Origin: Acidobacteriota bacterium
GTDB taxonomy: Bacteria; Acidobacteriota; Thermoanaerobaculia; Gp7-AA8
Assembly (NCBI GenBank): GCA_016184115.1
Contig: JACPDH010000066.1
Span: 1-64,000 of the forward strand
Direction: 5' to 3'
Length of the DNA stretch: 64,000 bases
The stretch's first letter is position 1. The number at the start of each line of letters is the position of its first letter. Below the pieces are notes generated by a model. The model saw only the letters and a program-made list of their open reading frames with translations, did not search any database and was not told where the DNA came from. Positions 1 through 64,000 of this stretch are shown here, piece by piece. Both the position numbers and the translations under genes were made by a program.

Positions 1-453
1 CAAGGCATCGGCGATTGCGAGAAATTCATAGAGCCGTGCGTCGCGAAGTGCCGCGAATGGGACCGTTCTGTACAGCGGCTCGAACCCGACTCCCCGATCC
101 TTCCCTTCCGCATAGGGCCAGACCGGAATCGGTTCGCCGCCAGCCCACACCTCACTTTTCAACGGCTCCGCAGCATACGAGGTCGCGACGCCTCGACTCA
201 GCTCTCCTCGCCTGGCCGGAAACGCGTACTTCAATCCGTGCACGAGAAACTCCATGATCGCGTCGACTTTGGGACGCTCACCCATCTCCACCCCGTGCAG
301 AAGGTGCGAGGCCCGTGCGCGCTTGATCGCCGCATGAACCTCGGATGGGCTCATTCCGAGCTCGATCGCCACGATGGCAAGGGAGGGGCGCCGCTCCGCG
401 TACGTGCAGAGCTTGAGCACGACAACCACGTCCTGCGGTTTCAGCGCCAACAT
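1..453 (-). CDS. Winged-helix DNA-binding protein, 3' end beyond window
   Basis: The complement strand reads open from an ATG at 453 to base 1 (151 codons) and continues past the window edge. It begins MLALKPQDVVVVLKLCTYAE, followed by a segment with the rhythm of a helix-turn-helix (LAIVAIELGMSPSEVHAAIKR). Further on are EFLVHGLKYAFPARRG and FEPLYRTVPFAALRD. I recognise this as a small winged-helix regulator family often found in toxin-antitoxin-like or nucleotidyltransferase neighbourhoods, but I cannot name a specific system. The partner, if any, would lie off the left edge. The ribosome binding site is weak. Confidence 0.72.
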   Translation of the reverse strand, partial: MLALKPQDVVVVLKLCTYAERRPSLAIVAIELGMSPSEVHAAIKRARASHLLHGVEMGERPKVDAIMEFLVHGLKYAFPARRGELSRGVATSYAAEPLKSEVWAGGEPIPVWPYAEGKDRGVGFEPLYRTVPFAALRDARLYEFLAIADAL

Positions 454-573
454 CGCCCACTCATTCTACATTCGCGATTCGCGAATTGCGAATGTGCAAA
501 ATCCGCGCGTTGCGACCCGGTATTTCGGCGGCATCCCAGATCAGGCCTCGAAACTGTACGTTGGTTGAATCCC

Positions 574-1371
574 TTAAAGATTGTCGAACCAGCCCCTCAT
601 CTTCGCTGCCATGAACTTCCGTCTGGCGATCTGGTTGTATCGAGTGCGCGTGAGACCCTGCTTCTTGAGGTAGTTCCGCGGGTAGACGTGGTGGACGTCG
701 CTGCGGTTGAGCACGAGGTCGCGCACGGTGATGTCGCGCGAGAGGAAACCGAGATCTCCGAGCTTCACCTGCGCCGCCTGGTATGCGAGGAAGTAGGGGC
801 TCGCTGTCGACGAGGTGTCCATTTCCTGCGGCAGGAGCGCCGACCAGAAGCTGTCCGGCAACTCGGTCTCGATCACGGCTTCGGTGTAGGCGGCGAGGCC
901 GCGCGCCTCGATCTGTCTCATGTCGAAGTCGAACGCGGTCTCGGGGCTTCCCGTGTATCGGCCGCGTAGCACCGACATCACGTTCCAGCGCCCCACGAGT
1001 CGCTCGAGGTCGGCCGCGTTCATCTCCTCAGCGCGGCCACGGAGGTAGAGCACGTAGGCGAAGTTGACGGCATTCTGCGCGCGGAGGAGATCGCTGATCA
1101 CGTAGCCCGCCGAGCGCAGGATCATCTTGAAGCGGTCGAAGTGGGTCTTGTTGATGAAGTCGAGCTCTCCCCTCTCGAGCTGCTCGAAGGATTGGGCAGA
1201 TAGACCCTCGCTGGAGTGAGTTGTCGCGCGAAGTCGGCGTGTTGAGGTCGGACGACGTTTCCAGCTCCGATTCGCGACATGGGTTTCTTGTGCGCGTTGC
1301 CTCTGCGACCCCTCCGGGGTCGATGCGGGAATTCGTTGTCGCTTTCCGGGGGTATCGCGCTTCGCGCTCAA
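574..1371 (-). pseudogene. Truncated GmrSD/DUF262-type nuclease (HNH/DUF1524 part)
   Basis: About 200 codons (roughly 574-1190) match the C-terminal half of DUF262/DUF1524 GmrSD-like restriction proteins: [33 protein letters not shown], then the nuclease-type motif [16 protein letters not shown] followed by TRTRYNQIA. The N-terminal DUF262 NTPase half is missing. The C-terminus jumps from NQIA straight to [16 protein letters not shown], which in the family is separated by a further conserved stretch, so an internal in-frame block also seems lost near 625. Codons upstream of about 1190 run through a repeat cluster and look like read-through rather than protein. Probably a non-functional remnant of a Type IV restriction gene. 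Confidence 0.66.
1236..1300 (+). repeat. Direct repeat copy 1 (65 bp)
   Basis: A 65 bp stretch beginning GGCGTGTTGAGGTCGGACGA recurs at 1431-1495 with about two mismatches, 195 bp apart. This copy lies in the out-of-homology 5' part of the DUF262 remnant. Confidence 0.85.
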
Positions 1372-1405
1372 CCCCCGGCTACCTTCCGCGACCCCTGCGG
1401 GGTCG
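1306..1405. repeat. REP-like hairpin cluster
   Basis: Three dyads sit between the 65 bp direct repeats: CGACCCCTCCGGGGTCG at 1306-1322, a larger stem CCGGGGGT (1346-1353) with ACCCCCGG (1371-1378) enclosing GCGCTTCGCGC, and CGACCCCTGCGGGGTCG at 1389-1405. The two outer palindromes are near-identical. This arrangement resembles REP/BIME-type repeats. A RAYT transposase occurs at 19.8 kb but has a different flanking hairpin. Confidence 0.68.
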
Positions 1406-1430
1406 AGATTGACGCTTAACGCAGCGGTGG

Positions 1431-1495
1431 GGCGTGTTGAGGTCGGACGACGTTTCCAGCTCCGATTCGCGACGTGGGTTTCTTGTGCGCCTTGC
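1431..1495 (+). repeat. Direct repeat copy 2 (65 bp)
   Basis: Second copy of the 1236-1300 repeat. The rest of the 1372-1771 spacer holds no gene that I can support; it ends in the M1 peptidase leader. Confidence 0.85.
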
Positions 1496-1771
1496 CCGGA
1501 GATGCGTGTCAGGGCTTCTGGAGTTGGCGCATCCGGCTTCTAAAGCGAGGCTCTGACCCTGACCGCGTGACCCCATCCGCACGTCCCCCATTTGCTCACA
1601 TCCACCCGTCGTTCGATGAACTCAGAGTATGCCCGGTCCCAAGGTCGTGCGCATGCGGAGTGACCCCGTGTCGCTTCTCGAGTTTCGACCCCATGCGCAC
1701 ATCACGGGAAAACCGGGCGTCTTGTGCTATGTAGTGCGTGGGAGTCGAATCCGGTCTCACAAAGGAACCCC

Positions 1772-4156
1772 ATGCGTCACATTCTTTCGATCGTGCTCTG
1801 TCTCATCGCCGGCGGCATGTCCGCGCAATCCGATCCCAGCTACGCCGCGCTTCGAGCGGCGAAACCAGATGGGCGGACGATCACGCTCACGAATTTCACA
1901 TTCGATCGCGACGTGGTGCACGTCACGCTCAATGGGACACTGCACTTACTCGCACCCGTCGAAGGCAGGACTTCGGGCGCTGTCTTCGTCGGGCAAGGCT
2001 CGTACGAGCTCCGGCCCGCGACTCCCCAGGAGCGACGTCAGCTGGCGATCAACGCGGCCGACGACAAGCTCGAAACGATCGCCGATCAATTCGATTCCGC
2101 GGTCTTTTTAGGCGGAGCATTGATCGCGGCCGCCGAGCGGGCCGCGGCTCCAGTCGCGGGGACGCCAGCGCCGGTCGCCTCCGACCGATGGAACGAGTAT
2201 ATGAAGCAGCAGAAGCAGGGCTTTCATTCGAACGTTCACATCCGGCTTCTGCAGGAGATCCTCAACGGCGAGACCGATCCATTCTTCAAGGCCTGGGTGA
2301 ATGGAACGAAGATTCCATCCGCGATCCTCTCCGTCGATCCGCTCGACGACGAGCAGACCACGCTCATCGTTCTCGACTCCAGTAAGGGCGGGCTCTGGTA
2401 CTCGAGCCGTCTGAAGAGCGAGACGGAGCGAGGCGCTTCGACGCTCAAGCCCCCACTCGTCGACCCCGAGCATTACCTGATCGACGTCACGATCAAAGGC
2501 GACGAGCTTCTGGCTACGACGACGATGACGTTTGCGCCGAACGCGACCCTTCGTGTACTTCCCATCAATCTCTTCTACAAGCTTCGCGTTTCCGCCGCCG
2601 AGTGGGCACCCGCTGCCGAGGTCCCGGCGTGGTCCGCACTTCCTCTCGTCCAGGAAGCGGAGAACGAAGACTCCAACCGGGCAGTGATTTTTCCGGAAGC
2701 CTTGAAGCCTGGGCAGAAGTACCTGCTACGCATGACGTATTCGGGACGAGACGTCCTCGACAACGCCGGCGACGGGAACTTCTCGGTCGGCGCGCGTACG
2801 AGCTGGTATCCGAACGTAGCCGTGTTCGACGACCTCGCGCAGTACGAGCTGCGCTTCCGGCACGGCCAGAAGATGCAGATCGTCGCCGTGGGCAACGAAG
2901 CCAGCAACACGGTCGAAGGCAACGAACGAGTCGCGGTGTGGAAAACGGTGAAGCCGATTCGTGTGGCGGGCTTCAACTACGGCAGATTCAAGAAGCTGAA
3001 GCAGTCCGACAAGGAGAGCGGCATCACGGTGGAGGTTTACACGAACCCGGGAACACCCGACATCGTGCGCGACATCAATCGAATCCTCGCAGCCGCTGGC
3101 GAAGGGAGCGAGTTCGGGTTGATGGGAGAACACGTCAACGTCGACACGGCGAGCCTGGCTCAGGCGGCAATGGCGGACGGAATCAATACGGCGCGCACCG
3201 GCAATTTCTACTTCGGCCCGCTCTCGGAAACTCGTATCGCGATCACGCAGCAATCGCAGTGGAGCTCGGGGCAGTCGTGGCCCTCGCTCATCTATCTTCC
3301 ATATGTCGCGTTCCTCACCGGGTCGCAGCGGAACACGCTCGGCTTGAACCAGATGAAAGACTTCGTCGAAAGTGTCGGACCGCACGAGTTTGCTCACCAG
3401 TGGTGGGGTCATCAGATCGGATGGAAGACGTATCGCGACCAGTGGCTCTCCGAAGGGTTCGCGGAGTTCACCGCCGCGCTGGTCCTGCAGCAGGCCGGCG
3501 GATGGCCCGTCTACGACGACTTCTTCGAGAAGGCGCGGCGGAACATCCTCGAGAAGTCCCGCGGCGCGACGATCCCTAACGATCAGGCAGGTCCAATCAC
3601 GCAGGGTTACCGTCTGTCCACATGGCAAACGCCCGACGCCTACGGCGCGATCGTCTACTCGAAAGGTGCCTACGTGCTCCACATGCTGCGCATGCAGATG
3701 CAGGATCCGAAGAGCGGCGATGCGGCGTTCGTCGCGATGATGAAGGACTTCGCGGCAACGTACGCGGGGAAGAACGCCTCGACGGCCGACTTCCAGGGAA
3801 TCGTCGAGAAACACGCGACTCCCACTCTCAAGCTCACCCGGGACGGGAAGCTCGATTGGTTCTTCAACCAGTGGGTCTACGGCACCGCCATTCCGAAGTA
3901 CGAGTCGAAGTTCGACATCGAGGACGTCGGCGGCGGGAAGTACAAAGTGACTGGGTCGATCACGCAGTCGGCGGTGCCCGACACCTTCGGCGTGGTGATG
4001 CCGATCTACGTGCATTTCGACAAGAAGAGTTTCTCGCGTATGGCGACGACTCTCCTCGTCGGCAATAGCACGAAGCCGGTCACGTTCGAGATCGCGCTTC
4101 CGAAAAAGCCGCAAAAGATCACGATCAATACGATGCACGACGTGCTCGCGCGGTGA
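1772..4156 (+). CDS. Exported M1-family metallo-aminopeptidase
   Basis: A 794-residue zinc aminopeptidase. The ATG at 1772 is preferred over an upstream one because MRHILSIVLCLIAGGMSAQ is a clean signal peptide. The gluzincin motif is complete: HEFAH at residues 538-542 followed by WGH, with the third zinc ligand Glu561 in WLSEGFAEF (HExxH-x18-E). The N-terminal ~200 residues are a less typical beta-rich extension (TLTNFTFDRDVVHVTLNGTL) seen in bacterial secreted M1 relatives. It probably works in the periplasm or outside the cell, trimming peptides from the N-terminus. It is monocistronic and convergent with the next gene across a strong hairpin. Confidence 0.9.
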   Translation: MRHILSIVLCLIAGGMSAQSDPSYAALRAAKPDGRTITLTNFTFDRDVVHVTLNGTLHLLAPVEGRTSGAVFVGQGSYELRPATPQERRQLAINAADDKLETIADQFDSAVFLGGALIAAAERAAAPVAGTPAPVASDRWNEYMKQQKQGFHSNVHIRLLQEILNGETDPFFKAWVNGTKIPSAILSVDPLDDEQTTLIVLDSSKGGLWYSSRLKSETERGASTLKPPLVDPEHYLIDVTIKGDELLATTTMTFAPNATLRVLPINLFYKLRVSAAEWAPAAEVPAWSALPLVQEAENEDSNRAVIFPEALKPGQKYLLRMTYSGRDVLDNAGDGNFSVGARTSWYPNVAVFDDLAQYELRFRHGQKMQIVAVGNEASNTVEGNERVAVWKTVKPIRVAGFNYGRFKKLKQSDKESGITVEVYTNPGTPDIVRDINRILAAAGEGSEFGLMGEHVNVDTASLAQAAMADGINTARTGNFYFGPLSETRIAITQQSQWSSGQSWPSLIYLPYVAFLTGSQRNTLGLNQMKDFVESVGPHEFAHQWWGHQIGWKTYRDQWLSEGFAEFTAALVLQQAGGWPVYDDFFEKARRNILEKSRGATIPNDQAGPITQGYRLSTWQTPDAYGAIVYSKGAYVLHMLRMQMQDPKSGDAAFVAMMKDFAATYAGKNASTADFQGIVEKHATPTLKLTRDGKLDWFFNQWVYGTAIPKYESKFDIEDVGGGKYKVTGSITQSAVPDTFGVVMPIYVHFDKKSFSRMATTLLVGNSTKPVTFEIALPKKPQKITINTMHDVLAR

Positions 4157-4300
4157 GTTTGGCTCGCTCCGCCGGCCGAACCGAGGACCGTTTAGGCCGG
4201 GATCGGAGTCTGCGCGGCAAAAAATCACCCGGCCGCGACGCGCGACGCGAAGCACCGAACGCGGGACGCATGCGGGACGGCCGGCGCGAATAACCGGAAC

Positions 4301-4324
4301 GGCCGGGCGATCACTCGCCCGGCC
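4301..4324. terminator. Perfect 10 bp hairpin between convergent genes
   Basis: GGCCGGGCGA (4301-4310) and TCGCCCGGCC (4315-4324) form a perfect stem with a TCAC loop, midway between the M1 gene and the convergent flavoprotein fusion. There is no T-tract on either side, so it may act in both directions, act only as an RNA-stabilising hairpin, or be a REP-type element. Confidence 0.6.
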
Positions 4325-4346
4325 GCCATCACTTCCCGCCTGCTTC

Positions 4347-4367
4347 GGCCTCTGGCCTCTGGCCTGC
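4347..4367. repeat. Heptamer tandem repeat (GGCCTCT type)
   Basis: GGCCTCT GGCCTCT GGCCTGC, period 7, in the convergent spacer. It is similar to the GGCCTTT/GGCCTGC run at 20554-20592. Confidence 0.7.
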
Positions 4368-4396
4368 GTATCGCCTCGCGCCCGCCGCCGCCCGCC

Positions 4397-7243
4397 TTAC
4401 ACCATCACCGGCTTCTCTTCGACCATCCTCTTGAGCACGGTCGCGAGCAGGTCGGTGTGCTCGCGCTCTTCGGCCTCGAGCTCGCGATAGAGCTTCCACT
4501 CGCGCGACCCAACAGGGAACTGCCGGCCGGCATCGAGGAAGAAGGCCCTCGCGCGCTTCTCGAGGTGCACCGCAAGACGGAGGAGCTCGGCGCCGGAGTA
4601 CTCCGCAAGCGTTTCACCAGCGAAGACCGCAACCTGCGCCGGCGTCAGGTTCATGTTGAGCGGCTCGTCGGGCAGGTCGATGTGATACCGCCGCGCGAGC
4701 GTGATCATGTGCTCCTTCTCCATTTCGGAGAGGTCGCGGAAGAGGTCGGCGAGCTCCGGATCCTTCGCCTCGACTTCCTTCGCGCCGCGCGCATAGAACG
4801 AAAGTCCGCCTAATTCGATCTCGAGCGCCTGACGTACCGCTTCGACGGTCGCCTCGCTTCCGATGAGCGACTCGTGCCCCCTCGACAGGTGTCCGCCGCA
4901 ATGAGGGCAGAGTCCATACGGAAACGCAAACCCTTCCGAGACTTTCTGGCAGCTGTCACAGGTCCAGATCAGCAGATCGCCGCCGCAGCAGATGTGCTCG
5001 TCGTCGTCCCCCGCCTCGAACGGTCGTCTGCACTTCGGGCAGGCAGCCTCAACCGAGGACGCCGCCGCTTCGACAGGCGCCACTTCATCGTCGAGAACCA
5101 CGGGCCACTCGCGCGTTTTGAGGTACTTCTCCATCGCGCGCGCCGCCCGACGCCCGGCGCCTAACGCCAGGATGACCGTTGCGCCGCCCGTTACGATGTC
5201 GCCGCCGGCAAAGACGCCCGGGAGCGACGTCGCCTGCGTCTTGCCGTCAGCATTGATGTAGCCCTCGCCGCGCACCGAGAGATCGGGCGTCGAGCGGGAG
5301 ATCACGGGATTCGCCCGCGTGCCAAGCGCATAAATTACAGTCTCGCACTCGAATGTCTCAAAGGCTCCTTCGATCGGGACGGGACGGCGGCGCCCCGACT
5401 TGTCAGGCTCGCCGAGCTCCATCTTCTGCACGACGAGCGCGGTGACGTTCCCCTTTTCGTCGGTCTTGATCTCCGTGGGACTCATCAGCCAGTTGAAGTG
5501 GATTCCCTCTTCCTTCGCGTGACGCAGCTCCTCGATCCTGCACGGCGCTTCGGATTCGGTTCTGCGGTAGACACAGTGGACCTCTTCGGCCCCCAGGCGG
5601 CGCGAGACGCGGAGGCAATCCATCGCGGTGTTGCCCGCACCGAGCACGACGACCCTCTTGCCTAACGTAACGGGCGTGTCCTCGAACGGGAAATGGTCGC
5701 CGCCCATCAGATTGACGCGCGTCAGGAATTCGTTCGCGCTGTAAACCTGGCGAGCCTGTTCGCCCGGAATCCCGAGGAACGAGGGGAAGCCGGCGCCGGT
5801 GCCGATGAAGACCGCGTCGTACTTCATCTCGCTCATCAGCTGCTGCACCGTGAAGGTCTTGCCGATGACTTTGTTCGTTTCGAACTTCACGCCGAGCTTG
5901 GCGAGCGCGCTGACTTCGCGGTCGATCGTGGTGCGCGGAAGACGAAAAGATGGGATGCCGTAGCGGAGGACGCCGCCAACGACATGGAGCGCCTCGTACA
6001 CCGTGACATCCGCACCATTACGCGCGAGGTCGCCCGCGGCCGCGAGCCCTGCGGGACCGGAGCCAACGATCGCGACGCGACCTAACTGGCCCGCGTTCTC
6101 GGGCGGATGGACGTCGGGTAGCGGCGCATGGTCGCCGACGAAGCGCTCGAGACGGCCGATCGCGACCGGCTCCATCCTGATGAATCGGGGGATGTCGATC
6201 GCCACGGGGCAGCCGGCGATGCAGGTCGGCTTGAGGCACTGGATGCAACGCTCGGCCTCGACCATTGCGTCCGACATCGTGTATCCGAGATTCACTTCCT
6301 CGAAATTGCGCGAGCGCTCCTTCGCGTCGCGCTCGGGCATCTTCACCGCATGCTCAGGGAGCTCTTTGAGTTTCTTGTAGTTTCGTTTCTTCAGCTCGAA
6401 GAGCTGTTCCTCGATCGTGCAGATCTTCTGGAAGTCGTCGTTCGCTTCCTTTTCTTCGCTCTTGAAGCGCTCCTGGCGGTTGAGCAGCTCGGGGAAGTCG
6501 ACCTGGTGACCGTCGAAGTCGGGCCCGTCGACGCAGGCGAACTTCGTGTGTCCGTCGACGGTGACGCGGCATGAGCCGCACATGCCGGTTCCGTCGACCA
6601 TGATCGCATTGAGCGAGACCATCGTCTTCACGCCGAATGGCCTCGTCACGTCGCATGAGGCGCGCATCATCGGCATCGGGCCGATCGCGACGACCATGTC
6701 GGGCTTCTCCTTCTCGAGTACCTCCTTGAGTGCGGAGGTGACGAAGCCGGGCTTGCCGTACGAGCCGTCGTCGGTGCAGACGATCAGGTCGTCGCAGTAT
6801 TGGCGGAAGCGCTCCTCCCAGAAGACGAGCTCTTTGGTGCGGAAGCCGATGATGCCTGTCGTGCGGCAGCCCGCTTCCTTGAATGCGCGGAGCTGCGGAA
6901 AGATCGGAGCAACTCCCAGACCTCCGCCGACGACGACGACATGGCCGACGTTGCCGATATGGCTCTCGAGACCAAGAGGCCCGACAAAGTCGGCGAACGA
7001 GTCGCCTTCTTTGAAATCGCGCATCATCTCCTTCGTCGTCTTGCCGAGTGCCTGAACGACGACGGTGACGGTGCCCCACTCGCGATCGTAATCGGCGACC
7101 GTCAGAGGGATGCGCTCGCCCCCTTCGCGGAGGCGCAGCATGACGAAATGGCCCGGCTTCGCAGCGTTCGCGACATCGGGGGCGTGGACGTCCCAGAGGA
7201 AGGTGACATCGGAAAACTGCTCACGTTTGACGATCTGGTACAC
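4397..7243 (-). CDS. NfnA-NfnB-type flavoprotein fused to zinc-ribbon and ferritin-like domains
   Basis: A 948-residue fusion. Residues ~1-250 are a sulfide dehydrogenase/DHODH electron-transfer subunit (SudB/NfnA-like) with FAD/NAD segments and a 2Fe-2S motif DGTGMCGSC...FACVDGP. Residues ~330-730 are a SudA/NfnB/GltD-like NADPH oxidoreductase with 4Fe-4S cysteines CIQCLKPTCIAGCP, GSGPAG and GAGNTAMD nucleotide-binding loops. Residues ~735-790 hold Cys pairs (CPKC, CDSC, CPHCGG). Residues ~795-945 form a rubrerythrin-like four-helix domain with EIE, EMEKEH and EAEEREH iron-ligand candidates. The start is GTG at 7243, preceded by GAGGAG six bases upstream; longer readings lack an RBS. NfnAB relatives couple NADH, NADPH and ferredoxin. 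The appended ferritin-like module suggests peroxide or oxygen reduction fed by the same flavins (inference). Confidence 0.88.
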   Translation of the reverse strand: MYQIVKREQFSDVTFLWDVHAPDVANAAKPGHFVMLRLREGGERIPLTVADYDREWGTVTVVVQALGKTTKEMMRDFKEGDSFADFVGPLGLESHIGNVGHVVVVGGGLGVAPIFPQLRAFKEAGCRTTGIIGFRTKELVFWEERFRQYCDDLIVCTDDGSYGKPGFVTSALKEVLEKEKPDMVVAIGPMPMMRASCDVTRPFGVKTMVSLNAIMVDGTGMCGSCRVTVDGHTKFACVDGPDFDGHQVDFPELLNRQERFKSEEKEANDDFQKICTIEEQLFELKKRNYKKLKELPEHAVKMPERDAKERSRNFEEVNLGYTMSDAMVEAERCIQCLKPTCIAGCPVAIDIPRFIRMEPVAIGRLERFVGDHAPLPDVHPPENAGQLGRVAIVGSGPAGLAAAGDLARNGADVTVYEALHVVGGVLRYGIPSFRLPRTTIDREVSALAKLGVKFETNKVIGKTFTVQQLMSEMKYDAVFIGTGAGFPSFLGIPGEQARQVYSANEFLTRVNLMGGDHFPFEDTPVTLGKRVVVLGAGNTAMDCLRVSRRLGAEEVHCVYRRTESEAPCRIEELRHAKEEGIHFNWLMSPTEIKTDEKGNVTALVVQKMELGEPDKSGRRRPVPIEGAFETFECETVIYALGTRANPVISRSTPDLSVRGEGYINADGKTQATSLPGVFAGGDIVTGGATVILALGAGRRAARAMEKYLKTREWPVVLDDEVAPVEAAASSVEAACPKCRRPFEAGDDDEHICCGGDLLIWTCDSCQKVSEGFAFPYGLCPHCGGHLSRGHESLIGSEATVEAVRQALEIELGGLSFYARGAKEVEAKDPELADLFRDLSEMEKEHMITLARRYHIDLPDEPLNMNLTPAQVAVFAGETLAEYSGAELLRLAVHLEKRARAFFLDAGRQFPVGSREWKLYRELEAEEREHTDLLATVLKRMVEEKPVMV

Positions 7244-7497
7244 GGTTTTCTCCTCGGAGGGTGCGTTGGGCAGGGCGATCGCGGCAGGGGCCGGATCGCT
7301 CGCTGACAGACTGCCGTGCAGGGCAGACTTCAGGCCGTGACGCGCGTCACGCGCAGGTGAGACGGGGACCATGTGACGCAGGCGATACGGCGATCGGGCG
7401 ATGCGCAGGCATGCGCGGCCCCGATGCGCACCGCCTTTCGCCTCCTCTCTGCTACGATGCCTTCTCCCCGGTACCGAGAGTAGGAAGGAACGTTCGC

Positions 7498-7860
7498 ATG
7501 GCTCTTGCCGCCCGCATCGCGCTCGGATTCGTCGCGTTTCAGCACGTTCTCTTTCTCGTGCTCGAGATGTTCTTCTGGACGAAGCCGTTCGGGCGCCGTA
7601 CGTTCGGGCTCAGCGAGCAACAGGCGAACGACTCGGCAGCACTCGCGGCGAACCAGGGGCTCTACAACGGATTTCTCGCTGCAGGGCTCGTCTGGGCGAT
7701 GGTCCCGGGGCCACACGCGATCGCAACCGGGATCTTCTTCACGACGTGCGTTACCGTCGCCGGAATCTTCGGCGGATTGACGGCGAAGCGCTCGATCCTT
7801 TTCGTCCAGGCGCTCCCCGGCGTGATCGCGCTCGCGTTGGTGCTTGCGACGCAAGCTTGA
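7498..7860 (+). CDS. DUF1304 small membrane protein
   Basis: A 120-residue, four-helix integral membrane protein: MALAARIALGFVAFQHVLFL, the charged segment FFWTKPFGRRTFGLS, then NQGLYNGFLAAGLVWAMV, and two more hydrophobic stretches. This is the DUF1304 family pattern; its biochemical role is unknown. AGGAAGGA at 7482-7489 is a good ribosome binding site for the ATG at 7498. It is divergent from the flavoprotein fusion across a ~250 bp spacer that includes the fusion's promoter region. Confidence 0.82.
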   Translation: MALAARIALGFVAFQHVLFLVLEMFFWTKPFGRRTFGLSEQQANDSAALAANQGLYNGFLAAGLVWAMVPGPHAIATGIFFTTCVTVAGIFGGLTAKRSILFVQALPGVIALALVLATQA

Positions 7861-7984
7861 TGCGGCCGAGCTCGGTCGCCTCTCCCTGGCAGTGACGAAC
7901 GCACACCGCGAAGGAGGCAGAGACGTTGCGCGTGAGGGGCATTCGGACCGACACTATCGTCATCCCGACAATTGAGGTGCCGTG

Positions 7985-10900
7985 ATGCGTCCAGGCTCGT
8001 GGAGAACCGTCGCCCTAGTCTCCCTTCTGCTCCATGCCGGCGCGGCGCTCGCCGCGATCCCCGCGTCGGAGCGCGCGGTGCTCGTGACGCTCTACGACAC
8101 GACGCAGGGACCGTTCTGGACACGCAACGCGGGGTGGAAAGGAGCTCCAGGAACCGAGTGCTCGTGGTACGGCGTGCAGTGCGACACGGGCGGGACGACC
8201 GTCACGCGGCTCGATCTCGACTACAACCTCGTGGGCGGGCCGATCCCGGCGTCGATCTCGGGCCTGCCTAACCTCGAGGCGCTCAACCTCACGGCGAATC
8301 CCCTCACCGGATCGCTCCCGATCCAGGTCACGCAGCTCACGAAGCTGCGCGAGCTCCGTCTCGGGCAGTTCTACGGCAATCCGCTCGGCGGAACGATTCC
8401 TCCGCAGATCGCGAACCTTACGAACCTCGAAGTGCTCGACCTGTCGGGCAACGCGCTCACCGGGACGCTGCCACCCTCGGTCGCCGCGCTTCCGAAGCTC
8501 CGGCTCCTCTCGCTCTGGTTCAACGACCTCGGCGGACCGATCCCCCCTGCGCTTTTCGATCACCAGCTCATCGAGTATGTCGATCTCTCGTACAACGACT
8601 TCACGGGCGGCATCCCGCCGTCGCCCTCGATGCCGGCGCTCACCGACCTCGTCCTCGTGCGCTGCGGCCTCTCGGGCCCGCTCCCCTCGTCGTTCGCGGG
8701 GATGCCGAACGTCGCGCGCATCAGCCTCAACGAAAACGAGCTCTCCGGGGCGATCCCGGCGGCGTTAGGCCAGATCGCGACGCTCGAATACCTCGACCTC
8801 TACGGGAACGAGCTCACCGGAAGCGTCCCCTCGGAGCTCGGGAACCTCTCGAACCTCACCCACCTCGAGCTCGGCTACAACCCGATCACCGGGCCGATCC
8901 CCGCTGCGATCGGCAACCTGAAGAAACTAACCTACTTCTCGACCTATGGCTCGACGCTGAGCGGCCCGGTGCCGACCGCGCTCTTCACGCTGACCGAGCT
9001 CGAGGATCTCTACCTCACCGGCAACGTCTACAACGGCCAGTCGAGCACGAAGCTGAGTGGCCAGCTCGCCGACTTCACGAGCCTCCGGAAGCTCCGCAAC
9101 CTCAGAATCGAGGCGCAGGACTTCACCGGCCCGATCCCCCCCGCGATCGCGCTCCTCACCGAGCTCGAGACGTTCAACGCGGGGTACAACCCGCTCGGCG
9201 GAAGCATCCCCGCCGAATTTGGTCAGCTCTCGAAGCTGAAGGGATTCGACCTCCGCGCGACGGGGCTCTCGGGGCCCGTTCCGGAATCGTTCGGACAGCT
9301 CGCGGCGCTCGAAGGGTTTTCCCTCGCCAACAACGAGCTCACCTCGCTGCCTGCGAGCTTCGCTTCGCTGAAGGTTCTCGAAGGGTTCTCCTTCGAAGAC
9401 AACCTCCTCGACGGGCCGATCCCGGCGGCGCTCGCGCAGCTCCCCCTGCTCGAGTACGTCGAGCTGCGCGACAACCTCTTTTCCGGGCCGATTCCGCCGG
9501 AGCTCTTCAACCTCGCGAACCTCGAGTTTCTCGACCTCGAGAACAACCTGCTCGACGGCGCGATACCGCCGCTCGCCGGGCTCGCGAAGATCACGGAACT
9601 GCGCCTCGGAGGAAACCGCCTCACGGGCCCAATACCCGCCGACCTCGCGCAGAGCACGTCTCTAGTCATCCTTCGGTTAGGCGGCAACGAGCTTTCCGGC
9701 CCGATCCCGCCACTCGGTACCCTTCCCAACCTCGTCGAGATCGAGCTCGATCGGAACGACCTCTCCGGCGCCATCCCTTCGCTCACCGGCCTCGCATCGC
9801 TTCGCGAGCTCCGCCTCGACCACAACCGCCTCACCGGTGCCATCCCGCCGTCGATCGGGACTCTGACTCAGCTCGACGAGGCGTCGCTCTCCCACAACGC
9901 GCTTTCGGGGCAGATCCCGGCGGAGATCGCGAACTGCACGCTCATCGCCGACGGTTACCTCAGCCTCGGCCACAACGCGCTCTACAACCTCGATGGCTCG
10001 ATCGGCCCTTTCCTCGCGCGCGTCGCACCAGGCTTTGCGGCCACGCAGACCGTCGCGCCGGCGAACGCGCGCGTCACCGCCGCGCGCGAACGCTCGCTCG
10101 TCGTGAGCTGGGATCCGATCGCCTACACCGCGGACAACGGCGGCTACGTGATCTCGGTGTCGCCGTCGTCCGGCGGGCCGTTCCAGGCGGCGGTGACGAC
10201 CCCCGACAAGCTCACGTCGACCTTCACGCTCGACGGCCTCGCGCCCTCGACCGACTACTTCATCCGTGTCGCGACGGCGACCTACCCGACGCCCGAAAAC
10301 AAGAACACCGTCGTCAGCGACGCCGGGCCCGTCATCGCGGCTCGAACTACATCGGGAGCTCCGGCGCCGGCGAGCGTCGTCGTCGTCGGCATTGGAAACG
10401 GCATCTACCAGGACGCCGAGGTCGCCGGTGGAAGCGACTCGTACACTCTCGCAAACGTCGGCGACGTCGCGACGACGATCACGCTCGCACAGGAGGGAGA
10501 TTTCTTCAGCCAGAGCCCGACGTCGTTCGCGCTCGCGGGAGGTTCCGTGCAGACGGTCGAGCTCACCGGCGTCGCGCGTGCGGCCGGCGCATACAACGGC
10601 GCGTCGATTCCGTCGGGCGAAGGCGTGCCTGCCGGGCTCCGCGTTCCCGTGAGGCTTCTCTCGACCGTGCCGGTCATCGGCACGGTGAGCGCCGTCCCGA
10701 GCACGAACCGCGTCGACGTGGCGGCGGAGCCCGAGACGACCTCGCTCCCGGCGTCGGTGAGCTTCACGAACACCGGCACAGGAACGCTCACCGGGCTCGT
10801 CGCCTCCGAGGCGCCCTGGATCACGCCGCCGCAGGGCGTCGTGACGATCGCGCCGGGACAGTCCGTCCAGGTCGACTTCACGGTCGACCGGACGCGGCGC

Positions 10901-11983
10901 GCCGATGCGAGCGAGCTCGCGGGGGCGGCGATCAGTTCGCTCTCGCTCGTCTACCCCACCGGCTCGTCTCAGGCAGGACGCACGACGCACGAAGGCGGCA
11001 CAGCAACCGGCACGAGCCTCGTGACCGTCGTCGACACCGTGAAGCCTCCGACCACGAGCACCGCGTTCCCGCCGCTGCAGCCGGGCGAGGTGCCGCTCTT
11101 CCTTCCCGGCGTCGGTCACGTCCTCGGCGGCGTCGGGCTCTTCCTCTCCGACCTCTCGATCATCAACGCGTTCGGCACCGGTGCGTTAGGCGACGTCCGG
11201 ATCTACTACACGCCGGCGCTCGGCTACCCTCTCACGAACGCCGTCACGAACGCGAACGCGATCAGCCCAGGGCAGTCGTTCGCGCTCGCCGACGTCGTGA
11301 AGAACGTCTTCGGCGCGGAGCAAGTCGGCACGCTCCAGATCCGCTCGCTCGGCTGGAGCAATCTCGTCCTGAATTCGAACATCTTCAACGTGACGAGCCC
11401 GCGCGGCACCTTTGGATCGTCGATACCGTCGTTCCGCGCCGACCGCTCGATCCAACCGGGCTCGAGCCTTCTGATCAACGGACTGAAGAAAGACGCGACG
11501 ACGCGAACCAACGTCTTCATTCAGGAAACGAGCGGCAACATGGCGAACGCCGATCTCGTCTTTTACGACGCCGAGGGGCACGTCGTGCCTTCGGCGGTGT
11601 CTGCGGCCGAGGTCCCTTCGTTCCAGCTCGCACGCCTCATCGACGCGGTACCTGCAGGCGCCGTGAGCGCGAAGATCACGAACCGATCGGGCTCGAGCGG
11701 GCGCCTAACCGCATACGCGACGCCGGTCGACCAGACGAGCGGGGATTTCTGGAGCCTCGCCGACTGGGATCGTGTCTACGCCACGCTGCAAGGCGAGACC
11801 AAAGTGATTCCCGTCGCCGGAAAAGTGCGCGGCGCACTACGCGGGCGGCCAATCGAGCGCAAACGCGACCATCGACCTCGCTCCGAACGAAACGCGTGTG
11901 CTCGAAGACGTGGTCGGCACACTTTTTCCATCACTCCCCGACTCGGTCGTCGGTTATCTCGTGCTCGAGCCGGCGAGCGGTAG
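7985..11983 (+). CDS. Secreted plant-type LRR protein with beta-sandwich domains, 5' part of frameshifted gene
   Basis: 1332 codons in this frame. After a signal peptide (VALVSLLLHAGAALA) comes a cap with CSWYGVQC, like the LRRNT cap of plant receptor kinases. Roughly 26 repeats of the plant-specific form LxxLxxLDLxxNxLxGxIPxx run to residue ~680. Then follow an FN3-like domain (~700-800, VVSWDPIAYTADNGGYVIS), two beta-sandwich segments (the second BACON-like: VSFTNTGTGTLTGLVASEAPWI) and a C-terminal beta domain (FLPGVGHVLGGVGLFLSDLS). Reading frame is lost near 11830 after VIPVAGKVRGA; homologous sequence continues one frame over. ATG 7985 has GAGGTG six bases upstream. It probably binds ligands or surfaces outside the cell. 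Confidence 0.85.
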   Translation: MRPGSWRTVALVSLLLHAGAALAAIPASERAVLVTLYDTTQGPFWTRNAGWKGAPGTECSWYGVQCDTGGTTVTRLDLDYNLVGGPIPASISGLPNLEALNLTANPLTGSLPIQVTQLTKLRELRLGQFYGNPLGGTIPPQIANLTNLEVLDLSGNALTGTLPPSVAALPKLRLLSLWFNDLGGPIPPALFDHQLIEYVDLSYNDFTGGIPPSPSMPALTDLVLVRCGLSGPLPSSFAGMPNVARISLNENELSGAIPAALGQIATLEYLDLYGNELTGSVPSELGNLSNLTHLELGYNPITGPIPAAIGNLKKLTYFSTYGSTLSGPVPTALFTLTELEDLYLTGNVYNGQSSTKLSGQLADFTSLRKLRNLRIEAQDFTGPIPPAIALLTELETFNAGYNPLGGSIPAEFGQLSKLKGFDLRATGLSGPVPESFGQLAALEGFSLANNELTSLPASFASLKVLEGFSFEDNLLDGPIPAALAQLPLLEYVELRDNLFSGPIPPELFNLANLEFLDLENNLLDGAIPPLAGLAKITELRLGGNRLTGPIPADLAQSTSLVILRLGGNELSGPIPPLGTLPNLVEIELDRNDLSGAIPSLTGLASLRELRLDHNRLTGAIPPSIGTLTQLDEASLSHNALSGQIPAEIANCTLIADGYLSLGHNALYNLDGSIGPFLARVAPGFAATQTVAPANARVTAARERSLVVSWDPIAYTADNGGYVISVSPSSGGPFQAAVTTPDKLTSTFTLDGLAPSTDYFIRVATATYPTPENKNTVVSDAGPVIAARTTSGAPAPASVVVVGIGNGIYQDAEVAGGSDSYTLANVGDVATTITLAQEGDFFSQSPTSFALAGGSVQTVELTGVARAAGAYNGASIPSGEGVPAGLRVPVRLLSTVPVIGTVSAVPSTNRVDVAAEPETTSLPASVSFTNTGTGTLTGLVASEAPWITPPQGVVTIAPGQSVQVDFTVDRTRRADASELAGAAISSLSLVYPTGSSQAGRTTHEGGTATGTSLVTVVDTVKPPTTSTAFPPLQPGEVPLFLPGVGHVLGGVGLFLSDLSIINAFGTGALGDVRIYYTPALGYPLTNAVTNANAISPGQSFALADVVKNVFGAEQVGTLQIRSLGWSNLVLNSNIFNVTSPRGTFGSSIPSFRADRSIQPGSSLLINGLKKDATTRTNVFIQETSGNMANADLVFYDAEGHVVPSAVSAAEVPSFQLARLIDAVPAGAVSAKITNRSGSSGRLTAYATPVDQTSGDFWSLADWDRVYATLQGETKVIPVAGKVRGALRGRPIERKRDHRPRSERNACARRRGRHTFSITPRLGRRLSRARAGER

Positions 11984-12461
11984 CGTTGCCGTGACGAGCA
12001 GGACGTACGCCACCCAGGATGGAGTTCCGGGAACCTACGGCACCGCGGTTCCGACACTTCCACTCTCGCGAACGATCCGGCTGGGACAGTCGAAGACGAT
12101 CGCCGGCCTCGACGTCGCTTCGGCGAAAACGATCGGCGCAAAGACCCCCGCGACATTTCGGACGAATCTGTTTCTCGTCGAAGCAAGCGGGGCCTCGGCG
12201 AAAGTACGCATCAACGTGGTCTACGCAGACAGGAGCCAGGCAGCGTTCGGCTCCCGGCTCATCACGAAGATGCTCGACCTCGCGCCTAATCAGATCTACC
12301 AGACCAACCTGACGCAGCTCATCGCCGAGACGAACCCGAACGTCGATGACTTACGAAATGTGCAGCTCGAGCTCCGTGTCGTCGACGGCAGCGGCGCGGT
12401 CTTTGCGTTCACCTCGTCGATCGACAATGGATCGGCCGACCAGATACTGAGGACGGAGTAG
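11898..12461 (+). CDS. C-terminal continuation of the LRR protein (other frame)
   Basis: This frame is open and protein-like from about 11833. It reads AHYAGGQSSANATIDLAPNE directly after the shift, then NETRVLEDVVGTLFPSLPDS, and ends in FAFTSSIDNGSADQILRTE. It repeats the type of beta domain found at ~11110-11700, so the intact protein would have two such domains and about 1490 residues. One extra base (or two lost) near 11830 explains the break. It could be a sequencing or assembly indel, a true mutation, or, less likely, programmed frameshifting; no slippery heptamer is evident beyond GGAAAAG. The ATG at 11898 is unlikely to be a real start. Confidence 0.78.
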   Translation: MLEDVVGTLFPSLPDSVVGYLVLEPASGSVAVTSRTYATQDGVPGTYGTAVPTLPLSRTIRLGQSKTIAGLDVASAKTIGAKTPATFRTNLFLVEASGASAKVRINVVYADRSQAAFGSRLITKMLDLAPNQIYQTNLTQLIAETNPNVDDLRNVQLELRVVDGSGAVFAFTSSIDNGSADQILRTE

Positions 12462-12462
12462 G

Positions 12463-12639
12463 AACGCGAAATGCGGAATGCTAAACGCGAAATGCGAAGT
12501 GGGGAATCGGTGAGACTGGCGTGACGCGCAACGGGAGGGGTGAGGAGTTAAGAGTGCGTTGCCATCACGCGCGATCGTGAACTCACAATCATCCCGGTTT
12601 CGCGTTCCGCCTTCCGCGTTTCGCGTTCCGCATCCCGCG
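12463..12639. repeat. Inverted pair of heptamer arrays (GGAATGC family)
   Basis: 12463-12499 reads as heptamers GAAATGC GGAATGC TAAACGC GAAATGC. 12598-12639, read on the complement, is GGGATGC GGAACGC GAAACGC GGAAGGC GGAACGC. The arrays face each other across ~100 bp between two convergent genes, so RNA could fold into a long stem. No other feature is seen in the spacer. Confidence 0.85.
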
Positions 12640-12643
12640 TCGC

Positions 12644-14971
12644 CTAACCCACTCCCCACCTCGACTCGCGCATCCACGCGACGAACTGGTCGGAGGGAAG
12701 CGGTCTGCTGACGTAGTAGCCCTGCGCCATATCGCAGCCGAGTGCCTGGAGCTCCTTCCAGGCCGCCTCGTTCTCGACCCCCTCCGCGATGACTCGAAGC
12801 CCCATGTTGTGTCCAAGCTCGATCGTCGACCGCACGATGACGCTGTCTTCCGCGGAGCCCCCACCGAGGTTTGCAACGAACGACTTGTCGATCTTGAGCT
12901 CGTCGACCGGCAGGCGCCGCAAGTGTGCAAGCGAGGAGTACCCCGTCCCGTAGTCGTCGATCGACAGCGTGATCCCTCTGTTCTTGAGGTCGCTGAGAAT
13001 CTTCCTTGCGTGCGCCGCGTCGCGCATGATTGCGCTCTCCGTGATCTCGAGAACGAAGCAGGAAGGAGGGAGTCCCCCATCGTGCAGCAGTCCGCTGATG
13101 AAGGTCGGAAGCTCGGGGTCGAGAAGATCGAGCGCAGAGAGATTGACTGCGACCGTGAGCGTCAGACCGGCGCTCTGCCACGCACCGCAGTCGCGCACGG
13201 CCCGCCGCAGCACCCACTTCGTGATCATCCCGATGTTGCCTGATTGTTCGGCGAGGGGGATGAACTCGTCGGGAGGCATCATCCCATGCACCGGGTGACG
13301 CCACCGTACGAGCGCTTCCGCATGGTCCGCGCGCTCGTTTTTGAAGTCGATCTTCGGCTGGTAGTGAAGCTCGAGCTGATCGGCGGCCACCGCGTGCCGC
13401 AGCTCGGAGAGGATGGCGAGCCTTCTAAGCGAATGCTCGTCGCGTCCCGGCTCGTAGACTGCAAAGGCGGAGTGATTTCGCTTGGAATCGTACATGGCGA
13501 CGTCCGCGTGCGTCATGAGCGCTCCCGCGTCGTCGGCATGCGTCGGATAGAGTGCGATGCCCATGCTCGCCTTCACGTCGATCGAAACGCCAGCGAGAGC
13601 GAACGGCGTCTCGAGGGGACCGGAGACCCTGCGTGCGACGTCGGTGGCGCGGGCGGCATCGTCGACGTCGAACATGACGGCGAACTCGTCGCCGCCGAGG
13701 CGCGCGACGGTGTCGCACTCGCGCGTCGCCTGGCGCAGCCGCCGGCCGAACTCGATGAGCAGGTCGTCGCCAAAGCGGTGGCCGAGCGTGTCGTTGATCT
13801 CCTTGAAACGGTCGACGTCCATCATGAGGATGCCAACCTGCCTCCCCATCCTCTTCGCCACGGCGATCGCCTGCGTGAGACGATCGAGAAAGAGAGTCCT
13901 GTTAGGCAATCCGGTCAGGGCGTCGTGAGTCGCCTGGTGCCTGATTTGCTCCTCACGCTGCTCGATGCCCGTCCGCATCGTGTCGAACGACTCGGCGAGT
14001 CTCCCGATCTCGTCGTCCTGCGACAACGCAACCGGGGTCGAGTAGTCGCCCCTGGCGATCCGCTGCGTCGCCTTCGCGAGCGACATGAGTGGCCGGCTGA
14101 CCCCGCGCGCGAAAAACGTCGCGGCGACGATCGCCACGAGGAGTGCCAGAGCCGAAAGCGCGAACATCCGGAGCTCGAGCTGACGTAACGGTCGTTCCGC
14201 ATCCTCAATCGAGCGTTGCAGCAGCATGTTGATCGTGCTGCCGTCGGACGTCTCGAGCGGTCGCACGAGCGACTCGTACGCGACGTCGTCGAGGTCCAGT
14301 CGCGCCTCTTCGAGTTGCACCCCGGACGCGACCGGAAGCGCGTGGGAACGGATCGCCTCCTGAGCATCCGGGGGGAGCGTCGAGATCAGGCTCGCCTTAC
14401 GCCCCGATGCGACGCTCCAAAGCGACACCTCGAGCCCCGTCAGCCGATTGAGGTCTCCGAGCACCGAGTCATCGATCTCGAATCCGATGCACACCCATGC
14501 GATCGGCTGCGGTGCCAAGAGCCCGTCGAGCGAGACGATTGCCGCGGCTTCTCCAGCCTCACGCGCACGTTCGAGAAGTGCGGCGTTCGGGAACGGGCGC
14601 CCCGCGTAGCGTCCGTCCAGGGTGTCTGCGTCGACGCGTCCGTCGAGCGAGATGAGAAACACCGCATCCGCGTCGATGCGGGAACCGTGGTTGAGCAGCA
14701 CCGACGTAATCGTCGGCATGTCCCCCGAAGCGATCGCCTCACGGAAGGCGAAATCGGCCGCGAGCACGCGAACCGAATCGGAGAGCCTGCGGCCGCGCGC
14801 GTCGAGTAGCCGGTCGAGAACGCGACTCCCGACCCGAAGTTCCTCCGAGATTGCGCGGTGAAGGTCCGCCCGACCAGCGAGATGGACCACCGTCAGTGTC
14901 GCCATCTGCAGCAGGACGAGCGCCCCGACGATCAGGACGAGAAGCTTCGTCCGGAAACTTCGCCCTCCCAT
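12644..14971 (-). CDS. Membrane c-di-GMP sensor: periplasmic domain-HAMP-GGDEF-EAL
   Basis: A 775-residue inner-membrane protein. A TM helix near the N-terminus (LLVLIVGALVLLQMATLTV) and a second near residue 275 bracket a periplasmic sensor domain of ~240 residues, followed by HAMP (SRPLMSLAKATQRIARGDYS). The GGDEF motif is intact (LGGDEFAV, ~425) and so is EAL (AEALVRW, ~550; further conserved motifs IDDYGTGYSS and PVDELKIDKSF), so both synthesis and hydrolysis of c-di-GMP are possible. ATG 14971 is preferred; a GTG at 14980 overlaps the upstream stop. It is the last gene of an operon with a copper-type periplasmic protein and an outer-membrane protein, whose state the sensor domain may read (inference). 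Confidence 0.9.
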   Translation of the reverse strand: MGGRSFRTKLLVLIVGALVLLQMATLTVVHLAGRADLHRAISEELRVGSRVLDRLLDARGRRLSDSVRVLAADFAFREAIASGDMPTITSVLLNHGSRIDADAVFLISLDGRVDADTLDGRYAGRPFPNAALLERAREAGEAAAIVSLDGLLAPQPIAWVCIGFEIDDSVLGDLNRLTGLEVSLWSVASGRKASLISTLPPDAQEAIRSHALPVASGVQLEEARLDLDDVAYESLVRPLETSDGSTINMLLQRSIEDAERPLRQLELRMFALSALALLVAIVAATFFARGVSRPLMSLAKATQRIARGDYSTPVALSQDDEIGRLAESFDTMRTGIEQREEQIRHQATHDALTGLPNRTLFLDRLTQAIAVAKRMGRQVGILMMDVDRFKEINDTLGHRFGDDLLIEFGRRLRQATRECDTVARLGGDEFAVMFDVDDAARATDVARRVSGPLETPFALAGVSIDVKASMGIALYPTHADDAGALMTHADVAMYDSKRNHSAFAVYEPGRDEHSLRRLAILSELRHAVAADQLELHYQPKIDFKNERADHAEALVRWRHPVHGMMPPDEFIPLAEQSGNIGMITKWVLRRAVRDCGAWQSAGLTLTVAVNLSALDLLDPELPTFISGLLHDGGLPPSCFVLEITESAIMRDAAHARKILSDLKNRGITLSIDDYGTGYSSLAHLRRLPVDELKIDKSFVANLGGGSAEDSVIVRSTIELGHNMGLRVIAEGVENEAAWKELQALGCDMAQGYYVSRPLPSDQFVAWMRESRWGVG

Positions 14972-14976
14972 GCGCC

Positions 14977-15564
14977 TCACTCGCTTCCGGCTGTGAAGGT
15001 TACCTCGAGGGCGCCTCCTGCCTCGAGCCGCGCGCGTTTCGGATTCGTCGCTTCGCGCAGGCCTGGATGCCAGATGCGCACTTCGTACTCCCCGGCGGGA
15101 AGCTCTGCAATCGTCGCCTTCCCCTTCGTCGCAACGGCGAAGTGCGGCGTATCGACGACGATGATGAACGCGCTCATCCGGTCATGGATGTTGCACCCGA
15201 GCGTCACGACGCCTGGCAGGTCGAAGACGACGGGCGCAGAGGGTGTTCCTTCGTAGAGCGGCAGCTGGAACTTCTTCGCCGGTGAGAATGAATAGACCTG
15301 GTGTCGCACGTTGTCGCTGTTCGGGAAGCTCACCGCGGTGCCCGTCTGAATCACGAGGATTCGCGGAACGAACTGGCGATTCTTCTGGTCCATCACGGCG
15401 GGACGTGTGGGAGCCGGAATCCTCCGGCCGACTGGCACAGCCCACGCCACCGCGTCGTCGATCACGCCGCCGCGCACGTCACGAACGTTGACGACGAGTG
15501 AAGCCGCCGCGGCCGCGAGATGAAACAGGAGAAATCCGAGGGTGAACACGGCGCGCCGGACCAT
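14977..15564 (-). CDS. Exported cupredoxin-like (methylamine-utilisation-type) protein
   Basis: 195 residues. The start is the ATG at 15564, followed by signal sequence MVRRAVFTLGFLLFHLAAAA. The fold is a plastocyanin-like domain: TAVSFPNSDNVRHQVYSFS supplies the first His, GCNIHDRM supplies Cys, His and Met, which together make a type-1 copper ligand set H-C-H-M. A short carboxypeptidase-regulatory-like beta domain (ATIAELPAGEYEVRIWHPG) closes it. It abuts the GGDEF-EAL gene (stop overlaps the alternative GTG) and follows the outer-membrane gene. Role unknown; copper or redox sensing for the c-di-GMP protein is the obvious hypothesis. Confidence 0.85.
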   Translation of the reverse strand: MVRRAVFTLGFLLFHLAAAAASLVVNVRDVRGGVIDDAVAWAVPVGRRIPAPTRPAVMDQKNRQFVPRILVIQTGTAVSFPNSDNVRHQVYSFSPAKKFQLPLYEGTPSAPVVFDLPGVVTLGCNIHDRMSAFIIVVDTPHFAVATKGKATIAELPAGEYEVRIWHPGLREATNPKRARLEAGGALEVTFTAGSE

Positions 15565-15626
15565 GATTGAGGTTAGCACCGTTCGGCCCTCTTTTCGTCT
15601 TTCCGGAATCGCGCGGACGCCACCGT

Positions 15627-16594
15627 TCAGTGGTTGGAAAACGCGCAGCGGAGCTGCAGCATCACGCGCGTGTCGTCTTCCGTTGCGATCACCTCCGCGC
15701 CCGCTCTCCAACTCCCGTATACCTCGCGCAAGTATGCGAGTGTGAGCGCTTCGTCTCTTCCGCGCTGGTTCTCGTACGAGTCAACGCGGATCGAAACGCG
15801 TCCCGCTCCACCGCTTTTCGAGAAGAGCAGGTAACCCGCGCTGATGTCGGTCACGAACTTCTGCCCACGAGGCGCGACAAATGTAGGACCCCAACCGTAT
15901 TCGCCGATCACGACCCAGTCGTCACCCGTGTACTCGAAGCTCGCGACATCGAACTTCGTCCCCCAGTTGTAGAGCGCGCCGTACGGCTTTCCGTCCGAAC
16001 GGTTGTCGATGTGCGTGTACTGGAGTGAGAGACGCTGGCCATTCCATCCGCCCCGCGCCGACCACCCAATTCGACCGTCGTTCTCCGCCGAGACTGATGT
16101 GTAGTCGTCGTCATCTGCGGGAACCCACTCCCCGAGCAGCGTCCAGTGGTTGTGAAGCGCCCATCCTCGGTCGACAGGAAGCGCGCCAAACGTGTCGTTA
16201 CCGCGAAACAGGGTCGCACCCGCCATGAAACCGCGAGCGAAGAGAGTCGCGTCGACGCCGATGGGGCGGAGCTCTTCGCCGAACCACGTGTTAAGCGCCG
16301 ACGACGAGATCGTGTAGGGCCTCCGACATGGCCACGATCGGAATCGGAGTGGTTGGTTCTCGCAACCAGATGCGCGTGAAAGGCGAGATACGGCGAGAGG
16401 TTCCAATCGAATCCGAGTTGAAGCTGAGCGGACAGAGAATCTTCAGCGAGCGGTCCGTCGTCCTCGGTCGACCCTTGAGCGATCACGAATCCGCTGTAGC
16501 GGGGAGTGTCCACAGCCTCCGCCACGATCGCTGGCGCAAGGCAGCCGGCGAGCACGAGGCAGACTGCGAGACTTCGACGTCGCGCGAAGGTCAT
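15627..16594 (-). pseudogene. Outer-membrane barrel-like protein with frame break
   Basis: The 5' part (16594 to ~16325) encodes a signal peptide (SLAVCLVLAGCLAPAIVAEA) and a porin-like start ending FHAHLVARTNHSDSDRGHVG. The homologous continuation PYTISSSALNTWFGEELRPI is in another frame and runs to a stop at 15627 (LRCAFSNH), with amphipathic strands and aromatic ends typical of an outer-membrane barrel. In proteins of this type I expect extra sequence between GHVG and SPYTISSSALNTW, so the site near 16320 looks like a small deletion plus frameshift. First gene of the cupredoxin/GGDEF-EAL operon. An assembly error cannot be excluded. Confidence 0.68.
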
Positions 16595-16843
16595 CGTCGA
16601 TCGAGAGTCGACTTATCATCCACCGCGCGAAGGCGAACCGCAAGATGGCGCGCGAGGTGTCGCCGAAGCGCCGTAGCGGAGCATCGTCTCGGTGTCGAAG
16701 CGTTCCGAGGCCCCGTCACCGAACGGTTACGCCTCGCCTGCCCCCGCTCCGATATCATTCCCGCCACTCGCGACGTCTCATGGCGTCACATCGCTGTTTC
16801 GCTGAACCCGATGGTCTCAACGATTTCCCGCATAGGAGCCAAC

Positions 16844-19681
16844 ATGCGCAATATCCGTTTGCTTGGGGCGTGCCTCGCACTGCTCCTCACGATCGCCCCA
16901 ATCGCAGCCTCGGCCGCCGGCTCGGGCGACATCCTTCCGTTCAAGGCGACGACGAAGACGCTCCCCAACGGGCTCGTCGTGATCGTCGTTCCGACCGGAT
17001 TCCCGAACATCGTCTCACTCCAGATTCCGGTTCTTACGGGATCGCGCAACGAGGTCGAGCCTGGCAAGTCGGGCTTCGCGCATTTCTTCGAGCACATGAT
17101 GTTCCGCGGTACGCCGACGCTCAGTCCCGACGCGTACAACTCGATCATCACGAAGGCAGGCGCGAGGCAGAACGCCTACACCACCGATGACTACACGAAT
17201 TACCACGTCACGTTCGCGAAAGAAGATCTCGAGACGATTCTGAAGATCGAGGCCGATCGATTTCAGAACCTCTCGTACCCGGTCGAAGCGTTCAAGACCG
17301 AGTCGAAGGCAGTTCGCGGGGAGTACGACAAGAACTCCGCGAACCCCATCCAAAAGCTCTACGAGACGATGCGCGCGAAGGCGTTCACGACCCACACCTA
17401 CAGGCACACTACGATGGGCTTCATCGAAGACATCGACGACATGCCTAACCAGTACGATTACTCCAAGACCTTCTTCGCCCGCTGGTACCGCCCGGAGAAC
17501 GCCGCGATCATCGTCGCCGGCGACGTCGATCCCGCGAAGGTGATGCCGCTCGTCGAGAAGTACTGGGGCGGCTGGAAGTCGGGCTCTGCCGAGCAGGTCG
17601 CGATCCCGCAGGAGCCCGCACCGAAGGGGGCCGTCTACTCTCACGTCACCTGGCCGACGCCGACAGCTCCCTGGGTCGCGGTCGCGTTCCGCGGCCCGGC
17701 ATTCAGCGAGACGGCGAAGGACGCCGCAGCGATCGACCTCTTCATGGACATCAACTTCGGCCGGACCTCGGACGTTTACCGCAAGCTCGTCGAGCAGGAG
17801 CAGAAGGTCGACCAGTTCTTCGCCGGTGGTTCCGACAACGTCGATCCCGAGCTGATTACGATCTTCGCGCGCGTGAAAAAAAGGGAGGACGCCCTCTACG
17901 TGCGCGACGAGATCCTCCGCGCGGTCGCGGCGACGCGCGCTTCAATGATCGACGCGAAGCGACTCGAGGACGCGAAGTCGAACGCGCGCTATTCGTTCAC
18001 CGCCCGTCTCGACAACACCGACACGATCGCCGGCACACTCGCGCGTTTCGTCCGCTACCGCCGATCGTTCGATACGCTCAACAACCTTTACCGTGTCTAC
18101 GCGTCGCTGACCCCCGAGGATCTCGACGCCGCGGCGAAGAAGTACTTCATCGACGAGTCGCTCGTGGTCACGACGCTGGCGAAAGACCCGCTGCCTGCCG
18201 GAATCGAGACGCTACCGAAGCTGGCGACCTTTACGCCGGCTGCCGTCGCGCTCGACGCGAAGCAGATCACGGTCCAGAAGTCGGAGCTGCCACAGCTCCG
18301 GATCAAGCTCCTCTTCGACATCGGTTCGGCGTACGACCCGAAGGGTAAGGAAGGGCTCGCCCGCCTTACCGCATCGATGATCGCCGACGCGGGATCGAAG
18401 GCGATGAGGATCGACGAGATCAAGAAGGCGCTCTACCCGATTGCGGGCGGCTTCAACGCGCAGGTCGACAAAGAGATGACGACCTTCACGATGTCGGTAC
18501 ACCGTGACAATTGGCCACTGTTTGCGTCGGTCGCGCTGTCGCAGTTGCTGGAGCCCGGCTTTCGGCAGGAAGACTTCGACCGCCTGAAGACGACGCAGCT
18601 CAATGCCCTCACGATCGATCTTCGATCGAACAACGAGGAAGAGCTCGGCAAGGAGTGGCTCCAGAACCGCATCTTCGAAGGAACGCCATACGGACACGCG
18701 GTCCTCGGAACCGTCGACGGAATCAATGCGATCACGCTCGACGACGTGAAATCGTTCGCGAAGCAGCACTATACGACCGGCAACTTGAAAGCCGGCATCA
18801 ACGGCGGCGTGACGGATGCGGTCATGTCGTCGCTACGGTCGGAGTTAGGGAAGCTTCCGGCAGGAGCGACGCCGCGCGTCAGCGGAATCGCGGGCAAGGC
18901 GGCGAAGGGATACGACGTCGACATCATCGCGAAGGACACGCGTGCGACGGCAATCTCGTTCGGGCACCCGATCACCGTCACGCGAGCCTCGGCCGACTTC
19001 GCAGCGCTCGACGTTGCGCGGGCGTGGTTAGGCGAGCACCGCGCGTCGATGTCGCATCTCTACGACCGGATCCGCGAGAAGCGCGGCATGAATTACGGCG
19101 ACTACGCGTACATCGAGGCGTTCCCGCGCGGCATGTTCCAGTTCTTCCCCGATCCGAACGTCGCGCGACAAAGCCAGATCTTCGAGGTCTGGATCCGTCC
19201 AGTCGTTCCGGAGAACGCGCACATGGCGCTTCGCATCGCGCTTCACGAAGTCGAAGAGCTCGTCAAGAATGGCTTGTCCAAGGAAGAATTCGAGGCGACA
19301 CGTGACTACCTCATGAAGAACGTCTACGTGAAGACGTCGACCGCAAACCAGCAGGTCGGGTACGCCCTCGATTCCGATTGGTACGGAATCAGCGACTACG
19401 CCTCCACCATGCGTAGCGCGCTCGCCAAGCTCACGGTCGCCGACGTCAACAAGGCGATTCGGTCGCACATCCATCCGCGCGACATGAAGATCGTCATGAT
19501 CGCCAAGGAGGCCGACCAGTTGAAGCAGAAACTCGTATCTGACGAGGTGTCGACGATCGCGTACGAAGGCGAAAAGTCGAAAGAGCTGCTCGACGAAGAC
19601 AAGCTCATCGGCGCGATGAAGCTCGGAATCGCCGCGAGCAACGTGCACGTCGTGCCCGCGGACGAGGTGTTCAGGAAGTAG
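16844..19681 (+). CDS. Exported M16 (insulinase/PqqL-type) zinc peptidase, two-lobed
   Basis: 945 residues with a signal peptide (MRNIRLLGACLALLLTIAP), ATG at 16844 with AGGAGCC upstream. The inverted zinc motif HFFEH sits at residues 80-84 (HxxEH), with the downstream conserved acidic stretch ESKAVRGEYDKNSANP supplying the third ligand. The second half (from ~470) is a degenerate M16 lobe without HxxEH, as expected for pitrilysin-like single-chain enzymes that form a clamshell. It acts on peptides in the periplasm. Divergent from the outer-membrane gene with a ~250 bp shared upstream region. Confidence 0.92.
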   Translation: MRNIRLLGACLALLLTIAPIAASAAGSGDILPFKATTKTLPNGLVVIVVPTGFPNIVSLQIPVLTGSRNEVEPGKSGFAHFFEHMMFRGTPTLSPDAYNSIITKAGARQNAYTTDDYTNYHVTFAKEDLETILKIEADRFQNLSYPVEAFKTESKAVRGEYDKNSANPIQKLYETMRAKAFTTHTYRHTTMGFIEDIDDMPNQYDYSKTFFARWYRPENAAIIVAGDVDPAKVMPLVEKYWGGWKSGSAEQVAIPQEPAPKGAVYSHVTWPTPTAPWVAVAFRGPAFSETAKDAAAIDLFMDINFGRTSDVYRKLVEQEQKVDQFFAGGSDNVDPELITIFARVKKREDALYVRDEILRAVAATRASMIDAKRLEDAKSNARYSFTARLDNTDTIAGTLARFVRYRRSFDTLNNLYRVYASLTPEDLDAAAKKYFIDESLVVTTLAKDPLPAGIETLPKLATFTPAAVALDAKQITVQKSELPQLRIKLLFDIGSAYDPKGKEGLARLTASMIADAGSKAMRIDEIKKALYPIAGGFNAQVDKEMTTFTMSVHRDNWPLFASVALSQLLEPGFRQEDFDRLKTTQLNALTIDLRSNNEEELGKEWLQNRIFEGTPYGHAVLGTVDGINAITLDDVKSFAKQHYTTGNLKAGINGGVTDAVMSSLRSELGKLPAGATPRVSGIAGKAAKGYDVDIIAKDTRATAISFGHPITVTRASADFAALDVARAWLGEHRASMSHLYDRIREKRGMNYGDYAYIEAFPRGMFQFFPDPNVARQSQIFEVWIRPVVPENAHMALRIALHEVEELVKNGLSKEEFEATRDYLMKNVYVKTSTANQQVGYALDSDWYGISDYASTMRSALAKLTVADVNKAIRSHIHPRDMKIVMIAKEADQLKQKLVSDEVSTIAYEGEKSKELLDEDKLIGAMKLGIAASNVHVVPADEVFRK

Positions 19682-19764
19682 CAATCAGATGTTGGTTGGT
19701 AGACCGGTCGGGGCGCCTCCGCATCGTGGCGGAGGCGTCCCGCCTCCGCAGTGGCGCGCAGCGC

Positions 19765-19837
19765 CGCCTCGGTCGCTCCAGCTCGCGGTACGGCGTCGCC
19801 TCGCGGCGCCGCAACGGCCCGAGGCCGCTGCCACTAT
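19765..19837. repeat. REP-like hairpin repeat, 3' side of RAYT
   Basis: Part of a ~78 bp direct repeat shared with 20477-20553 (starts CCGCCTCGGTCGCTCC, ends GGCCGCTGCCACTAT). It holds an imperfect hairpin with stem GCAACGGCC / GGCCGCTGC at 19811-19831. The RAYT stop codon lies inside its last bases. Confidence 0.78.
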
Positions 19838-20424
19838 GGATCGTGCGCGCGGATGTAACTAACGATCGAGTCGTATTGCTGCTGGCGTCGCACGATGTGA
19901 TCGAATGACTCCTTCTGCCAAACCACTCGCATCTCGCCAAATGCCTTCGCGACCGCTGGCAGCTTCAGCAGGCGCTTCGACGTGAAGCTCTTCCATGACT
20001 GAAGTACCTCGGAGAGATCGAATCCGACACCCGGGCGAACAAGCGCGTGAACGTGATTCCCCGAAACTGTCAGATCACCCAACTCGTACCGCTCTCCGTC
20101 GAAGTGTCGCAGCGCTGACTCCACTTCGTGCCTTGCATCGGGATCGGCGAGCACGCATGAGCCGTAGCCGGCGTCTAGCCAGCGCTCGAGTCGGTCGACG
20201 AACAGCTTCTTGAAATCGAGGGCATCCGCCTCCGAGAGAGGGGACCGGTGTTCGACCAGCCACTCCTTCCGCTCCGCCATCCAGAGCCGCAACTTCTCCT
20301 GGGGGATCGAGTCTGCGAGGCGGAACGTGACGAAGTAGAGTGCACCGTCCTGTCGCCAGTGAGGGAGCATTCCCCAGCGAATGAAAAAGGGTGCATCCGG
20401 ATCGAAATAGCCGCTCGGGTGCAT
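19834..20424 (-). CDS. REP-associated tyrosine transposase (RAYT, Y1_Tnp)
   Basis: 196 residues from ATG 20424 (MHPSGYFDPDAPFFIRWGML). The HUH single-strand nuclease motif is visible as SGNHVHALVRP (~residue 120). The downstream helix WQKESFDHIVR and the C-terminal YDSIVSYIRAHDP carry the likely catalytic tyrosine. It belongs to the single-Tyr HUH family (IS200/IS605 relatives) that mobilises REP palindromes rather than itself. It is bounded on both sides by matching hairpin repeats, so it is a compact REP-RAYT-REP unit. An upstream extension of the frame runs through the repeat and is not considered coding. Confidence 0.88.
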   Translation of the reverse strand: MHPSGYFDPDAPFFIRWGMLPHWRQDGALYFVTFRLADSIPQEKLRLWMAERKEWLVEHRSPLSEADALDFKKLFVDRLERWLDAGYGSCVLADPDARHEVESALRHFDGERYELGDLTVSGNHVHALVRPGVGFDLSEVLQSWKSFTSKRLLKLPAVAKAFGEMRVVWQKESFDHIVRRQQQYDSIVSYIRAHDP

Positions 20425-20476
20425 GCCCGAGGCTACCTCGGTCTCCGCACGGCGCAAAGTAGTGACCCGGTGCGCA

Positions 20477-20553
20477 GCCCCGCCTCCGTCGCTCCATTTC
20501 GTCAGGATGCGCCGCGGCGCGGCGCCGCAACGGCCGGAGGCCGTTGCCACTAT
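20477..20553. repeat. REP-like hairpin repeat, 5' side of RAYT
   Basis: A direct-repeat partner of 19765-19837. It contains a perfect hairpin, stem GCAACGGCC / GGCCGTTGC with GGA loop (20527-20547), then CACTAT as in the other copy. Just beyond lies a GGCCTTT GGCCTGC heptamer run (20554-20592). Confidence 0.8.
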
Positions 20554-20603
20554 AGCCTCTGGCCCGGCCCGGCTTTGGCCTTTGGCCTGCGGTTTGACCT
20601 GCT

Positions 20604-22106
20604 TCACTGCTCCGAAACGACGATTCCATCGCCTTCGAAGCGAATCCGGAACGAGTTGTCGTCAGCAGAGATCATCACGCTCTCGAGCGCGGAGTCTTCG
20701 ACGACCATCGGGATGATCGAACCGGTCCAGGCGACGAGCGCAGTCGATGACAGCAGCAGCGGATATTCTCGTGATACACGAAGCGTCAGCGGCTCGATCC
20801 GCGTCGAGATCGCGAGCGAACCGCGACCGAAGATCTTGATGGTGTCGATCTTCCGCTGGTAAGTGCCGTCGTAAATCGGCTCCACGCGGAAGGAGAGCGA
20901 GTCCTCGAGCGCGAGAAGGTTCGATCCCTCGACGTAGATGAACTCGTCGTTGAGATCGAGCAGGAAGGTCTTCATTCCCTTCTCGTAAAGGAAGATCCTC
21001 CCCTGCCCCTCGACCTTGACCATTGAGCCGGCAGTCGTGCCGACGAGACCTGCCTCCCCGATGAACCTCAAGTTCCCGCTGTAGCTCGACACCGTGCCTC
21101 GCCGTACGTGAACCCGCTTCTGGAGGTTGATCTCGAGGAAGCCGTTCTCGTGAAGCGTGAACGTGCGTGAGGCTCCCTCGATCTTCCTCTCGAGGTCGAG
21201 ACGCTTGTCTTCGACGAGTACGGGTTCGTCGACGGCCTGCTGCAGCTTTTGTGCGGCGCGAGAGCGCGTCTCGAGCTCCGACGGAACATGGACTGCCGGA
21301 GGCGCAGGAATCGCCGGAACGGGGGCGGTCGAACTGGGTTTCGGAGGTGTTGGCTCCAGTGGGATCGGCTGCTGTGGCGCGGTTGAGCGAGGGGACACGG
21401 GCGACGGGGGCGCGACGCTCATTGCGCGGATCTTCTGAGTGTCGTCGTCTTTCCGCGCCGACTTTTCGATCTCTCGCTGCGCGATCGCTCGGATATCGGG
21501 GAGCGTCGTGTTGACCGGCGTCTCCAGTGTTCGAAACGTCGCCGCCGGGATCTCCGCCGTCTGGCGCGACTCGCCCGGCCCTGCGGGGGCCGGCGCCGCG
21601 GTGACGATCGGAGCGGGCGCGTGGGCCTGGCCCAACTCGATCTCGACCTCGCGAACGAGCTTATCCGCCCCGGCAAAACGCAGGTGCTCGAGCGCGAGGC
21701 CGAGCTTCTTCTTGTCACGGTAGAGCATGCCGAGGTAGAGATGCGACTTCGCGTAGTTAGGCCGCAATTCGATCGCACGCAGGAGGAAGCGCTCCGCGTC
21801 TTCCGGCTTTCCAAGCTTGAAGAGGATCAGACCGAGGTTGGAGTGCAGGACGAAAACGTTCGGGTTTTCCTCGGAGAGTCTCCGGTAGATCACCTCGGCT
21901 TCAGGTAGCGCGCTCGTCTTGAAGTAGACGAGCCCGAGAAGATTCAGCACGTCCGAATCGTCGGGGCGCATCTTCTGCGCTTTCTCGAGCTCATTCCGTG
22001 CTTCTCCGTAACGCCCTTCCTGGAAGGCTTCCCTGCCCCTGTTGTAGTGGAGAAGGAAAATCCCCTGGTCGAACGGCGGAGGCGTGCTCGGCTTCGTCTG
22101 CGGCAT
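20604..22106 (-). CDS. TPR protein with C-terminal AIM24-like domain
   Basis: 500 residues. The N-terminus has about three to four TPRs (AFQEGRYGEARNELEKAQKM, DDSDVLNLLGLVYFKTSALP, HSNLGLILFKLGKPEDAERF). A Pro/Ala-rich linker (~170-300) follows. The last ~200 residues form an AIM24/DUF124 beta-fold (GNLRFIGEAGLVGTTAGSMV, FLLDLNDEFIYVEGSNLLAL). The AIM24 family takes its name from a mitochondrial inner-membrane organising protein; bacterial members lack a known reaction. There is no signal peptide, so it is probably cytoplasmic. ATG 22106 begins MPQTKPS; a longer Arg-rich start at 22160 is possible. Confidence 0.82.
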   Translation of the reverse strand: MPQTKPSTPPPFDQGIFLLHYNRGREAFQEGRYGEARNELEKAQKMRPDDSDVLNLLGLVYFKTSALPEAEVIYRRLSEENPNVFVLHSNLGLILFKLGKPEDAERFLLRAIELRPNYAKSHLYLGMLYRDKKKLGLALEHLRFAGADKLVREVEIELGQAHAPAPIVTAAPAPAGPGESRQTAEIPAATFRTLETPVNTTLPDIRAIAQREIEKSARKDDDTQKIRAMSVAPPSPVSPRSTAPQQPIPLEPTPPKPSSTAPVPAIPAPPAVHVPSELETRSRAAQKLQQAVDEPVLVEDKRLDLERKIEGASRTFTLHENGFLEINLQKRVHVRRGTVSSYSGNLRFIGEAGLVGTTAGSMVKVEGQGRIFLYEKGMKTFLLDLNDEFIYVEGSNLLALEDSLSFRVEPIYDGTYQRKIDTIKIFGRGSLAISTRIEPLTLRVSREYPLLLSSTALVAWTGSIIPMVVEDSALESVMISADDNSFRIRFEGDGIVVSEQ

Positions 22107-22163
22107 CAACGCGTCTCGATGGAGATTATAGGCGGAGGAGACGCGCCTTCGGCGCGCCACGAT

Positions 22164-22937
22164 TTACATCGAGCCGAGAGCGACCGGGGTCGGCGATTCG
22201 ACCGCCCTGCCGAGCTTCGTCGACGTCGTCGTTCGCAACGTCGTCGCCGTCTCGCTCTTGAATCCGCCACCGAGCTTCTTCCCTCCCACCGACCTCCCGT
22301 CGCTCAGCTTGATCGAGCCCGATGAAACTGGTTTGCCGGTGACCCTACCGCCGCGACCGATCGCCACGCCACCGTAGGGGCGGCCGTAGTAAACAGTGAG
22401 CGCCTTTCGGACGTAGAGCTGCGTCTCTTCGTAGGGCGGGACGCCCTCGTACCGCACGACCGCATTCTCCCCGGCGTTGTAGCCGGCGAGCGCACGCGTC
22501 AAATCGTTCGGAAACATCTTCGTCAGAAACGCCAGGTACTCGATTCCGCCGCGAATGTTCTCTTCTGGATCGAGGATGTTCTTCACGCCGAAACGTCTCG
22601 CCGTGGCAGGCATCAGTTGCATCAGCCCGCGTGCGCCTTTATACGAGACCGCTTCGGGGTTGTATGCGCTTTCGATCTGAATCACTGCCTTGACGAGAAC
22701 CGGATCGACCCCATACTTCGCGGCATGGCGGATGATGAAGTCGTCGTAGTGAGATTCCCGATCCCGCTGCCGGGCGAGCCAATCAAAGTCGACGGCGCGT
22801 GGTCCGGTACTCCGCTTGGTGGCGAGGTTGAAGATGGTTTTCGTGCCATCTGCACGCACGACCATCTTCACCTGACCGAACGCAGGTACCGCGACTATCG
22901 TCGCGAGGAGACTCACGAGCAGGGCACGCCGGAACAT
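22164..22937 (-). CDS. Lytic transglycosylase (SLT domain), exported
   Basis: 257 residues with signal peptide (LLVSLLATIVAVPAFG). The SLT fold is plain: IQIESAYNPEAVSYKGARGL with catalytic Glu89, then MQLMPATARRFGV, NIRGGIEYLAFL, ALAGYNAGENAV and YVRKALTVYYG. It cleaves peptidoglycan between MurNAc and GlcNAc with anhydro-MurNAc formation. It ends in a low-complexity basic tail. It lies directly upstream of the TPR-AIM24 gene on the same strand (57 bp gap), probably co-transcribed. Confidence 0.92.
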   Translation of the reverse strand: MFRRALLVSLLATIVAVPAFGQVKMVVRADGTKTIFNLATKRSTGPRAVDFDWLARQRDRESHYDDFIIRHAAKYGVDPVLVKAVIQIESAYNPEAVSYKGARGLMQLMPATARRFGVKNILDPEENIRGGIEYLAFLTKMFPNDLTRALAGYNAGENAVVRYEGVPPYEETQLYVRKALTVYYGRPYGGVAIGRGGRVTGKPVSSGSIKLSDGRSVGGKKLGGGFKSETATTLRTTTSTKLGRAVESPTPVALGSM

Positions 22938-23019
22938 CCGCTCGAATCTTAACAGAAGCCAGCCCGGGACGCTTCCCTCTCCCCGAAAATGATTCCGTGA
23001 ACCACATGGAGATGACGAG

Positions 23020-23343
23020 ATGAGTTTCGCCGACGCACAAAAGGACGTGGACAGCTGGATCTCCCGCTTCGAGGAAGGTTACTGGAAGCCGCTCTCGATG
23101 CTCGCCCGCATCACCGAGGAGGTGGGCGAGCTGGCCCGGCTTCTCAACCACGAGTACGGTGAAAAGCCGAAGAAGCCGGGTGAGCCGCAGCAGGAGGTGG
23201 GCGAGGAGATCGCGGATGTCATCTTCGTACTCCTCGCCCTCGCAAACTCCCTCGGCATCGACATGGACGAGGCCTTCGCGCACGTGATGGATAAGTATCG
23301 AACCCGCGACGCCACGCGCTGGACGCCAAAGCCGCGCCCGTGA
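23020..23343 (+). CDS. MazG-like nucleotide pyrophosphohydrolase
   Basis: A 107-residue all-alpha NTP-PPase: TEEVGELARLLN and EEIADVIFVLLALAN provide the EExxE...ExxD magnesium site. It is the short single-domain form, hydrolysing (d)NTPs to monophosphates, likely housecleaning. GGAGATGACG precedes the ATG. It is divergent from the transglycosylase, separated by an 82 bp promoter gap. Confidence 0.88.
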   Translation: MSFADAQKDVDSWISRFEEGYWKPLSMLARITEEVGELARLLNHEYGEKPKKPGEPQQEVGEEIADVIFVLLALANSLGIDMDEAFAHVMDKYRTRDATRWTPKPRP

Positions 23344-23397
23344 TGTTTCGCCACGCCGAAGGGACCGGCCGGCCATCTGCTATTCTCAGCTTCGCCG

Positions 23398-24043
23398 ATG
23401 ATCGACCTTCATTTCCACTGCCTGCCAGGAATCGACGACGGCCCAGCAGATTGGGATGCCGCCACGGCACTCTGCCGGCAGCGACGAACTGCTTCTCAAG
23501 CTGAATACAATGCTCGAAGGGACACCCGCCGTCCTCCCGGGCTGTGAGTATTTCTATTCGTCTGACGCCGTGGAGTTGTGGGAGCAGGGACAGAGTGGAC
23601 CGATCACCGGGCTGAATCGCGGACCATACCTGCTGCTCGAGTTTCCCGCGACGATTGTTCCGCGCGGGGCCGGGGACGTGATCCACGAGCTATCGGTCAT
23701 CGGCGTCACTGCCGTGATCGCGCATCCGGAGCGCAATCTCCATTTCGTCCGCGAACCCGAGTTGCTCGAGTCGTTCGTCAGGAAAGGCGCGATCTCGCAG
23801 GTCACTGCTGCCAGCGTGCTCGGCGACCTCGGTCGCGCGGCTCTTGCCGCCTCCGCGGAGTTCTTCAGTCGTGGGCTCGTCCATCTCGTTGCGTCGGACG
23901 CCCACAACCTCGACCGTCGCCCTCCTCGCCTCGCCGCCGCGCGCGAGCGAGTCCGCCGCGACTGGGGCGAAGCTGCCGCACACGTGCTATTCGAAGGCAA
24001 TCCGCGGGCGATCGTCGACGGACTTCCTGTCGAGCGCGCCTGA
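23398..24043 (+). pseudogene. CpsB/YwqE-type PHP phosphatase with internal deletion
   Basis: From ATG 23398 the frame reads MIDLHFHCLPGIDDGPADWD, the metal-binding start of PHP-family tyrosine-protein phosphatases (CpsB/CapC/YwqE). After ALCRQ (~23482) the homology jumps frame to DELLLKLNTMLEG, PAVLPGCEYFYSSDAVELWE, VTAVIAHPERN and HLVASDAHN, through to the stop at 24043. The block that normally carries ATPH is missing, so a deletion plus frameshift near 23482 is likely. The family controls capsule/EPS tyrosine kinases, which fits the following sugar genes. The catalytic set is incomplete as read. Confidence 0.74.
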
Positions 24044-24148
24044 ACGCGCCAGAAGCGCCGGCCACGTCCCTTGCCTGAGCCGAGGCTGAACGCTACCATC
24101 CGCGCGGCGGTCGCGCCGGACCGCGCCGGATCGCAGGAGGAAGTGAGT

Positions 24149-25351
24149 TTGGAGAGAACGAGATTCGAGCGAGACGTCTGCATCATTGGTGGCGGAGGAC
24201 ACGTCGGGCTCCCTCTTGCGCTCACATTTGCCGACAGCGGGCTTCGAACCGTCGTCTACGACATCAACGCGAAGGTGGTCGAGTCGATCCGGAGCGGACA
24301 GATGCCTTTCCGCGAGGAAGGGGCCGACGAGGTTCTTGGCCGCGTGCTCGCCTCGGGCACGTTGGAGGTCGAGAGCTCACCCTCCCTGCTCTCGACGTGC
24401 GAGTTCGTCGTATTGATCGTCGGTACGCCGGTCGACGAGCACCTCAATCCCAACTTCACGGCAATGCAGAAGGCGCTCGAGCAATGCCTCGCGACGCTTC
24501 GCGACGGGCAGACGCTCATTCTTCGAAGCACCGTTTTCCCGGGCATCAGTGGCTTCACACGTCGCTGGCTGAGCGACCGAGGGCTCGACGTCCGCGTCGC
24601 GTTCTGCCCGGAACGAGTCGCGCAGGGGCAGAGCATCCGCGAATTCCGAACACTCCCTCAGATCATCAGCGCATTCGATCGGGAGACGCTCGCCAAGGTG
24701 CGAGCACTCTTCGCGCGATTCACAGCTGACTTCGTCGAGCTCGAGCCGATGGAGGCGGAGCTCGCGAAACTCATGACGAACGCCTGGAGGTACGTCCAGT
24801 TCGCCACCGTGAATCAGTTCTACATGATCGCGAAGCAGCAGGGGCTCGACTTCGATCGAATCCTCCACGCGTGCCGCCACAACTACCCGCGAATGGCGGG
24901 GATGCCGGGACCCGGTTTTGCTGCGGGCCCGTGCCTGATGAAAGACACGATGCAGCTCGCCGCCTTCAGCGGAAACCAATTCGTGCTCGGGCACGCGGCG
25001 ATGCTGGTGAACGAAGGTCTGCCCGCGTTCATGATCGAAATGGCAGAGCGCGAGGGGCCCCTCACCGAGCTCACGGCAGGCATCCTCGGTATGTCCTTCA
25101 AATCAGAGAGTGATGATCCGCGCGACTCGCTCAGCTACAAGCTGCGCAAGGTGCTCAAGCTCAAGGCGCGCGAGGTGCTCTGCTCCGATCCCTACATTTC
25201 CGACCCGTCGTTCGTAGGGCGGGACGAGCTTCTCGCGAAGGCGGACGTCATCTTCGTCGGAACGCCTCATCCCGAGTACCGCGGGCTCGCGCTACCGGCC
25301 GGACGCCGCGCCTATGACGTATGGTCGATTCTTTCCAAGGAGACACGATGA
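24149..25351 (+). CDS. UDP/GDP-sugar dehydrogenase (uronate-forming)
   Basis: 400 residues. A Rossmann start VCIIGGGGHVGLPLALTFAD, a middle domain, the catalytic Cys262 in GPGFAAGPCLMKD, and a C-terminal UDP-binding domain (ILGMSFKSESDDPRDSLSYK) define the UDP-glucose/UDP-ManNAc dehydrogenase family. It oxidises a nucleotide sugar to its uronate using two NAD+. The TTG at 24149 is chosen because AGGAGG lies eight bases upstream; GTG 24143 and ATG 24071 are alternatives. Its stop overlaps the next start (ATGA). Which sugar is used cannot be read from sequence. Confidence 0.86.
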   Translation: MERTRFERDVCIIGGGGHVGLPLALTFADSGLRTVVYDINAKVVESIRSGQMPFREEGADEVLGRVLASGTLEVESSPSLLSTCEFVVLIVGTPVDEHLNPNFTAMQKALEQCLATLRDGQTLILRSTVFPGISGFTRRWLSDRGLDVRVAFCPERVAQGQSIREFRTLPQIISAFDRETLAKVRALFARFTADFVELEPMEAELAKLMTNAWRYVQFATVNQFYMIAKQQGLDFDRILHACRHNYPRMAGMPGPGFAAGPCLMKDTMQLAAFSGNQFVLGHAAMLVNEGLPAFMIEMAEREGPLTELTAGILGMSFKSESDDPRDSLSYKLRKVLKLKAREVLCSDPYISDPSFVGRDELLAKADVIFVGTPHPEYRGLALPAGRRAYDVWSILSKETR

Positions 25352-26370
25352 GAATCCTGGTCACCGGCTCTGCCGGTTTCATCGCCGGCTACCTCGTCGA
25401 GCAGCTGCTCGAAGCGGGGCATGAAGTCGTCGGCGTCGACAACTACTCCAAGTACGGGCGGGTGGAGAAGAGCTATCAGGGCCATTCGCGCTACACATTC
25501 GTCGAGGGCGACGCCAAGGACGCGAAGCTCCTGACCGGGCTCGCGGCCGAATGCGACATCTTCGTGGCTGGCGCGGCGAAGATCGGCGGCATCTCATACT
25601 TTCACGAGTACGCCTACGATCTCATCGCGGAGAACGAGCGGATCGTCGCGGCGAGCTTCGACGCGGCGATCGCGGCGCACAAAGCGGGAAAGCTCGAGCG
25701 CATCGTCGTGATCAGCAGCAGCATGGTCTTCGAGAACGCGACGATCTTCCCGACGCCGGAAGGCCACGAGCGCAATTGCCCGCCGCCGTCGAGCACCTAC
25801 GGCTTCCAGAAACTCGCGTGCGAGTACTTCGCGCAAGGTGCATGGGAGCAGTACAAACTCCCCTACACGATCTGCCGGCCATTCAACTGCGTCGGCACAG
25901 GCGAGCGACGGGCGCTGGGCGACAAGGACATCCCGAGCGGCAACATCAGCCTGGCGATGAGCCACGTCGTGCCTGATCTCGTGCAAAAGGTGATCAAGGG
26001 ACAGGACCCGCTTCACATCCTCGGAGAGGGAAAACAGGTCCGCTGCTACACCTACGGAGGCGACCTCGCGCGCGGCATCGTCACGGCGATGTTTCATCCG
26101 AAGGCGGTTAATGACGACTTCAATCTCTCGACGCCGACGTCGACGAATGTGCTGGAGCTCGCGGAACTGATCTGGACCAAGGTGCATGGTGACAGCAAAC
26201 CGTTCCGATACATCTCGGATCCACCGTTCCCGTACGACGTTCAGATGCGCGTCCCCAACGTCGACAAGGCGCGCGACGTGCTCGGCTTCGAGGCGAAGAC
26301 GACGATGAGCGAGATGCTCGACGAAGTGATTCCGTGGGTGCGCGAAGAGATCGCGCACGGCCGTCTCTGA
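25348..26370 (+). CDS. NAD-dependent sugar epimerase/dehydratase
   Basis: 340 residues, extended SDR: MRILVTGSAGFIAGYLVEQL with the GxxGxxG NAD loop, VVISSSMVFE, the active-site STYGFQK (YxxxK) and the product/substrate loop RPFNCVGTGE. It is translationally coupled to the dehydrogenase (ATGA overlap) with AAGGAG upstream. It acts in nucleotide-sugar supply for surface polysaccharide. Confidence 0.88.
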   Translation: MRILVTGSAGFIAGYLVEQLLEAGHEVVGVDNYSKYGRVEKSYQGHSRYTFVEGDAKDAKLLTGLAAECDIFVAGAAKIGGISYFHEYAYDLIAENERIVAASFDAAIAAHKAGKLERIVVISSSMVFENATIFPTPEGHERNCPPPSSTYGFQKLACEYFAQGAWEQYKLPYTICRPFNCVGTGERRALGDKDIPSGNISLAMSHVVPDLVQKVIKGQDPLHILGEGKQVRCYTYGGDLARGIVTAMFHPKAVNDDFNLSTPTSTNVLELAELIWTKVHGDSKPFRYISDPPFPYDVQMRVPNVDKARDVLGFEAKTTMSEMLDEVIPWVREEIAHGRL

Positions 26371-26389
26371 TCCCCTCACGAGGAGATTG

Positions 26390-27064
26390 ATGAGCGGAGA
26401 GCATTCCAGAGACGCGTCGGGCCTTCACCCGTCGCGCGTCTATGCACGGCGCTTCGCCGGCGAGGAGGAGTTTCGTCGCGCGATGTGGCGCGTTCTGGCG
26501 AAGTGGTTTTCTCGCTGGATCCCTCGCGACGCCGTCGTCGTGGAGATTGCCGCGGGACACTGCGAGTTCATCAACGAGGTCACCGCTTCGCGTCGCATCG
26601 CAATCGACCTCAATCCGAGCACGAGGAACCACGCGGCCGCCGGCGTCGAGGTTGTGACCGGCGACGCACGCGACGTCACCGCGACCGAGCCCCACTCAGC
26701 AGACGTCGTGTTCGTGTCGAATTTCTTCGAGCATCTCGAACGGGAGGCGATTCTCGACACCATTCGCGCCGCGCAGCGAATGCTCAAACCGGGAGGACGG
26801 CTCCTCATCCTTCAGCCTAACATCAGGTTTGCGGCGCGCGACTACTGGATGTTCTTCGACCACGTGACTCCGATCGACGATCGCGCCCTCTGCGAAGCGC
26901 TCCAGCTTTCCGGCTTCGAGATTGAATTGTCGATCCCGCGGTTCCTTCCCTTCACGATGAAGAGCCGCCTCCCGCGGTCGATTCTGCTCCTCGAGCTCTA
27001 CCTCCGGATGCCGCTCGCCTGGAGATTCTTCGGCGCGCAGGCATTCATCGTTGCGAGGGCGTAG
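26390..27064 (+). CDS. Class I SAM-dependent methyltransferase
   Basis: 224 residues. Motif I is AVVVEIAAGHCEFINEV, the acidic residue follows in RRIAIDLNP, then the post-I segment VFVSNFFEHLERE and motif RMLKPGGRLLILQPN. The C-terminus is basic and hydrophobic (SRLPRSILLLELYLRM), perhaps membrane-associated. AGGAG precedes ATG 26390 (TTG 26387 alternative). Third gene of the sugar cluster, so a sugar or lipid-linked sugar methylation is plausible. Confidence 0.82.
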   Translation: MSGEHSRDASGLHPSRVYARRFAGEEEFRRAMWRVLAKWFSRWIPRDAVVVEIAAGHCEFINEVTASRRIAIDLNPSTRNHAAAGVEVVTGDARDVTATEPHSADVVFVSNFFEHLEREAILDTIRAAQRMLKPGGRLLILQPNIRFAARDYWMFFDHVTPIDDRALCEALQLSGFEIELSIPRFLPFTMKSRLPRSILLLELYLRMPLAWRFFGAQAFIVARA

Positions 27065-27097
27065 GGACGCAATCGAACGTATCGGCTGCCCACCGCG

Positions 27098-28741
27098 CTA
27101 CTCGATCCTGGCCGTATGGCTCGCGATCGTTCCCCCGAGGGCAGAGCGTAGGAAGAACACGTCGCGCCCTTCGCGACCCGCAAGCGGGACGCGGATCGTC
27201 GCTCGTCCAGCCTCTGTCGCGACCGTTCCGCCTCGGGCGTCGTTCCATCCCCATTCGACGAGTCCGCTACCGGACGACGTCACGTTGACGACGAGCGACC
27301 GCTTTGCGGTTGCTCGCGGGTCGAGACAGAGCGACAACATGCCGTTCGTCGACCACGCCTCGGCGACGATCGTCCCGTCGGCGGAGCTGACCGCCGCGGG
27401 TTGCGGTGGCGGCGGATTCTGCGCCAGCGATGCCGCAGCGATCGCCGCGTCGCACTCCCCGCGCGCCGCGGGTGCGATCCTCGACAGCGCTTCTGCCGCT
27501 CTGTCTTTCTCGTTGCGCTCGAGGTGATGGCGTGCAAGGTCGACGTAGTAGTCGGTCCATTCGAACGATCCGCGCGTCATCGAGCCGCTCGCGAGCTCCT
27601 CCGCGATCTCCTCGAGCCCCGCGGCAAGAAAGAGGCGCGCCTGGGTAGGAAACGGCACGCCCGTCAGTGACGATACGGCACCCGCGAGCACCGTTCCGTC
27701 CACCCCGCTCATGCGCCCTTCAAGGAAGAAGCGGACGATTTCGGCGCGTCGCGAGCCGGCCCAGGCTTCGACGCTGTCGCGCGGCCAGAGACGGAGCACC
27801 TCCTCGAGTTGCTCGCGCGCGGCCGGGGTGTCGTAATCGCCAGCCGAATGCCGCGAGGCAAAATTCCGCGATGCGGTGACGAGGCCGACATAGTCGCCTT
27901 TCGCCGTACGGCGTCGCATCTCGACGAGGTCGGCCTCGCGTTCGCGCCACTCTGCCGTCTCCCAGCGGCGATACAGCTCCCCCGCCGACTTCGTTTCTCC
28001 AATACCGGCCGCGGCGCGTGCAGCTGCACGAAGGCTCGCGGCCGAGTCGGGCACCGCGCCAGTCGCCGCGTCCGGTCCGATCGCGTTCGCGCTGACGCCC
28101 CAGGCTTTGCGCACGAACGACGGATCGAGAAATGAGCGGCCGAGAATTTCGGGCGCATCGCGCTTCTGCGCCGCGGGGATCGTCGTCCAGGCTTCCAGGG
28201 TGACCGCGGCGAGCGTCTCCGCCACCGCATCGATTCCCTGCGCGTTGCGTGCCGCGGAGCGAAGCGGAACGAGCCACCTGTCGGGGACGATCTCCGCGCC
28301 CGGAGTTCTCCGGTCGCGCGTGTAAACCACCTTGCCAAGGAGGTAGCGGTGCAGCGGCCATCCTGGTCGCGATTCGATCGAATCGAGCGCAAGCTCTCGC
28401 GCAGCTGCGAGCTGTTCGTCGAGGTGGAGCGGAACGTCGAGCCAGGCATCGCGCTCCATCTGATCGAGCCCCTTGAGCCTAACGCGTCCAAGTGCGTCGG
28501 TGATCGTCGAATAGACGACGACCTGCGCGGCGAAATCGGGAGATGGCGCGTAGCGGATCATCTCGCTCTCCGCGGGACGGCGCACTTCGAACGAATACGC
28601 CTTCGCTGTCGCCTCGACGGGGCGCCGCCCGCGAAGGTCGGCGCGATAGAGGGCGACCGACGCGCCGATCAGCACGATCGGAACGACCGCACCGAGCAGT
28701 CGGAACGCCGCGCGGGAAGGCGCGGATGCGGGCTCGCTCAC
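27098..28741 (-). CDS. Membrane-anchored protein of unknown function
   Basis: 547 residues with one N-terminal TM helix (LLGAVVPIVLIGASVALYRA) and a large, mostly alpha-helical, Ala/Arg-rich extracytoplasmic part with TPR-like spacing (ASLRAAARAAAGIGETKSAG; ARHHLERNEKDRAAEALSRI). The last ~110 residues look beta-rich (SLVVNVTSSGSGLVEWGWND). I do not recognise a family. It faces the methyltransferase tail-to-tail (33 bp gap), so a link to polysaccharide export is only positional. Confidence 0.7.
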   Translation of the reverse strand: MSEPASAPSRAAFRLLGAVVPIVLIGASVALYRADLRGRRPVEATAKAYSFEVRRPAESEMIRYAPSPDFAAQVVVYSTITDALGRVRLKGLDQMERDAWLDVPLHLDEQLAAARELALDSIESRPGWPLHRYLLGKVVYTRDRRTPGAEIVPDRWLVPLRSAARNAQGIDAVAETLAAVTLEAWTTIPAAQKRDAPEILGRSFLDPSFVRKAWGVSANAIGPDAATGAVPDSAASLRAAARAAAGIGETKSAGELYRRWETAEWREREADLVEMRRRTAKGDYVGLVTASRNFASRHSAGDYDTPAAREQLEEVLRLWPRDSVEAWAGSRRAEIVRFFLEGRMSGVDGTVLAGAVSSLTGVPFPTQARLFLAAGLEEIAEELASGSMTRGSFEWTDYYVDLARHHLERNEKDRAAEALSRIAPAARGECDAAIAAASLAQNPPPPQPAAVSSADGTIVAEAWSTNGMLSLCLDPRATAKRSLVVNVTSSGSGLVEWGWNDARGGTVATEAGRATIRVPLAGREGRDVFFLRSALGGTIASHTARIE

Positions 28742-29158
28742 GCTTTCCTGCCTCCTTTGGGAGAGTCTTCGTCACGACGGCGACGCCACCATCCGGTCGG
28801 CTCCATGTCGTCTCCCGACATGCTGGGAGCATACACGACGCCACGCACGCAGAGCAGAGCCACCCTCATAGCGAGCTGCGCTGTCACGCTTTGCGGGACC
28901 CGGGGGTTCTCAGCGAAGGCAAGGTCGGGACGCCGGCGCGTCTCGCTGGTCGGATCCCTCGAATGTCCAATGTTTACACGAAACATCCTGTAAGAAATCA
29001 GGAGATTTCCAATATTCATCGGTGCCTAACGGAGCATGAGGGCCTATACTCATTCAAAACGACCAGTTAAACATTCGCGGCGACCCCGATGGACGCGGTA
29101 ACGGGGGCAAGCTTTGCTTTTTTTGGTGCCGCCCGCGAAATACAGAAAGGAGCGCAAG
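28742..29158. promoter_or_regulatory. AT-richer divergent regulatory region with two palindromes
   Basis: A 417 bp gap between divergent genes, clearly lower in GC than its surroundings around 28960-29075. Two operator-like dyads lie 7 bp apart: ATGTTTACACGAAACAT (28970-28986) and GAAATCAGGAGATTTC (28994-29009). I see no gene in it. It is the likely control region of the AraC-type gene, possibly bound by that regulator or a dimeric repressor. Confidence 0.6.
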
Positions 29159-29545
29159 ATGGACGCCTTGGTTCGAGACCTCCTCAAGTGCGTACGTCGA
29201 AGAGCGCACGCCAACGAAGAGCTTACGGTTGAAGACGTTTCGAAGGAGCTTGGCTTCACCCGGCAGTACGTGTCGGGCAAGTTCCATCGAATCACCGGGC
29301 GATTGCTAAGCGATTATCTCAAGGAGAAGCGGCTGCTCAAGGCAGCGAAACTGCTCAAACAGGGAGACATGAAGATCACGCAGATCTCACGGCTTTGCGG
29401 CTTTGATTCGGAAAACTACTTCCGGCAGCAGTTCAAGCTGCGGTTCGGAATGTCCCCTCGACAGTTCCGCCACGATGGCTCGTTCGGCGGGCATGCCCGC
29501 AATCGCAGAAACGAGCGAGGAGACGACGCACGGGCTGCAAACTAG
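29159..29545 (+). CDS. Stand-alone AraC-type HTH regulator
   Basis: 128 residues consisting almost only of the AraC/XylS double-HTH: TVEDVSKELGFTRQYVSGKF (first HTH), RLLKAAKLLKQGDMKITQIS and RLCGFDSENYFRQQFKLRFG followed by MSPRQFR (second HTH and signature). There is no effector-binding domain, so activity may be set by expression level, as in MarA/SoxS-size proteins. ATG 29159 follows AAAGGAGCGCAAG. The C-terminal tail is basic. Confidence 0.88.
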   Translation: MDALVRDLLKCVRRRAHANEELTVEDVSKELGFTRQYVSGKFHRITGRLLSDYLKEKRLLKAAKLLKQGDMKITQISRLCGFDSENYFRQQFKLRFGMSPRQFRHDGSFGGHARNRRNERGDDARAAN

Positions 29546-29600
29546 TGGCCTGTAACAGTGAATTCGGTACCACCGAATTTCACTGTCACAGGCCACTAGT
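29541..29600. repeat. 60 bp near-perfect inverted repeat
   Basis: Arms 29541-29568 and 29572-29600 (ACTAGTGGCCTGT... and ...ACAGGCCACTAGT) pair over 28 bases with one unpaired T and one G-T/A-C type difference, around a 3-base loop. The left arm overlaps the AraC stop region. It could terminate transcription from both sides, but its length, sharp ends and a similar degenerate sequence after ubiD (TAGTGGTCCGTAAC at 48887) point to a small mobile palindrome (MITE-like). Confidence 0.75.
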
Positions 29601-29610
29601 GCGTTGGATC

Positions 29611-29634
29611 GGAGGAACCGGTGCCGGTTCCTCC
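29611..29634. terminator. Hairpin downstream of glycosyltransferase-like gene
   Basis: GGAGGAACCGG (29611-29621) pairs with CCGGTTCCTCC (29624-29634), 12 bases beyond the stop of the minus-strand gene at 29646. It lacks a strong U-tract. Likely the terminator for the ymdB-side operon. Confidence 0.6.
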
Positions 29635-29645
29635 CTGACTGCCGA

Positions 29646-30278
29646 TTAGCGCCGAGAAGTGTCGCGCTTCCAGCCGGAGTTCACCCAGAGGTATACCAGG
29701 CCATTGGCTTGCGCACGGAGCGGGCCGCATCGAAGCGCGTCGACCGCGAAGACGCCGAGCCTGCCGAGGAATCCTCTGCGGGTTCCGCGTTCTGCGAGCC
29801 ATGATGCGTGCTCGGCGCTGCTCGCGAACGAGCTCGCTTCGAGCGGTTCGCGCGTACGGATGACGGTACCCTGTACTTTGGGGTCTCCCCCGGCAAGGAA
29901 CCGCACGTGGCGCCTGTGCAAAAGGCGCAGCTCGCCATCGCCGAGCGGTTCCAGGGTAAGTGGCTTGCCGCGGTAGGTCGGCTGCGTCCTGATTCGGTAA
30001 CCCCACGCGCGGGGTGACGGCCCGGCCGACATCGCGATTTCCGCGGCGAGAGCCTCGCCGACCGTCTCGTGCGCGCGCACGAGCAGGATCCAGTCGCACG
30101 TCGCAGCGTCGATCGCCCGGTTGATCTCGGCGACGTGCGCCGCGAGCGGAGCATCGTGTTCGAGACGCAGGTCGATCTGCTCGATCGCGCCGACCTGCCG
30201 TACGAGATGCTCCGTGCAATCGGTCGTGACCGGACCTAACGCGAGCAGCGTGATCGCGGGACGCGGCGGCTCGGCCAT
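29646..30278 (-). CDS. Small GT2-like protein
   Basis: 210 residues. The segment AINRAIDAATCDWILLVRAHE followed by GEALAAEIAMS resembles the DDSD-type region of family-2 glycosyltransferases (WaaE/KdtX-like), and WGYRIRTQPTYRGKPL plus GDGELRLLHRRHVRFL matches the later acceptor region. The usual N-terminal nucleotide-sugar loop is short and the DxD is not obvious, so activity is uncertain. The start codon shares a base with the ymdB stop (TGATG), so the two are co-translated. Confidence 0.66.
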   Translation of the reverse strand: MAEPPRPAITLLALGPVTTDCTEHLVRQVGAIEQIDLRLEHDAPLAAHVAEINRAIDAATCDWILLVRAHETVGEALAAEIAMSAGPSPRAWGYRIRTQPTYRGKPLTLEPLGDGELRLLHRRHVRFLAGGDPKVQGTVIRTREPLEASSFASSAEHASWLAERGTRRGFLGRLGVFAVDALRCGPLRAQANGLVYLWVNSGWKRDTSRR

Positions 30279-31069
30279 CAGAGCATGCCGTCGAGCCGCT
30301 CATCGAGGCGGCGGATCGCCTGCGCGCGCCCGGTCGCCGCGTCGACGTCGACCATCACGCCGATCAGCCTCACGTCGCGCTTGGCCACTTCCATCTTCCT
30401 CGGCGTGTTGAGCACGAATTTCTCGAGAATCTCTTCGGGTCGGAAGCCGATGATCGAATCGTACGGCCCCGTCATTCCGACGTCAGTCTGGAACGCGGTA
30501 CCACCGGGGAGAATCCGCTCGTCAGCCGTCGGCACATGCGTGTGCGTTCCAACGACCGCCGAGACACGCCCGTCGAGGTGACGGCCCATCGCCTGCTTCT
30601 CCGATGTCGCCTCACAGTGAATGTCGACGAAGATCACCTTCACGTCGCCCAGCGCACGGAGCTCATCCTCGACGACGTGGAACGGGTTGTTCGAAGGAGG
30701 CATGAAGACGTTGCCCATAAGCTGAATCACCGCGACGGAGTTTCCTGCCGCGGTCTGCCGGACGATCGATCCCTTACCCGGATTCCCCTTCGGGTAGTTC
30801 GCCGGACGAATGATGTTCTCGTAGCGGTCGAGCTGCTCGACGAACTCACGCTTGTCCCAGATGTGATTGCCGGAGGTGTAGACGTCGATCGGCAGATCGG
30901 AGAGCTCGTCCATCACCCCTTCGGTCACCCCGAACCCTCCGGCAGCGTTCTCGATGTTGACGATCGTAAAGTCGATCCGTTCGCGGTCGATCACCGCCTC
31001 GAGCCGGTCGAGGAGTGCGCGACGTCCTGGCTGGCCAACGACGTCGCCGATGTAGAGGATTCGGAGCAT
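30278..31069 (-). CDS. ymdB: YmdB-family metallophosphoesterase
   Basis: 263 residues, TIGR00282 family. Metal-binding motifs in order: ILYIGDVVGQPGR, NIENAAGGFGV, YTSGNHIWDK, VDIHCEATSEK and GTHTHVPTADE. Characterised members (Bacillus YmdB) hydrolyse 2',3'-cyclic nucleotides and influence mRNA turnover. It sits just downstream of rny on the same strand, the same pairing as in many Firmicutes, supporting a role with RNase Y. Confidence 0.93.
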   Translation of the reverse strand: MLRILYIGDVVGQPGRRALLDRLEAVIDRERIDFTIVNIENAAGGFGVTEGVMDELSDLPIDVYTSGNHIWDKREFVEQLDRYENIIRPANYPKGNPGKGSIVRQTAAGNSVAVIQLMGNVFMPPSNNPFHVVEDELRALGDVKVIFVDIHCEATSEKQAMGRHLDGRVSAVVGTHTHVPTADERILPGGTAFQTDVGMTGPYDSIIGFRPEEILEKFVLNTPRKMEVAKRDVRLIGVMVDVDAATGRAQAIRRLDERLDGML

Positions 31070-31091
31070 GGGGCCTTTCGGGGTCGGGCGG

Positions 31092-31317
31092 TGTTAGTTG
31101 TTAGATGTTAGTTGTTAGACAAGTATCGTAGGCTGCAGGGAGGAGACTCACCAAACCGGCAGAGTCCCCTTCGCTGTCCGTGCTGATGTCGAGACGATTA
31201 ACGGCGGGAAGGTATTCCAGACAACTCAGGCTCCGGGGGCAATTTGCTGCAATCGCGCCCGGAGCCTGGCCTGTCTAACGACTAACAACCAACAACCAAC
31301 AACCAACAACTAACAAC
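31092..31317. repeat. rny-ymdB spacer: inverted heptamer arrays around two hairpins
   Basis: 31092-31120 is GTTAGTT GTTAGAT GTTAGTT GTTAGAC. 31273-31317, on the complement, is GTTGTTA GTTGTTG x3 GTTGTTA GTCGTTA GAC. Both have period 7 and are inverted to each other. Between them are stem CAGGCTCCGGG / CCCGGAGCCTG (31227-31237, 31258-31268) and a smaller stem GAGACTC / GAGTCCC near 31142-31168. The transcript reading from rny to ymdB would carry all of this as a folded leader; no known riboswitch motif is recognised. Confidence 0.82.
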
Positions 31318-31328
31318 CCGTCTCTCCG

Positions 31329-32894
31329 CTACTTCGCGTAATCCACCGCCCTCATCTCGCGGATGACGGTGACCTTGATCTGACCGGGGTACTGCAATTC
31401 GGCCTCGATCTTCCTCGCGACATCCTTCGAGAGCCAGATCGACTGTTCGTCGTTCAGTTTCTCTGCATTGACGATGATGCGGAGCTCGCGTCCTGCCTGG
31501 ATCGCGAACGCCTTCTGGACTCCTTCAACTCCCGTCGCGATCCCTTCGAGCTTCTCGAGCCGGTGAACGTAGTTCTCGAGGATCTCGCGTCGCGCGCCTG
31601 GGCGCGCCGCCGAGAGTGCGTCGGCCGCATTGACGAGTACCGCCTCGACCGTCGTCGGGTCGTAATCGCCGTGATGGCACTCCATCGCGTGGATGATGTC
31701 GCGCTTCTCGCCGTACTTCTCGAGTACCTGGCGTCCGAGCTCGAGATGCGTCCCTTCCATTTCGCGGTCGATCGCCTTGCCGATGTCGTGCAGCAGGCCG
31801 CCTCGCTTCGCGATCATCTCGTCGGCACCAAGCTCGACAGCCATGAGCGCGGCGAGCTGCGCGACTTCGAGGGAGTGCATCAGCACGTTCTGTCCATATG
31901 ACGTCCGGTACCGAAGCCGGCCGAGCAGCTTGAGGATCTCAGGGTGGATATCGGTGATGCCGAGTGAGAAGGCCGCGGCCTCACCCTCCTCGAAGAGCTT
32001 CTCCTCGAGCTCGAGCCGGACCTTGTCCACGATCTCTTCGATGCGCGCAGGATGGATACGTCCGTCCTGCATGAGCCGCTCGAGCGAGATCCTCGCGACC
32101 TCGCGGCGGATCGGATCGAACCCCGAGAGGATCACCGCCTCCGGCGTGTCGTCGACGATGAGGTCGACGCCCGTCGCGAGCTCGAGCGCGCGGATGTTGC
32201 GCCCCTCGCGTCCGATGATGCGTCCCTTCATGTCTTCGCTCGGCAGGTCGACGACGGAGACCGTGTTCTCGGCGACGTAATCGGACGCCATGCGCTGGAT
32301 CGCGGTTCCAATGATCCTCTTCGCCTTGACGTTGCCGAGCTCGACCGCTTCGCTCTCGATCCGCTTGATGAGCTGCGCGGCCTCGAGCTTCGCTTCATTC
32401 TCGATCCCGCGGATCAGGTCGCGCTTCGCTTCCTCGACTGTGAGTCCCGAGATCTGTTCGAGCTTCCTGCGCTGTTCGTCGACGAGCACCCCGATTTGCG
32501 CTTCGAGGTCGTCGACCTCCTTCTCCCGCTGCTCGAGCGTCTTCTCTTTCTTGTCGAGATCGGAGTTGCGGCGGTCGAGCTGCTGCGTCTTTCTGTCGAG
32601 GTTCTCTTCTTTTTGCTGGACGCGCTTCTCGGCCGACTTCAGTTCGTTCGTCCGTTCGCGCGCCTGCTGTTCGAACTCCGCGCGTTCCTGAATGACTTTT
32701 TCCTTGGCCTCGAGTGCCGCTTCCTTGACGCGAGCCTCGGCGACCCGCTTCGCGTCGTCGACGATGCGCTTCGCTTCGGCATGCGCAGCCTCTGCCTCGT
32801 TGCCAGCACGTTTCTTCAGCGTGAGGCTCACCAAGCCCGCCAGCACGGCGGCTCCGACAAGCCCCACGATCACTGCAATCAGTATTGGTTCCAC
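31329..32894 (-). CDS. rny: Ribonuclease Y
   Basis: 521 residues, full length. N-terminal TM helix ([20 protein letters not shown]), ~150 residues of charged coiled coil ([20 protein letters not shown]), a KH domain with [16 protein letters not shown], then an HD domain with [12 protein letters not shown] and [10 protein letters not shown] (HD metal site). It is the membrane-bound endonuclease starting mRNA decay. The upstream gap holds a 6S-like RNA and zapA; ymdB follows. Confidence 0.95.
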
Positions 32895-32979
32895 GTCTCC
32901 TCCCGTCGGGAGAAGCCTGCGCGGATGGTTCGCGCGGAAGATATGTCGGAGTGCCCCGCCTGAGCCGTGTGAGCGGCCC

Positions 32980-33112
32980 TAATTGAACCTGCGTAAAACA
33001 GGGTGGCCCCCTGCCCGGGGCGACTCGGCTTCCCTCGACCCGTCAACGGGAGGAGGGCATGCACCAGCCCCGAATGGACTCGGGAACCGACAATTAGAGA
33101 GTTGGTTCAAGT
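32980..33112 (-). ncRNA. ssrS: 6S RNA candidate between zapA and rny
   Basis: No ORF fits this gap. On the minus strand the ends pair (TTGAACC, 33104-33110, with GGTTCAA, 32983-32989) and the interior reads GGCTGGTGCATGCCCTCCTC, then CCCGTTGACGGG as apical hairpin, then CGAGGGAAGCCGAGTCG. The last part parallels the E. coli 6S core (GGTGAGCATGC...CCGTCCGAGAAGCC...GCGACG). A closing stem, an open centre and a position immediately downstream of zapA, as for E. coli ssrS, all agree. Ends are approximate; the mature RNA may extend some 20-40 bases each way. Confidence 0.62.
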
Positions 33113-33157
33113 AGCGTGATCTCATCACGCACTCCGCAGGGACTCCGCCAATTTCTG

Positions 33158-33463
33158 TCATCCTCGTTTGGCGGTCTCCACCAGGGACCGCGAAATCTTT
33201 TCGGACAACTCCTCCGTCTTTTCCATCCAGAGCTCGGCTGCACTCTGCTGCCTCTTCCTCGTCCGGTACAGATCGTCCGCGATGTTGAGCGCCGCGAGGA
33301 TGGCGATCTTCACCGGGTCGGCCGTCGACAGCTGCGAGGCAACATCATGCATCCTTGTGTCGACAAAACGCGCAAGCTCACCCAGATACGCAGGGTCTCC
33401 GTCCCCGCGAACGTTATAGTTCTCTCCGTAAATTTCGATAGTAATCGGCTCTGCTTTTGCCAT
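33158..33463 (-). CDS. zapA: Cell division protein ZapA
   Basis: 101 residues: ITIEIYGENYNVRGDGDPAY, LGELARFVDTRMHDVA, DPVKIAILAALNIADDLYRT and a C-terminal coiled coil, the standard ZapA layout. It stabilises FtsZ rings by bundling protofilaments. First gene of a minus-strand block zapA / 6S-like RNA / rny / ymdB. Confidence 0.92.
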   Translation of the reverse strand: MAKAEPITIEIYGENYNVRGDGDPAYLGELARFVDTRMHDVASQLSTADPVKIAILAALNIADDLYRTRKRQQSAAELWMEKTEELSEKISRSLVETAKRG

Positions 33464-33944
33464 CGTGTCCTTTGTAACGAGCCGCGGTCAGTATAGCAAA
33501 GGGGCGCTCCGGAGACGGCCGAATTGAGAATGAAGAGTTGAGAGTTGGGAGAGATGTTGCTGCGTTGAGGGGGAAGGGAGCTGCGAGGAGGCGCGGGTCA
33601 CGAACGGCCGGGCGCGGGCGCGTTCACGTTCACGGGAAACGACGCCCCCGGTGAGACCGGTACCCCTTCGCAACACGCGACCCGATCCGACACCGGATCG
33701 CTCCCATCTGCGCCTCGTCGCTTGCCAATCGCGACACCTCCCCCGTGAACGTGAACGCTCCCGCCCCCGCGCCCGGCTTCTCCGGTCCCCGCACCCCAAT
33801 TCGCATTCCGCGTTCCGCATTCACAACACCCCGGGTTCCCTTGTTGTTTTCTACCCCAGAGTCTAGAATCACGACGCCCGCGGTGAGCCCATTCCGCTGC
33901 ATTCCCCGCAGCCCGCGGAGTTGCGACCCCACGAGACGAAAACC
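33464..33944. repeat. zapA-nuoB divergent spacer with inverted repeats
   Basis: A ~480 bp gap without a convincing gene. It holds a heptamer-like run (AGAGTTG AGAGTTG, ~33521-33556), a long inverted repeat whose arms GCCGGGCGCGGGCG...TTCACGGG (33607-33636) and CCCGTGAACGTGAACG... (33742-33777) match except for a 6-base insertion, and a second heptamer run ATTCGC ATTCCGC GTTCCGC ATTCAC (33799-33824). The nuo promoter should lie in its last ~100 bases. Confidence 0.72.
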
Positions 33945-34520
33945 ATGTCCAAGATTGAGCACAACGATTCGATCATCGGCAGAAAGTACGCCGATCTGCC
34001 GGGCCAGGGCGCCGAGAAAGGCGCGATCACGCTCCCGGGCGAGCGCGCGCGCGAACCCGAAGCGGGCGAGGAGAGCATCCTGCTCACCACGCTCGAGACC
34101 GCGATGGGCTGGGTGCGCGGTAATTCGCTATGGCCGATGCCGTTCGGCACCGCCTGCTGCGCGATCGAGATGATGTCAATGCTCGCATCGCACTACGACA
34201 TCGCGCGCTTCGGCGCCGAAGTCGTCCGCTTCTCGCCTCGCCAGGCCGACCTCATGATCGTCGCCGGAACCATCGTCGACAAAATGGGTCCGGTCCTCAA
34301 GAAGATCTATGACCAGATGCCCGAACCGAAGTACGTGCTCGCCATGGGTGCCTGCGCGACCTCGGGTGGCTTTTACCGCGCCTATCACGTCATGCAGGGA
34401 ATCGACGAGATCGTTCCGGTCGATATCTGGGTTCCCGGATGTCCTCCCACACCTGACGGGCTCCTCTACGGCATCTTGAAGCTGAAGGAGAAGATCGAGC
34501 GCGGGGAGATTCGTCGATGA
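33945..34520 (+). CDS. nuoB: NADH-quinone oxidoreductase subunit B
   Basis: 191 residues. N2-cluster cysteines are in [22 protein letters not shown] and [12 protein letters not shown], the complete four-Cys set including the tandem CC. The N-terminal ~45 residues are a charged extension. It overlaps nuoCD by four bases (ATGA). Confidence 0.95.
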
Positions 34521-36292
34521 GCACGCCCACCAGATTCAGCTCCATGCCGTACACCGGCCCCGCGCCGACGAATCGTTCGCCCTACATTCCGAAGGGCGTC
34601 GATGCGATCGACAAGCGTGGCGAAGAGATCGAGGCGAAGATTGCCGCGCCGTACGTCACGTCCGTCCCGGGTCAGGATCTCCCGACCTTCATCGTCGAGC
34701 GCGAGAAGATCGTCGAGGTGCTCCGCAAGCTGAAGGAAGACACCGAGCTTCGCTTCGAGCTCCCGGTCGACCTCTTTGGCGTCGACTATCCGCGCCGGCC
34801 GGAAGGACGCTTCGACGTCGTCTACCAGCTCTACTCGTTCAAGAACAACGAGCGCGTCCGGCTCGTCGTGCACACGGACGAAGACAAGGCTGTGCCGTCG
34901 TCGCTCCCCGTCTTCCAGGGCTTCGACTGGTTCGAGCGTGAAGCGTGGGACATGTACGGCATCAAGTTCGACGGACACTACAATCTCCGCCGGATCCTGA
35001 CGCACGAGATGTTCCAGGGACACGCCCTGCGGAAAGACTACGACCCGGCACAGCGGTGGCTCCTCACCGAAAAAGACGTCGCGAAGATCGTCCCGGTCGT
35101 CGAGCATCACCCTGAAGACTCCGACTTCGAGCAGGTGACGCTCAACCTCGGTCCTTCGCACCCCGCAACTCACGGCACACTTCGAATCGTCGTGACGCTC
35201 GATGGCGAGCGGATCATCGGAGCCGACACCGAGATCGGCTACCTCCACCGCTGCTTCGAGAAGATGTCGGAGACCCACACCTACCAGCAGGTCATCCCGT
35301 TCACCGACAGGCTGAACTACTGCTCGGCGATCATCAACAACGTCGGCTACTGCATGGCGGTCGAGAAACTGCTCGGCATCGAGGCGCCGCCTCGCGCTCA
35401 GTACATCCGACTCGTACTTTCGGAGTTCATGCGCATCGCCGACCATCTGGTCTGCATCGCGACGAACGTGCTCGACATGGGTGCGCTGACGAACTTCTGG
35501 TACCTCTTTCAGCCGCGCGAAGAGATTTATCAGCTCGTCGAAGCGTGCTGCGGCGCGCGACTGCTACCGACCTACACCCGCGTCGGCGGTCTGTCGGTCG
35601 ACGCGCCCGCGAACTTCCTCGACATGGCGAAGACGCTCGTCAAGAAGCTGCCGAAGCACATCGACGACGCGGAAAAGCTGCTCCTTCGCAACCGCATCTT
35701 CCTTCAGCGCGTCGAAGGAGTCGGCGCGATCACGCGCGAGAGCGCAATCAACCACGGCTACACCGGTCCCTGCCTCCGCGCGACAGGAGTCGCGTACGAC
35801 GTGCGCAAGGCACACCCGTACATGGGCTACGAGACGTACGACTTCGACATCCCGGTCGCCGAGGGTGGCGACACGCTCGCGCGAACACTCGTGCGACTCG
35901 AAGAGATGCGGCAGTCGCTTCGAATCCTCCGCCAGGCAATCGACCGAGGACTGCCCGCCGGCCCCGTGATCGTCGACGATCCGTACGTTGCCCTTCCTCC
36001 CAAGGAGAAGGTCTACAACGAGATGGAGTCGCTGATCTACCACTTCAAGCTCATCATGCACGGCATCCAGCCACCGGTCGGAGAGACCTACTTCCAGGTC
36101 GAGGGAGGGAACGGCGAGCTCGGGTTCCACCTCGTCTCGGACGGCTCGAAGAATCCCTACCGCGTCCGGGTGCGTCCCCCCTGCTTCGCGGTCTACCAGG
36201 CGTTCCGCAAAATGATCGTCGGACAGACCATCGCCGACGCCATCGCGACGCTGGGATCGCTCAACATCATCGCGGGAGAGCTCGACCGGTAG
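34517..36292 (+). CDS. nuoCD: Fused NADH-quinone oxidoreductase subunits C and D
   Basis: 591 residues. The C (30 kDa) part covers ~1-190 with [20 protein letters not shown] and [19 protein letters not shown]. The D (49 kDa) part follows from [18 protein letters not shown], with the quinone-site sequence and [20 protein letters not shown], ending [12 protein letters not shown]. Natural nuoC-nuoD fusions are known (E. coli). Co-translated with nuoB. Confidence 0.95.
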
Positions 36293-36321
36293 TCCGCCTC
36301 GGTCGGCGCATTGGAGAAGAC

Positions 36322-36984
36322 ATGGGTGTCATCAAGATCGAGCGCAAAAAGCTGACGTTCCTCGAGCGGATCTACCTTTGGGAGACGGCGAAGGGGATGA
36401 TGGTCACTCTGCGCCATCTCCTCAGGAATCTGTTCAACTACAAAGACCTGCCAATCATCGAGTACCCCGAGGTCAAGCGCATCTACAGCGAGCGCTTCCG
36501 CGGGCGCCACATTCTCACGACGCGCGAGGATGGCACGACGCGATGCGTCGCCTGCTACATGTGCTCGACCGCTTGCCCGGCGGAGTGCATCACGATCGAG
36601 GCCGCCGAAGACGACCGCACGCGCGAGAAGTTTCCGGCGCGCTACGAGATCGACCTGCTCCGCTGCGTCTACTGCGGTTACTGCGTCGACGCCTGCCCCG
36701 AAGATGCGATCTACATGACGCGCGACTACGAGCTCGCGATCGACACACGCGCGCGCTCGGTCGTCGGTCTGCGCGATCTCGTCGTTCCGCCTAACATGCC
36801 GGTCGAGCCGATGGGCTGGCGCCCGTACTACGGCGAAATGCGCAAGGAAGGCACGGCCGGCGGAACGGGACGCGGTCAGGAAATCCGCACCGCCGCGTTC
36901 CCCGACGACAAGGCACCAAACCCCGACCTCTACCAGGGCGACGTCCGCCCCGCGTCGGAGTCGACGCCGGCCAGGGGAGCCTGA
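36322..36984 (+). CDS. nuoI: NADH-quinone oxidoreductase subunit I
   Basis: 220 residues from the ATG at 36322 (GGAGAAGAC upstream). Two 4Fe-4S motifs: CVACYMCSTACPAEC and CVYCGYCVDACPED, feeding electrons to N2 in NuoB. The C-terminal tail after GWRPYYGEMRKE is long and unstructured. Only B, CD and I are clustered here. The membrane subunits (A, H, J-N) and E-F-G are not nearby, so the nuo genes are split across loci. Confidence 0.93.
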   Translation: MGVIKIERKKLTFLERIYLWETAKGMMVTLRHLLRNLFNYKDLPIIEYPEVKRIYSERFRGRHILTTREDGTTRCVACYMCSTACPAECITIEAAEDDRTREKFPARYEIDLLRCVYCGYCVDACPEDAIYMTRDYELAIDTRARSVVGLRDLVVPPNMPVEPMGWRPYYGEMRKEGTAGGTGRGQEIRTAAFPDDKAPNPDLYQGDVRPASESTPARGA

Positions 36985-36993
36985 CATCTCGCA

Positions 36994-37455
36994 ATGAAGC
37001 CGCTGCAGACCACGCCGCGACAGGTTCTGCTCGAGGCCATCCAGTCGGAGGTCGAGAGCAGGGAGATTCTCCTCCAGCTCTCCGAGCGCGCGGCCACCGG
37101 TGACGTGAGAACGAGGCTTCAGGAGCTCGCGGACAAGGAGCTGCTCCACCGCGCGAAACTCGAAAAGAAGTTCCGCGATGAGATCGGAGACGAGCCCCCC
37201 GAACCTGCTCCATTGAAGATATCGATCTCGGACGACCTCGCGCGGCTCGACATGCGTCGCGCGCTCAAGTTCGTTCTCGACCGCGAGCGTGAGGCGGAAG
37301 GGAACTACCGGTTTCTCGCCGAGCGCGTGCCGAACACGGAGCTCGGACACCTCTTCCTCGAGCTGGCAGAGATCGAATGGAAGCACAAGACCGAGATCCA
37401 GCAGGAGTACGACCGCGCCGCGGGCAACCCGGACGATTTTTTCGAGGATCTGTAG
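36994..37455 (+). CDS. Ferritin-like/rubrerythrin-type diiron protein
   Basis: 153 residues, predicted four-helix bundle with ExxH-type ligands: QSEVESREILLQLSERAA, LADKELLHRAKLEKKF, LKFVLDREREAEGNYRFLAE and LAEIEWKHKTEIQQEYD. It lacks a rubredoxin domain. It lies 9 bp after nuoI on the same strand, so it is probably co-transcribed with the complex I genes. It resembles the ferritin-like end of the large fusion at 4.4 kb. Peroxide scavenging near the respiratory chain is a reasonable guess. Confidence 0.82.
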   Translation: MKPLQTTPRQVLLEAIQSEVESREILLQLSERAATGDVRTRLQELADKELLHRAKLEKKFRDEIGDEPPEPAPLKISISDDLARLDMRRALKFVLDREREAEGNYRFLAERVPNTELGHLFLELAEIEWKHKTEIQQEYDRAAGNPDDFFEDL

Positions 37456-37635
37456 GGAATGCGGAATTCGGAGTGCGGAATGCGGAATGAACTGTTGAAG
37501 GCGGCGCAAGTTGTGCCGTCAGGTTCGCCGCAGTTGTACACCGTGCTCGGAGTCGAGGATCAGGTGCGATTCGGTGAACGCCAAGGATCCCCGGACACCT
37601 CATTTCGCATTCCGCATTCCGCATTCCGCATTCAG
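37456..37635. repeat. Inverted pair of GGAATGC heptamer arrays
   Basis: 37456-37494 reads GGAATGC GGAATTC GGAGTGC GGAATGC GGAATGA. 37602-37635 on the complement reads GAATGCG x4. The ~105 bp between has no gene. The right array ends three bases before the def start codon, occupying the place of the ribosome binding site. Confidence 0.88.
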
Positions 37636-37637
37636 CC

Positions 37638-38144
37638 ATGATCCTCAAATGCTCCCGCCTCGGCCACCCGGTCCTCCGCCAGCGCGCTGAGGACGTCCCC
37701 GTCGACGACGTGCTCGCTGGAAACTACGACGACCTCGTCGAGGACATGTTCGAGACGATGGAGGCGTATCGAGGCGTCGGCCTCGCGGGCCCTCAGGTGC
37801 ACCTGCCGCTTCGCATTTTCGTGTTCGACTCGAAAGAGCGCGACGACGGTCGCGGCGCAACGCCGAGACGCGGCGTCGTCTTCAACGGAACGTACGAGGC
37901 CGAAGGCGATGCAAAGCTCGTCGAATCCGAAGGTTGTCTCAGCGTTCCGTTCCTCGGTGGGCAGGTCCCACGCTACGAGAAGGTCAGGCTTCGCGGCATC
38001 GACGGCGAAGGGAACGCGATCGACTGGCTCGCCGAAGGGTTCGTCGCGCGAATCTTCCAACACGAAGTCGATCACACGGACGGCCTCGTTTACCTCGATC
38101 GGATGCCCGACCTCCGAAGCCTCGGCTACACGCTGGTGCTGTAA
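37638..38144 (+). CDS. def: Peptide deformylase
   Basis: 168 residues with all three motifs: GVGLAGPQ (Gly-x-Gly-Leu-Ala-x-Pro-Gln), EGCLSVP and QHEVDH (HExDH) with Cys and two His as metal ligands. It removes the N-formyl group from nascent proteins. No Shine-Dalgarno is seen; the upstream bases are the heptamer array. Its last codons overlap the convergent MFS gene by 19 bp. Confidence 0.94.
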   Translation: MILKCSRLGHPVLRQRAEDVPVDDVLAGNYDDLVEDMFETMEAYRGVGLAGPQVHLPLRIFVFDSKERDDGRGATPRRGVVFNGTYEAEGDAKLVESEGCLSVPFLGGQVPRYEKVRLRGIDGEGNAIDWLAEGFVARIFQHEVDHTDGLVYLDRMPDLRSLGYTLVL

Positions 38145-39364
38145 TCAGGCTCGACCTCGGCGGCGACTGCGGGCTCGTTCTTCATCAGCCGGACGAGTGC
38201 GATCGTCAGCGCGACGCCTAACGCCACGCAGATCGCCTGGCCATAGAACGCCCCGGCCGACTGCCACCGATCGAACAACACTCCCGCCATCAACGGACCG
38301 ATGACACGGGAGAGCGAGCCCATCGCCGCTGAGAGTCCGAGCACGCTTCCCCGCTGATCAGCCGGAGAGACTTTCGTGATGTGTGCGTTCACCGCCGGAT
38401 AACAGAAGGCCTGCCCGATCGCGAGGAAAAAGGCGACGGCGAACAGGAAGGGCACCGTGTAGATCGACGGGATGATCGCAAGGCCGAGAAACGCGGATAT
38501 GCCGCCGATCAGCGCGGTTCCCGCATCGCCGAAGCGCCGCGTGATCCTGCCGATCACACCTCCCTGTACGCCTGCAACGATGATCCCCATGAACCCGAAG
38601 AAATATCCGAGCTCTTTCGGGCTGAAGCCGAATCGCGCCCGCCCGTGAAGGACGACCGTCGGTTCGAGCGCCGAGAATGACAACACCAGAAGCGCAAGCG
38701 CGGCAATGCCGAGTGCGAGCCTGCGATCGCGGAAGATCATCCGCCAAACCTCAGCGTCGAACTGCGGTGGGCGCTTGCGCCGCGGAGTCGTATCGGGGCT
38801 CTTCGACTCGGGAAGGCTGAACGTGGCGATCAACACGGCCGCGAGCGAGAGGCTGGCCGCGAATAGTCCGGGAAGGAAGTTGCCATGCATCCCGTGCTCC
38901 TGACCGACATGCGCGAGAATCCCCCCGGCAGGTGGACCGAAAATGAAGCCGAGCCCGAACGCCGCACCGATGAGCCCCATCCCCTTCGACCTGTTCTCGG
39001 GGGTCGTCGAGTCAGCGACGTACGCCTGCGCGGTCGCGATGTTTGCGGCACACATGCCGGAGACGATTCGCGCAAGCATCAGCAGTGCGATGCTCTGCGA
39101 GAACGCGAAGATCAGGTAGCCGGCGACGTTGCCGCTGAGCGCGCCGATGAGAACCGGCCGGCGGCCGACGCGATCGGACAGTCTTCCCCAGATCGGCGAG
39201 AAGAAGAACTGCATCAGCGAGTAGCTGGCGAGAATCCCACCGAGCACGAAGCCGCTCGCCCCGTATGTCTGCGCATAGAACGATAGGAGCGGCACGACGA
39301 TCCCGAAACCGAGCAGATCGATGAATACCGCGAGGAACAGAACGAGGAGGGAGCCCTTTTTCAC
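38126..39364 (-). CDS. MFS efflux transporter (TetA-like)
   Basis: 412 residues, 12 TM segments. Family signatures: FIDLLGFGIVVPLLSFYA in TM1, GRLSDRVGRRPVLIGAL in loop 2-3, and a similar motif in the second half (RITRRFGDAGTALIGG). It belongs to the DHA1/TetA-type drug:H+ antiporters. The substrate is not predictable, and no regulator is next to it. Confidence 0.88.
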   Translation of the reverse strand: MKKGSLLVLFLAVFIDLLGFGIVVPLLSFYAQTYGASGFVLGGILASYSLMQFFFSPIWGRLSDRVGRRPVLIGALSGNVAGYLIFAFSQSIALLMLARIVSGMCAANIATAQAYVADSTTPENRSKGMGLIGAAFGLGFIFGPPAGGILAHVGQEHGMHGNFLPGLFAASLSLAAVLIATFSLPESKSPDTTPRRKRPPQFDAEVWRMIFRDRRLALGIAALALLVLSFSALEPTVVLHGRARFGFSPKELGYFFGFMGIIVAGVQGGVIGRITRRFGDAGTALIGGISAFLGLAIIPSIYTVPFLFAVAFFLAIGQAFCYPAVNAHITKVSPADQRGSVLGLSAAMGSLSRVIGPLMAGVLFDRWQSAGAFYGQAICVALGVALTIALVRLMKNEPAVAAEVEPDYSTSV

Positions 39365-39403
39365 GGCGCGGAGTTTAGCCTGTGAACGCGCAATTCGCGA
39401 GTG

Positions 39404-40093
39404 TCATCGCCCCAGAATCGCCTCGAGCAAGCGAGGGCCGGGCTCGAGTGTCTCGAAAAAGTGGGTCGGGCTTTCCGCGATCAGCGCCTCAGCCGGCGTC
39501 GGACCGGTGGGCACCGCGATCGACGTCGCCTCGTAAGGCACCGCGCAGCGGATGTCATGCACCGAGTCGCCGATGATGACGACGTCGCATGGAGCGAAAC
39601 GCAGCCCCGTATGCTCGGCGGCACGGAGCGCGGCGATTGGCGGGAGCTCCGCACGCACGGCGGAGTCGCTCCCGAACGCCCCAAATGGGAAGTAGCCGTT
39701 CAGCTCGTGGCTGCCAAGCTTGATTCGCGCCCCAGGCTCGATGTTGCCCGTCAGCAGGCCGAGCACGGCGTCACCCTCCCCTTCGAGAAGCTCGAGAAGA
39801 GCGACGACCCCCGGCATCAGCCTCACGCGCTGGCCGGAGATCCGCGACCGCATCTCGCGCAGGTAGACCTCCCAGAGCGCATCGATCTTCGATGAAATCT
39901 CGTCGCTCGAATAGCCGGCGTCGCCGAGCACGATCCGCGTGATCTGCGGATCGGTGAGTCCAGAAAAGTCGTACGGCCGAAGCGAACGCTCGTGCCCGTA
40001 GATTTCCCGCAGGGCAACCGCGTACGCCTCACGCGCCACGCCGTCGTCGCGGAGAATCGTGCCGTCGATGTCGAAGAGAACGAGGCGGGGCAT
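39404..40093 (-). CDS. HAD-superfamily phosphatase
   Basis: 229 residues: nucleophile motif FDIDGTILRDDG, helical cap, GLLTGNIEPGARIKLG (motif II/III) and IIGDSVHDIRCA (motif IV). Phosphoglycolate-phosphatase-like (Gph) by layout. The start at 40093 lies nine bases from a pure heptamer array; no Shine-Dalgarno is visible. Confidence 0.87.
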   Translation of the reverse strand: MPRLVLFDIDGTILRDDGVAREAYAVALREIYGHERSLRPYDFSGLTDPQITRIVLGDAGYSSDEISSKIDALWEVYLREMRSRISGQRVRLMPGVVALLELLEGEGDAVLGLLTGNIEPGARIKLGSHELNGYFPFGAFGSDSAVRAELPPIAALRAAEHTGLRFAPCDVVIIGDSVHDIRCAVPYEATSIAVPTGPTPAEALIAESPTHFFETLEPGPRLLEAILGR

Positions 40094-40102
40094 AGGCTCG
40101 AA

Positions 40103-40151
40103 GTGCTGAGTGCTGAGTGCTGAGTGCTGAGTGCTGAGTGCTGAGTGCTGA
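40103..40151. repeat. Seven perfect GTGCTGA heptamers
   Basis: 49 bp made of seven identical GTGCTGA units, directly upstream of the minus-strand HAD start codon and so in its 5' leader. No inverted partner is visible. 40152-40334 is a divergent promoter gap with no supported gene. Confidence 0.97.
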
Positions 40152-40334
40152 GACGGCGTAGTTTCTGTGCCGGAGAGAGTCAACATGAATCGCCACAAAA
40201 TCGAGGTTGTCGACGCGTCACCGCTCCAGCCTGCTCGAAAACCGGGAGTGTAGGCCCCGCATTTCGCCGGCGCTGTGCGCGTCACTTGCCGCCTCTTCGT
40301 GCCCCTGATTAAATGGGCGCATAGGAGATTGTGA

Positions 40335-40877
40335 ATGCGCATCTTCCGACTCGCGCCGATGCAGCTCGTCGTGTCGCTGTTGCTCGCCGGCTGCACTCAC
40401 ACCGCGGCGCCGGTGGCCGTCGCCGATCCGCAGGCGGAAACACACGGAGGCAAGCACGGCACCGAGGCTCTGCTGCTCAGTTGCATGGATTACCGCCTCG
40501 TCGACGACACTGAGCGCTACATGTCGGGTCGCGGCCTGCGCGACCAGTACGATCACGTCGTCCTCGCAGGAGCATCGCTCGGCGCGACCACCGATGCCCA
40601 CCCGGCATGGGGAACGACGTTTCGCGAACATCTCGACGTCGCAGTTCAGCTGCATTCGATCAGGCGCGTCATCGTTCTCGATCATCGGGACTGCGGCGCC
40701 TACCGCGCAATCCTCGGTGAGGATCTCGCGGGTGACCGCGAAAGGGAGACGGCAATTCACGCGGAGAAGCTTCGTGAGCTAGCACGACGTATTCACGAGG
40801 CAAGGCCCGATCTGAAAATCGAGCTCGGGATCATGGATCTCGACGGTAAGGTCGAGACGTTGAGCGAAGCGCGATAG
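40335..40877 (+). CDS. Beta-carbonic-anhydrase-like lipoprotein
   Basis: 180 residues. A lipobox LLAGC puts Cys20 at the membrane anchor. The beta-CA zinc set appears conserved: Cys50 with Asp52/Arg54 (SCMDYR, CxDxR) and His117/Cys120 (LDHRDCGAY, HxxC). It is shorter than ordinary beta-CAs (~200-220). Catalysis of CO2 hydration in the periplasm is plausible but unproven; relatives with only partial CA folds exist. GGAGA precedes ATG 40335. Confidence 0.78.
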   Translation: MRIFRLAPMQLVVSLLLAGCTHTAAPVAVADPQAETHGGKHGTEALLLSCMDYRLVDDTERYMSGRGLRDQYDHVVLAGASLGATTDAHPAWGTTFREHLDVAVQLHSIRRVIVLDHRDCGAYRAILGEDLAGDRERETAIHAEKLRELARRIHEARPDLKIELGIMDLDGKVETLSEAR

Positions 40878-40934
40878 TCGCCGCGGCGGCGGCCGGAGAC
40901 CCACAACACTCCTTCCGCCGACCTCTCGTCTTTC

Positions 40935-41669
40935 CTAATCCAGCGCCGATGCTGGCACTTCGCGCTGGACGTCGATGTTCTGAAGCAGGATTCTCGTCTT
41001 GCCGTCGTCGCTCGTACGAACGGTCGAGAAACGGATCCCGCCGATCGTCTTCCACTCGCTGAACCGGAATACGCGTTTCGGATCGTCCCTCTTCATCCCC
41101 TCCAGAAGCATGTCCCACCGGTCGACCGAGCCGCTCTCGCGATCGATCCATGGCCAGTAGATGTCGCCCGGGGTGAGGCCAACGTTGTCGAAGGTGAGCT
41201 TCACGACGTCGTAGCTCCGTCCACCCTCCTCCTGCACGCCCGCATACTCGAGATGAGTACCATCGTCGAGGAGCTTCGTCGGCATGAGCAGCCAGTAGAC
41301 GTCGTTGATGAAACGGCCATAGCCGCGTTCGAGCCACGGCTTCAGCTCCTCGACAGGTTTCCCGGCGACCCACGCCTTCCCTTCTCGCGTGTTCACATTC
41401 ATTCGAATGACGAAGTCGTTCCCGTCCTTATCCTTGCCGCTCACGCGGTACTCTCCCGTGTAGCGATCGAGCCGGTGATCGAACGACGCGGCGAGCTTTC
41501 CTTCGCGTTCGACGGCGAAGGTGAAGGCGAAGTAGCGTGCAGGCTCCCACGCCTTACCGGCATGCGCATCGAACGCCCGCTGTGCTGCGGCGCGGGCCGG
41601 ATCTTCCGCCGTCGTGGTCAGCGCAGCTGCAGTGAGAAGTACCAGCATGAACGAGTTGCGCAGCTTCAT
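40935..41669 (-). CDS. Exported DUF6503-like lipoprotein-sorting-fold protein
   Basis: 244 residues with signal peptide (SFMLVLLTAAALTTTA). Beta-strand-rich body: FAFTFAVEREGKLAASFDHR, MNVNTREGKAWVAGKPVEE, IYWPWIDRESGSVDRWDM and KTIGGIRFSTVR, reminiscent of LolA/outer-membrane lipoprotein-sorting relatives. Function unknown. Divergent from the ketosynthase gene; the gap has a short AATTGAG heptamer duplication (41684-41700). Confidence 0.68.
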   Translation of the reverse strand: MKLRNSFMLVLLTAAALTTTAEDPARAAAQRAFDAHAGKAWEPARYFAFTFAVEREGKLAASFDHRLDRYTGEYRVSGKDKDGNDFVIRMNVNTREGKAWVAGKPVEELKPWLERGYGRFINDVYWLLMPTKLLDDGTHLEYAGVQEEGGRSYDVVKLTFDNVGLTPGDIYWPWIDRESGSVDRWDMLLEGMKRDDPKRVFRFSEWKTIGGIRFSTVRTSDDGKTRILLQNIDVQREVPASALD

Positions 41670-41718
41670 CGTGCCTCCTCGGCGGAATTGAGAATTGAGA
41701 AGATGCTACCATCCGCCA

Positions 41719-42969
41719 GTGCCTCCACGCATCGTGATCACCGGAGTCGGTGCGCTGAGCCCGAACGGGCTCGGACGCGAGGCATTCTTCGACGCTACGG
41801 CGCGAGGGATTTCCGGAATCAAGACGATTCGCGCATTCGATCCGTCGGGACTCAGCTCGCGGATCGCGGGCGAGCTCACGGGCTTCGAACCGGCTCAATG
41901 GATCGACCCAAAGAGCATTCGCCACGTCTCGCGCGTCGTGCCGATGTGCCTCGCGGCTACCGACGAAGCTCTGCGCGACGCGCGTCTCGATCCGAGATCG
42001 CTCTCACTCGCAGAACGGCGGCGAACGGGCGTCATGCTCGGCTCAGGAGGCGGAGCAATCGAGTTCTCCGAGCGGATGTACGAGCTCTGGTATGGCGGAC
42101 ATCTCAAGCAGGCGTCGGTCTATTCGATTCCGTCGGGCACGATCGGTACACTCGCGTCCGAGATCTCGATGGCTCACGACCTCCGCGGCTTCTCGCATCT
42201 CATCTCCACCGGATGCACGTCATCGACTGACGCAATCGGCTACGCCTACAGGAACCTGCAGTTAGGCATCGCCGACATCGTTATCACCGGAGGCGCGGAT
42301 GCAACGATTACCGAAGGAGTGATGACCGGCTTCTGCATCATGCGGATCGTGTCGACCGCCTTCAACGACCGGCCCGAAGCCGCGTCGCGTCCCTTCTCGA
42401 AAGACCGTGACGGCTTCGTACTCGGCGAGGGAGCGTGGATGTTCGTGATGGAGCGCGAAGAAACGGCGCGCGCACGCGGAGCACACATCTACGCCGAGGT
42501 TGCCGGCTACGGCTCCACGTGCGACGCGCACCACCGGGTACGCATGGACGAGTCGGGTGAAGAGCCCGCGCGCGCGATGTCACTGGCGATGGAGGAGGCT
42601 GGAGTCGAGCCAACCGACGTCGGATACCTCAGCTACCACGGCACGTCGACCGAGCTGAACGACAGGATCGAGACGCGCGCAGTGAAGATCGCATTCGGTG
42701 ATCACGCGCGCCGCTTTCCCGGCTCGGCGGTCAAGTCGATGATCGGGCATCCGCAGGGGGCGTGCGGCGCTGCCGGAGTGGCAGCGACGCTCATGGCCTT
42801 CCGCGATGGCCTGCTTCCGCCAACGATCAACCTCGACGTGCCCGACCCTGACTGCGATCTTGATTACGTTCCCGACGCAGGGCGGCGGGCGTCGCCACGC
42901 GTTGCCGTCTGCAACACGATCGCATTCGGCTCGAAAAACTCCGCGCTCGTCCTGAGGAGTCTCGAGTGA
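41719..42969 (+). CDS. Beta-ketoacyl-ACP synthase (FabF-type)
   Basis: 416 residues from GTG 41719 (MPPRIVITGVGALSPNG). The Cys-His-His triad is intact: Cys166 in STGCTSSTDA, His307 in YHGTSTELND, His344 in KSMIGHPQGACG. It condenses malonyl-ACP with acyl-ACP. The genes next to it (methyltransferase, geranylgeranyl-reductase-like flavoprotein) make a specialised lipid or polyketide more likely than housekeeping fatty acids. No ACP or type III PKS is seen nearby. Confidence 0.87.
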   Translation: MPPRIVITGVGALSPNGLGREAFFDATARGISGIKTIRAFDPSGLSSRIAGELTGFEPAQWIDPKSIRHVSRVVPMCLAATDEALRDARLDPRSLSLAERRRTGVMLGSGGGAIEFSERMYELWYGGHLKQASVYSIPSGTIGTLASEISMAHDLRGFSHLISTGCTSSTDAIGYAYRNLQLGIADIVITGGADATITEGVMTGFCIMRIVSTAFNDRPEAASRPFSKDRDGFVLGEGAWMFVMEREETARARGAHIYAEVAGYGSTCDAHHRVRMDESGEEPARAMSLAMEEAGVEPTDVGYLSYHGTSTELNDRIETRAVKIAFGDHARRFPGSAVKSMIGHPQGACGAAGVAATLMAFRDGLLPPTINLDVPDPDCDLDYVPDAGRRASPRVAVCNTIAFGSKNSALVLRSLE

Positions 42970-43015
42970 GTCGCTTGGGCCTGGCAATGCGCGCGCCTCG
43001 AGAGCTCGCCTGAAC

Positions 43016-43705
43016 ATGGACTTCTCTTTGACTCCCGCCCGCGTCACCTCCGATGAGCTTCTTGACGAGCACGACGCCGCCGAAGGCGAGATGCAGCGCT
43101 CTCTGCGCGACCTGCGCCGATTCAACAGCCTCGCAGGTGGACGGCGCGCCTATCTCGCGATGCTCTCGCGACTCGTACCGCACGACGACGCTCGCGTCGC
43201 AATCCTCGACCTCGGGACCGGCACGTCCGATCTTCTCGATGCGGTGAGGCGGCGCTGGCCGCACGCGACGACGATCGGCCTCGACAGCAACGTTCGCCAC
43301 CTCGCGTACGGCCGCGCGCTCGGGGGCACGAAGACGGCACGTCTAGCGGCCGATGCGTTCCATCTGCCCTTTCTAGACCGTTCCGTCGACATCGTTGCGT
43401 CGTCCCATTTTTTTCACCACTTCGCTCCCGACGAGAATCTCGCGATCGTGCGCGAATCGCTCCGCGTGGCGCGTCGTGGCATCGCATTCACCGATACGCA
43501 GCGGCACTATGCCCCGCTCCTGTTCGTACGACTGCTCGGCGCGCTCCGCCTAACCGGATCGATCACGCGATACGACGCGCCCGCATCCGTGAGGCAGGGG
43601 TACACGATGTCCGAGATGCGTACGTTCGCTCGTGCACTCGGCCTCGAATCGGCCGAAGTGTTCCACCTCGCCCCATTCCGATTCGGCCTGGTGGTCAGAG
43701 CATGA
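43016..43705 (+). CDS. SAM-dependent methyltransferase of ketosynthase operon
   Basis: 229 residues, class I fold: AILDLGTGTSDLLDAVRR (motif I), TTIGLDSNVRHLAYGRA, LAADAFHLPFLDRSVDIVAS, SHFFHHFAPDENLAIVRESL. Its stop overlaps the flavoprotein start (ATGA), so the two are co-translated. Substrate unknown; probably the condensed lipid or polyketide. Confidence 0.85.
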   Translation: MDFSLTPARVTSDELLDEHDAAEGEMQRSLRDLRRFNSLAGGRRAYLAMLSRLVPHDDARVAILDLGTGTSDLLDAVRRRWPHATTIGLDSNVRHLAYGRALGGTKTARLAADAFHLPFLDRSVDIVASSHFFHHFAPDENLAIVRESLRVARRGIAFTDTQRHYAPLLFVRLLGALRLTGSITRYDAPASVRQGYTMSEMRTFARALGLESAEVFHLAPFRFGLVVRA

Positions 43706-44904
43706 GCGCACCCTCGATGTACGACGTCGCGATCGCCGGCGCCGGACCGGGAGGCGCGACGCTCGCCGCCCTCCTCGCGCAACAAGGGCTCGCGGTGGTG
43801 CTGTTCGACCGCGACGAATTTCCGCGCGACAAACTCTGCGGCGAATTTCTCTCGTACGACGCGCTCGCGCCACTCGAGCTCATCGGCCTCCTTGCGGAGC
43901 TCGATGCCAACGGTGCGACGGCGATCGACCGCTGTCGCATCGTGGGCCCGCACGCGCGCTACGAGCTCGAGTTTCCACACATCGCGCGAGGCATCTCGCG
44001 GCTCCGTCTCGATGCGATGCTCGTGCGTCGCGCGGCGGCGCTCGGGGCGAACGTCCGCGAAGGATGGAGCGTCGACGCCGTACAACGAACGAGCGACGGC
44101 TTCCTGTTGCAGCTGCGCGACCGCGAACGCGAGGCGCAGGAAGCGACGGCGCGGATCCTCGTCGGCGCATGGGGACGCTGGGGTCGGATCGACCGCCAGC
44201 TCGAACGCCCCTTCACCCGCGACATGGGGCGACGCCACTTCGGCTTCAAACGCCACTATCGATCGCTCACGACATCGGCACCCGGCGATGATGAATCGAC
44301 GCCCGGGGCCATCGATCTCTACTCCTTCACACGTGGATATCTCGGCGTGAACGCCGTCGAGGGAGGAACGGTGAACATCTGCGGGCTCGTGCATGCGAGC
44401 GCGCTCGATGGCCTCCGCGGCGGCTGGGAGACGTTCGTCGACTCACTACCGGCGGAAGGAGAACACCTCCGACGTCTGTTTGCGTCGCACGAGCCGGCTC
44501 AGGCACAGTTTCTTTCGTCGGAGCCGGTGATCTTCGCCGCGAGGTCACCGGTGGTCAACGGCATCCTGATGGTCGGCGACGCAGCCGGCATCATCGATCC
44601 GCTCGCCGGAAACGGGATGGCGATGGCGATCCAATCCGCCCTCGTTGCAGCCGCCGCAATCGTCGAGAACGGGCTTCGCGATGTCGACGCGACCGCGGCG
44701 CAATATGACGCGAGCTACCGCGCACTCTTCCTCGACCGGATCCGCTGGAGCCGCCGCGTCTCGAAGCTGCTCGCACGCCCGAAGCTCGTCGATCTCGCGA
44801 CTCGCCTCGTCCGCGTTTCGTCGATCGGCTCGTTCCTGCTCGCCAGAACTCGTGCAACCGACGCGCAGGTCGAGGCGATGGTGGGACGGTATCGGAGTTG
44901 TTAG
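43702..44904 (+). CDS. FAD-dependent oxidoreductase (geranylgeranyl-reductase-like)
   Basis: 400 residues: FAD loop VAIAGAGPGGATLAALLAQQ, DEFPRDKLCGEFLS (the conserved PR-K-CGE motif of the geranylgeranyl reductase/halogenase group) and GDAAGIIDPLAGNGMAMAIQ. It likely reduces or hydroxylates the ketosynthase product. End overlaps the convergent LON gene by four bases. Confidence 0.86.
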   Translation: MSAPSMYDVAIAGAGPGGATLAALLAQQGLAVVLFDRDEFPRDKLCGEFLSYDALAPLELIGLLAELDANGATAIDRCRIVGPHARYELEFPHIARGISRLRLDAMLVRRAAALGANVREGWSVDAVQRTSDGFLLQLRDREREAQEATARILVGAWGRWGRIDRQLERPFTRDMGRRHFGFKRHYRSLTTSAPGDDESTPGAIDLYSFTRGYLGVNAVEGGTVNICGLVHASALDGLRGGWETFVDSLPAEGEHLRRLFASHEPAQAQFLSSEPVIFAARSPVVNGILMVGDAAGIIDPLAGNGMAMAIQSALVAAAAIVENGLRDVDATAAQYDASYRALFLDRIRWSRRVSKLLARPKLVDLATRLVRVSSIGSFLLARTRATDAQVEAMVGRYRSC

Positions 44905-45566
44905 TTGTTCTTCGGATCGCCCTGCTGCCGGAAGGGAGCGAGAAACTCTAGGGTCTCGAGACGCTGCTTGAGGAGCTCACCGACCCGCTCCGCCCGCGCG
45001 ATGATGGCGTCGAGCTCGAGCAGCCGCTGCTTGTCGCCAACATCGAGCGGGAGTGACATCACGAGCGCGTTCGTGAGCTCTTCACACCCCGCCGTTTCCA
45101 GTTCCGGCACCTGGTTGGGTTTCGGAACGAACTCGAGATAGCGGAGCGAGAGATCCACGAGCCATTCCCTGATGGCGTAGGCCGCTTCTGGCGGCGCGGC
45201 GACGTCGGGAAGGCGCATGACACGCGCGACGCGGTAGGGCGAGTCGCTCACCTGCTCCACGACGCGGAATCGCGCCTGCCCGTTCAAGATCAGGTTGAAC
45301 CGACCATCTTCCAGCGCCGAGAGACTCTCGATCTGCCCGAGTGTGCCGACCGGGTGCACTGCAGGCGCACCGTAGTAGTCGGCCTCCCAGCCCTCTTCGA
45401 GGAGGATCATCCCGATCCGCTCATCACTCGCCATCGCGTCGGCGACCATCTGCCGGTATCGCGGTTCGAACACATGCAGTGGGAGCCGCGTCCTCGGAAA
45501 GAAGACGACGTTCGGAAGCGGGAAGAGCGGGAGGAGGAATTCCTCGCCCGGCTCGGGAAGGGCCAT
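44901..45566 (-). CDS. Stand-alone LON substrate-binding-domain protein
   Basis: 221 residues: LPLFPLPNVVFFPRTRLPLH, then VFEPRYRQMVADAM, VGTLGQIESLSALEDGRFNL and GQARFRVVEQ, the N-terminal (PUA-like) domain of Lon protease without AAA+ or protease parts. Such proteins are common but uncharacterised; substrate adaptor is a guess. Confidence 0.9.
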   Translation of the reverse strand: MALPEPGEEFLLPLFPLPNVVFFPRTRLPLHVFEPRYRQMVADAMASDERIGMILLEEGWEADYYGAPAVHPVGTLGQIESLSALEDGRFNLILNGQARFRVVEQVSDSPYRVARVMRLPDVAAPPEAAYAIREWLVDLSLRYLEFVPKPNQVPELETAGCEELTNALVMSLPLDVGDKQRLLELDAIIARAERVGELLKQRLETLEFLAPFRQQGDPKNN

Positions 45567-45668
45567 CGGGTGATTCTACGATGCAAACGCCGTCGTCGAA
45601 CGCGCTCCGCGAGGCGTCGCTTCCCAAAGCTGTGCGGCTGCACGCGGAGTCAGTACTCTTCTTCCGCC

Positions 45669-47237
45669 TCAGCCGATCCAGGCCTGACGGCCGAACTGCG
45701 CTGCGTAGTAAACCGCGAACAGCGCTTCGATACCGAAAAGACACCAGGCGATTCGCTTCGCGTGAATCGACGAAAACGCAAGGAGCAGCACCGGAACGGC
45801 GAGAAGCGCGTAGCGGTTAATGCTCGTCATTCGCCCTGTGACCACCGGCAGCCAGATCAGCGTCGCGCAATAGAGCCCTTCGCCCCAGCGACCGCGTGCA
45901 ACGAGAAACGCCGCGCCGATCAGGATCAGCGCGGCGGACGCCGCCGCCCAGAGACCAATCTCGCGCTGATCTCCGACGGTCTTGAGCAGCCCGTTCAGCA
46001 AATACCCAGGGGTCGCGACGCTGCTCCTTCCGAACCGCTGTTGAGCCGTGAGGAATGCAACCGGATCTCCCGTCGTGATCCAAAGATAGATTGAGAAGAA
46101 GGCGAGCCCGACCGGAGGACCGGCGGCAAGCGCGGCGGCTATTGACCACTTCCGTTGCCGCACGGCGTCGACGGCCAGAAACACGAGGGGAATCCCGGTG
46201 ATCCGCGTCATCCCGGCGAGCACTCCCGCGATGAATGCCGCCACCGGCTTGTCGGCCGATGCACTCCGGAGCACGGCAGCGCAGAGGAGGAGCGCGAGAC
46301 TCTCCGTGTAGTTCGCAACGAAGAATACGGAAAACGGCATCGCGGCGAAGAGCAGCAACACTCGGTCCCGAGTCCCCGTGCGGCGCATCAGCTCGATGGC
46401 ACCGAGAAAGAACGCGACGTTGAGAATGCTCGTGGCGAGCTCGACCGGCGCCGGCAGGAATCCGACGAGCCGCACGACGAGCGGGAAGAGCGGAAAGAAT
46501 GCGTAGGCGGACGCCGCGTGCGCGCCGTATCCCTGCTCGGCGATGACGTGGTAGAAGTTGCCGTCCCAGTTCGCCAGCCCGCCGAACCTGCCGTGCCGCT
46601 CCGAGGGAATCACCATGCCTAGGCGTGAAGAGAGCACGATGACGACGAGGAGAACCAGCGCGAAGGCCGCGATCGCTGCATGGAGACGCCAGCCCTGCAT
46701 CGCACTGGACTCGACCAACTCCGTTTGCACTGCAGGAGCACGGCGAGCGAGACCGAAGCCGGCGACTGCCGGCAGCGCAAGGAACATCAGAAGCAGAATC
46801 GGCAGCGCCACGAAAGGCGTGAGCGGCGGCGCAGTCACGAATCTCGTCTCCTGCAGGCGCCGGCGGTGCGTTCCGTCAGCTGTCGACAGCTCGAGCACGA
46901 GAACGTGCTCGCCCGCGCCGAATGCCGCCGGGTCGATGCTTGCCTGAAATCCCGGGTACAACGTGCCGGACAAGCCCTGAAATCTCTCCGCGACACCGGG
47001 CCACGCGAGGAACGGCTTCCCGCTGATGACTTCGCGCCCGTCTACGAAGATCGCGATCCGCACCTCACCCACCGCGGACACAGCCCAACCCTGAACGGTG
47101 AAGATAGTCGCCCCGTCGGGGTCGCGAGGTTGAACTTCGTACCAGCCTTCGAGCGCTGGACCGGCAGTTTCCGCGAGCGCGATCGAACCGCAGAGAAACG
47201 CAAAGGCGACCATCACGGCAACCCGGAAGACGCTCAC
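45669..47237 (-). CDS. PIG-V-like membrane mannosyltransferase
   Basis: About 522 residues; start uncertain (GTG 47237 or ATG 47213). After a signal-like helix (VAVMVAFAFLCGSIALA) comes a ~115-residue beta domain (GWAVSAVGEVRIAIFVDGRE), then some 10 TM helices. The PIG-V signature FGGLANWDGNFYHVIAEQGY follows TM2, and AYAFFPLFPLVVRLVGFLPA comes next. Eukaryotic PIG-V uses a dolichol-linked mannose donor; here a polyprenyl-P-sugar donor is likely. The frame can be extended upstream opposite ubiD but that is antisense read-through. Divergent from ubiD. Confidence 0.82.
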   Translation of the reverse strand: MSVFRVAVMVAFAFLCGSIALAETAGPALEGWYEVQPRDPDGATIFTVQGWAVSAVGEVRIAIFVDGREVISGKPFLAWPGVAERFQGLSGTLYPGFQASIDPAAFGAGEHVLVLELSTADGTHRRRLQETRFVTAPPLTPFVALPILLLMFLALPAVAGFGLARRAPAVQTELVESSAMQGWRLHAAIAAFALVLLVVIVLSSRLGMVIPSERHGRFGGLANWDGNFYHVIAEQGYGAHAASAYAFFPLFPLVVRLVGFLPAPVELATSILNVAFFLGAIELMRRTGTRDRVLLLFAAMPFSVFFVANYTESLALLLCAAVLRSASADKPVAAFIAGVLAGMTRITGIPLVFLAVDAVRQRKWSIAAALAAGPPVGLAFFSIYLWITTGDPVAFLTAQQRFGRSSVATPGYLLNGLLKTVGDQREIGLWAAASAALILIGAAFLVARGRWGEGLYCATLIWLPVVTGRMTSINRYALLAVPVLLLAFSSIHAKRIAWCLFGIEALFAVYYAAQFGRQAWIG

Positions 47238-47438
47238 CGCCGTACGCGTCCGGCGCGACAGTGCAGACCGCTCTTGCAAACTCTCCGCCGTCGACGAGCA
47301 TTGACCGCGCGACTCAATGCCTCGCTCGCCCGTGCCGAACGAGATCCCACCTTCATGGTTGCAGGTCACTCGTTTCCCCGCCGCTCGCTGCCGCTCGTGA
47401 TTCTCATTGGTCGGACGATTCCTTATGATAGCCCCGCC

Positions 47439-48887
47439 ATGGCCTACAAAGACCTTCGCGAATTCATCGCGGCGCTCGAAAATGCAGGCGAGCTCGTTCG
47501 CATCAAGGAACGCGTCTCTCCGAAGCTGGAGATCACCGAGATCACCGATCGCGTGTCGAAAAAATTCGGACCCGCGCTGCTGTTCGAGAACGTCGAAGGT
47601 TCCGACGTCCCTGTCGTGATCAACCTCATGGGAAACGAGCGCCGGATGAAGATAGCTCTCGAGATCGAGAGCTACGACGAATGGACCGAACGGCTCGACT
47701 TCTTCCTCGAGCCGCGCATCCCGACGGGGCTGATCGACAAGATCAAAATGCTTCCCGCGCTCGGCGAGCTCGCGAACGTCTTCCCGAAGTACGTCGACTC
47801 CGCTCCATGCCAGGAAGTCGTCCTCAAAGGCGCCGACGTCGACCTGGGCAAGCTGCCGGTCCTCACCTGCTGGCCCGAAGACGGGGGGCCGTTCATCACC
47901 TTTCCGCTCGTCTTCACGAAGGATCCCAAGTCGGCGAAACGCAACGTCGGCATGTACCGGATGCAGGTCTACGACCGGAACACGACCGGAATGCATTGGC
48001 AACTGCACAAGGACGCGGCGCGACAGCATCAGGACGCCGAGGCGATGGGCAAACAGCGGATCCCGGTGAGCGTCGCAATCGGCGCCGATCCGATCACCTG
48101 CTTCGCGGCAATCTGCCCGCTGCCTCCCGACATCGACGAGATGCTCTTCGCCGGCTACGCGCGCAAGGAATCGGTTAGGCTCGTGAAGTGCGTGACGAAC
48201 GACCTCGAGGTTCCCGCGAATGCCGAGATCGTGCTCGAGGGCTGGGTCGACCCCGCGGAGCGCCGCGCCGAAGGACCCTTCGGCGACCACACCGGCTTCT
48301 ACACGCCGGTCGAACCGTACGCGGTCTTCCACGTCGAGGCGATCACGCACCGCAGGAGCCCCATCTACATGGCGACGATCGTAGGCAAGCCGCCGCAGGA
48401 AGATGGCCACATGGGCTTCGCGATCGAACGATGCTTCCTCCCCATCATGAAGAAGCAGTTTCCCGAGATCGCCGACATGCACATGCCGATGGAAGGGGTG
48501 TTCCACAACCTCATGATCATCGCGATCAAGAAGCGCTACCCGGGACATGCGCGCAAGATCATGCATGGCATCTGGGGTCTCGGGCAGGCGATGTTCACGA
48601 AGACGATCGTGATCGTCGACGACCACGTCGATCCGCACGACCTCCGGACCGTCTCCTGGTACGTGCTCAACAACGTCGATCCCGAGCGTGACATGGAGAT
48701 GGTCATGGGACCGATCGACGTGCTCGACCACTCGTCGCGAGCCTTCGGGTACGGCAGCCACGTCGGCATCGACGGAACGAAGAAGCTCGAAGGCGAAGGC
48801 TTCACGCGCGTCTGGCCCGACGAGATCGAGATGTCGGGCGACGTGAAGTCGAGGATCGACGCGCTCTGGCCCAGGCTGGGGCTGTAG
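47439..48887 (+). CDS. UbiD-family decarboxylase
   Basis: 482 residues from ATG 47439 (MAYKDLREFIAALENAGELV). Family motifs: PALLFENVEG, PVLTCWPEDGGPFITFPLVF, NVGMYRMQVYDRNTTGMHWQ, EGPFGDHTGFYTPVE (the E-x-P-x-G-D-H prenyl-FMN region) and DDHVDPHD. It decarboxylates aromatic or unsaturated acids using prenylated FMN made by a UbiX partner, not found here. A quinone-pathway role (UbiD/MqnL-type) is likely. Confidence 0.92.
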   Translation: MAYKDLREFIAALENAGELVRIKERVSPKLEITEITDRVSKKFGPALLFENVEGSDVPVVINLMGNERRMKIALEIESYDEWTERLDFFLEPRIPTGLIDKIKMLPALGELANVFPKYVDSAPCQEVVLKGADVDLGKLPVLTCWPEDGGPFITFPLVFTKDPKSAKRNVGMYRMQVYDRNTTGMHWQLHKDAARQHQDAEAMGKQRIPVSVAIGADPITCFAAICPLPPDIDEMLFAGYARKESVRLVKCVTNDLEVPANAEIVLEGWVDPAERRAEGPFGDHTGFYTPVEPYAVFHVEAITHRRSPIYMATIVGKPPQEDGHMGFAIERCFLPIMKKQFPEIADMHMPMEGVFHNLMIIAIKKRYPGHARKIMHGIWGLGQAMFTKTIVIVDDHVDPHDLRTVSWYVLNNVDPERDMEMVMGPIDVLDHSSRAFGYGSHVGIDGTKKLEGEGFTRVWPDEIEMSGDVKSRIDALWPRLGL

Positions 48888-49057
48888 TGGTCCGTAACGA
48901 AGGTCTTGCCACCAGTTCCTCCGTCACAGGTGACGACGAGTCTGCGCAGTAGCAACGCCCGGCCTGGACGCTCTCACTCCGGCAGCCGTACCAGCGGTTA
49001 CACGTCGCACGCGGGGAAGTTTGGCACTCACCCCCCTGTTTGCGGCTGGCGAACCCG
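48888..49057. other. Spacer after ubiD with degenerate palindrome
   Basis: 170 bp, no gene. It begins TAGTGGTCCGTAAC (overlapping the stop), close to the arm TAGTGGCCTGTAAC of the 60 bp inverted repeat at 29541. The matching right arm is degraded (CCGTCACAGGTGAC at 48921). Likely an old copy of the same element. Confidence 0.45.
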
Positions 49058-50200
49058 ATGGATCCGACGACTCGAACCGCCTCTCCGCCCGAGGAAGGGC
49101 GCGAAACGCTGACCCTCAGCCAGTATCTGGAGTGGGAGGAGTTTCGCGTCCACAACCCGCACACGAACCTGTCGCTCGAGTCGGGTGACGCGGCGTGGGG
49201 TCCGCTCAGGGAAATCCTCGCCGGGGCTCCACTCTCGATGATCGACCCGTCGATCCTCGGGCGGATTACGAGCGAGCGCTGGCTCGTCGATCGCTCCGCG
49301 GATCTTTCGACGCGCTACCACCTCCGCCTCGTCTCGCTCGAGACCGTGACGACGTGCAACCAGAAGTGCTACTTCTGCCCGGTGTCGATCGCGCCGCGCG
49401 AAGACGTCGAAATGCCGCCGGCGCTCTTCGACCGGATTCTCGACCAGCTGACCGCCTATCGCTCGACGCTCGAAGGAGTCTTCCTCCAGTCGTACAACGA
49501 GCCGACGATCGACCGCCGCTTCGTGCCGCAGTGCCACCAGCTCCTCGACGCACAGCTGCCCGTCGCAATCCTCACGAACGCCTCAGGCCTCACACCGAAG
49601 CGCGTCGACGAGATCCTCACCCGCGGGAAGCTTCGCTACATCGCCGTGAACCTTTCGACACTCGATCGCGCGCGCTACGCCGCGGACCGAGGCGCCGATC
49701 ACCTGGTCAATGTGCTTCGGAACGTCGACTACCTCTCGAAGAACCCCATCGCGACCGAGATGCGCATCGTCGTCCTCGGCCAGGGTGACGACACGCACCG
49801 GAGTGATTTCGACGCGATCCGCGAGCGCTACGATGGCACCCCGTTTGCCGTCACGTTCCACACCGTCATGGACCGCGCGGGCTACCTCGACCTCGGTGCG
49901 AAGCCGGCGGCGCCTCACGTTAGGCTTCGGGGCTGCGACAACATCGGCTCCAGACCGATCCAGCATCTGCACATCACCCCCGCCGGACTCTGCGTCCTCT
50001 GCTGTCAGGACTACGACGAGAACTACGTCGTCGGTGACCTCTCCAGGAGCTCGATCGATGAGGTGATGAGCGGCCCGGAAATGGCGCGCATGCGCCGCTG
50101 GGCGTATGGCATCGAAGAGGCGCCCGACAACTTCATCTGCCGCAACTGTGTCTTCGCGAAGTCCGAGCCGATCGTCGGGCGTACGCCCGCGTCGGAGTGA
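49058..50200 (+). CDS. Radical SAM/SPASM-type enzyme
   Basis: 380 residues from ATG 49058. Radical SAM cluster Cys100, Cys104, Cys107 in TTCNQKCYFCPVS. Later VFLQSYNEPTIDRR and AVNLSTLDRARYAA fit the partial TIM barrel. A SPASM-like C-terminus holds RLRGCDNIGSRPIQHLHITP, LCVLCCQDY and FICRNCVF. Family members modify peptides or metabolites; the following GT4 gene (49 bp downstream) hints at a carbohydrate-related product, but no precursor peptide is seen. Confidence 0.85.
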   Translation: MDPTTRTASPPEEGRETLTLSQYLEWEEFRVHNPHTNLSLESGDAAWGPLREILAGAPLSMIDPSILGRITSERWLVDRSADLSTRYHLRLVSLETVTTCNQKCYFCPVSIAPREDVEMPPALFDRILDQLTAYRSTLEGVFLQSYNEPTIDRRFVPQCHQLLDAQLPVAILTNASGLTPKRVDEILTRGKLRYIAVNLSTLDRARYAADRGADHLVNVLRNVDYLSKNPIATEMRIVVLGQGDDTHRSDFDAIRERYDGTPFAVTFHTVMDRAGYLDLGAKPAAPHVRLRGCDNIGSRPIQHLHITPAGLCVLCCQDYDENYVVGDLSRSSIDEVMSGPEMARMRRWAYGIEEAPDNFICRNCVFAKSEPIVGRTPASE

Positions 50201-50249
50201 GGACGCGTCCGCGCCACTCCGTTTCCGGCCAGTGTAGAGTGGCCCCTGA

Positions 50250-51254
50250 ATGAACGCGGCATCGCTGAGAATCAGCTATCTATTCGAGTCGTCCGAGATG
50301 GCGGGCGGCCACCGCGTGGCCCTCGCGCAGGCCGATGCGCTCATCGCGCGCGGCCACCGCGTCCGCATTGTAACGAAAGGCGGGCCGCTCACGTGGGGCC
50401 GATCGAATGCCACATGGACTCACGTTGCGACGCTCGAGGAGTACGACGCGGGCGGCGACGACTTCGTCGTCGGGACGTTCTACAAGACACTTCCGGCCGC
50501 GCACGCGATCGCGCCGGGCCGCGCCGTGCATCTTTGCCAGGGCTACGAAGCGCTGATCCCGCACTACGCCGAGGAGCTTGCAGCGATCGAACGCGCCTAT
50601 TCGCTCCCCCTTCCGAAGCTCGTCGTCAGCCCGCACCTCGTCCCAATCTGCGCGCGCTTCAATGACAGGGTCGAATGCGTCGGACAGATCGTCGACCGGG
50701 TCTTCTATCGGGATCTGCCGGCACGAGAGCACGATCCCCTACGCCTCCTTCTCGTCGGCGAGATGCAGGCGGGCTTCCGCGGAGTCGCAGACGCCTACGC
50801 CGCGATTCGCGCGGCGCGCGCGGCCGGGGCGCGATTCGACCTGGTCCGCGTCTCGTCGCTGGGGCCGGCCGACGGTGAGCCGCTTCACGAATCGAGCGAG
50901 TTCCACACCGCCGTGACCAACGACGCGATGACCGGAATCGTCCATTCGTGCGACATCGCGATCGCGCCCAACCATGCAGTCGAGGGCTTCGGCCTTCCGG
51001 CTGCGGAGGCGATGGCCTCAGGGCTGCCGCTCGTCGCGACGCGAATCCCAGCGTACCTCTCGTTCGACGGGCACGATGACTTTGCGCTCTTCGCCGATCC
51101 GGGAAACCCGGAATCGCTGACCGCGGCGCTCTCGCGGATGCTCGGAGACGGCGAGCTCCGGCAGCGGCTGCGCCTGCGCGGCCGCAGAGTCGCCGAATCG
51201 TTCGACGCCGCCCCGGTCGCGATGCGAATCGAGCGGTTCCTCCTCTCCCTCTGA
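50250..51254 (+). CDS. GT4-type glycosyltransferase
   Basis: 334 residues, GT-B fold. N-terminal acceptor half starts ISYLFESSEMAGGHRVALAQ. Donor half has LRLLLVGEMQAGFRGV and the EGFGLPAAEAMASGLPLVAT motif (E-x7-E) that binds the nucleotide sugar. It probably transfers a hexose to a surface glycan. Confidence 0.87.
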   Translation: MNAASLRISYLFESSEMAGGHRVALAQADALIARGHRVRIVTKGGPLTWGRSNATWTHVATLEEYDAGGDDFVVGTFYKTLPAAHAIAPGRAVHLCQGYEALIPHYAEELAAIERAYSLPLPKLVVSPHLVPICARFNDRVECVGQIVDRVFYRDLPAREHDPLRLLLVGEMQAGFRGVADAYAAIRAARAAGARFDLVRVSSLGPADGEPLHESSEFHTAVTNDAMTGIVHSCDIAIAPNHAVEGFGLPAAEAMASGLPLVATRIPAYLSFDGHDDFALFADPGNPESLTAALSRMLGDGELRQRLRLRGRRVAESFDAAPVAMRIERFLLSL

Positions 51255-51383
51255 ACTGAATCCATTTCGCCACATCCGGCGCGGAATCGATTGAACATAC
51301 AATCCCGATCGAATACGCGGCCCGGGCGGCCGCGCACGAATGCTCACCCCCGGAATGAACCCGAACCCTCCCAAGGAGCACGC

Positions 51384-52754
51384 ATGAAACGACGGCATCT
51401 CGCCATCGTCGTCGCGCTGCTCGCCGCGATTCCGTCGCTCGCCATCGCCGCTCCCGCGGCCGCGAAGCCCGATCTCGCGAGCGAGATCCGCGAGACGACT
51501 CTCGCCAACGGTATGCACGTGATCGTCTGGCCCGATCGCGACATCCCTAACGTCGCAATGTACATCTGGTATCGCGTCGGTTCGCGCAATGAGCGCCCCG
51601 GAATCACGGGCCTCTCCCACTTCTTCGAGCACATGATGTTCAACGGCGCGAAGAAATACGGTCCAGGAGAGTTCGACCGTGTGATGGAAGCGAACGGCGG
51701 CGCAAACAACGCCTACACGTCGACCGACGTCACGGTCTACCAGAACTGGTTCCCGAAGAGTGCGATGGAGCTGATATTCGACCTCGAGGCCGACCGGATC
51801 GAGAACCTCGCGTTCGACGACAGCATCGTCCAGAGCGAGCGCGGCGTCGTCTACTCGGAGCGCCGCCTCCGCGTCGACAACAGCAACCAGGGGCTGCTGA
51901 ACGAACAGGTGCAGGCCGCGGCGTACGTCGCCCATCCATACACCTTCCCTGTCATCGGCTGGCCGAGCGACATCGAGGCGTGGTCGAAGAAGGATCTGCA
52001 GGACTACTTCCGAACTTACTACGCGCCTAACAATGCGACGATGATCGTCGTCGGCGACGTGGCGGCCGACGAGGTCTTCTCCCTCGCGAAGAAGTACATC
52101 GAGCCGATTCCGGCGCAGAAGGCGCCCGATCCGGTGCGCACGGTCGAGCCCGAGCAGTCGGGCGAGCGTCGCGTGACCTTCACGAAAGACGCGCAGGTGC
52201 CGCTGATCCAGGTCGCCTGGCACATCGGCCGGGCGAACGATCCCAACGCGGAGACGCTCGACCTGTTACAGGCGATCCTCACACGCGGCGACTCCTCGCG
52301 GCTCCACCAGCGCCTCGTCGAGCAGGATCAGCTCGCCCTCGGAGTCGGCGCGTTCCAGGATCCTCGAGGATTCGACCCGGGACTCCTCTGGATTGCGATG
52401 ACGCTCTCCGCAGGCGCCGACCCGGTGAAGGCCGAGAAGATCCTCGACGAGGAGCTCGCGAAGATCGCCAAGGACGGTCCAACCGAGGCGGAGCTCCGCA
52501 AGGCGAAGAACATCCAGGTTGCCGACTTCTGGCGAAGCTTGAAGACGATCAATGGCAAGGCGCAGGCTCTCGGCAGCAACGAGACCTTCCGCGGCGATTG
52601 GCGCCAGCTCTTCTCCGCTCCCGACCGCTACGAGGCAGTGACCGCGGAACAGGTGAAGCAGGTAGCGGCCAGCGTGTTCCGCAGCACGAATCGCACCGTG
52701 GGCGTGCTCATGCCGCCCGCGGCGGAGCCCGAGACGAAGGAGGCCGCGCGATGA
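51384..52754 (+). CDS. Exported M16 zinc peptidase, catalytic subunit
   Basis: 456 residues with signal peptide (HLAIVVALLAAIPSLAIAA). HFFEH at residues 79-83 and the downstream ESERGVVYSERRL-like segment (SIVQSERGVVYSERR) give a complete zinc site. AAGGAG precedes the ATG. It is coupled by ATGA overlap to a non-catalytic partner, the two-gene M16B arrangement in which both chains form the chamber. Confidence 0.92.
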   Translation: MKRRHLAIVVALLAAIPSLAIAAPAAAKPDLASEIRETTLANGMHVIVWPDRDIPNVAMYIWYRVGSRNERPGITGLSHFFEHMMFNGAKKYGPGEFDRVMEANGGANNAYTSTDVTVYQNWFPKSAMELIFDLEADRIENLAFDDSIVQSERGVVYSERRLRVDNSNQGLLNEQVQAAAYVAHPYTFPVIGWPSDIEAWSKKDLQDYFRTYYAPNNATMIVVGDVAADEVFSLAKKYIEPIPAQKAPDPVRTVEPEQSGERRVTFTKDAQVPLIQVAWHIGRANDPNAETLDLLQAILTRGDSSRLHQRLVEQDQLALGVGAFQDPRGFDPGLLWIAMTLSAGADPVKAEKILDEELAKIAKDGPTEAELRKAKNIQVADFWRSLKTINGKAQALGSNETFRGDWRQLFSAPDRYEAVTAEQVKQVAASVFRSTNRTVGVLMPPAAEPETKEAAR

Positions 52755-54142
52755 ACCGGAAGAGAATCCTCGCCGCAATCCTTGCGATGGCGATCGCGAT
52801 CCCCGCCGCGGCGCAGTCGGCGTCAATGAAGCTGCCGAAATACGAAAGCGTCACACTCGGCAACGGGATGAGGCTGCTCCTCATGGAGAAGCGCGACGTT
52901 CCGATGATCGCGTTTCACGCACGCATTGCGGGTGGCGCGATCGCGGACCCTAACGGCAAGGAAGGGACAGCCGACCTCGTTGCCGAATTGTTGCAGAAAG
53001 GGGCCGGCGAACGCGACGCGCTGCAATTCTCGGCCGCCGCCGACAGCGTCGGCGCGACGTTTGGAACGGCGAGCACCCGCGAATCTCTCGTCGTGACGGG
53101 CGAGTTTCTCGCTCGCGATCAGAAGCTCATGCTCGAGCTTCTCGCCGACGCACTGCGGAGGCCACGCTTCGAAGCCTCCGAGCTCGAGAAGCTTCGCAAG
53201 AGAATGATCGACGGGATCGCGGCGGCACGGGAGAACCAACCCGACGCCGTGATCGACAACTACTTCGACGCCTTTCTCTTCGGCACGCACCCATATGGCC
53301 GGAGCGCCAGCGAAACGTCGCTCGCCGCGGTCACGCGCGACGATGTCGCGACGTGGTACCCGGAGAACGCCGGCGCCGATCGGACGATCCTCGTTTTCGT
53401 CGGTGACTTCGATTCGAAGTCGCTCGCAAAGGACGTGAAGAAGGCATTCGGAGACTGGCAGAAGGCGGCATCGCCAATGCCGAAGCTCACGGCGCCTGCC
53501 ACACGGAAGGGGCGGCGCGTGCTGCTCGTCGACAAGCCCGATGCGACGCAGACGTACTTCCGGATCGGCAACATCGGAATCGCGCGGAAGGACCCGGACA
53601 GCGTCGCCGTCGACCTCGTGAACACCGCGTTCGGGGGTCGCTTCACGTCGATGCTCAACAGCGAGCTTCGCATCCGCACCGGCCTCACGTACGGAGCGCG
53701 CTGTTACGTGAACCGCGAATCGGTTCCGGGCAGCGTGGCGATGAGCTCGTTCACCAAGACCGAGTCGACGGCAGAGGCGATCGATCTCGCGCTCGCGACG
53801 CTCGGACGGCTTCACAAGGGAGCAATCGACGCCGCGACGCTCTCATCGGTGAAGGCCTATGTCGCCGGTCAGTACCCGCCGCGCCTCGAGACAGGCAACT
53901 CGCTCGCTGCGAAGCTCGCCGAGATCGAGGCCTTCGCCCTCGGACGTGGCGAGGTCGACGAATACGGCGCGAAGCTCGCGGCCGTGACGGGAGAGGGCGC
54001 GAAATCGGTCATCGAGCGCGTCTACCCGAAGGAATCAGACCTCACCTTCGTCCTCATCGGCAACGCCGCCGCGATCCGCGAGGCCGCGGGAAAATACGGC
54101 GAGATTACCGAGCGGAAGATCACCGACGCAGGCTGGCAGTGA
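52751..54142 (+). CDS. M16 peptidase-like partner lacking HxxEH
   Basis: 463 residues with signal peptide (ILAAILAMAIAIPAAAQ). The fold is M16 (YESVTLGNGMRLLLMEKRDV) but the zinc motif is replaced by EGTADLVAELLQKG. The substrate-clamping Arg/Tyr remain (LRIRTGLTYGARCY). It therefore should form a heterodimer with the upstream catalytic chain. Overlaps that gene by four bases. Confidence 0.92.
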   Translation: MNRKRILAAILAMAIAIPAAAQSASMKLPKYESVTLGNGMRLLLMEKRDVPMIAFHARIAGGAIADPNGKEGTADLVAELLQKGAGERDALQFSAAADSVGATFGTASTRESLVVTGEFLARDQKLMLELLADALRRPRFEASELEKLRKRMIDGIAAARENQPDAVIDNYFDAFLFGTHPYGRSASETSLAAVTRDDVATWYPENAGADRTILVFVGDFDSKSLAKDVKKAFGDWQKAASPMPKLTAPATRKGRRVLLVDKPDATQTYFRIGNIGIARKDPDSVAVDLVNTAFGGRFTSMLNSELRIRTGLTYGARCYVNRESVPGSVAMSSFTKTESTAEAIDLALATLGRLHKGAIDAATLSSVKAYVAGQYPPRLETGNSLAAKLAEIEAFALGRGEVDEYGAKLAAVTGEGAKSVIERVYPKESDLTFVLIGNAAAIREAAGKYGEITERKITDAGWQ

Positions 54143-54243
54143 GGCATCGCCTAACTACTGAGTGAGATTGGCGGGCGGCTGCGGACGCGGCCGCCCGTTA
54201 TTTGCATCGCGCGCACGGCGTGGCGAATGCGGAAAGGAATTTC

Positions 54244-54627
54244 TCAGATCAACTCGGTCAGGATCCGGTTCGTCGCATTTCGCACGCGACGGCGAGATGC
54301 ATCGATCGCACCCGGGAACGGAAGGTCGGTCTGCAGCTCCGGGCCCGCATCGTCTTCGATTTCGTCGATGATCCGCGTCGCCACCGCAGCCGCTTCCCAG
54401 TCGCGGTCCTGACCCTCGTTCGGCAGGACGGTCGTCGCAAGGTACTCGAGCATTCGGCGCAGGACGAGCTGGATCGAGTTGTCGCGCCCGAGCGAATACG
54501 TGATCGCTCCCTCTTCGTCGACCCGTATCTCAGGATCGAAGTCCATCCGGCGCACGACGCGGTGCCCGTGGTCCTCGAGCAGTTCCAGAACGCGCGCAAG
54601 CAGTTCTTCTTCGTTCTCGGGCATCAT
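54244..54627 (-). CDS. Small acidic protein of unknown function
   Basis: 127 residues from ATG 54627 (a second ATG follows at 54624), with GGAGGAG just upstream. The sequence (ENEEELLARVLELLEDHGHR, MDFDPEIRVDEEGAITYSLG, ELQTDLPFPGAIDASRRRVR) is acidic and alpha/beta; I do not know the family. It is 70 bp downstream of the TIR-like gene on the same strand and may belong to that operon. Confidence 0.7.
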   Translation of the reverse strand: MMPENEEELLARVLELLEDHGHRVVRRMDFDPEIRVDEEGAITYSLGRDNSIQLVLRRMLEYLATTVLPNEGQDRDWEAAAVATRIIDEIEDDAGPELQTDLPFPGAIDASRRRVRNATNRILTELI

Positions 54628-54697
54628 GTCTCCTCCTGCGGGGCCAAGTAGTATGCCCCCAACCGCGCCCTTGGGCAAGCGGTCCCCACCCCATCCA

Positions 54698-56281
54698 TCA
54701 AGCGACGCGAATTCTCAACGGAACGTCGCCGATCGGTTCCCCACGACGTCCAACGGTTAGCCAACCTTCGATCTGACTGTCAGCCGTTCCAACCGGCGCG
54801 CTGACTTTGAACATCGCCGACGTCGCGGCCCCGGCCCATGTGATCGGGACGGCTGGGAATCCTTCGATCTTCAGACCTGGAAGCGACAGCGAGAGGGTCA
54901 GCGACTCTCCTCGCCCCACCGGAGCATTGAGCACGGCAGCTTCTCGCCGGTCTTCGACGATCGCAACACCGTCGGCTTCCGATTCCGTCGTCAGGTGAAG
55001 CCAGACGCGAATCTCGAATGCGTCTCCTTCGTCGACCGCGAGCGCACAGAAGACGCTGCAGACAACGGTGTCGGTTCGTACTGGCTTCGTCGCGTCCGTT
55101 CCCGGGAAGGGCTGTTCAGGAGCAGCCCCCGTCGCAGCGCCGGTAGCCGTCGGTACAGGCTCCGCCGGCGGCACGGTCGGTACGCCCCAATCGTCGTCGA
55201 GCGAGAGCGCGAGCGCCAGCCCTGGCCGCGGCCCCGCCGCCGCGTCGAGTCGCGCACGCCGCTCCAAAACTCCTGCGTGATCGGGGTGCTCGTGCGCGAG
55301 CTGATCGACGCGCATACGCGCTTCATCGAGGAGCCCATGGTCGAGAAGGAAATCGATGCCGTTCAAGTCGGCGTCGATCCCGGTCGACTCGAGTGCAGGT
55401 TGCGAGGGACGGAAGTTCCTCAGAATCGGGAGCTCGAGCGGCAGCGGCTCCGGCGCGAGGGAGATCGCGTCGTTCGAAGGCGGTGAGGCGGAAGCCGCAG
55501 ATCGCGACGCCGCTCGCTGCGCCGAATCCTCCAAGCGCGCGGCTGCGGCGCCATGGAATCGGGTCGTGCGAAACACGCCGCCTGCGGCGCCCACTGCGAC
55601 CGGCGGCCCGTCGTCGACCGCGAACCCATGCGAGAGAAGGTGCGAACGGAGCATCGCGTACGCCTCTTCCTCCCCGCGGAAGAGAAGTGAGTCGAGATAG
55701 TCAGCCGCCGTTGCCGCCGCGTTGTCGTGCTGGCTCTCTTCGAGGTAGATCTTCAGGAGCTCGTCGTGCGCCTCGAGATTCCTCGGTGCGCGTTCGAGCA
55801 CGGTGCGCAGGCGGCCGATCGCCTTGTCGAACAGTCCGAAGCGGACGAACACCTGCGCTTCGGACACGTTCTCCGCGATGAACTCGATGTGTTTTTCCTC
55901 GTCGTCGGCGATGTAGACGCGCGGTTGCCGGAATCCGGCGGCCTTCGCACTCGACTCCATGGTATCGAGCGCTCCCGCTGCCTGAAGCTCGCCAAGCGTC
56001 GTGCTCCACGCCGCAAGAGCGTCGTCCGGTGACGTGATCACGACGGCGACCGCGTGCGCGCGCGCCAACTCGATCTCGCGTCGATGGGAGAGTGGGTTCC
56101 GCGTGACGACGGCGAGCGCCGCGGCGTTGCGAATCTGGCCATCCACGACCGACTCGGGAGGATCGTGCGTCAGACGAGCCGGGCTCCAGCATTCGGCGTC
56201 GCGCGCCTCGACTGCAGCGCAGAAACCTCGCGCCGCTGCCTCCTCACCGGGAGAACAGATCACCACCACCGGCTCTGCCAT
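54698..56281 (-). CDS. TIR-like / TPR / beta-sandwich protein
   Basis: 527 residues. The N-terminus (~1-105) looks like a divergent TIR fold: strand VVVICSPGEEAAARGFCAAV, later AALAVVTRNPLSHRREIELA where REIELA could hold the TIR-type glutamate, then AVAVVITSPDDAL. Residues ~130-200 have TPR-like helices (FGLFDKAIGRLRTVLERAPR). A Pro/Ala-rich middle follows, and the last ~130 residues form an immunoglobulin-like sandwich ending EPIGDVPLRIRVA, a type found at the C-terminus of bacterial conflict-system effectors. Lies 94 bp downstream of the FHA-GAF-phosphatase gene. NADase activity is unproven. Confidence 0.6.
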   Translation of the reverse strand: MAEPVVVICSPGEEAAARGFCAAVEARDAECWSPARLTHDPPESVVDGQIRNAAALAVVTRNPLSHRREIELARAHAVAVVITSPDDALAAWSTTLGELQAAGALDTMESSAKAAGFRQPRVYIADDEEKHIEFIAENVSEAQVFVRFGLFDKAIGRLRTVLERAPRNLEAHDELLKIYLEESQHDNAAATAADYLDSLLFRGEEEAYAMLRSHLLSHGFAVDDGPPVAVGAAGGVFRTTRFHGAAAARLEDSAQRAASRSAASASPPSNDAISLAPEPLPLELPILRNFRPSQPALESTGIDADLNGIDFLLDHGLLDEARMRVDQLAHEHPDHAGVLERRARLDAAAGPRPGLALALSLDDDWGVPTVPPAEPVPTATGAATGAAPEQPFPGTDATKPVRTDTVVCSVFCALAVDEGDAFEIRVWLHLTTESEADGVAIVEDRREAAVLNAPVGRGESLTLSLSLPGLKIEGFPAVPITWAGAATSAMFKVSAPVGTADSQIEGWLTVGRRGEPIGDVPLRIRVA

Positions 56282-56375
56282 GATCGAGAGGCGGACCGAG
56301 CCGCCGTCTTCGGATTATACAAAGTCGAGAGGCGAACGCGACACTTGTCGCGATGCGTTGAATCGCATGAAACGA

Positions 56376-58019
56376 CTACCCGCCGTCGCGACTCAACGCG
56401 AGGATCGTGAGGTCGTCGCCGAGCGGCGTGCTTCCCGAGAAACCGAGAACCGACTTTTCGAGCCGCTCGATCAATCCCGCTGCGTCGCTCCCGTGCCACG
56501 CCGCCGCATTGACGCAGACCGCATCGTGCCCAAGTTCGTCGCCATTGCCGTTCTCAGCCTCGATCACGCCGTCGGTGAACATGAGCAACGCCTCCCCTGG
56601 AGAGAGCGTTGTCGCCTGATCGCGATACTGTGCCTGCGGGAAGAGACCGACGACCATGTCGGTCGTCGTAAGCACTTCGACGCGCCCGCCGCGAAGAACG
56701 AGCGGCGGCGTGTGTCCCGCGTTGGCAAAACCGACGACTCCGCTCACCGGGTCGAGGACACCGACGAACATCGTCACGAACTTCGACGGTGCCGTCTTCG
56801 GGGCGAGCGTTTGATTGATGCTCCGGAGAAGATCGGCAGGCGTCGGGTCGGACTTCGTGAAGATGCCGAATGCCGTCGCAGTGCTCGCCATGACGAGCGC
56901 CGCGGTGATCCCCTTCCCCGAGACGTCGGCGATGATGAAGTAGATCCGCCCGTCGGGACGCTCGACGAAGTCGTAGTAGTCGCCGCTGACCGTGCGCACC
57001 GGCCGGTTGACCCCAGCGAGACGATAGCCAGCAATGTTCGGCGGCCTGCTCGGTAGGAGGCGGCTCTGAATGACATACGCCGTTCGAAGCTCCTCCTCCA
57101 TCTTCGCCTTGACGTGCGACTCCTCGCGGAGTCGAGTCGTCTCGAGCTTCGCAGCGGCGACGCGCGAGATCTGCGCGACGAGCCTGACGTCGGCCTCCAT
57201 GATCGTCCGCTGCGTCAAGAGATAGTCGAGATAGAGAACACCGAGCACCGAGTCGCCGACGACGAGAGGGGCGCAGAGCGCAGAGCGGATCGACTGGCCC
57301 ACGATCGACTTCGCCATCGCCAGGTTCTCGTCCTGCGAGACGTCGTTGAACGAAAGCACGTTCTTCTTGACGACGACTTCCTCGAGCAGCGTGCGGCTGA
57401 TCGTGAGGTCCTGCGAGTCGCTATCGGTCCTGCAGCGCATGTAGACCGACTGGAACGACTTCGAGTCGGAGTTGAGCAACGCCAGGGCACAGCGCGAAGG
57501 CGCCATGAGGTGCATGACCCTCTCGACGATGAAATCGAAGAGCTCGCTCATCGGGCGGTCTTCGATGAGCTCCATCGCGAGCCGGTTGAGGATGCGCAGC
57601 CCTTCCGCGTTCTGATCGCGGTGCGTGTCGGTCATGTCGCCGATCTGTTTGATCGGGATCGCGATGCTCAGGCCCGAGTTCGAGTCGTCGACCGAAATGC
57701 GCGGAGCAGATTCGACGGCGCCGCCGAGCTGCAGCTCGCTGTCGCCTAACATCACGACGTCGCCCTCGCGCAACCGCTCGATCACTTCGAGCCGAGCGCC
57801 GTTCAGGAACGTGCCATTCGCACTGCCGAGATCGTGAATGTGCCAGCAGCCATCCGTCCAGAGGAACTCGGCGTGATGGCGAGACAGGAAGCGATCGCGA
57901 ATCGGAAGCGTGCAGTCCGCCGACCGCCCCATCGTGATCTTCTCGCCCTCCAGCACCAGCCGCGACGCCTCACTGTTCGGCTGCCGTAGCGTGACGCGGA
58001 GAACCGGAGGCTTGGTCAT
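56376..58019 (-). CDS. FHA-GAF-SpoIIE/PP2C serine phosphatase
   Basis: 547 residues from ATG 58019. FHA domain ~20-95 (ITMGRSADCTLPIRDRFLSR, HHAEF, DLGSANGTFLNG) binds phosphothreonine. GAF domain ~140-310 (ALCAPLVVGDSVLGVLYLDY). RsbU/SpoIIE PP2C domain ~330-545 with metal residues in VSGDYYDF, FIIADVSGKGITAAL and LGDDLTILALS. It would dephosphorylate anti-anti-sigma or other Ser-phosphoproteins in response to a phospho-ligand and a small molecule. No STAS or kinase partner is adjacent; the TIR-like gene is the next member. Confidence 0.88.
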   Translation of the reverse strand: MTKPPVLRVTLRQPNSEASRLVLEGEKITMGRSADCTLPIRDRFLSRHHAEFLWTDGCWHIHDLGSANGTFLNGARLEVIERLREGDVVMLGDSELQLGGAVESAPRISVDDSNSGLSIAIPIKQIGDMTDTHRDQNAEGLRILNRLAMELIEDRPMSELFDFIVERVMHLMAPSRCALALLNSDSKSFQSVYMRCRTDSDSQDLTISRTLLEEVVVKKNVLSFNDVSQDENLAMAKSIVGQSIRSALCAPLVVGDSVLGVLYLDYLLTQRTIMEADVRLVAQISRVAAAKLETTRLREESHVKAKMEEELRTAYVIQSRLLPSRPPNIAGYRLAGVNRPVRTVSGDYYDFVERPDGRIYFIIADVSGKGITAALVMASTATAFGIFTKSDPTPADLLRSINQTLAPKTAPSKFVTMFVGVLDPVSGVVGFANAGHTPPLVLRGGRVEVLTTTDMVVGLFPQAQYRDQATTLSPGEALLMFTDGVIEAENGNGDELGHDAVCVNAAAWHGSDAAGLIERLEKSVLGFSGSTPLGDDLTILALSRDGG

Positions 58020-58499
58020 CGGAGCCCCTCGCCGCCGACGCGTGATCGCAACGACGCGCTCCACCTCGCCGACCGCCGGTTCCGGGCCATGACGCCGCGA
58101 TTGTACGCGGAGGCGTAGCGAGAAGAAAGGAAGGCTCCGGACGTCGGCAACACCAATCCACCGCTTCGCTGCCCGTCGAATGCAGGCGTTGGAGCCACCA
58201 TCGTCCTCGCTCGGGTCACGTCGCCCACTCCGCTTGTTAATGCTCAAAACGGCAGATCGGTTTCGCGTTTCGGCGATGTGACTGGCCCTGGTTAGCGCCT
58301 CGGGCAGCTCGGTGGCAGTGACGCAACAGCCGAGACGCCGCAAACCAACCAAGTGCCCCGTTCGCAAAATTCGGCTACACAGGCCGTGAGTGCCGAGGCG
58401 TCGGATGCGAGGCGTCGCGACGCAGGCGATGCAGGGACATCGCTAAGGAGCGACAACGAAACAGACGGCGTCGCGGCGCCACGGAATGCGTCGTCGAAT
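58020..58499. repeat. Gene-free 480 bp with a 20 bp inverted repeat
   Basis: No convincing gene on either strand. Arms TGCCCCGTTCGCAAAATTCG (58354-58373) and its complement with one mismatch (58495-58514) are 121 bp apart; the right arm covers the stop codon of the following alcohol dehydrogenase. The phosphatase promoter must lie near its left end. Confidence 0.75.
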
Positions 58500-59561
58500 T
58501 TAGCGAACGGGGCACGAAGGCATCACCGCGAACTTCAATGCTTCGCGGCGATCCATCGAGCGGAGCGCTCCCTCGACGCCACCGAGGTTGCATCGGTTCG
58601 TGATCAGGAGGCGCGCGTCAAACACGCCTCGGGCGAGCAGGTCAACTGCGCGGGCGAAAGTCGCGGGTCGGTGATGGTACGCGCCCCGCAGCGTGAGCTC
58701 CGAGTAGTGCGCGAGGTGCGTGTCGAGCGCGACCGAGGTTCCCTGGGCACAGCCTCCGAACAGGAGCACCGACCCTCCCGTGCGAACCACGCCGATCCCA
58801 GTCTCCCACGCGGCGGGCGATCCGGTTGCCTCGATCACCGCGTCGAATCCCTCGCCGCTTCCGCCGAGCACGCGCAGCCGCTGCGTGTCGTGCCCGTCGC
58901 GACGAGCGGCAAAGGTCTGGCTCGCGCCGAGCGCTTTCCCGGTGTCGAGCCGCGATTCATGCGGATCGGCGAGCGTCACGCTGTGCCCTTCGGCCGCGAG
59001 CATCGCAACGAAGAGCAGGCCGATCGGGCCACCGCCGATCACGAGGGCGTCGGAACGGGGCGGCAACGATGCGGCCTCGAGTCCGTGGACGACGCAGGCG
59101 AGCGGTTCGCTGAGCGCCGCGATCTCGAAGGGAAGGCCCTGCGGCTTCCTGTGGACGCTGCGAGCTACGAAACGCCGCGGGACGATGACGTATTCGGAGA
59201 ACGCGCCGTTCAGGTAATGAAGGTCGCGGCACAGATTCTCGCGTGCGCGGGCGCAGAAGTCGCACACGCCGCACGGGGCAGAATTCGAGACGATGACTTC
59301 GTCGTTAGGCTTCCATGCCTCCACACCGTCGCCGGCGTGAACGACGACTCCCGACATCTCGTGGCCGAAAGGCGTTGGCACGACGAGCATGCGCGGGTGC
59401 CCGCCCCGCTTGAAGACCTTCAGATCGGTTCCGCACGTCGTCGCCGCGCGGATTGCAACCAGCAACTCGCCCGGACGCGGCTCGGGCACTTTGTGACGTC
59501 GAAGCTCGACCTGTCCCGGGCCGAGGAGAAAGAGAGTCTGCTGCATCGGCGGCTTTGCCAT
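58500..59561 (-). CDS. Zinc-dependent medium-chain alcohol dehydrogenase (A)
   Basis: 353 residues. GHEMSGVVVHAGDGVE with catalytic-zinc His/Glu, TTCGTDLKVFKRGG with Cys, the structural-zinc motif CGVCDFCARARENLC, and Rossmann ALVIGGGPIGLLFVAMLAAE. Sorbitol/threonine-dehydrogenase-like. 14 bp after its sister gene, same operon. Start ATG 59561 (MAKPPMQQT) or 59546. Confidence 0.88.
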   Translation of the reverse strand: MAKPPMQQTLFLLGPGQVELRRHKVPEPRPGELLVAIRAATTCGTDLKVFKRGGHPRMLVVPTPFGHEMSGVVVHAGDGVEAWKPNDEVIVSNSAPCGVCDFCARARENLCRDLHYLNGAFSEYVIVPRRFVARSVHRKPQGLPFEIAALSEPLACVVHGLEAASLPPRSDALVIGGGPIGLLFVAMLAAEGHSVTLADPHESRLDTGKALGASQTFAARRDGHDTQRLRVLGGSGEGFDAVIEATGSPAAWETGIGVVRTGGSVLLFGGCAQGTSVALDTHLAHYSELTLRGAYHHRPATFARAVDLLARGVFDARLLITNRCNLGGVEGALRSMDRREALKFAVMPSCPVR

Positions 59562-59575
59562 CGGATTCGATCCTG

Positions 59576-60637
59576 TCAGTCGGGGATCATCATCGCCTTG
59601 AGCGCTTCCTGAGAGCGCGCGAGCGCGACGGCGTCGCCGATGCGAGAGAGGGGGATGCGGTGCGAGACGAGGCTCGTCGCGTCGAGAGCTCCTCGTTCGA
59701 TGAGGTTCCAGACCGCCGCCTGATCTTCGAGCGAGCCCGAGTAGGTCGCGACGACCCGCTTTTCGGCTTTGAACAACGCATTCAGGTCGAACGCCGCGCT
59801 CTCCCCGCGCGGCGCGTGCGCGAAGAGTACGACTGAGCCTCCCTCGCGTACCAGAGAGAGCGCCGTGTCGAGGATCTTCGCGCCCCCTACCGTGTCGAAC
59901 GCCGCATCGGCCCCGGCGCCTTCGCTCGCCTCCATCACGGCGGAGCCGAGGCGCTCTCCCGGCGCGGCCGCGGCGTACGCGCCAAGCGACATCGCGAGCT
60001 CGAGCCGCTCGCGCCGCAGGTCGCTGACCACGACACGAAACGCGGGATCGATTGCCTTCAGCGTCAGGAGGTGAAGGAGCCCCATGCTTCCGGCTCCAAC
60101 TACGAGCGCACAGCGCGCCGAGCTGCTGCGGGCCACGGGATCGAGCAGGCCGCCTCGACGAATGCCTCGGTAGACACAGGCCGCGGGCTCCATGAACGAC
60201 GCCGCATCGTCCGACACGTGCGGAGGTACCAGACGTGCTGCGAGCTCGACCGCGCGCCGCCTCACGAGGATCCGCGCGCTGAAACCTCCCGGCTCGAGGA
60301 GGTTCTCTTTGAACGTCGGACACATCGTGTCGCTTCCGCGTGCGCAGAGCGCGCAGACACCGCACGACACGTGATGCGGAACGACGACTCGGTCTCCTGC
60401 ACGGAATCGCTCGCTGCGACTGAGCTCCACCGTGCCAACGAGCTCGTGACCGAGCACCGACGGCGGTATCGCCGGCCCATCGATTTTGAAGAGATCGGTG
60501 CCGCAGAGCCCGCACGAGCCTAGGGCGAGCACGATCTCGCCTTCGGCCGGCGAAGGTACCACGCGACGCTCGACACTCGTCCGGCCGTTTCCGTGCGCTA
60601 CCGCGACACAGCTATCGATCTCCGACACGCCGGACAT
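59576..60637 (-). CDS. Zinc-dependent medium-chain alcohol dehydrogenase (B)
   Basis: 353 residues. GSCGLCGTDLFKIDG (catalytic Cys), LGHELVGTVE (His-Glu), structural-zinc CGVCALCARGSDTMC, Rossmann ALVVGAGSMGLLHLLTLKAI. Same length and architecture as the downstream gene but clearly diverged, so an old tandem duplication. The pair may catalyse two steps of one polyol or deoxysugar oxidation; substrates cannot be read. Confidence 0.88.
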   Translation of the reverse strand: MSGVSEIDSCVAVAHGNGRTSVERRVVPSPAEGEIVLALGSCGLCGTDLFKIDGPAIPPSVLGHELVGTVELSRSERFRAGDRVVVPHHVSCGVCALCARGSDTMCPTFKENLLEPGGFSARILVRRRAVELAARLVPPHVSDDAASFMEPAACVYRGIRRGGLLDPVARSSSARCALVVGAGSMGLLHLLTLKAIDPAFRVVVSDLRRERLELAMSLGAYAAAAPGERLGSAVMEASEGAGADAAFDTVGGAKILDTALSLVREGGSVVLFAHAPRGESAAFDLNALFKAEKRVVATYSGSLEDQAAVWNLIERGALDATSLVSHRIPLSRIGDAVALARSQEALKAMMIPD

Positions 60638-60675
60638 TATCTACGTGCAAAGCCGAACGACGAAGAAGGAACACA

Positions 60676-60767
60676 CTGAATGCTGAATGCTGAACGTGGA
60701 ATGCAGAAACAACTTCGAGCCCACGACTTCTACATTCATCGTTCTGCATTCAGCATTCTGCACTCAG
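60676..60767. repeat. Inverted pair of CTGAATG heptamer arrays
   Basis: 60676-60707 reads CTGAATG CTGAATG CTGAACG TGGAATG. 60741-60767 on the complement reads CTGAGTG CAGAATG CTGAATG. The arrays are 33 bp apart, in the leader of the alcohol dehydrogenase operon and past the end of the hydrolase gene. Confidence 0.87.
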
Positions 60768-60802
60768 TATGTTCCCCCCTCGGTCCGCTGCCGCCATCGT
60801 GC

Positions 60803-61717
60803 TCAGACGGCGATCGCTGCCGATTCCGCCGAGGCCGCGTCGACGAAGGCGCGCGCCGCGCGCGCGACGCTCGGGTCGCGCAGGATTCGCGTGTGCCCCA
60901 GGCCGCGCGTTTTCATCAGCGTCGCTCCCGGCCATACGCTCGCCACCTTCGCTCCCTGTTCAAGCGGAATCTCACGGTCGATCTCGTCGTGAATGACGAG
61001 CAACGGCACCGCACGGTCGCGCGTCAGTGCGTCGGGTTGGAGCGACTCCCAGGTGACTCCGATTCGCCTCTCGGTCACACGCTGAATACGGCGCGCCATC
61101 GTCTTCGGAAGCCCAAGCGCCGCCGAGAATGTCTCGCTGTAAAACGTGAAGTCATGGGCCGGGGCGATGAAGACGGCACGCGCCACATCCACGCCGCGAC
61201 CGATCGCCACGCTCGCCGCCGCGCAACCAAACGAATGTGCGACGATCGCCTCCAGCGGCCCGACTCGCCTCGCGACGTCGCTGACCACCCACGACGCTTC
61301 GACGATATTCGTTCGACTACCCAAGCTTAATCCGTGCGCGGGGAAGTCGGGTGCGACGACCCGGTATCCCGCCTCGACAAGATCGAGCGCCATCGCCCCC
61401 ATCTGTGAGGCGCGCCCTTCCCAGCCGTGCAGCAGCAGCACGGTTCCCTTCTCTCCTTCGCCCCAGACACGCACCTCGATTCGGTTCCCCTTCGACGTGA
61501 CCATGCCGAACGAGGCCGCATCGAGCAGCCACGCCTCCTCTCGCTTTGGCCTAGGGATCCTCCGTGGCGTCAGGAAGAGATCGGTCGCGAGCTCCTCGGC
61601 GCGCCGAGGAGCGACGCGATCGAGCAACCGGATGGCAGCTCCGAGAGAGCTTGCCAGTAACGAAAAACGACCGTTCGTACTATTTTGAAGTGTTGTGACG
61701 GCGTTCGTGTCGTTCAT
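60803..61717 (-). CDS. Alpha/beta hydrolase
   Basis: 304 residues from ATG 61717 (AAGGAG nine bases upstream). GTVLLLHGWEGRASQMGAMA (oxyanion HGW), nucleophile IVAHSFGCAAA (A-H-S-F-G), acid VIHDEIDREIP, and His in TRGLGHTRIL. Serine esterase/thioesterase type. Follows the TetR gene by 29 bp, so is part of its regulon. A copy of the operator-like sequence lies inside its first codons (61661-61688). Confidence 0.87.
   Translation of the reverse strand: MNDTNAVTTLQNSTNGRFSLLASSLGAAIRLLDRVAPRRAEELATDLFLTPRRIPRPKREEAWLLDAASFGMVTSKGNRIEVRVWGEGEKGTVLLLHGWEGRASQMGAMALDLVEAGYRVVAPDFPAHGLSLGSRTNIVEASWVVSDVARRVGPLEAIVAHSFGCAAASVAIGRGVDVARAVFIAPAHDFTFYSETFSAALGLPKTMARRIQRVTERRIGVTWESLQPDALTRDRAVPLLVIHDEIDREIPLEQGAKVASVWPGATLMKTRGLGHTRILRDPSVARAARAFVDAASAESAAIAV
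61661..61688. promoter_or_regulatory. Second operator-like site inside hydrolase 5' coding region
   Basis: Complement reads TCAAAATAGTACGAACGGTC then GTTTTTCG. The first 14 bases equal the site at 62342 upstream of tetR, followed by a flipped ACGAACGGTCGT/ACGACCGTTCGT core. Two close copies bracketing the tetR gene are unlikely by chance and suggest repressor binding at both places. Confidence 0.6.
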
Positions 61718-61746
61718 CAGCGTTTCTCCTTGTCGGATTGGAGGTC

Positions 61747-62337
61747 TCACACTCGCGATTCAGCGAGCAGCGATTCGAACTCGTCGCGCGCCTGCGTCTC
61801 GGCGTCACGCATCCGGAGCAGGCGCGCGAAGTGGTGATAGGCAAGGAAGATCGAGTAGACGCGACGCGCGAACTTGTCGGCGTCGAGATCGGCGCGGAAG
61901 TGTTTCTCATCGACGGCGATCTTCGCCGCGTGCGCGAAGGTCGCGAGCCAGTCGCGCTGCGAGCTGACGAGATAGTCGCGTAAGGGGCCCGGCTGATCGT
62001 CCAGCTCCGTCGCGGCGGCGATGAAGAGACAGCCACCCGGAAGCTTCGCGTCCTTCGCCCAGCGGAACCAGCCTTCGAACAGAGCACGAACGCGCGGCTC
62101 GCCGCGCGGAGAACGTAAGGCGGGCGTGACGATCTGTTCGATGAATCGTTGCGCGGCCGACTTCATCACCTCGAGTTGCAGGTTTTCCTTCGACTCGAAA
62201 TGGGCGAAGAGGCCACTCTTCGACATTCCCGCTTCTTTCGCAAGCTCTCCAATGCTCAGCGCACCAAGACCGACCTGGCTCGCCTTGGCCAGCGCGATGT
62301 CCAGAATCGCATCGCGAGTCTCGTGCCCTTTCGTCAT
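61747..62337 (-). CDS. TetR-family transcriptional repressor
   Basis: 196 residues. N-terminal HTH: LSIGELAKEAGMSKSGLFAH then FESKENL. The C-terminal ligand domain includes FRWAKDAKLPGGCLFIAAAT, the TetR_C group seen in AcrR-like regulators with LPGGC. Likely autoregulates and controls the hydrolase directly downstream. Confidence 0.91.
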   Translation of the reverse strand: MTKGHETRDAILDIALAKASQVGLGALSIGELAKEAGMSKSGLFAHFESKENLQLEVMKSAAQRFIEQIVTPALRSPRGEPRVRALFEGWFRWAKDAKLPGGCLFIAAATELDDQPGPLRDYLVSSQRDWLATFAHAAKIAVDEKHFRADLDADKFARRVYSIFLAYHHFARLLRMRDAETQARDEFESLLAESRV

Positions 62338-62341
62338 GGTC

Positions 62342-62370
62342 TCAAAATAGTACGACCGTTCGTAAAAAAC
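62342..62370. promoter_or_regulatory. Operator-like palindrome upstream of tetR
   Basis: TCAAAATAGTACGACCGTTC then GTAAAAAAC, centred on ACGACCGTTCGT, five bases upstream of the TetR start codon. Position and dyad fit a TetR autoregulatory operator. Confidence 0.66.
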
Positions 62371-62623
62371 AAGATGCAGTTTCGGAAGGAGCCGTCACAG
62401 ACCCAAGGCGACTGATCTCGGCAGATGAATCGACTCGAACTCTGAACGTCGCGGGGACGCACACGCAACCGCGCGGCATCGCGGCACACGCGTTGCGCGT
62501 CTTCTCACTCCTCCGCCCACAATTCGCAATCCGTATCCAGTGCACGCGTTTCACGCGCTTATACTCTTCGGCGCTAACCGCGCGCCATCCGGCGCGCCCG
62601 TACGATCCAACCGGAGGAATCAG

Positions 62624-64000
62624 ATGAAGCAAGGTTTCATTCGAATCGTGTCGGGACTTGCGACCGCCACGTTGCTCGCTTCCGCGTGCGCCACTGCGAC
62701 ACCTTCCCCTGCGCCCGAGGCGGCGCCCGCGTCCGTCGCGGAGACCGCGCCCGCTCCTGCTCCCGCACCACCGGCACCAAGCACGCCGCCTGCACTCACA
62801 GCCGCCGACGCCGTCGCATTCGTCGCCGAAGCGAACGAGAAGCTGCTCGCGCTGCGCCAGGAGTCGAATCGCGCGTCCTGGGTGAAGGCGAACTTCATCA
62901 CGGAGGACACGCAGTATCTCGAAGCGGTCTCCGCGGAGCGGACGATCAATGCGGGCGTCGATTACGCCAAACGCGCATTCGAATTCGACAAAGTCGACGG
63001 CATTGATCCGTCAACGAAGCGACAGCTCGAGATGATCAAGCTCGGCCTCACGATGCCGACGCCCGCCGATCCCGAGAAGAGCCGCGAGCTTACGACGATC
63101 GCGACCCGAATGGACGGCATGTACGGCGAAGGGAAGTACTGCCCGCCGGGCGGCGGCAAGTGCATGGATATCGAGGAGATCACCGAGATCCTCGCGACGA
63201 GCCGTGATCCCAGGAAGCTGCGCGAGGTCTGGGAGGGCTGGCAGGCGGTCGGCGCACCGATGCGCAATGACTACGCCCGCTTCGTGGAGCTTTCGAACGA
63301 AGGAGCACGGGAGCTCGGATTCAAAGACACCGGCGCGATGTGGCGCGCGAAATACGACATGCCCGCGGACGAGTTCGCGAAGGAGCTCGACCGACTCTGG
63401 GGCCAGGTAAAGCCGCTCTACGAGTCGCTCCATTGCTATGTCCGCACCAAGCTCGGTGAGAAGTACGGCACCGAAGCCGTCCCCCAGAACGGCCCGATTC
63501 CGGCACACCTCGTCGGCAACCTCTGGGCGCAGGATAGGGCGAATGTCTACGACCTGGTCGCACCGAAGAATGCCGATCCTGGGTACGACATCACGAAACT
63601 CCTCAAGAAGAAGAAGGTCAACGAGATCGAGATGGTTCGCTACGGCGAGCGCTTCTTCACCTCGCTCGGCTTTGAACCGCTGCCGAAGAGTTTCTGGGAG
63701 CGCTCTCTCATCACCAAGCCGCGCGACCGGAACGTGATCTGCCACGCCTCCGCATGGGACATCGACGAGGACAACGACCTCCGCATCAAGATGTGCACCG
63801 ACATCAACGCGGAAGACTTCCAGACGATCCACCACGAGCTCGGGCACAATTTCTACCAGCGCGCGTACAACAAGCAGCCGCTCGTCTTCCGAGACAGCGC
63901 AAACGACGGATTCCACGAGGCGATCGGTGACACGATCGCGCTCTCGATCACACCCGGCTATCTCGTAAAAGTCGGGCTGCTCTCCAAGGAGCCTGACACG
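62624..64000 (+). CDS. M2 (ACE-like) peptidyl-dipeptidase lipoprotein, 3' end beyond window
   Basis: At least 459 codons, open at the window end. ATG 62624 follows GGAGGAATCAG. A lipobox LLASAC anchors the protein; a Pro/Ala linker follows. The M2 gluzincin site is complete: His404-Glu405...His408 in TIHHELGHNFYQRAYNKQP, and Glu432 in NDGFHEAIGD (HExxH-x23-E). Other family blocks: MWRAKYDMPADEFAKELDRL, GNLWAQDRANVYDLV. It releases C-terminal dipeptides in the periplasm. Confidence 0.93.
   Translation, partial: MKQGFIRIVSGLATATLLASACATATPSPAPEAAPASVAETAPAPAPAPPAPSTPPALTAADAVAFVAEANEKLLALRQESNRASWVKANFITEDTQYLEAVSAERTINAGVDYAKRAFEFDKVDGIDPSTKRQLEMIKLGLTMPTPADPEKSRELTTIATRMDGMYGEGKYCPPGGGKCMDIEEITEILATSRDPRKLREVWEGWQAVGAPMRNDYARFVELSNEGARELGFKDTGAMWRAKYDMPADEFAKELDRLWGQVKPLYESLHCYVRTKLGEKYGTEAVPQNGPIPAHLVGNLWAQDRANVYDLVAPKNADPGYDITKLLKKKKVNEIEMVRYGERFFTSLGFEPLPKSFWERSLITKPRDRNVICHASAWDIDEDNDLRIKMCTDINAEDFQTIHHELGHNFYQRAYNKQPLVFRDSANDGFHEAIGDTIALSITPGYLVKVGLLSKEPDT

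Follow-up and report, generated by a model that had tools for sequence, protein, structure and literature searches.

A single-chain Nfn-type flavoprotein with a ribbon and ferritin-like diiron module in acidobacteria

Our analysis of a 64,000-nucleotide stretch of an acidobacterial contig (JACPDH010000066.1; we call the whole stretch the window) shows that one gene joins both subunits of an Nfn-type flavoprotein to a cysteine-rich ribbon and a ferritin-like diiron domain, and that the same partners recur in other acidobacteria, fused or as neighbouring genes. The layout is already an NCBIfam entry under a misleading name, and it is a conserved but uncharacterised variant of Nfn that lies outside the four published patterns; what we add is a conserved two-gene form and the absence of a cluster motif from the window copy. 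Judging from the sequences, we see an even chance that the protein uses NAD(P)H to reduce peroxide or O2 at its C-terminal diiron site.

The first-pass annotation had the coordinates of the gene right and left its strand unstated; the gene lies on the minus strand, with the following features.

4397 to 7243, minus strand: whole fusion gene, 948 aa, GTG start at 7243 and stop at 4397-4399
7250 to 7255, minus strand: Shine-Dalgarno-like GAGGAG, read from the sequence, 6 nt ahead of the GTG start
6413 to 7243, minus strand: NfnA-like region (FAD/NAD(H) domain and [2Fe-2S]), with NF004862 at 392.7 bits, 5jca_S at E=9.5e-90 and an ERxPxT motif
6497 to 6610, minus strand: [2Fe-2S] domain with DGTGMCGSCRx10CV, from PF10418 and a regular expression
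6203 to 6250, minus strand: first cluster motif of NfnB, RCIQCLKPTCIAGCPV, retained, from alignment and motif search
6175 to 6176, minus strand: junction of a 43-codon (129-nt) deletion between R356 and M357, where relatives have HLLVRDL..GRVCPQE[ST]QCEIQCILEKK
5108 to 6175, minus strand: NfnB-like FAD and NADP(H) Rossmann domains, with PF07992 and 4ylf_B at E=3.5e-133
4892 to 5041, minus strand: ribbon of eight cysteines (CPKC, CC, CDSC, CPHC), 8/8 invariant across 16 modules
4421 to 4855, minus strand: ferritin-like four-helix domain, from PF02915 (36.4 bits on the module), a model with pLDDT 75 and PDB matches
4814 to 4816 (E), 4709 to 4720 (ExxH), 4559 to 4561 (E) and 4457 to 4468 (ExxH), minus strand: predicted diiron ligands, invariant in the 16 modules

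That NfnA, NfnB, a Cys module and a ferritin-like domain form one chain, as had been proposed from the letters alone, is borne out by a single open reading frame along which a Pfam search returns DHODB_Fe-S_bind, Fer4_20, Pyr_redox_2 and Rubrerythrin in that order, and which the NCBIfam model NF009413 spans from end to end. Relatives share the start residue (VYQIVKREQF, or MYQIVKREQF in L035), the nearest solved structures are the Nfn subunits of Thermotoga and Pyrococcus, and dN/dS between the window gene and its relatives is 0.06-0.22. The ERxPxT motif of NfnA reads ERIPLT in the window copy, and the [2Fe-2S] motif, published as the Asp-ligand motif of Nfn (PMC6405883), reads DGTGMCGSCRVTVDGHTKFACV.

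Could a missed stop or an assembly join have made the fusion? The same chain runs without interruption in L037, L010, L033 and L036 (989-991 aa), the intact relatives coming from several Thermoanaerobaculia genomes, and it is present at least in part in 10/10 good-quality genomes of the family we label f5; the fusion is thus far beyond chance, and a missed stop or contig join is ruled out as its origin. Our survey of homologues covered the Acidobacteriota, and within f1, the family to which the window belongs, the sampled genomes with the fusion are confined to genus g1 (G000 and G001). The protein shares 80-84% identity with its closest counterparts in f5, while nuoCD on the same contig groups with f1 (72-79% identity, against about 56% to f5), so the simplest account of the sequences looks to be a transfer into g1 from an f5-like donor, that is, from another Thermoanaerobaculia family. 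A contig misbinned from f5 is ruled out by the f1-like nuoCD and by the sister genome G001, which also carries the fusion. A plasmid search gave no full-length match.

The C-terminal domain had been described as rubrerythrin-like. This is right to the extent that the diiron ligands are retained, in a ferritin-like bundle with E, ExxH, E, ExxH across the 16 modules, and that PF02915 (Rubrerythrin) scores above its cut-off on the module. Rubrerythrins, however, carry a further Glu ligand, spaced three residues beyond the one in helix C (E94/E97 in D. vulgaris); it is absent from the aligned modules, which read LEKRA, MERRT or similar. A C-terminal rubredoxin [Fe(SCys)4] domain is absent as well, the Cys module preceding the bundle. 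Rubredoxin-type Pfam models do not match the Cys module and zinc-ribbon models match it weakly; compared with reverse rubrerythrins, the order with the Cys module first fits, and the CxxC-x13-CxxC spacing is rubrerythrin-like, the same stretch also matching zinc ribbons. The nearest structures to the AlphaFold model of the module are a COG1633 protein (2OH3) and bacterioferritins, in which profile searches concur; the full chain, predicted from 8 sequences, reaches a pLDDT of 47. Because that further Glu and a rubredoxin at the C-terminus are absent and the nearest folds are COG1633 and bacterioferritin, we prefer the label ferritin-like diiron: as predicted from sequence and model, the module is a ferritin/bacterioferritin-like diiron domain and not a strict rubrerythrin.

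Elsewhere in the window, as a case separate from the fusion, NADH chemistry again has a ferritin-like neighbour: at 33921-37455 on the plus strand, nuoB, nuoCD and a nuoI-like gene precede a 153-aa ferritin-like ORF (36994-37455) with E/ExxH motifs; the first-pass annotation had pointed to this protein behind nuoI, and it is indeed present.

A search with the C-terminal module returned nine strong non-fused examples from four other acidobacterial families, and all nine stand directly downstream of a fused NfnA-NfnB gene on the same strand, at gaps of 2-280 nt (below 60 nt in seven). Down to 28% identity, the 16 modules keep eight cysteines (CxxC, CC, CxxC, CxxC) and six diiron ligands (E86, E118xxH121, E171 and E202xxH205 in A2 numbering) invariant, so the loss of diiron ligands that would have undone the initial proposal is not seen. 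Most acidobacterial Nfn lack the module, and the NfnA and NfnB trees alike recover one supported set of 17 rows that contains all 15 module-linked Nfn together with just two that are unlinked (G020 and G145); we looked for a module near the Nfn genes of these two and found none. Fusion and gene neighbourhood together are classical evidence for joint function of Nfn and module, and the sequence comparisons support an order of events in which the pair would have worked together first and fused later. In G145 (L079, 3585-8796, minus strand) downstream of the module-less Nfn pair lie two genes that, judged from the ORFs, resemble a 2-oxoacid:ferredoxin oxidoreductase, which gives a neighbouring Nfn clade another operon partner.

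Exactly 43 residues that every intact relative has (HLLVRDL...GRVCPQETQCEIQCILEKK) are missing from the window copy, which the first-pass annotation had overlooked; the alignment shows a clean in-frame gap, and Fer4_20 matches the window copy over model positions 1-47 of 113 only. The missing segment holds GRVCPQExQCx3C, published as the second cluster motif of NfnB (PMC6405883), and with it three cysteines of the cluster domain are absent. The first motif of NfnB, RCx2Cx4Cx3CPV, and the NfnA motifs are still in place in the window copy, and the intact relatives keep the published Nfn motifs. In the related dihydropyrimidine dehydrogenase both [4Fe-4S] clusters take ligands from both motifs; by this parallel both NfnB clusters would lose ligands, and if the assembly is right the low-potential branch of the window copy should be broken or cut to one cluster.

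Either the window copy is damaged in this branch or it is misassembled, and we regard it as a toss-up whether the gap arose in assembly, the real gene being as intact as its relatives. Every relative with readable sequence at the site keeps the segment, which is among the most conserved stretches of DNA between the species; at this position the orthologue in G024 is interrupted by an NN gap, and the contig of L035 stops inside the segment. Against an error, the window contains no N, the gap is exactly in frame, and the segment was sought elsewhere in the same genome, including the other contigs, and not found. The junction, compared with relatives, has only trivial microhomology, which is uninformative. 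The G024 locus (L013) has NN scaffold gaps in the orthologous gene at locus coordinates 1481-1483 and 2900-2902, one of them at the window-deletion site, the assembly having collapsed at both. Within the window, the neighbouring gene for a leucine-rich-repeat surface protein (ORFs 7982-11983 and 11898-12461, plus strand) seems frameshifted near 11850, its paralogues aligning to about residue 1285 and then in another frame, which suggests either indel errors in the assembly or a decaying gene; this frameshift makes misassembly of the fusion gene plausible.

How would such a protein work? We infer the redox steps, their direction and the substrate as follows. The protein would be a soluble Nfn-type iron-sulfur flavoprotein with the ribbon and ferritin-like diiron module as a C-terminal extension, in which electrons would enter the Nfn part from NADPH at the FAD of NfnB, from NADH at the FAD of NfnA, or from both. 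Relay to the diiron site would run through the [4Fe-4S] clusters and, should the Cys module bind iron, perhaps through that module too; at the diiron site H2O2 or O2 would be reduced to water, and the payoff would be a guard for ferredoxin-dependent metabolism in hosts that respire oxygen as well. A guard role for oxygen-sensitive metabolism makes sense because the carriers tested hold both heme-copper oxidases and POR-family enzymes. The first-pass annotation had spoken of a self-contained path from NAD(P)H to peroxide or O2; the coupling of flavoprotein to diiron module is strongly backed by the nine genomes with the module after nfnAB, but the window copy is without the second [4Fe-4S] motif of NfnB, the domain is not a strict rubrerythrin, and the Cys module may be either an iron-binding electron relay or a zinc-binding structural part, so the idea stands in part. 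A bolder version, which we think very improbable, makes the diiron module of intact members the high-potential acceptor of flavin-based bifurcation, the reduction of peroxide or O2 pushing electrons uphill from NADPH or NADH to ferredoxin; in this version, absence of the [4Fe-4S] motif would have left the window copy as a plain NAD(P)H peroxidase. If bifurcation did take place, detoxification would pay for low-potential electrons.

In its diiron ligands the module resembles bacterioferritin as closely as it does peroxidases. Iron handling is a live competitor to reduction of peroxide or O2. The module could be a ferroxidase or iron-holding unit whose iron is reduced or released by electrons from Nfn, much as the iron of bacterioferritin is reduced and released by NADPH reductases. 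Its ligand set and fold neighbours are bacterioferritin-like, and the modules in operons are weakly similar to the ferritin domain of the iron exporter MbfA; yet we identified no cage-forming features, a 24-mer is hard to picture with a flavoprotein of ~750 residues attached, and the partner is a low-potential NAD(P)H enzyme, all of which makes iron handling unlikely in our judgement.

We are similarly doubtful that the attachment is structural or regulatory, with a zinc ribbon and diiron redox sensor switching off or shielding Nfn under oxygen and no steady electron flow: the eight-Cys ribbon does fit zinc-ribbon models slightly better than rubredoxin, but the retention of all diiron ligands while the module diverges to 28% identity suggests catalysis. 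It is barely credible that the protein is a plain Nfn transhydrogenase that acquired the module by chance gene fusion and shares no function with it. Such an accident would agree with the rarity of the module among acidobacterial Nfn, but not with nine genomes, spread over four other families, in which the module adjoins nfnAB, nor with the way it tracks one Nfn clade.

Among known systems the closest is NF009413/PRK12775 itself, a putative trifunctional ferritin domain-containing protein with the same domain order over the full length of the model (E=0). The window protein scores 1503 bits and the intact L037 1631 bits, both below the curated cut-off of 1895; the window copy is 43 residues short of the family, whose name (polyprenylphenol hydroxylase, glutamate synthase) is at odds with the Nfn motifs. 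The fused Nfn of "Pattern B" (PMC6405883) likewise has NfnA followed by NfnB in one chain, and with NfnAB of Thermotoga maritima and Pyrococcus furiosus (4YLF, 5JCA) it shares ERxPxT, DGTGMCGxCRx10CV and RCx2Cx4Cx3CPV with the fusion. The ribbon and ferritin-like module occurs in none of the four published patterns (PMC6405883), and the window copy, unlike Pattern B and NfnAB, is without the second [4Fe-4S] motif.

Partial parallels come from three other systems. Rub-Bfu (PMC9304861), in which a rubrerythrin is encoded downstream of a BfuBC predicted to bifurcate, also ties an NADH-linked flavoprotein to a rubrerythrin-type protein by gene order, though the flavoprotein family is unrelated and the subunits are separate. 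Ferriperoxin of Hydrogenobacter thermophilus is a rubrerythrin-like peroxidase that depends on NADPH and FNR (PMC3317640), so that an NADPH flavoenzyme feeds a diiron ferritin-like peroxidase as proposed here, but with two proteins, another reductase and no Cys ribbon. The flavodiiron-rubredoxin-NROR fusion FDPF of Trichomonas (PMC9364112) resembles the proposal in running from NADH to O2 within one chain that ends in a diiron site, and differs in its unrelated domains, a flavodiiron (beta-lactamase fold) and a rubredoxin. We searched the literature for PRK12775 and for fusions of Nfn with rubrerythrin and found no paper describing the layout.

Nfn serves as a model in the study of electron bifurcation and is, in anaerobes, normally tied to ferredoxin. 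The missing cluster motif of the window copy, if real, would be a natural deletion in an Nfn. More generally, a family that has been catalogued and misnamed gains a concrete, testable enzyme candidate, and the conserved pairing of Nfn with a diiron protein, fused or adjacent, in acidobacteria with heme-copper oxidases suggests a recurrent link of Nfn to peroxide or oxygen chemistry.
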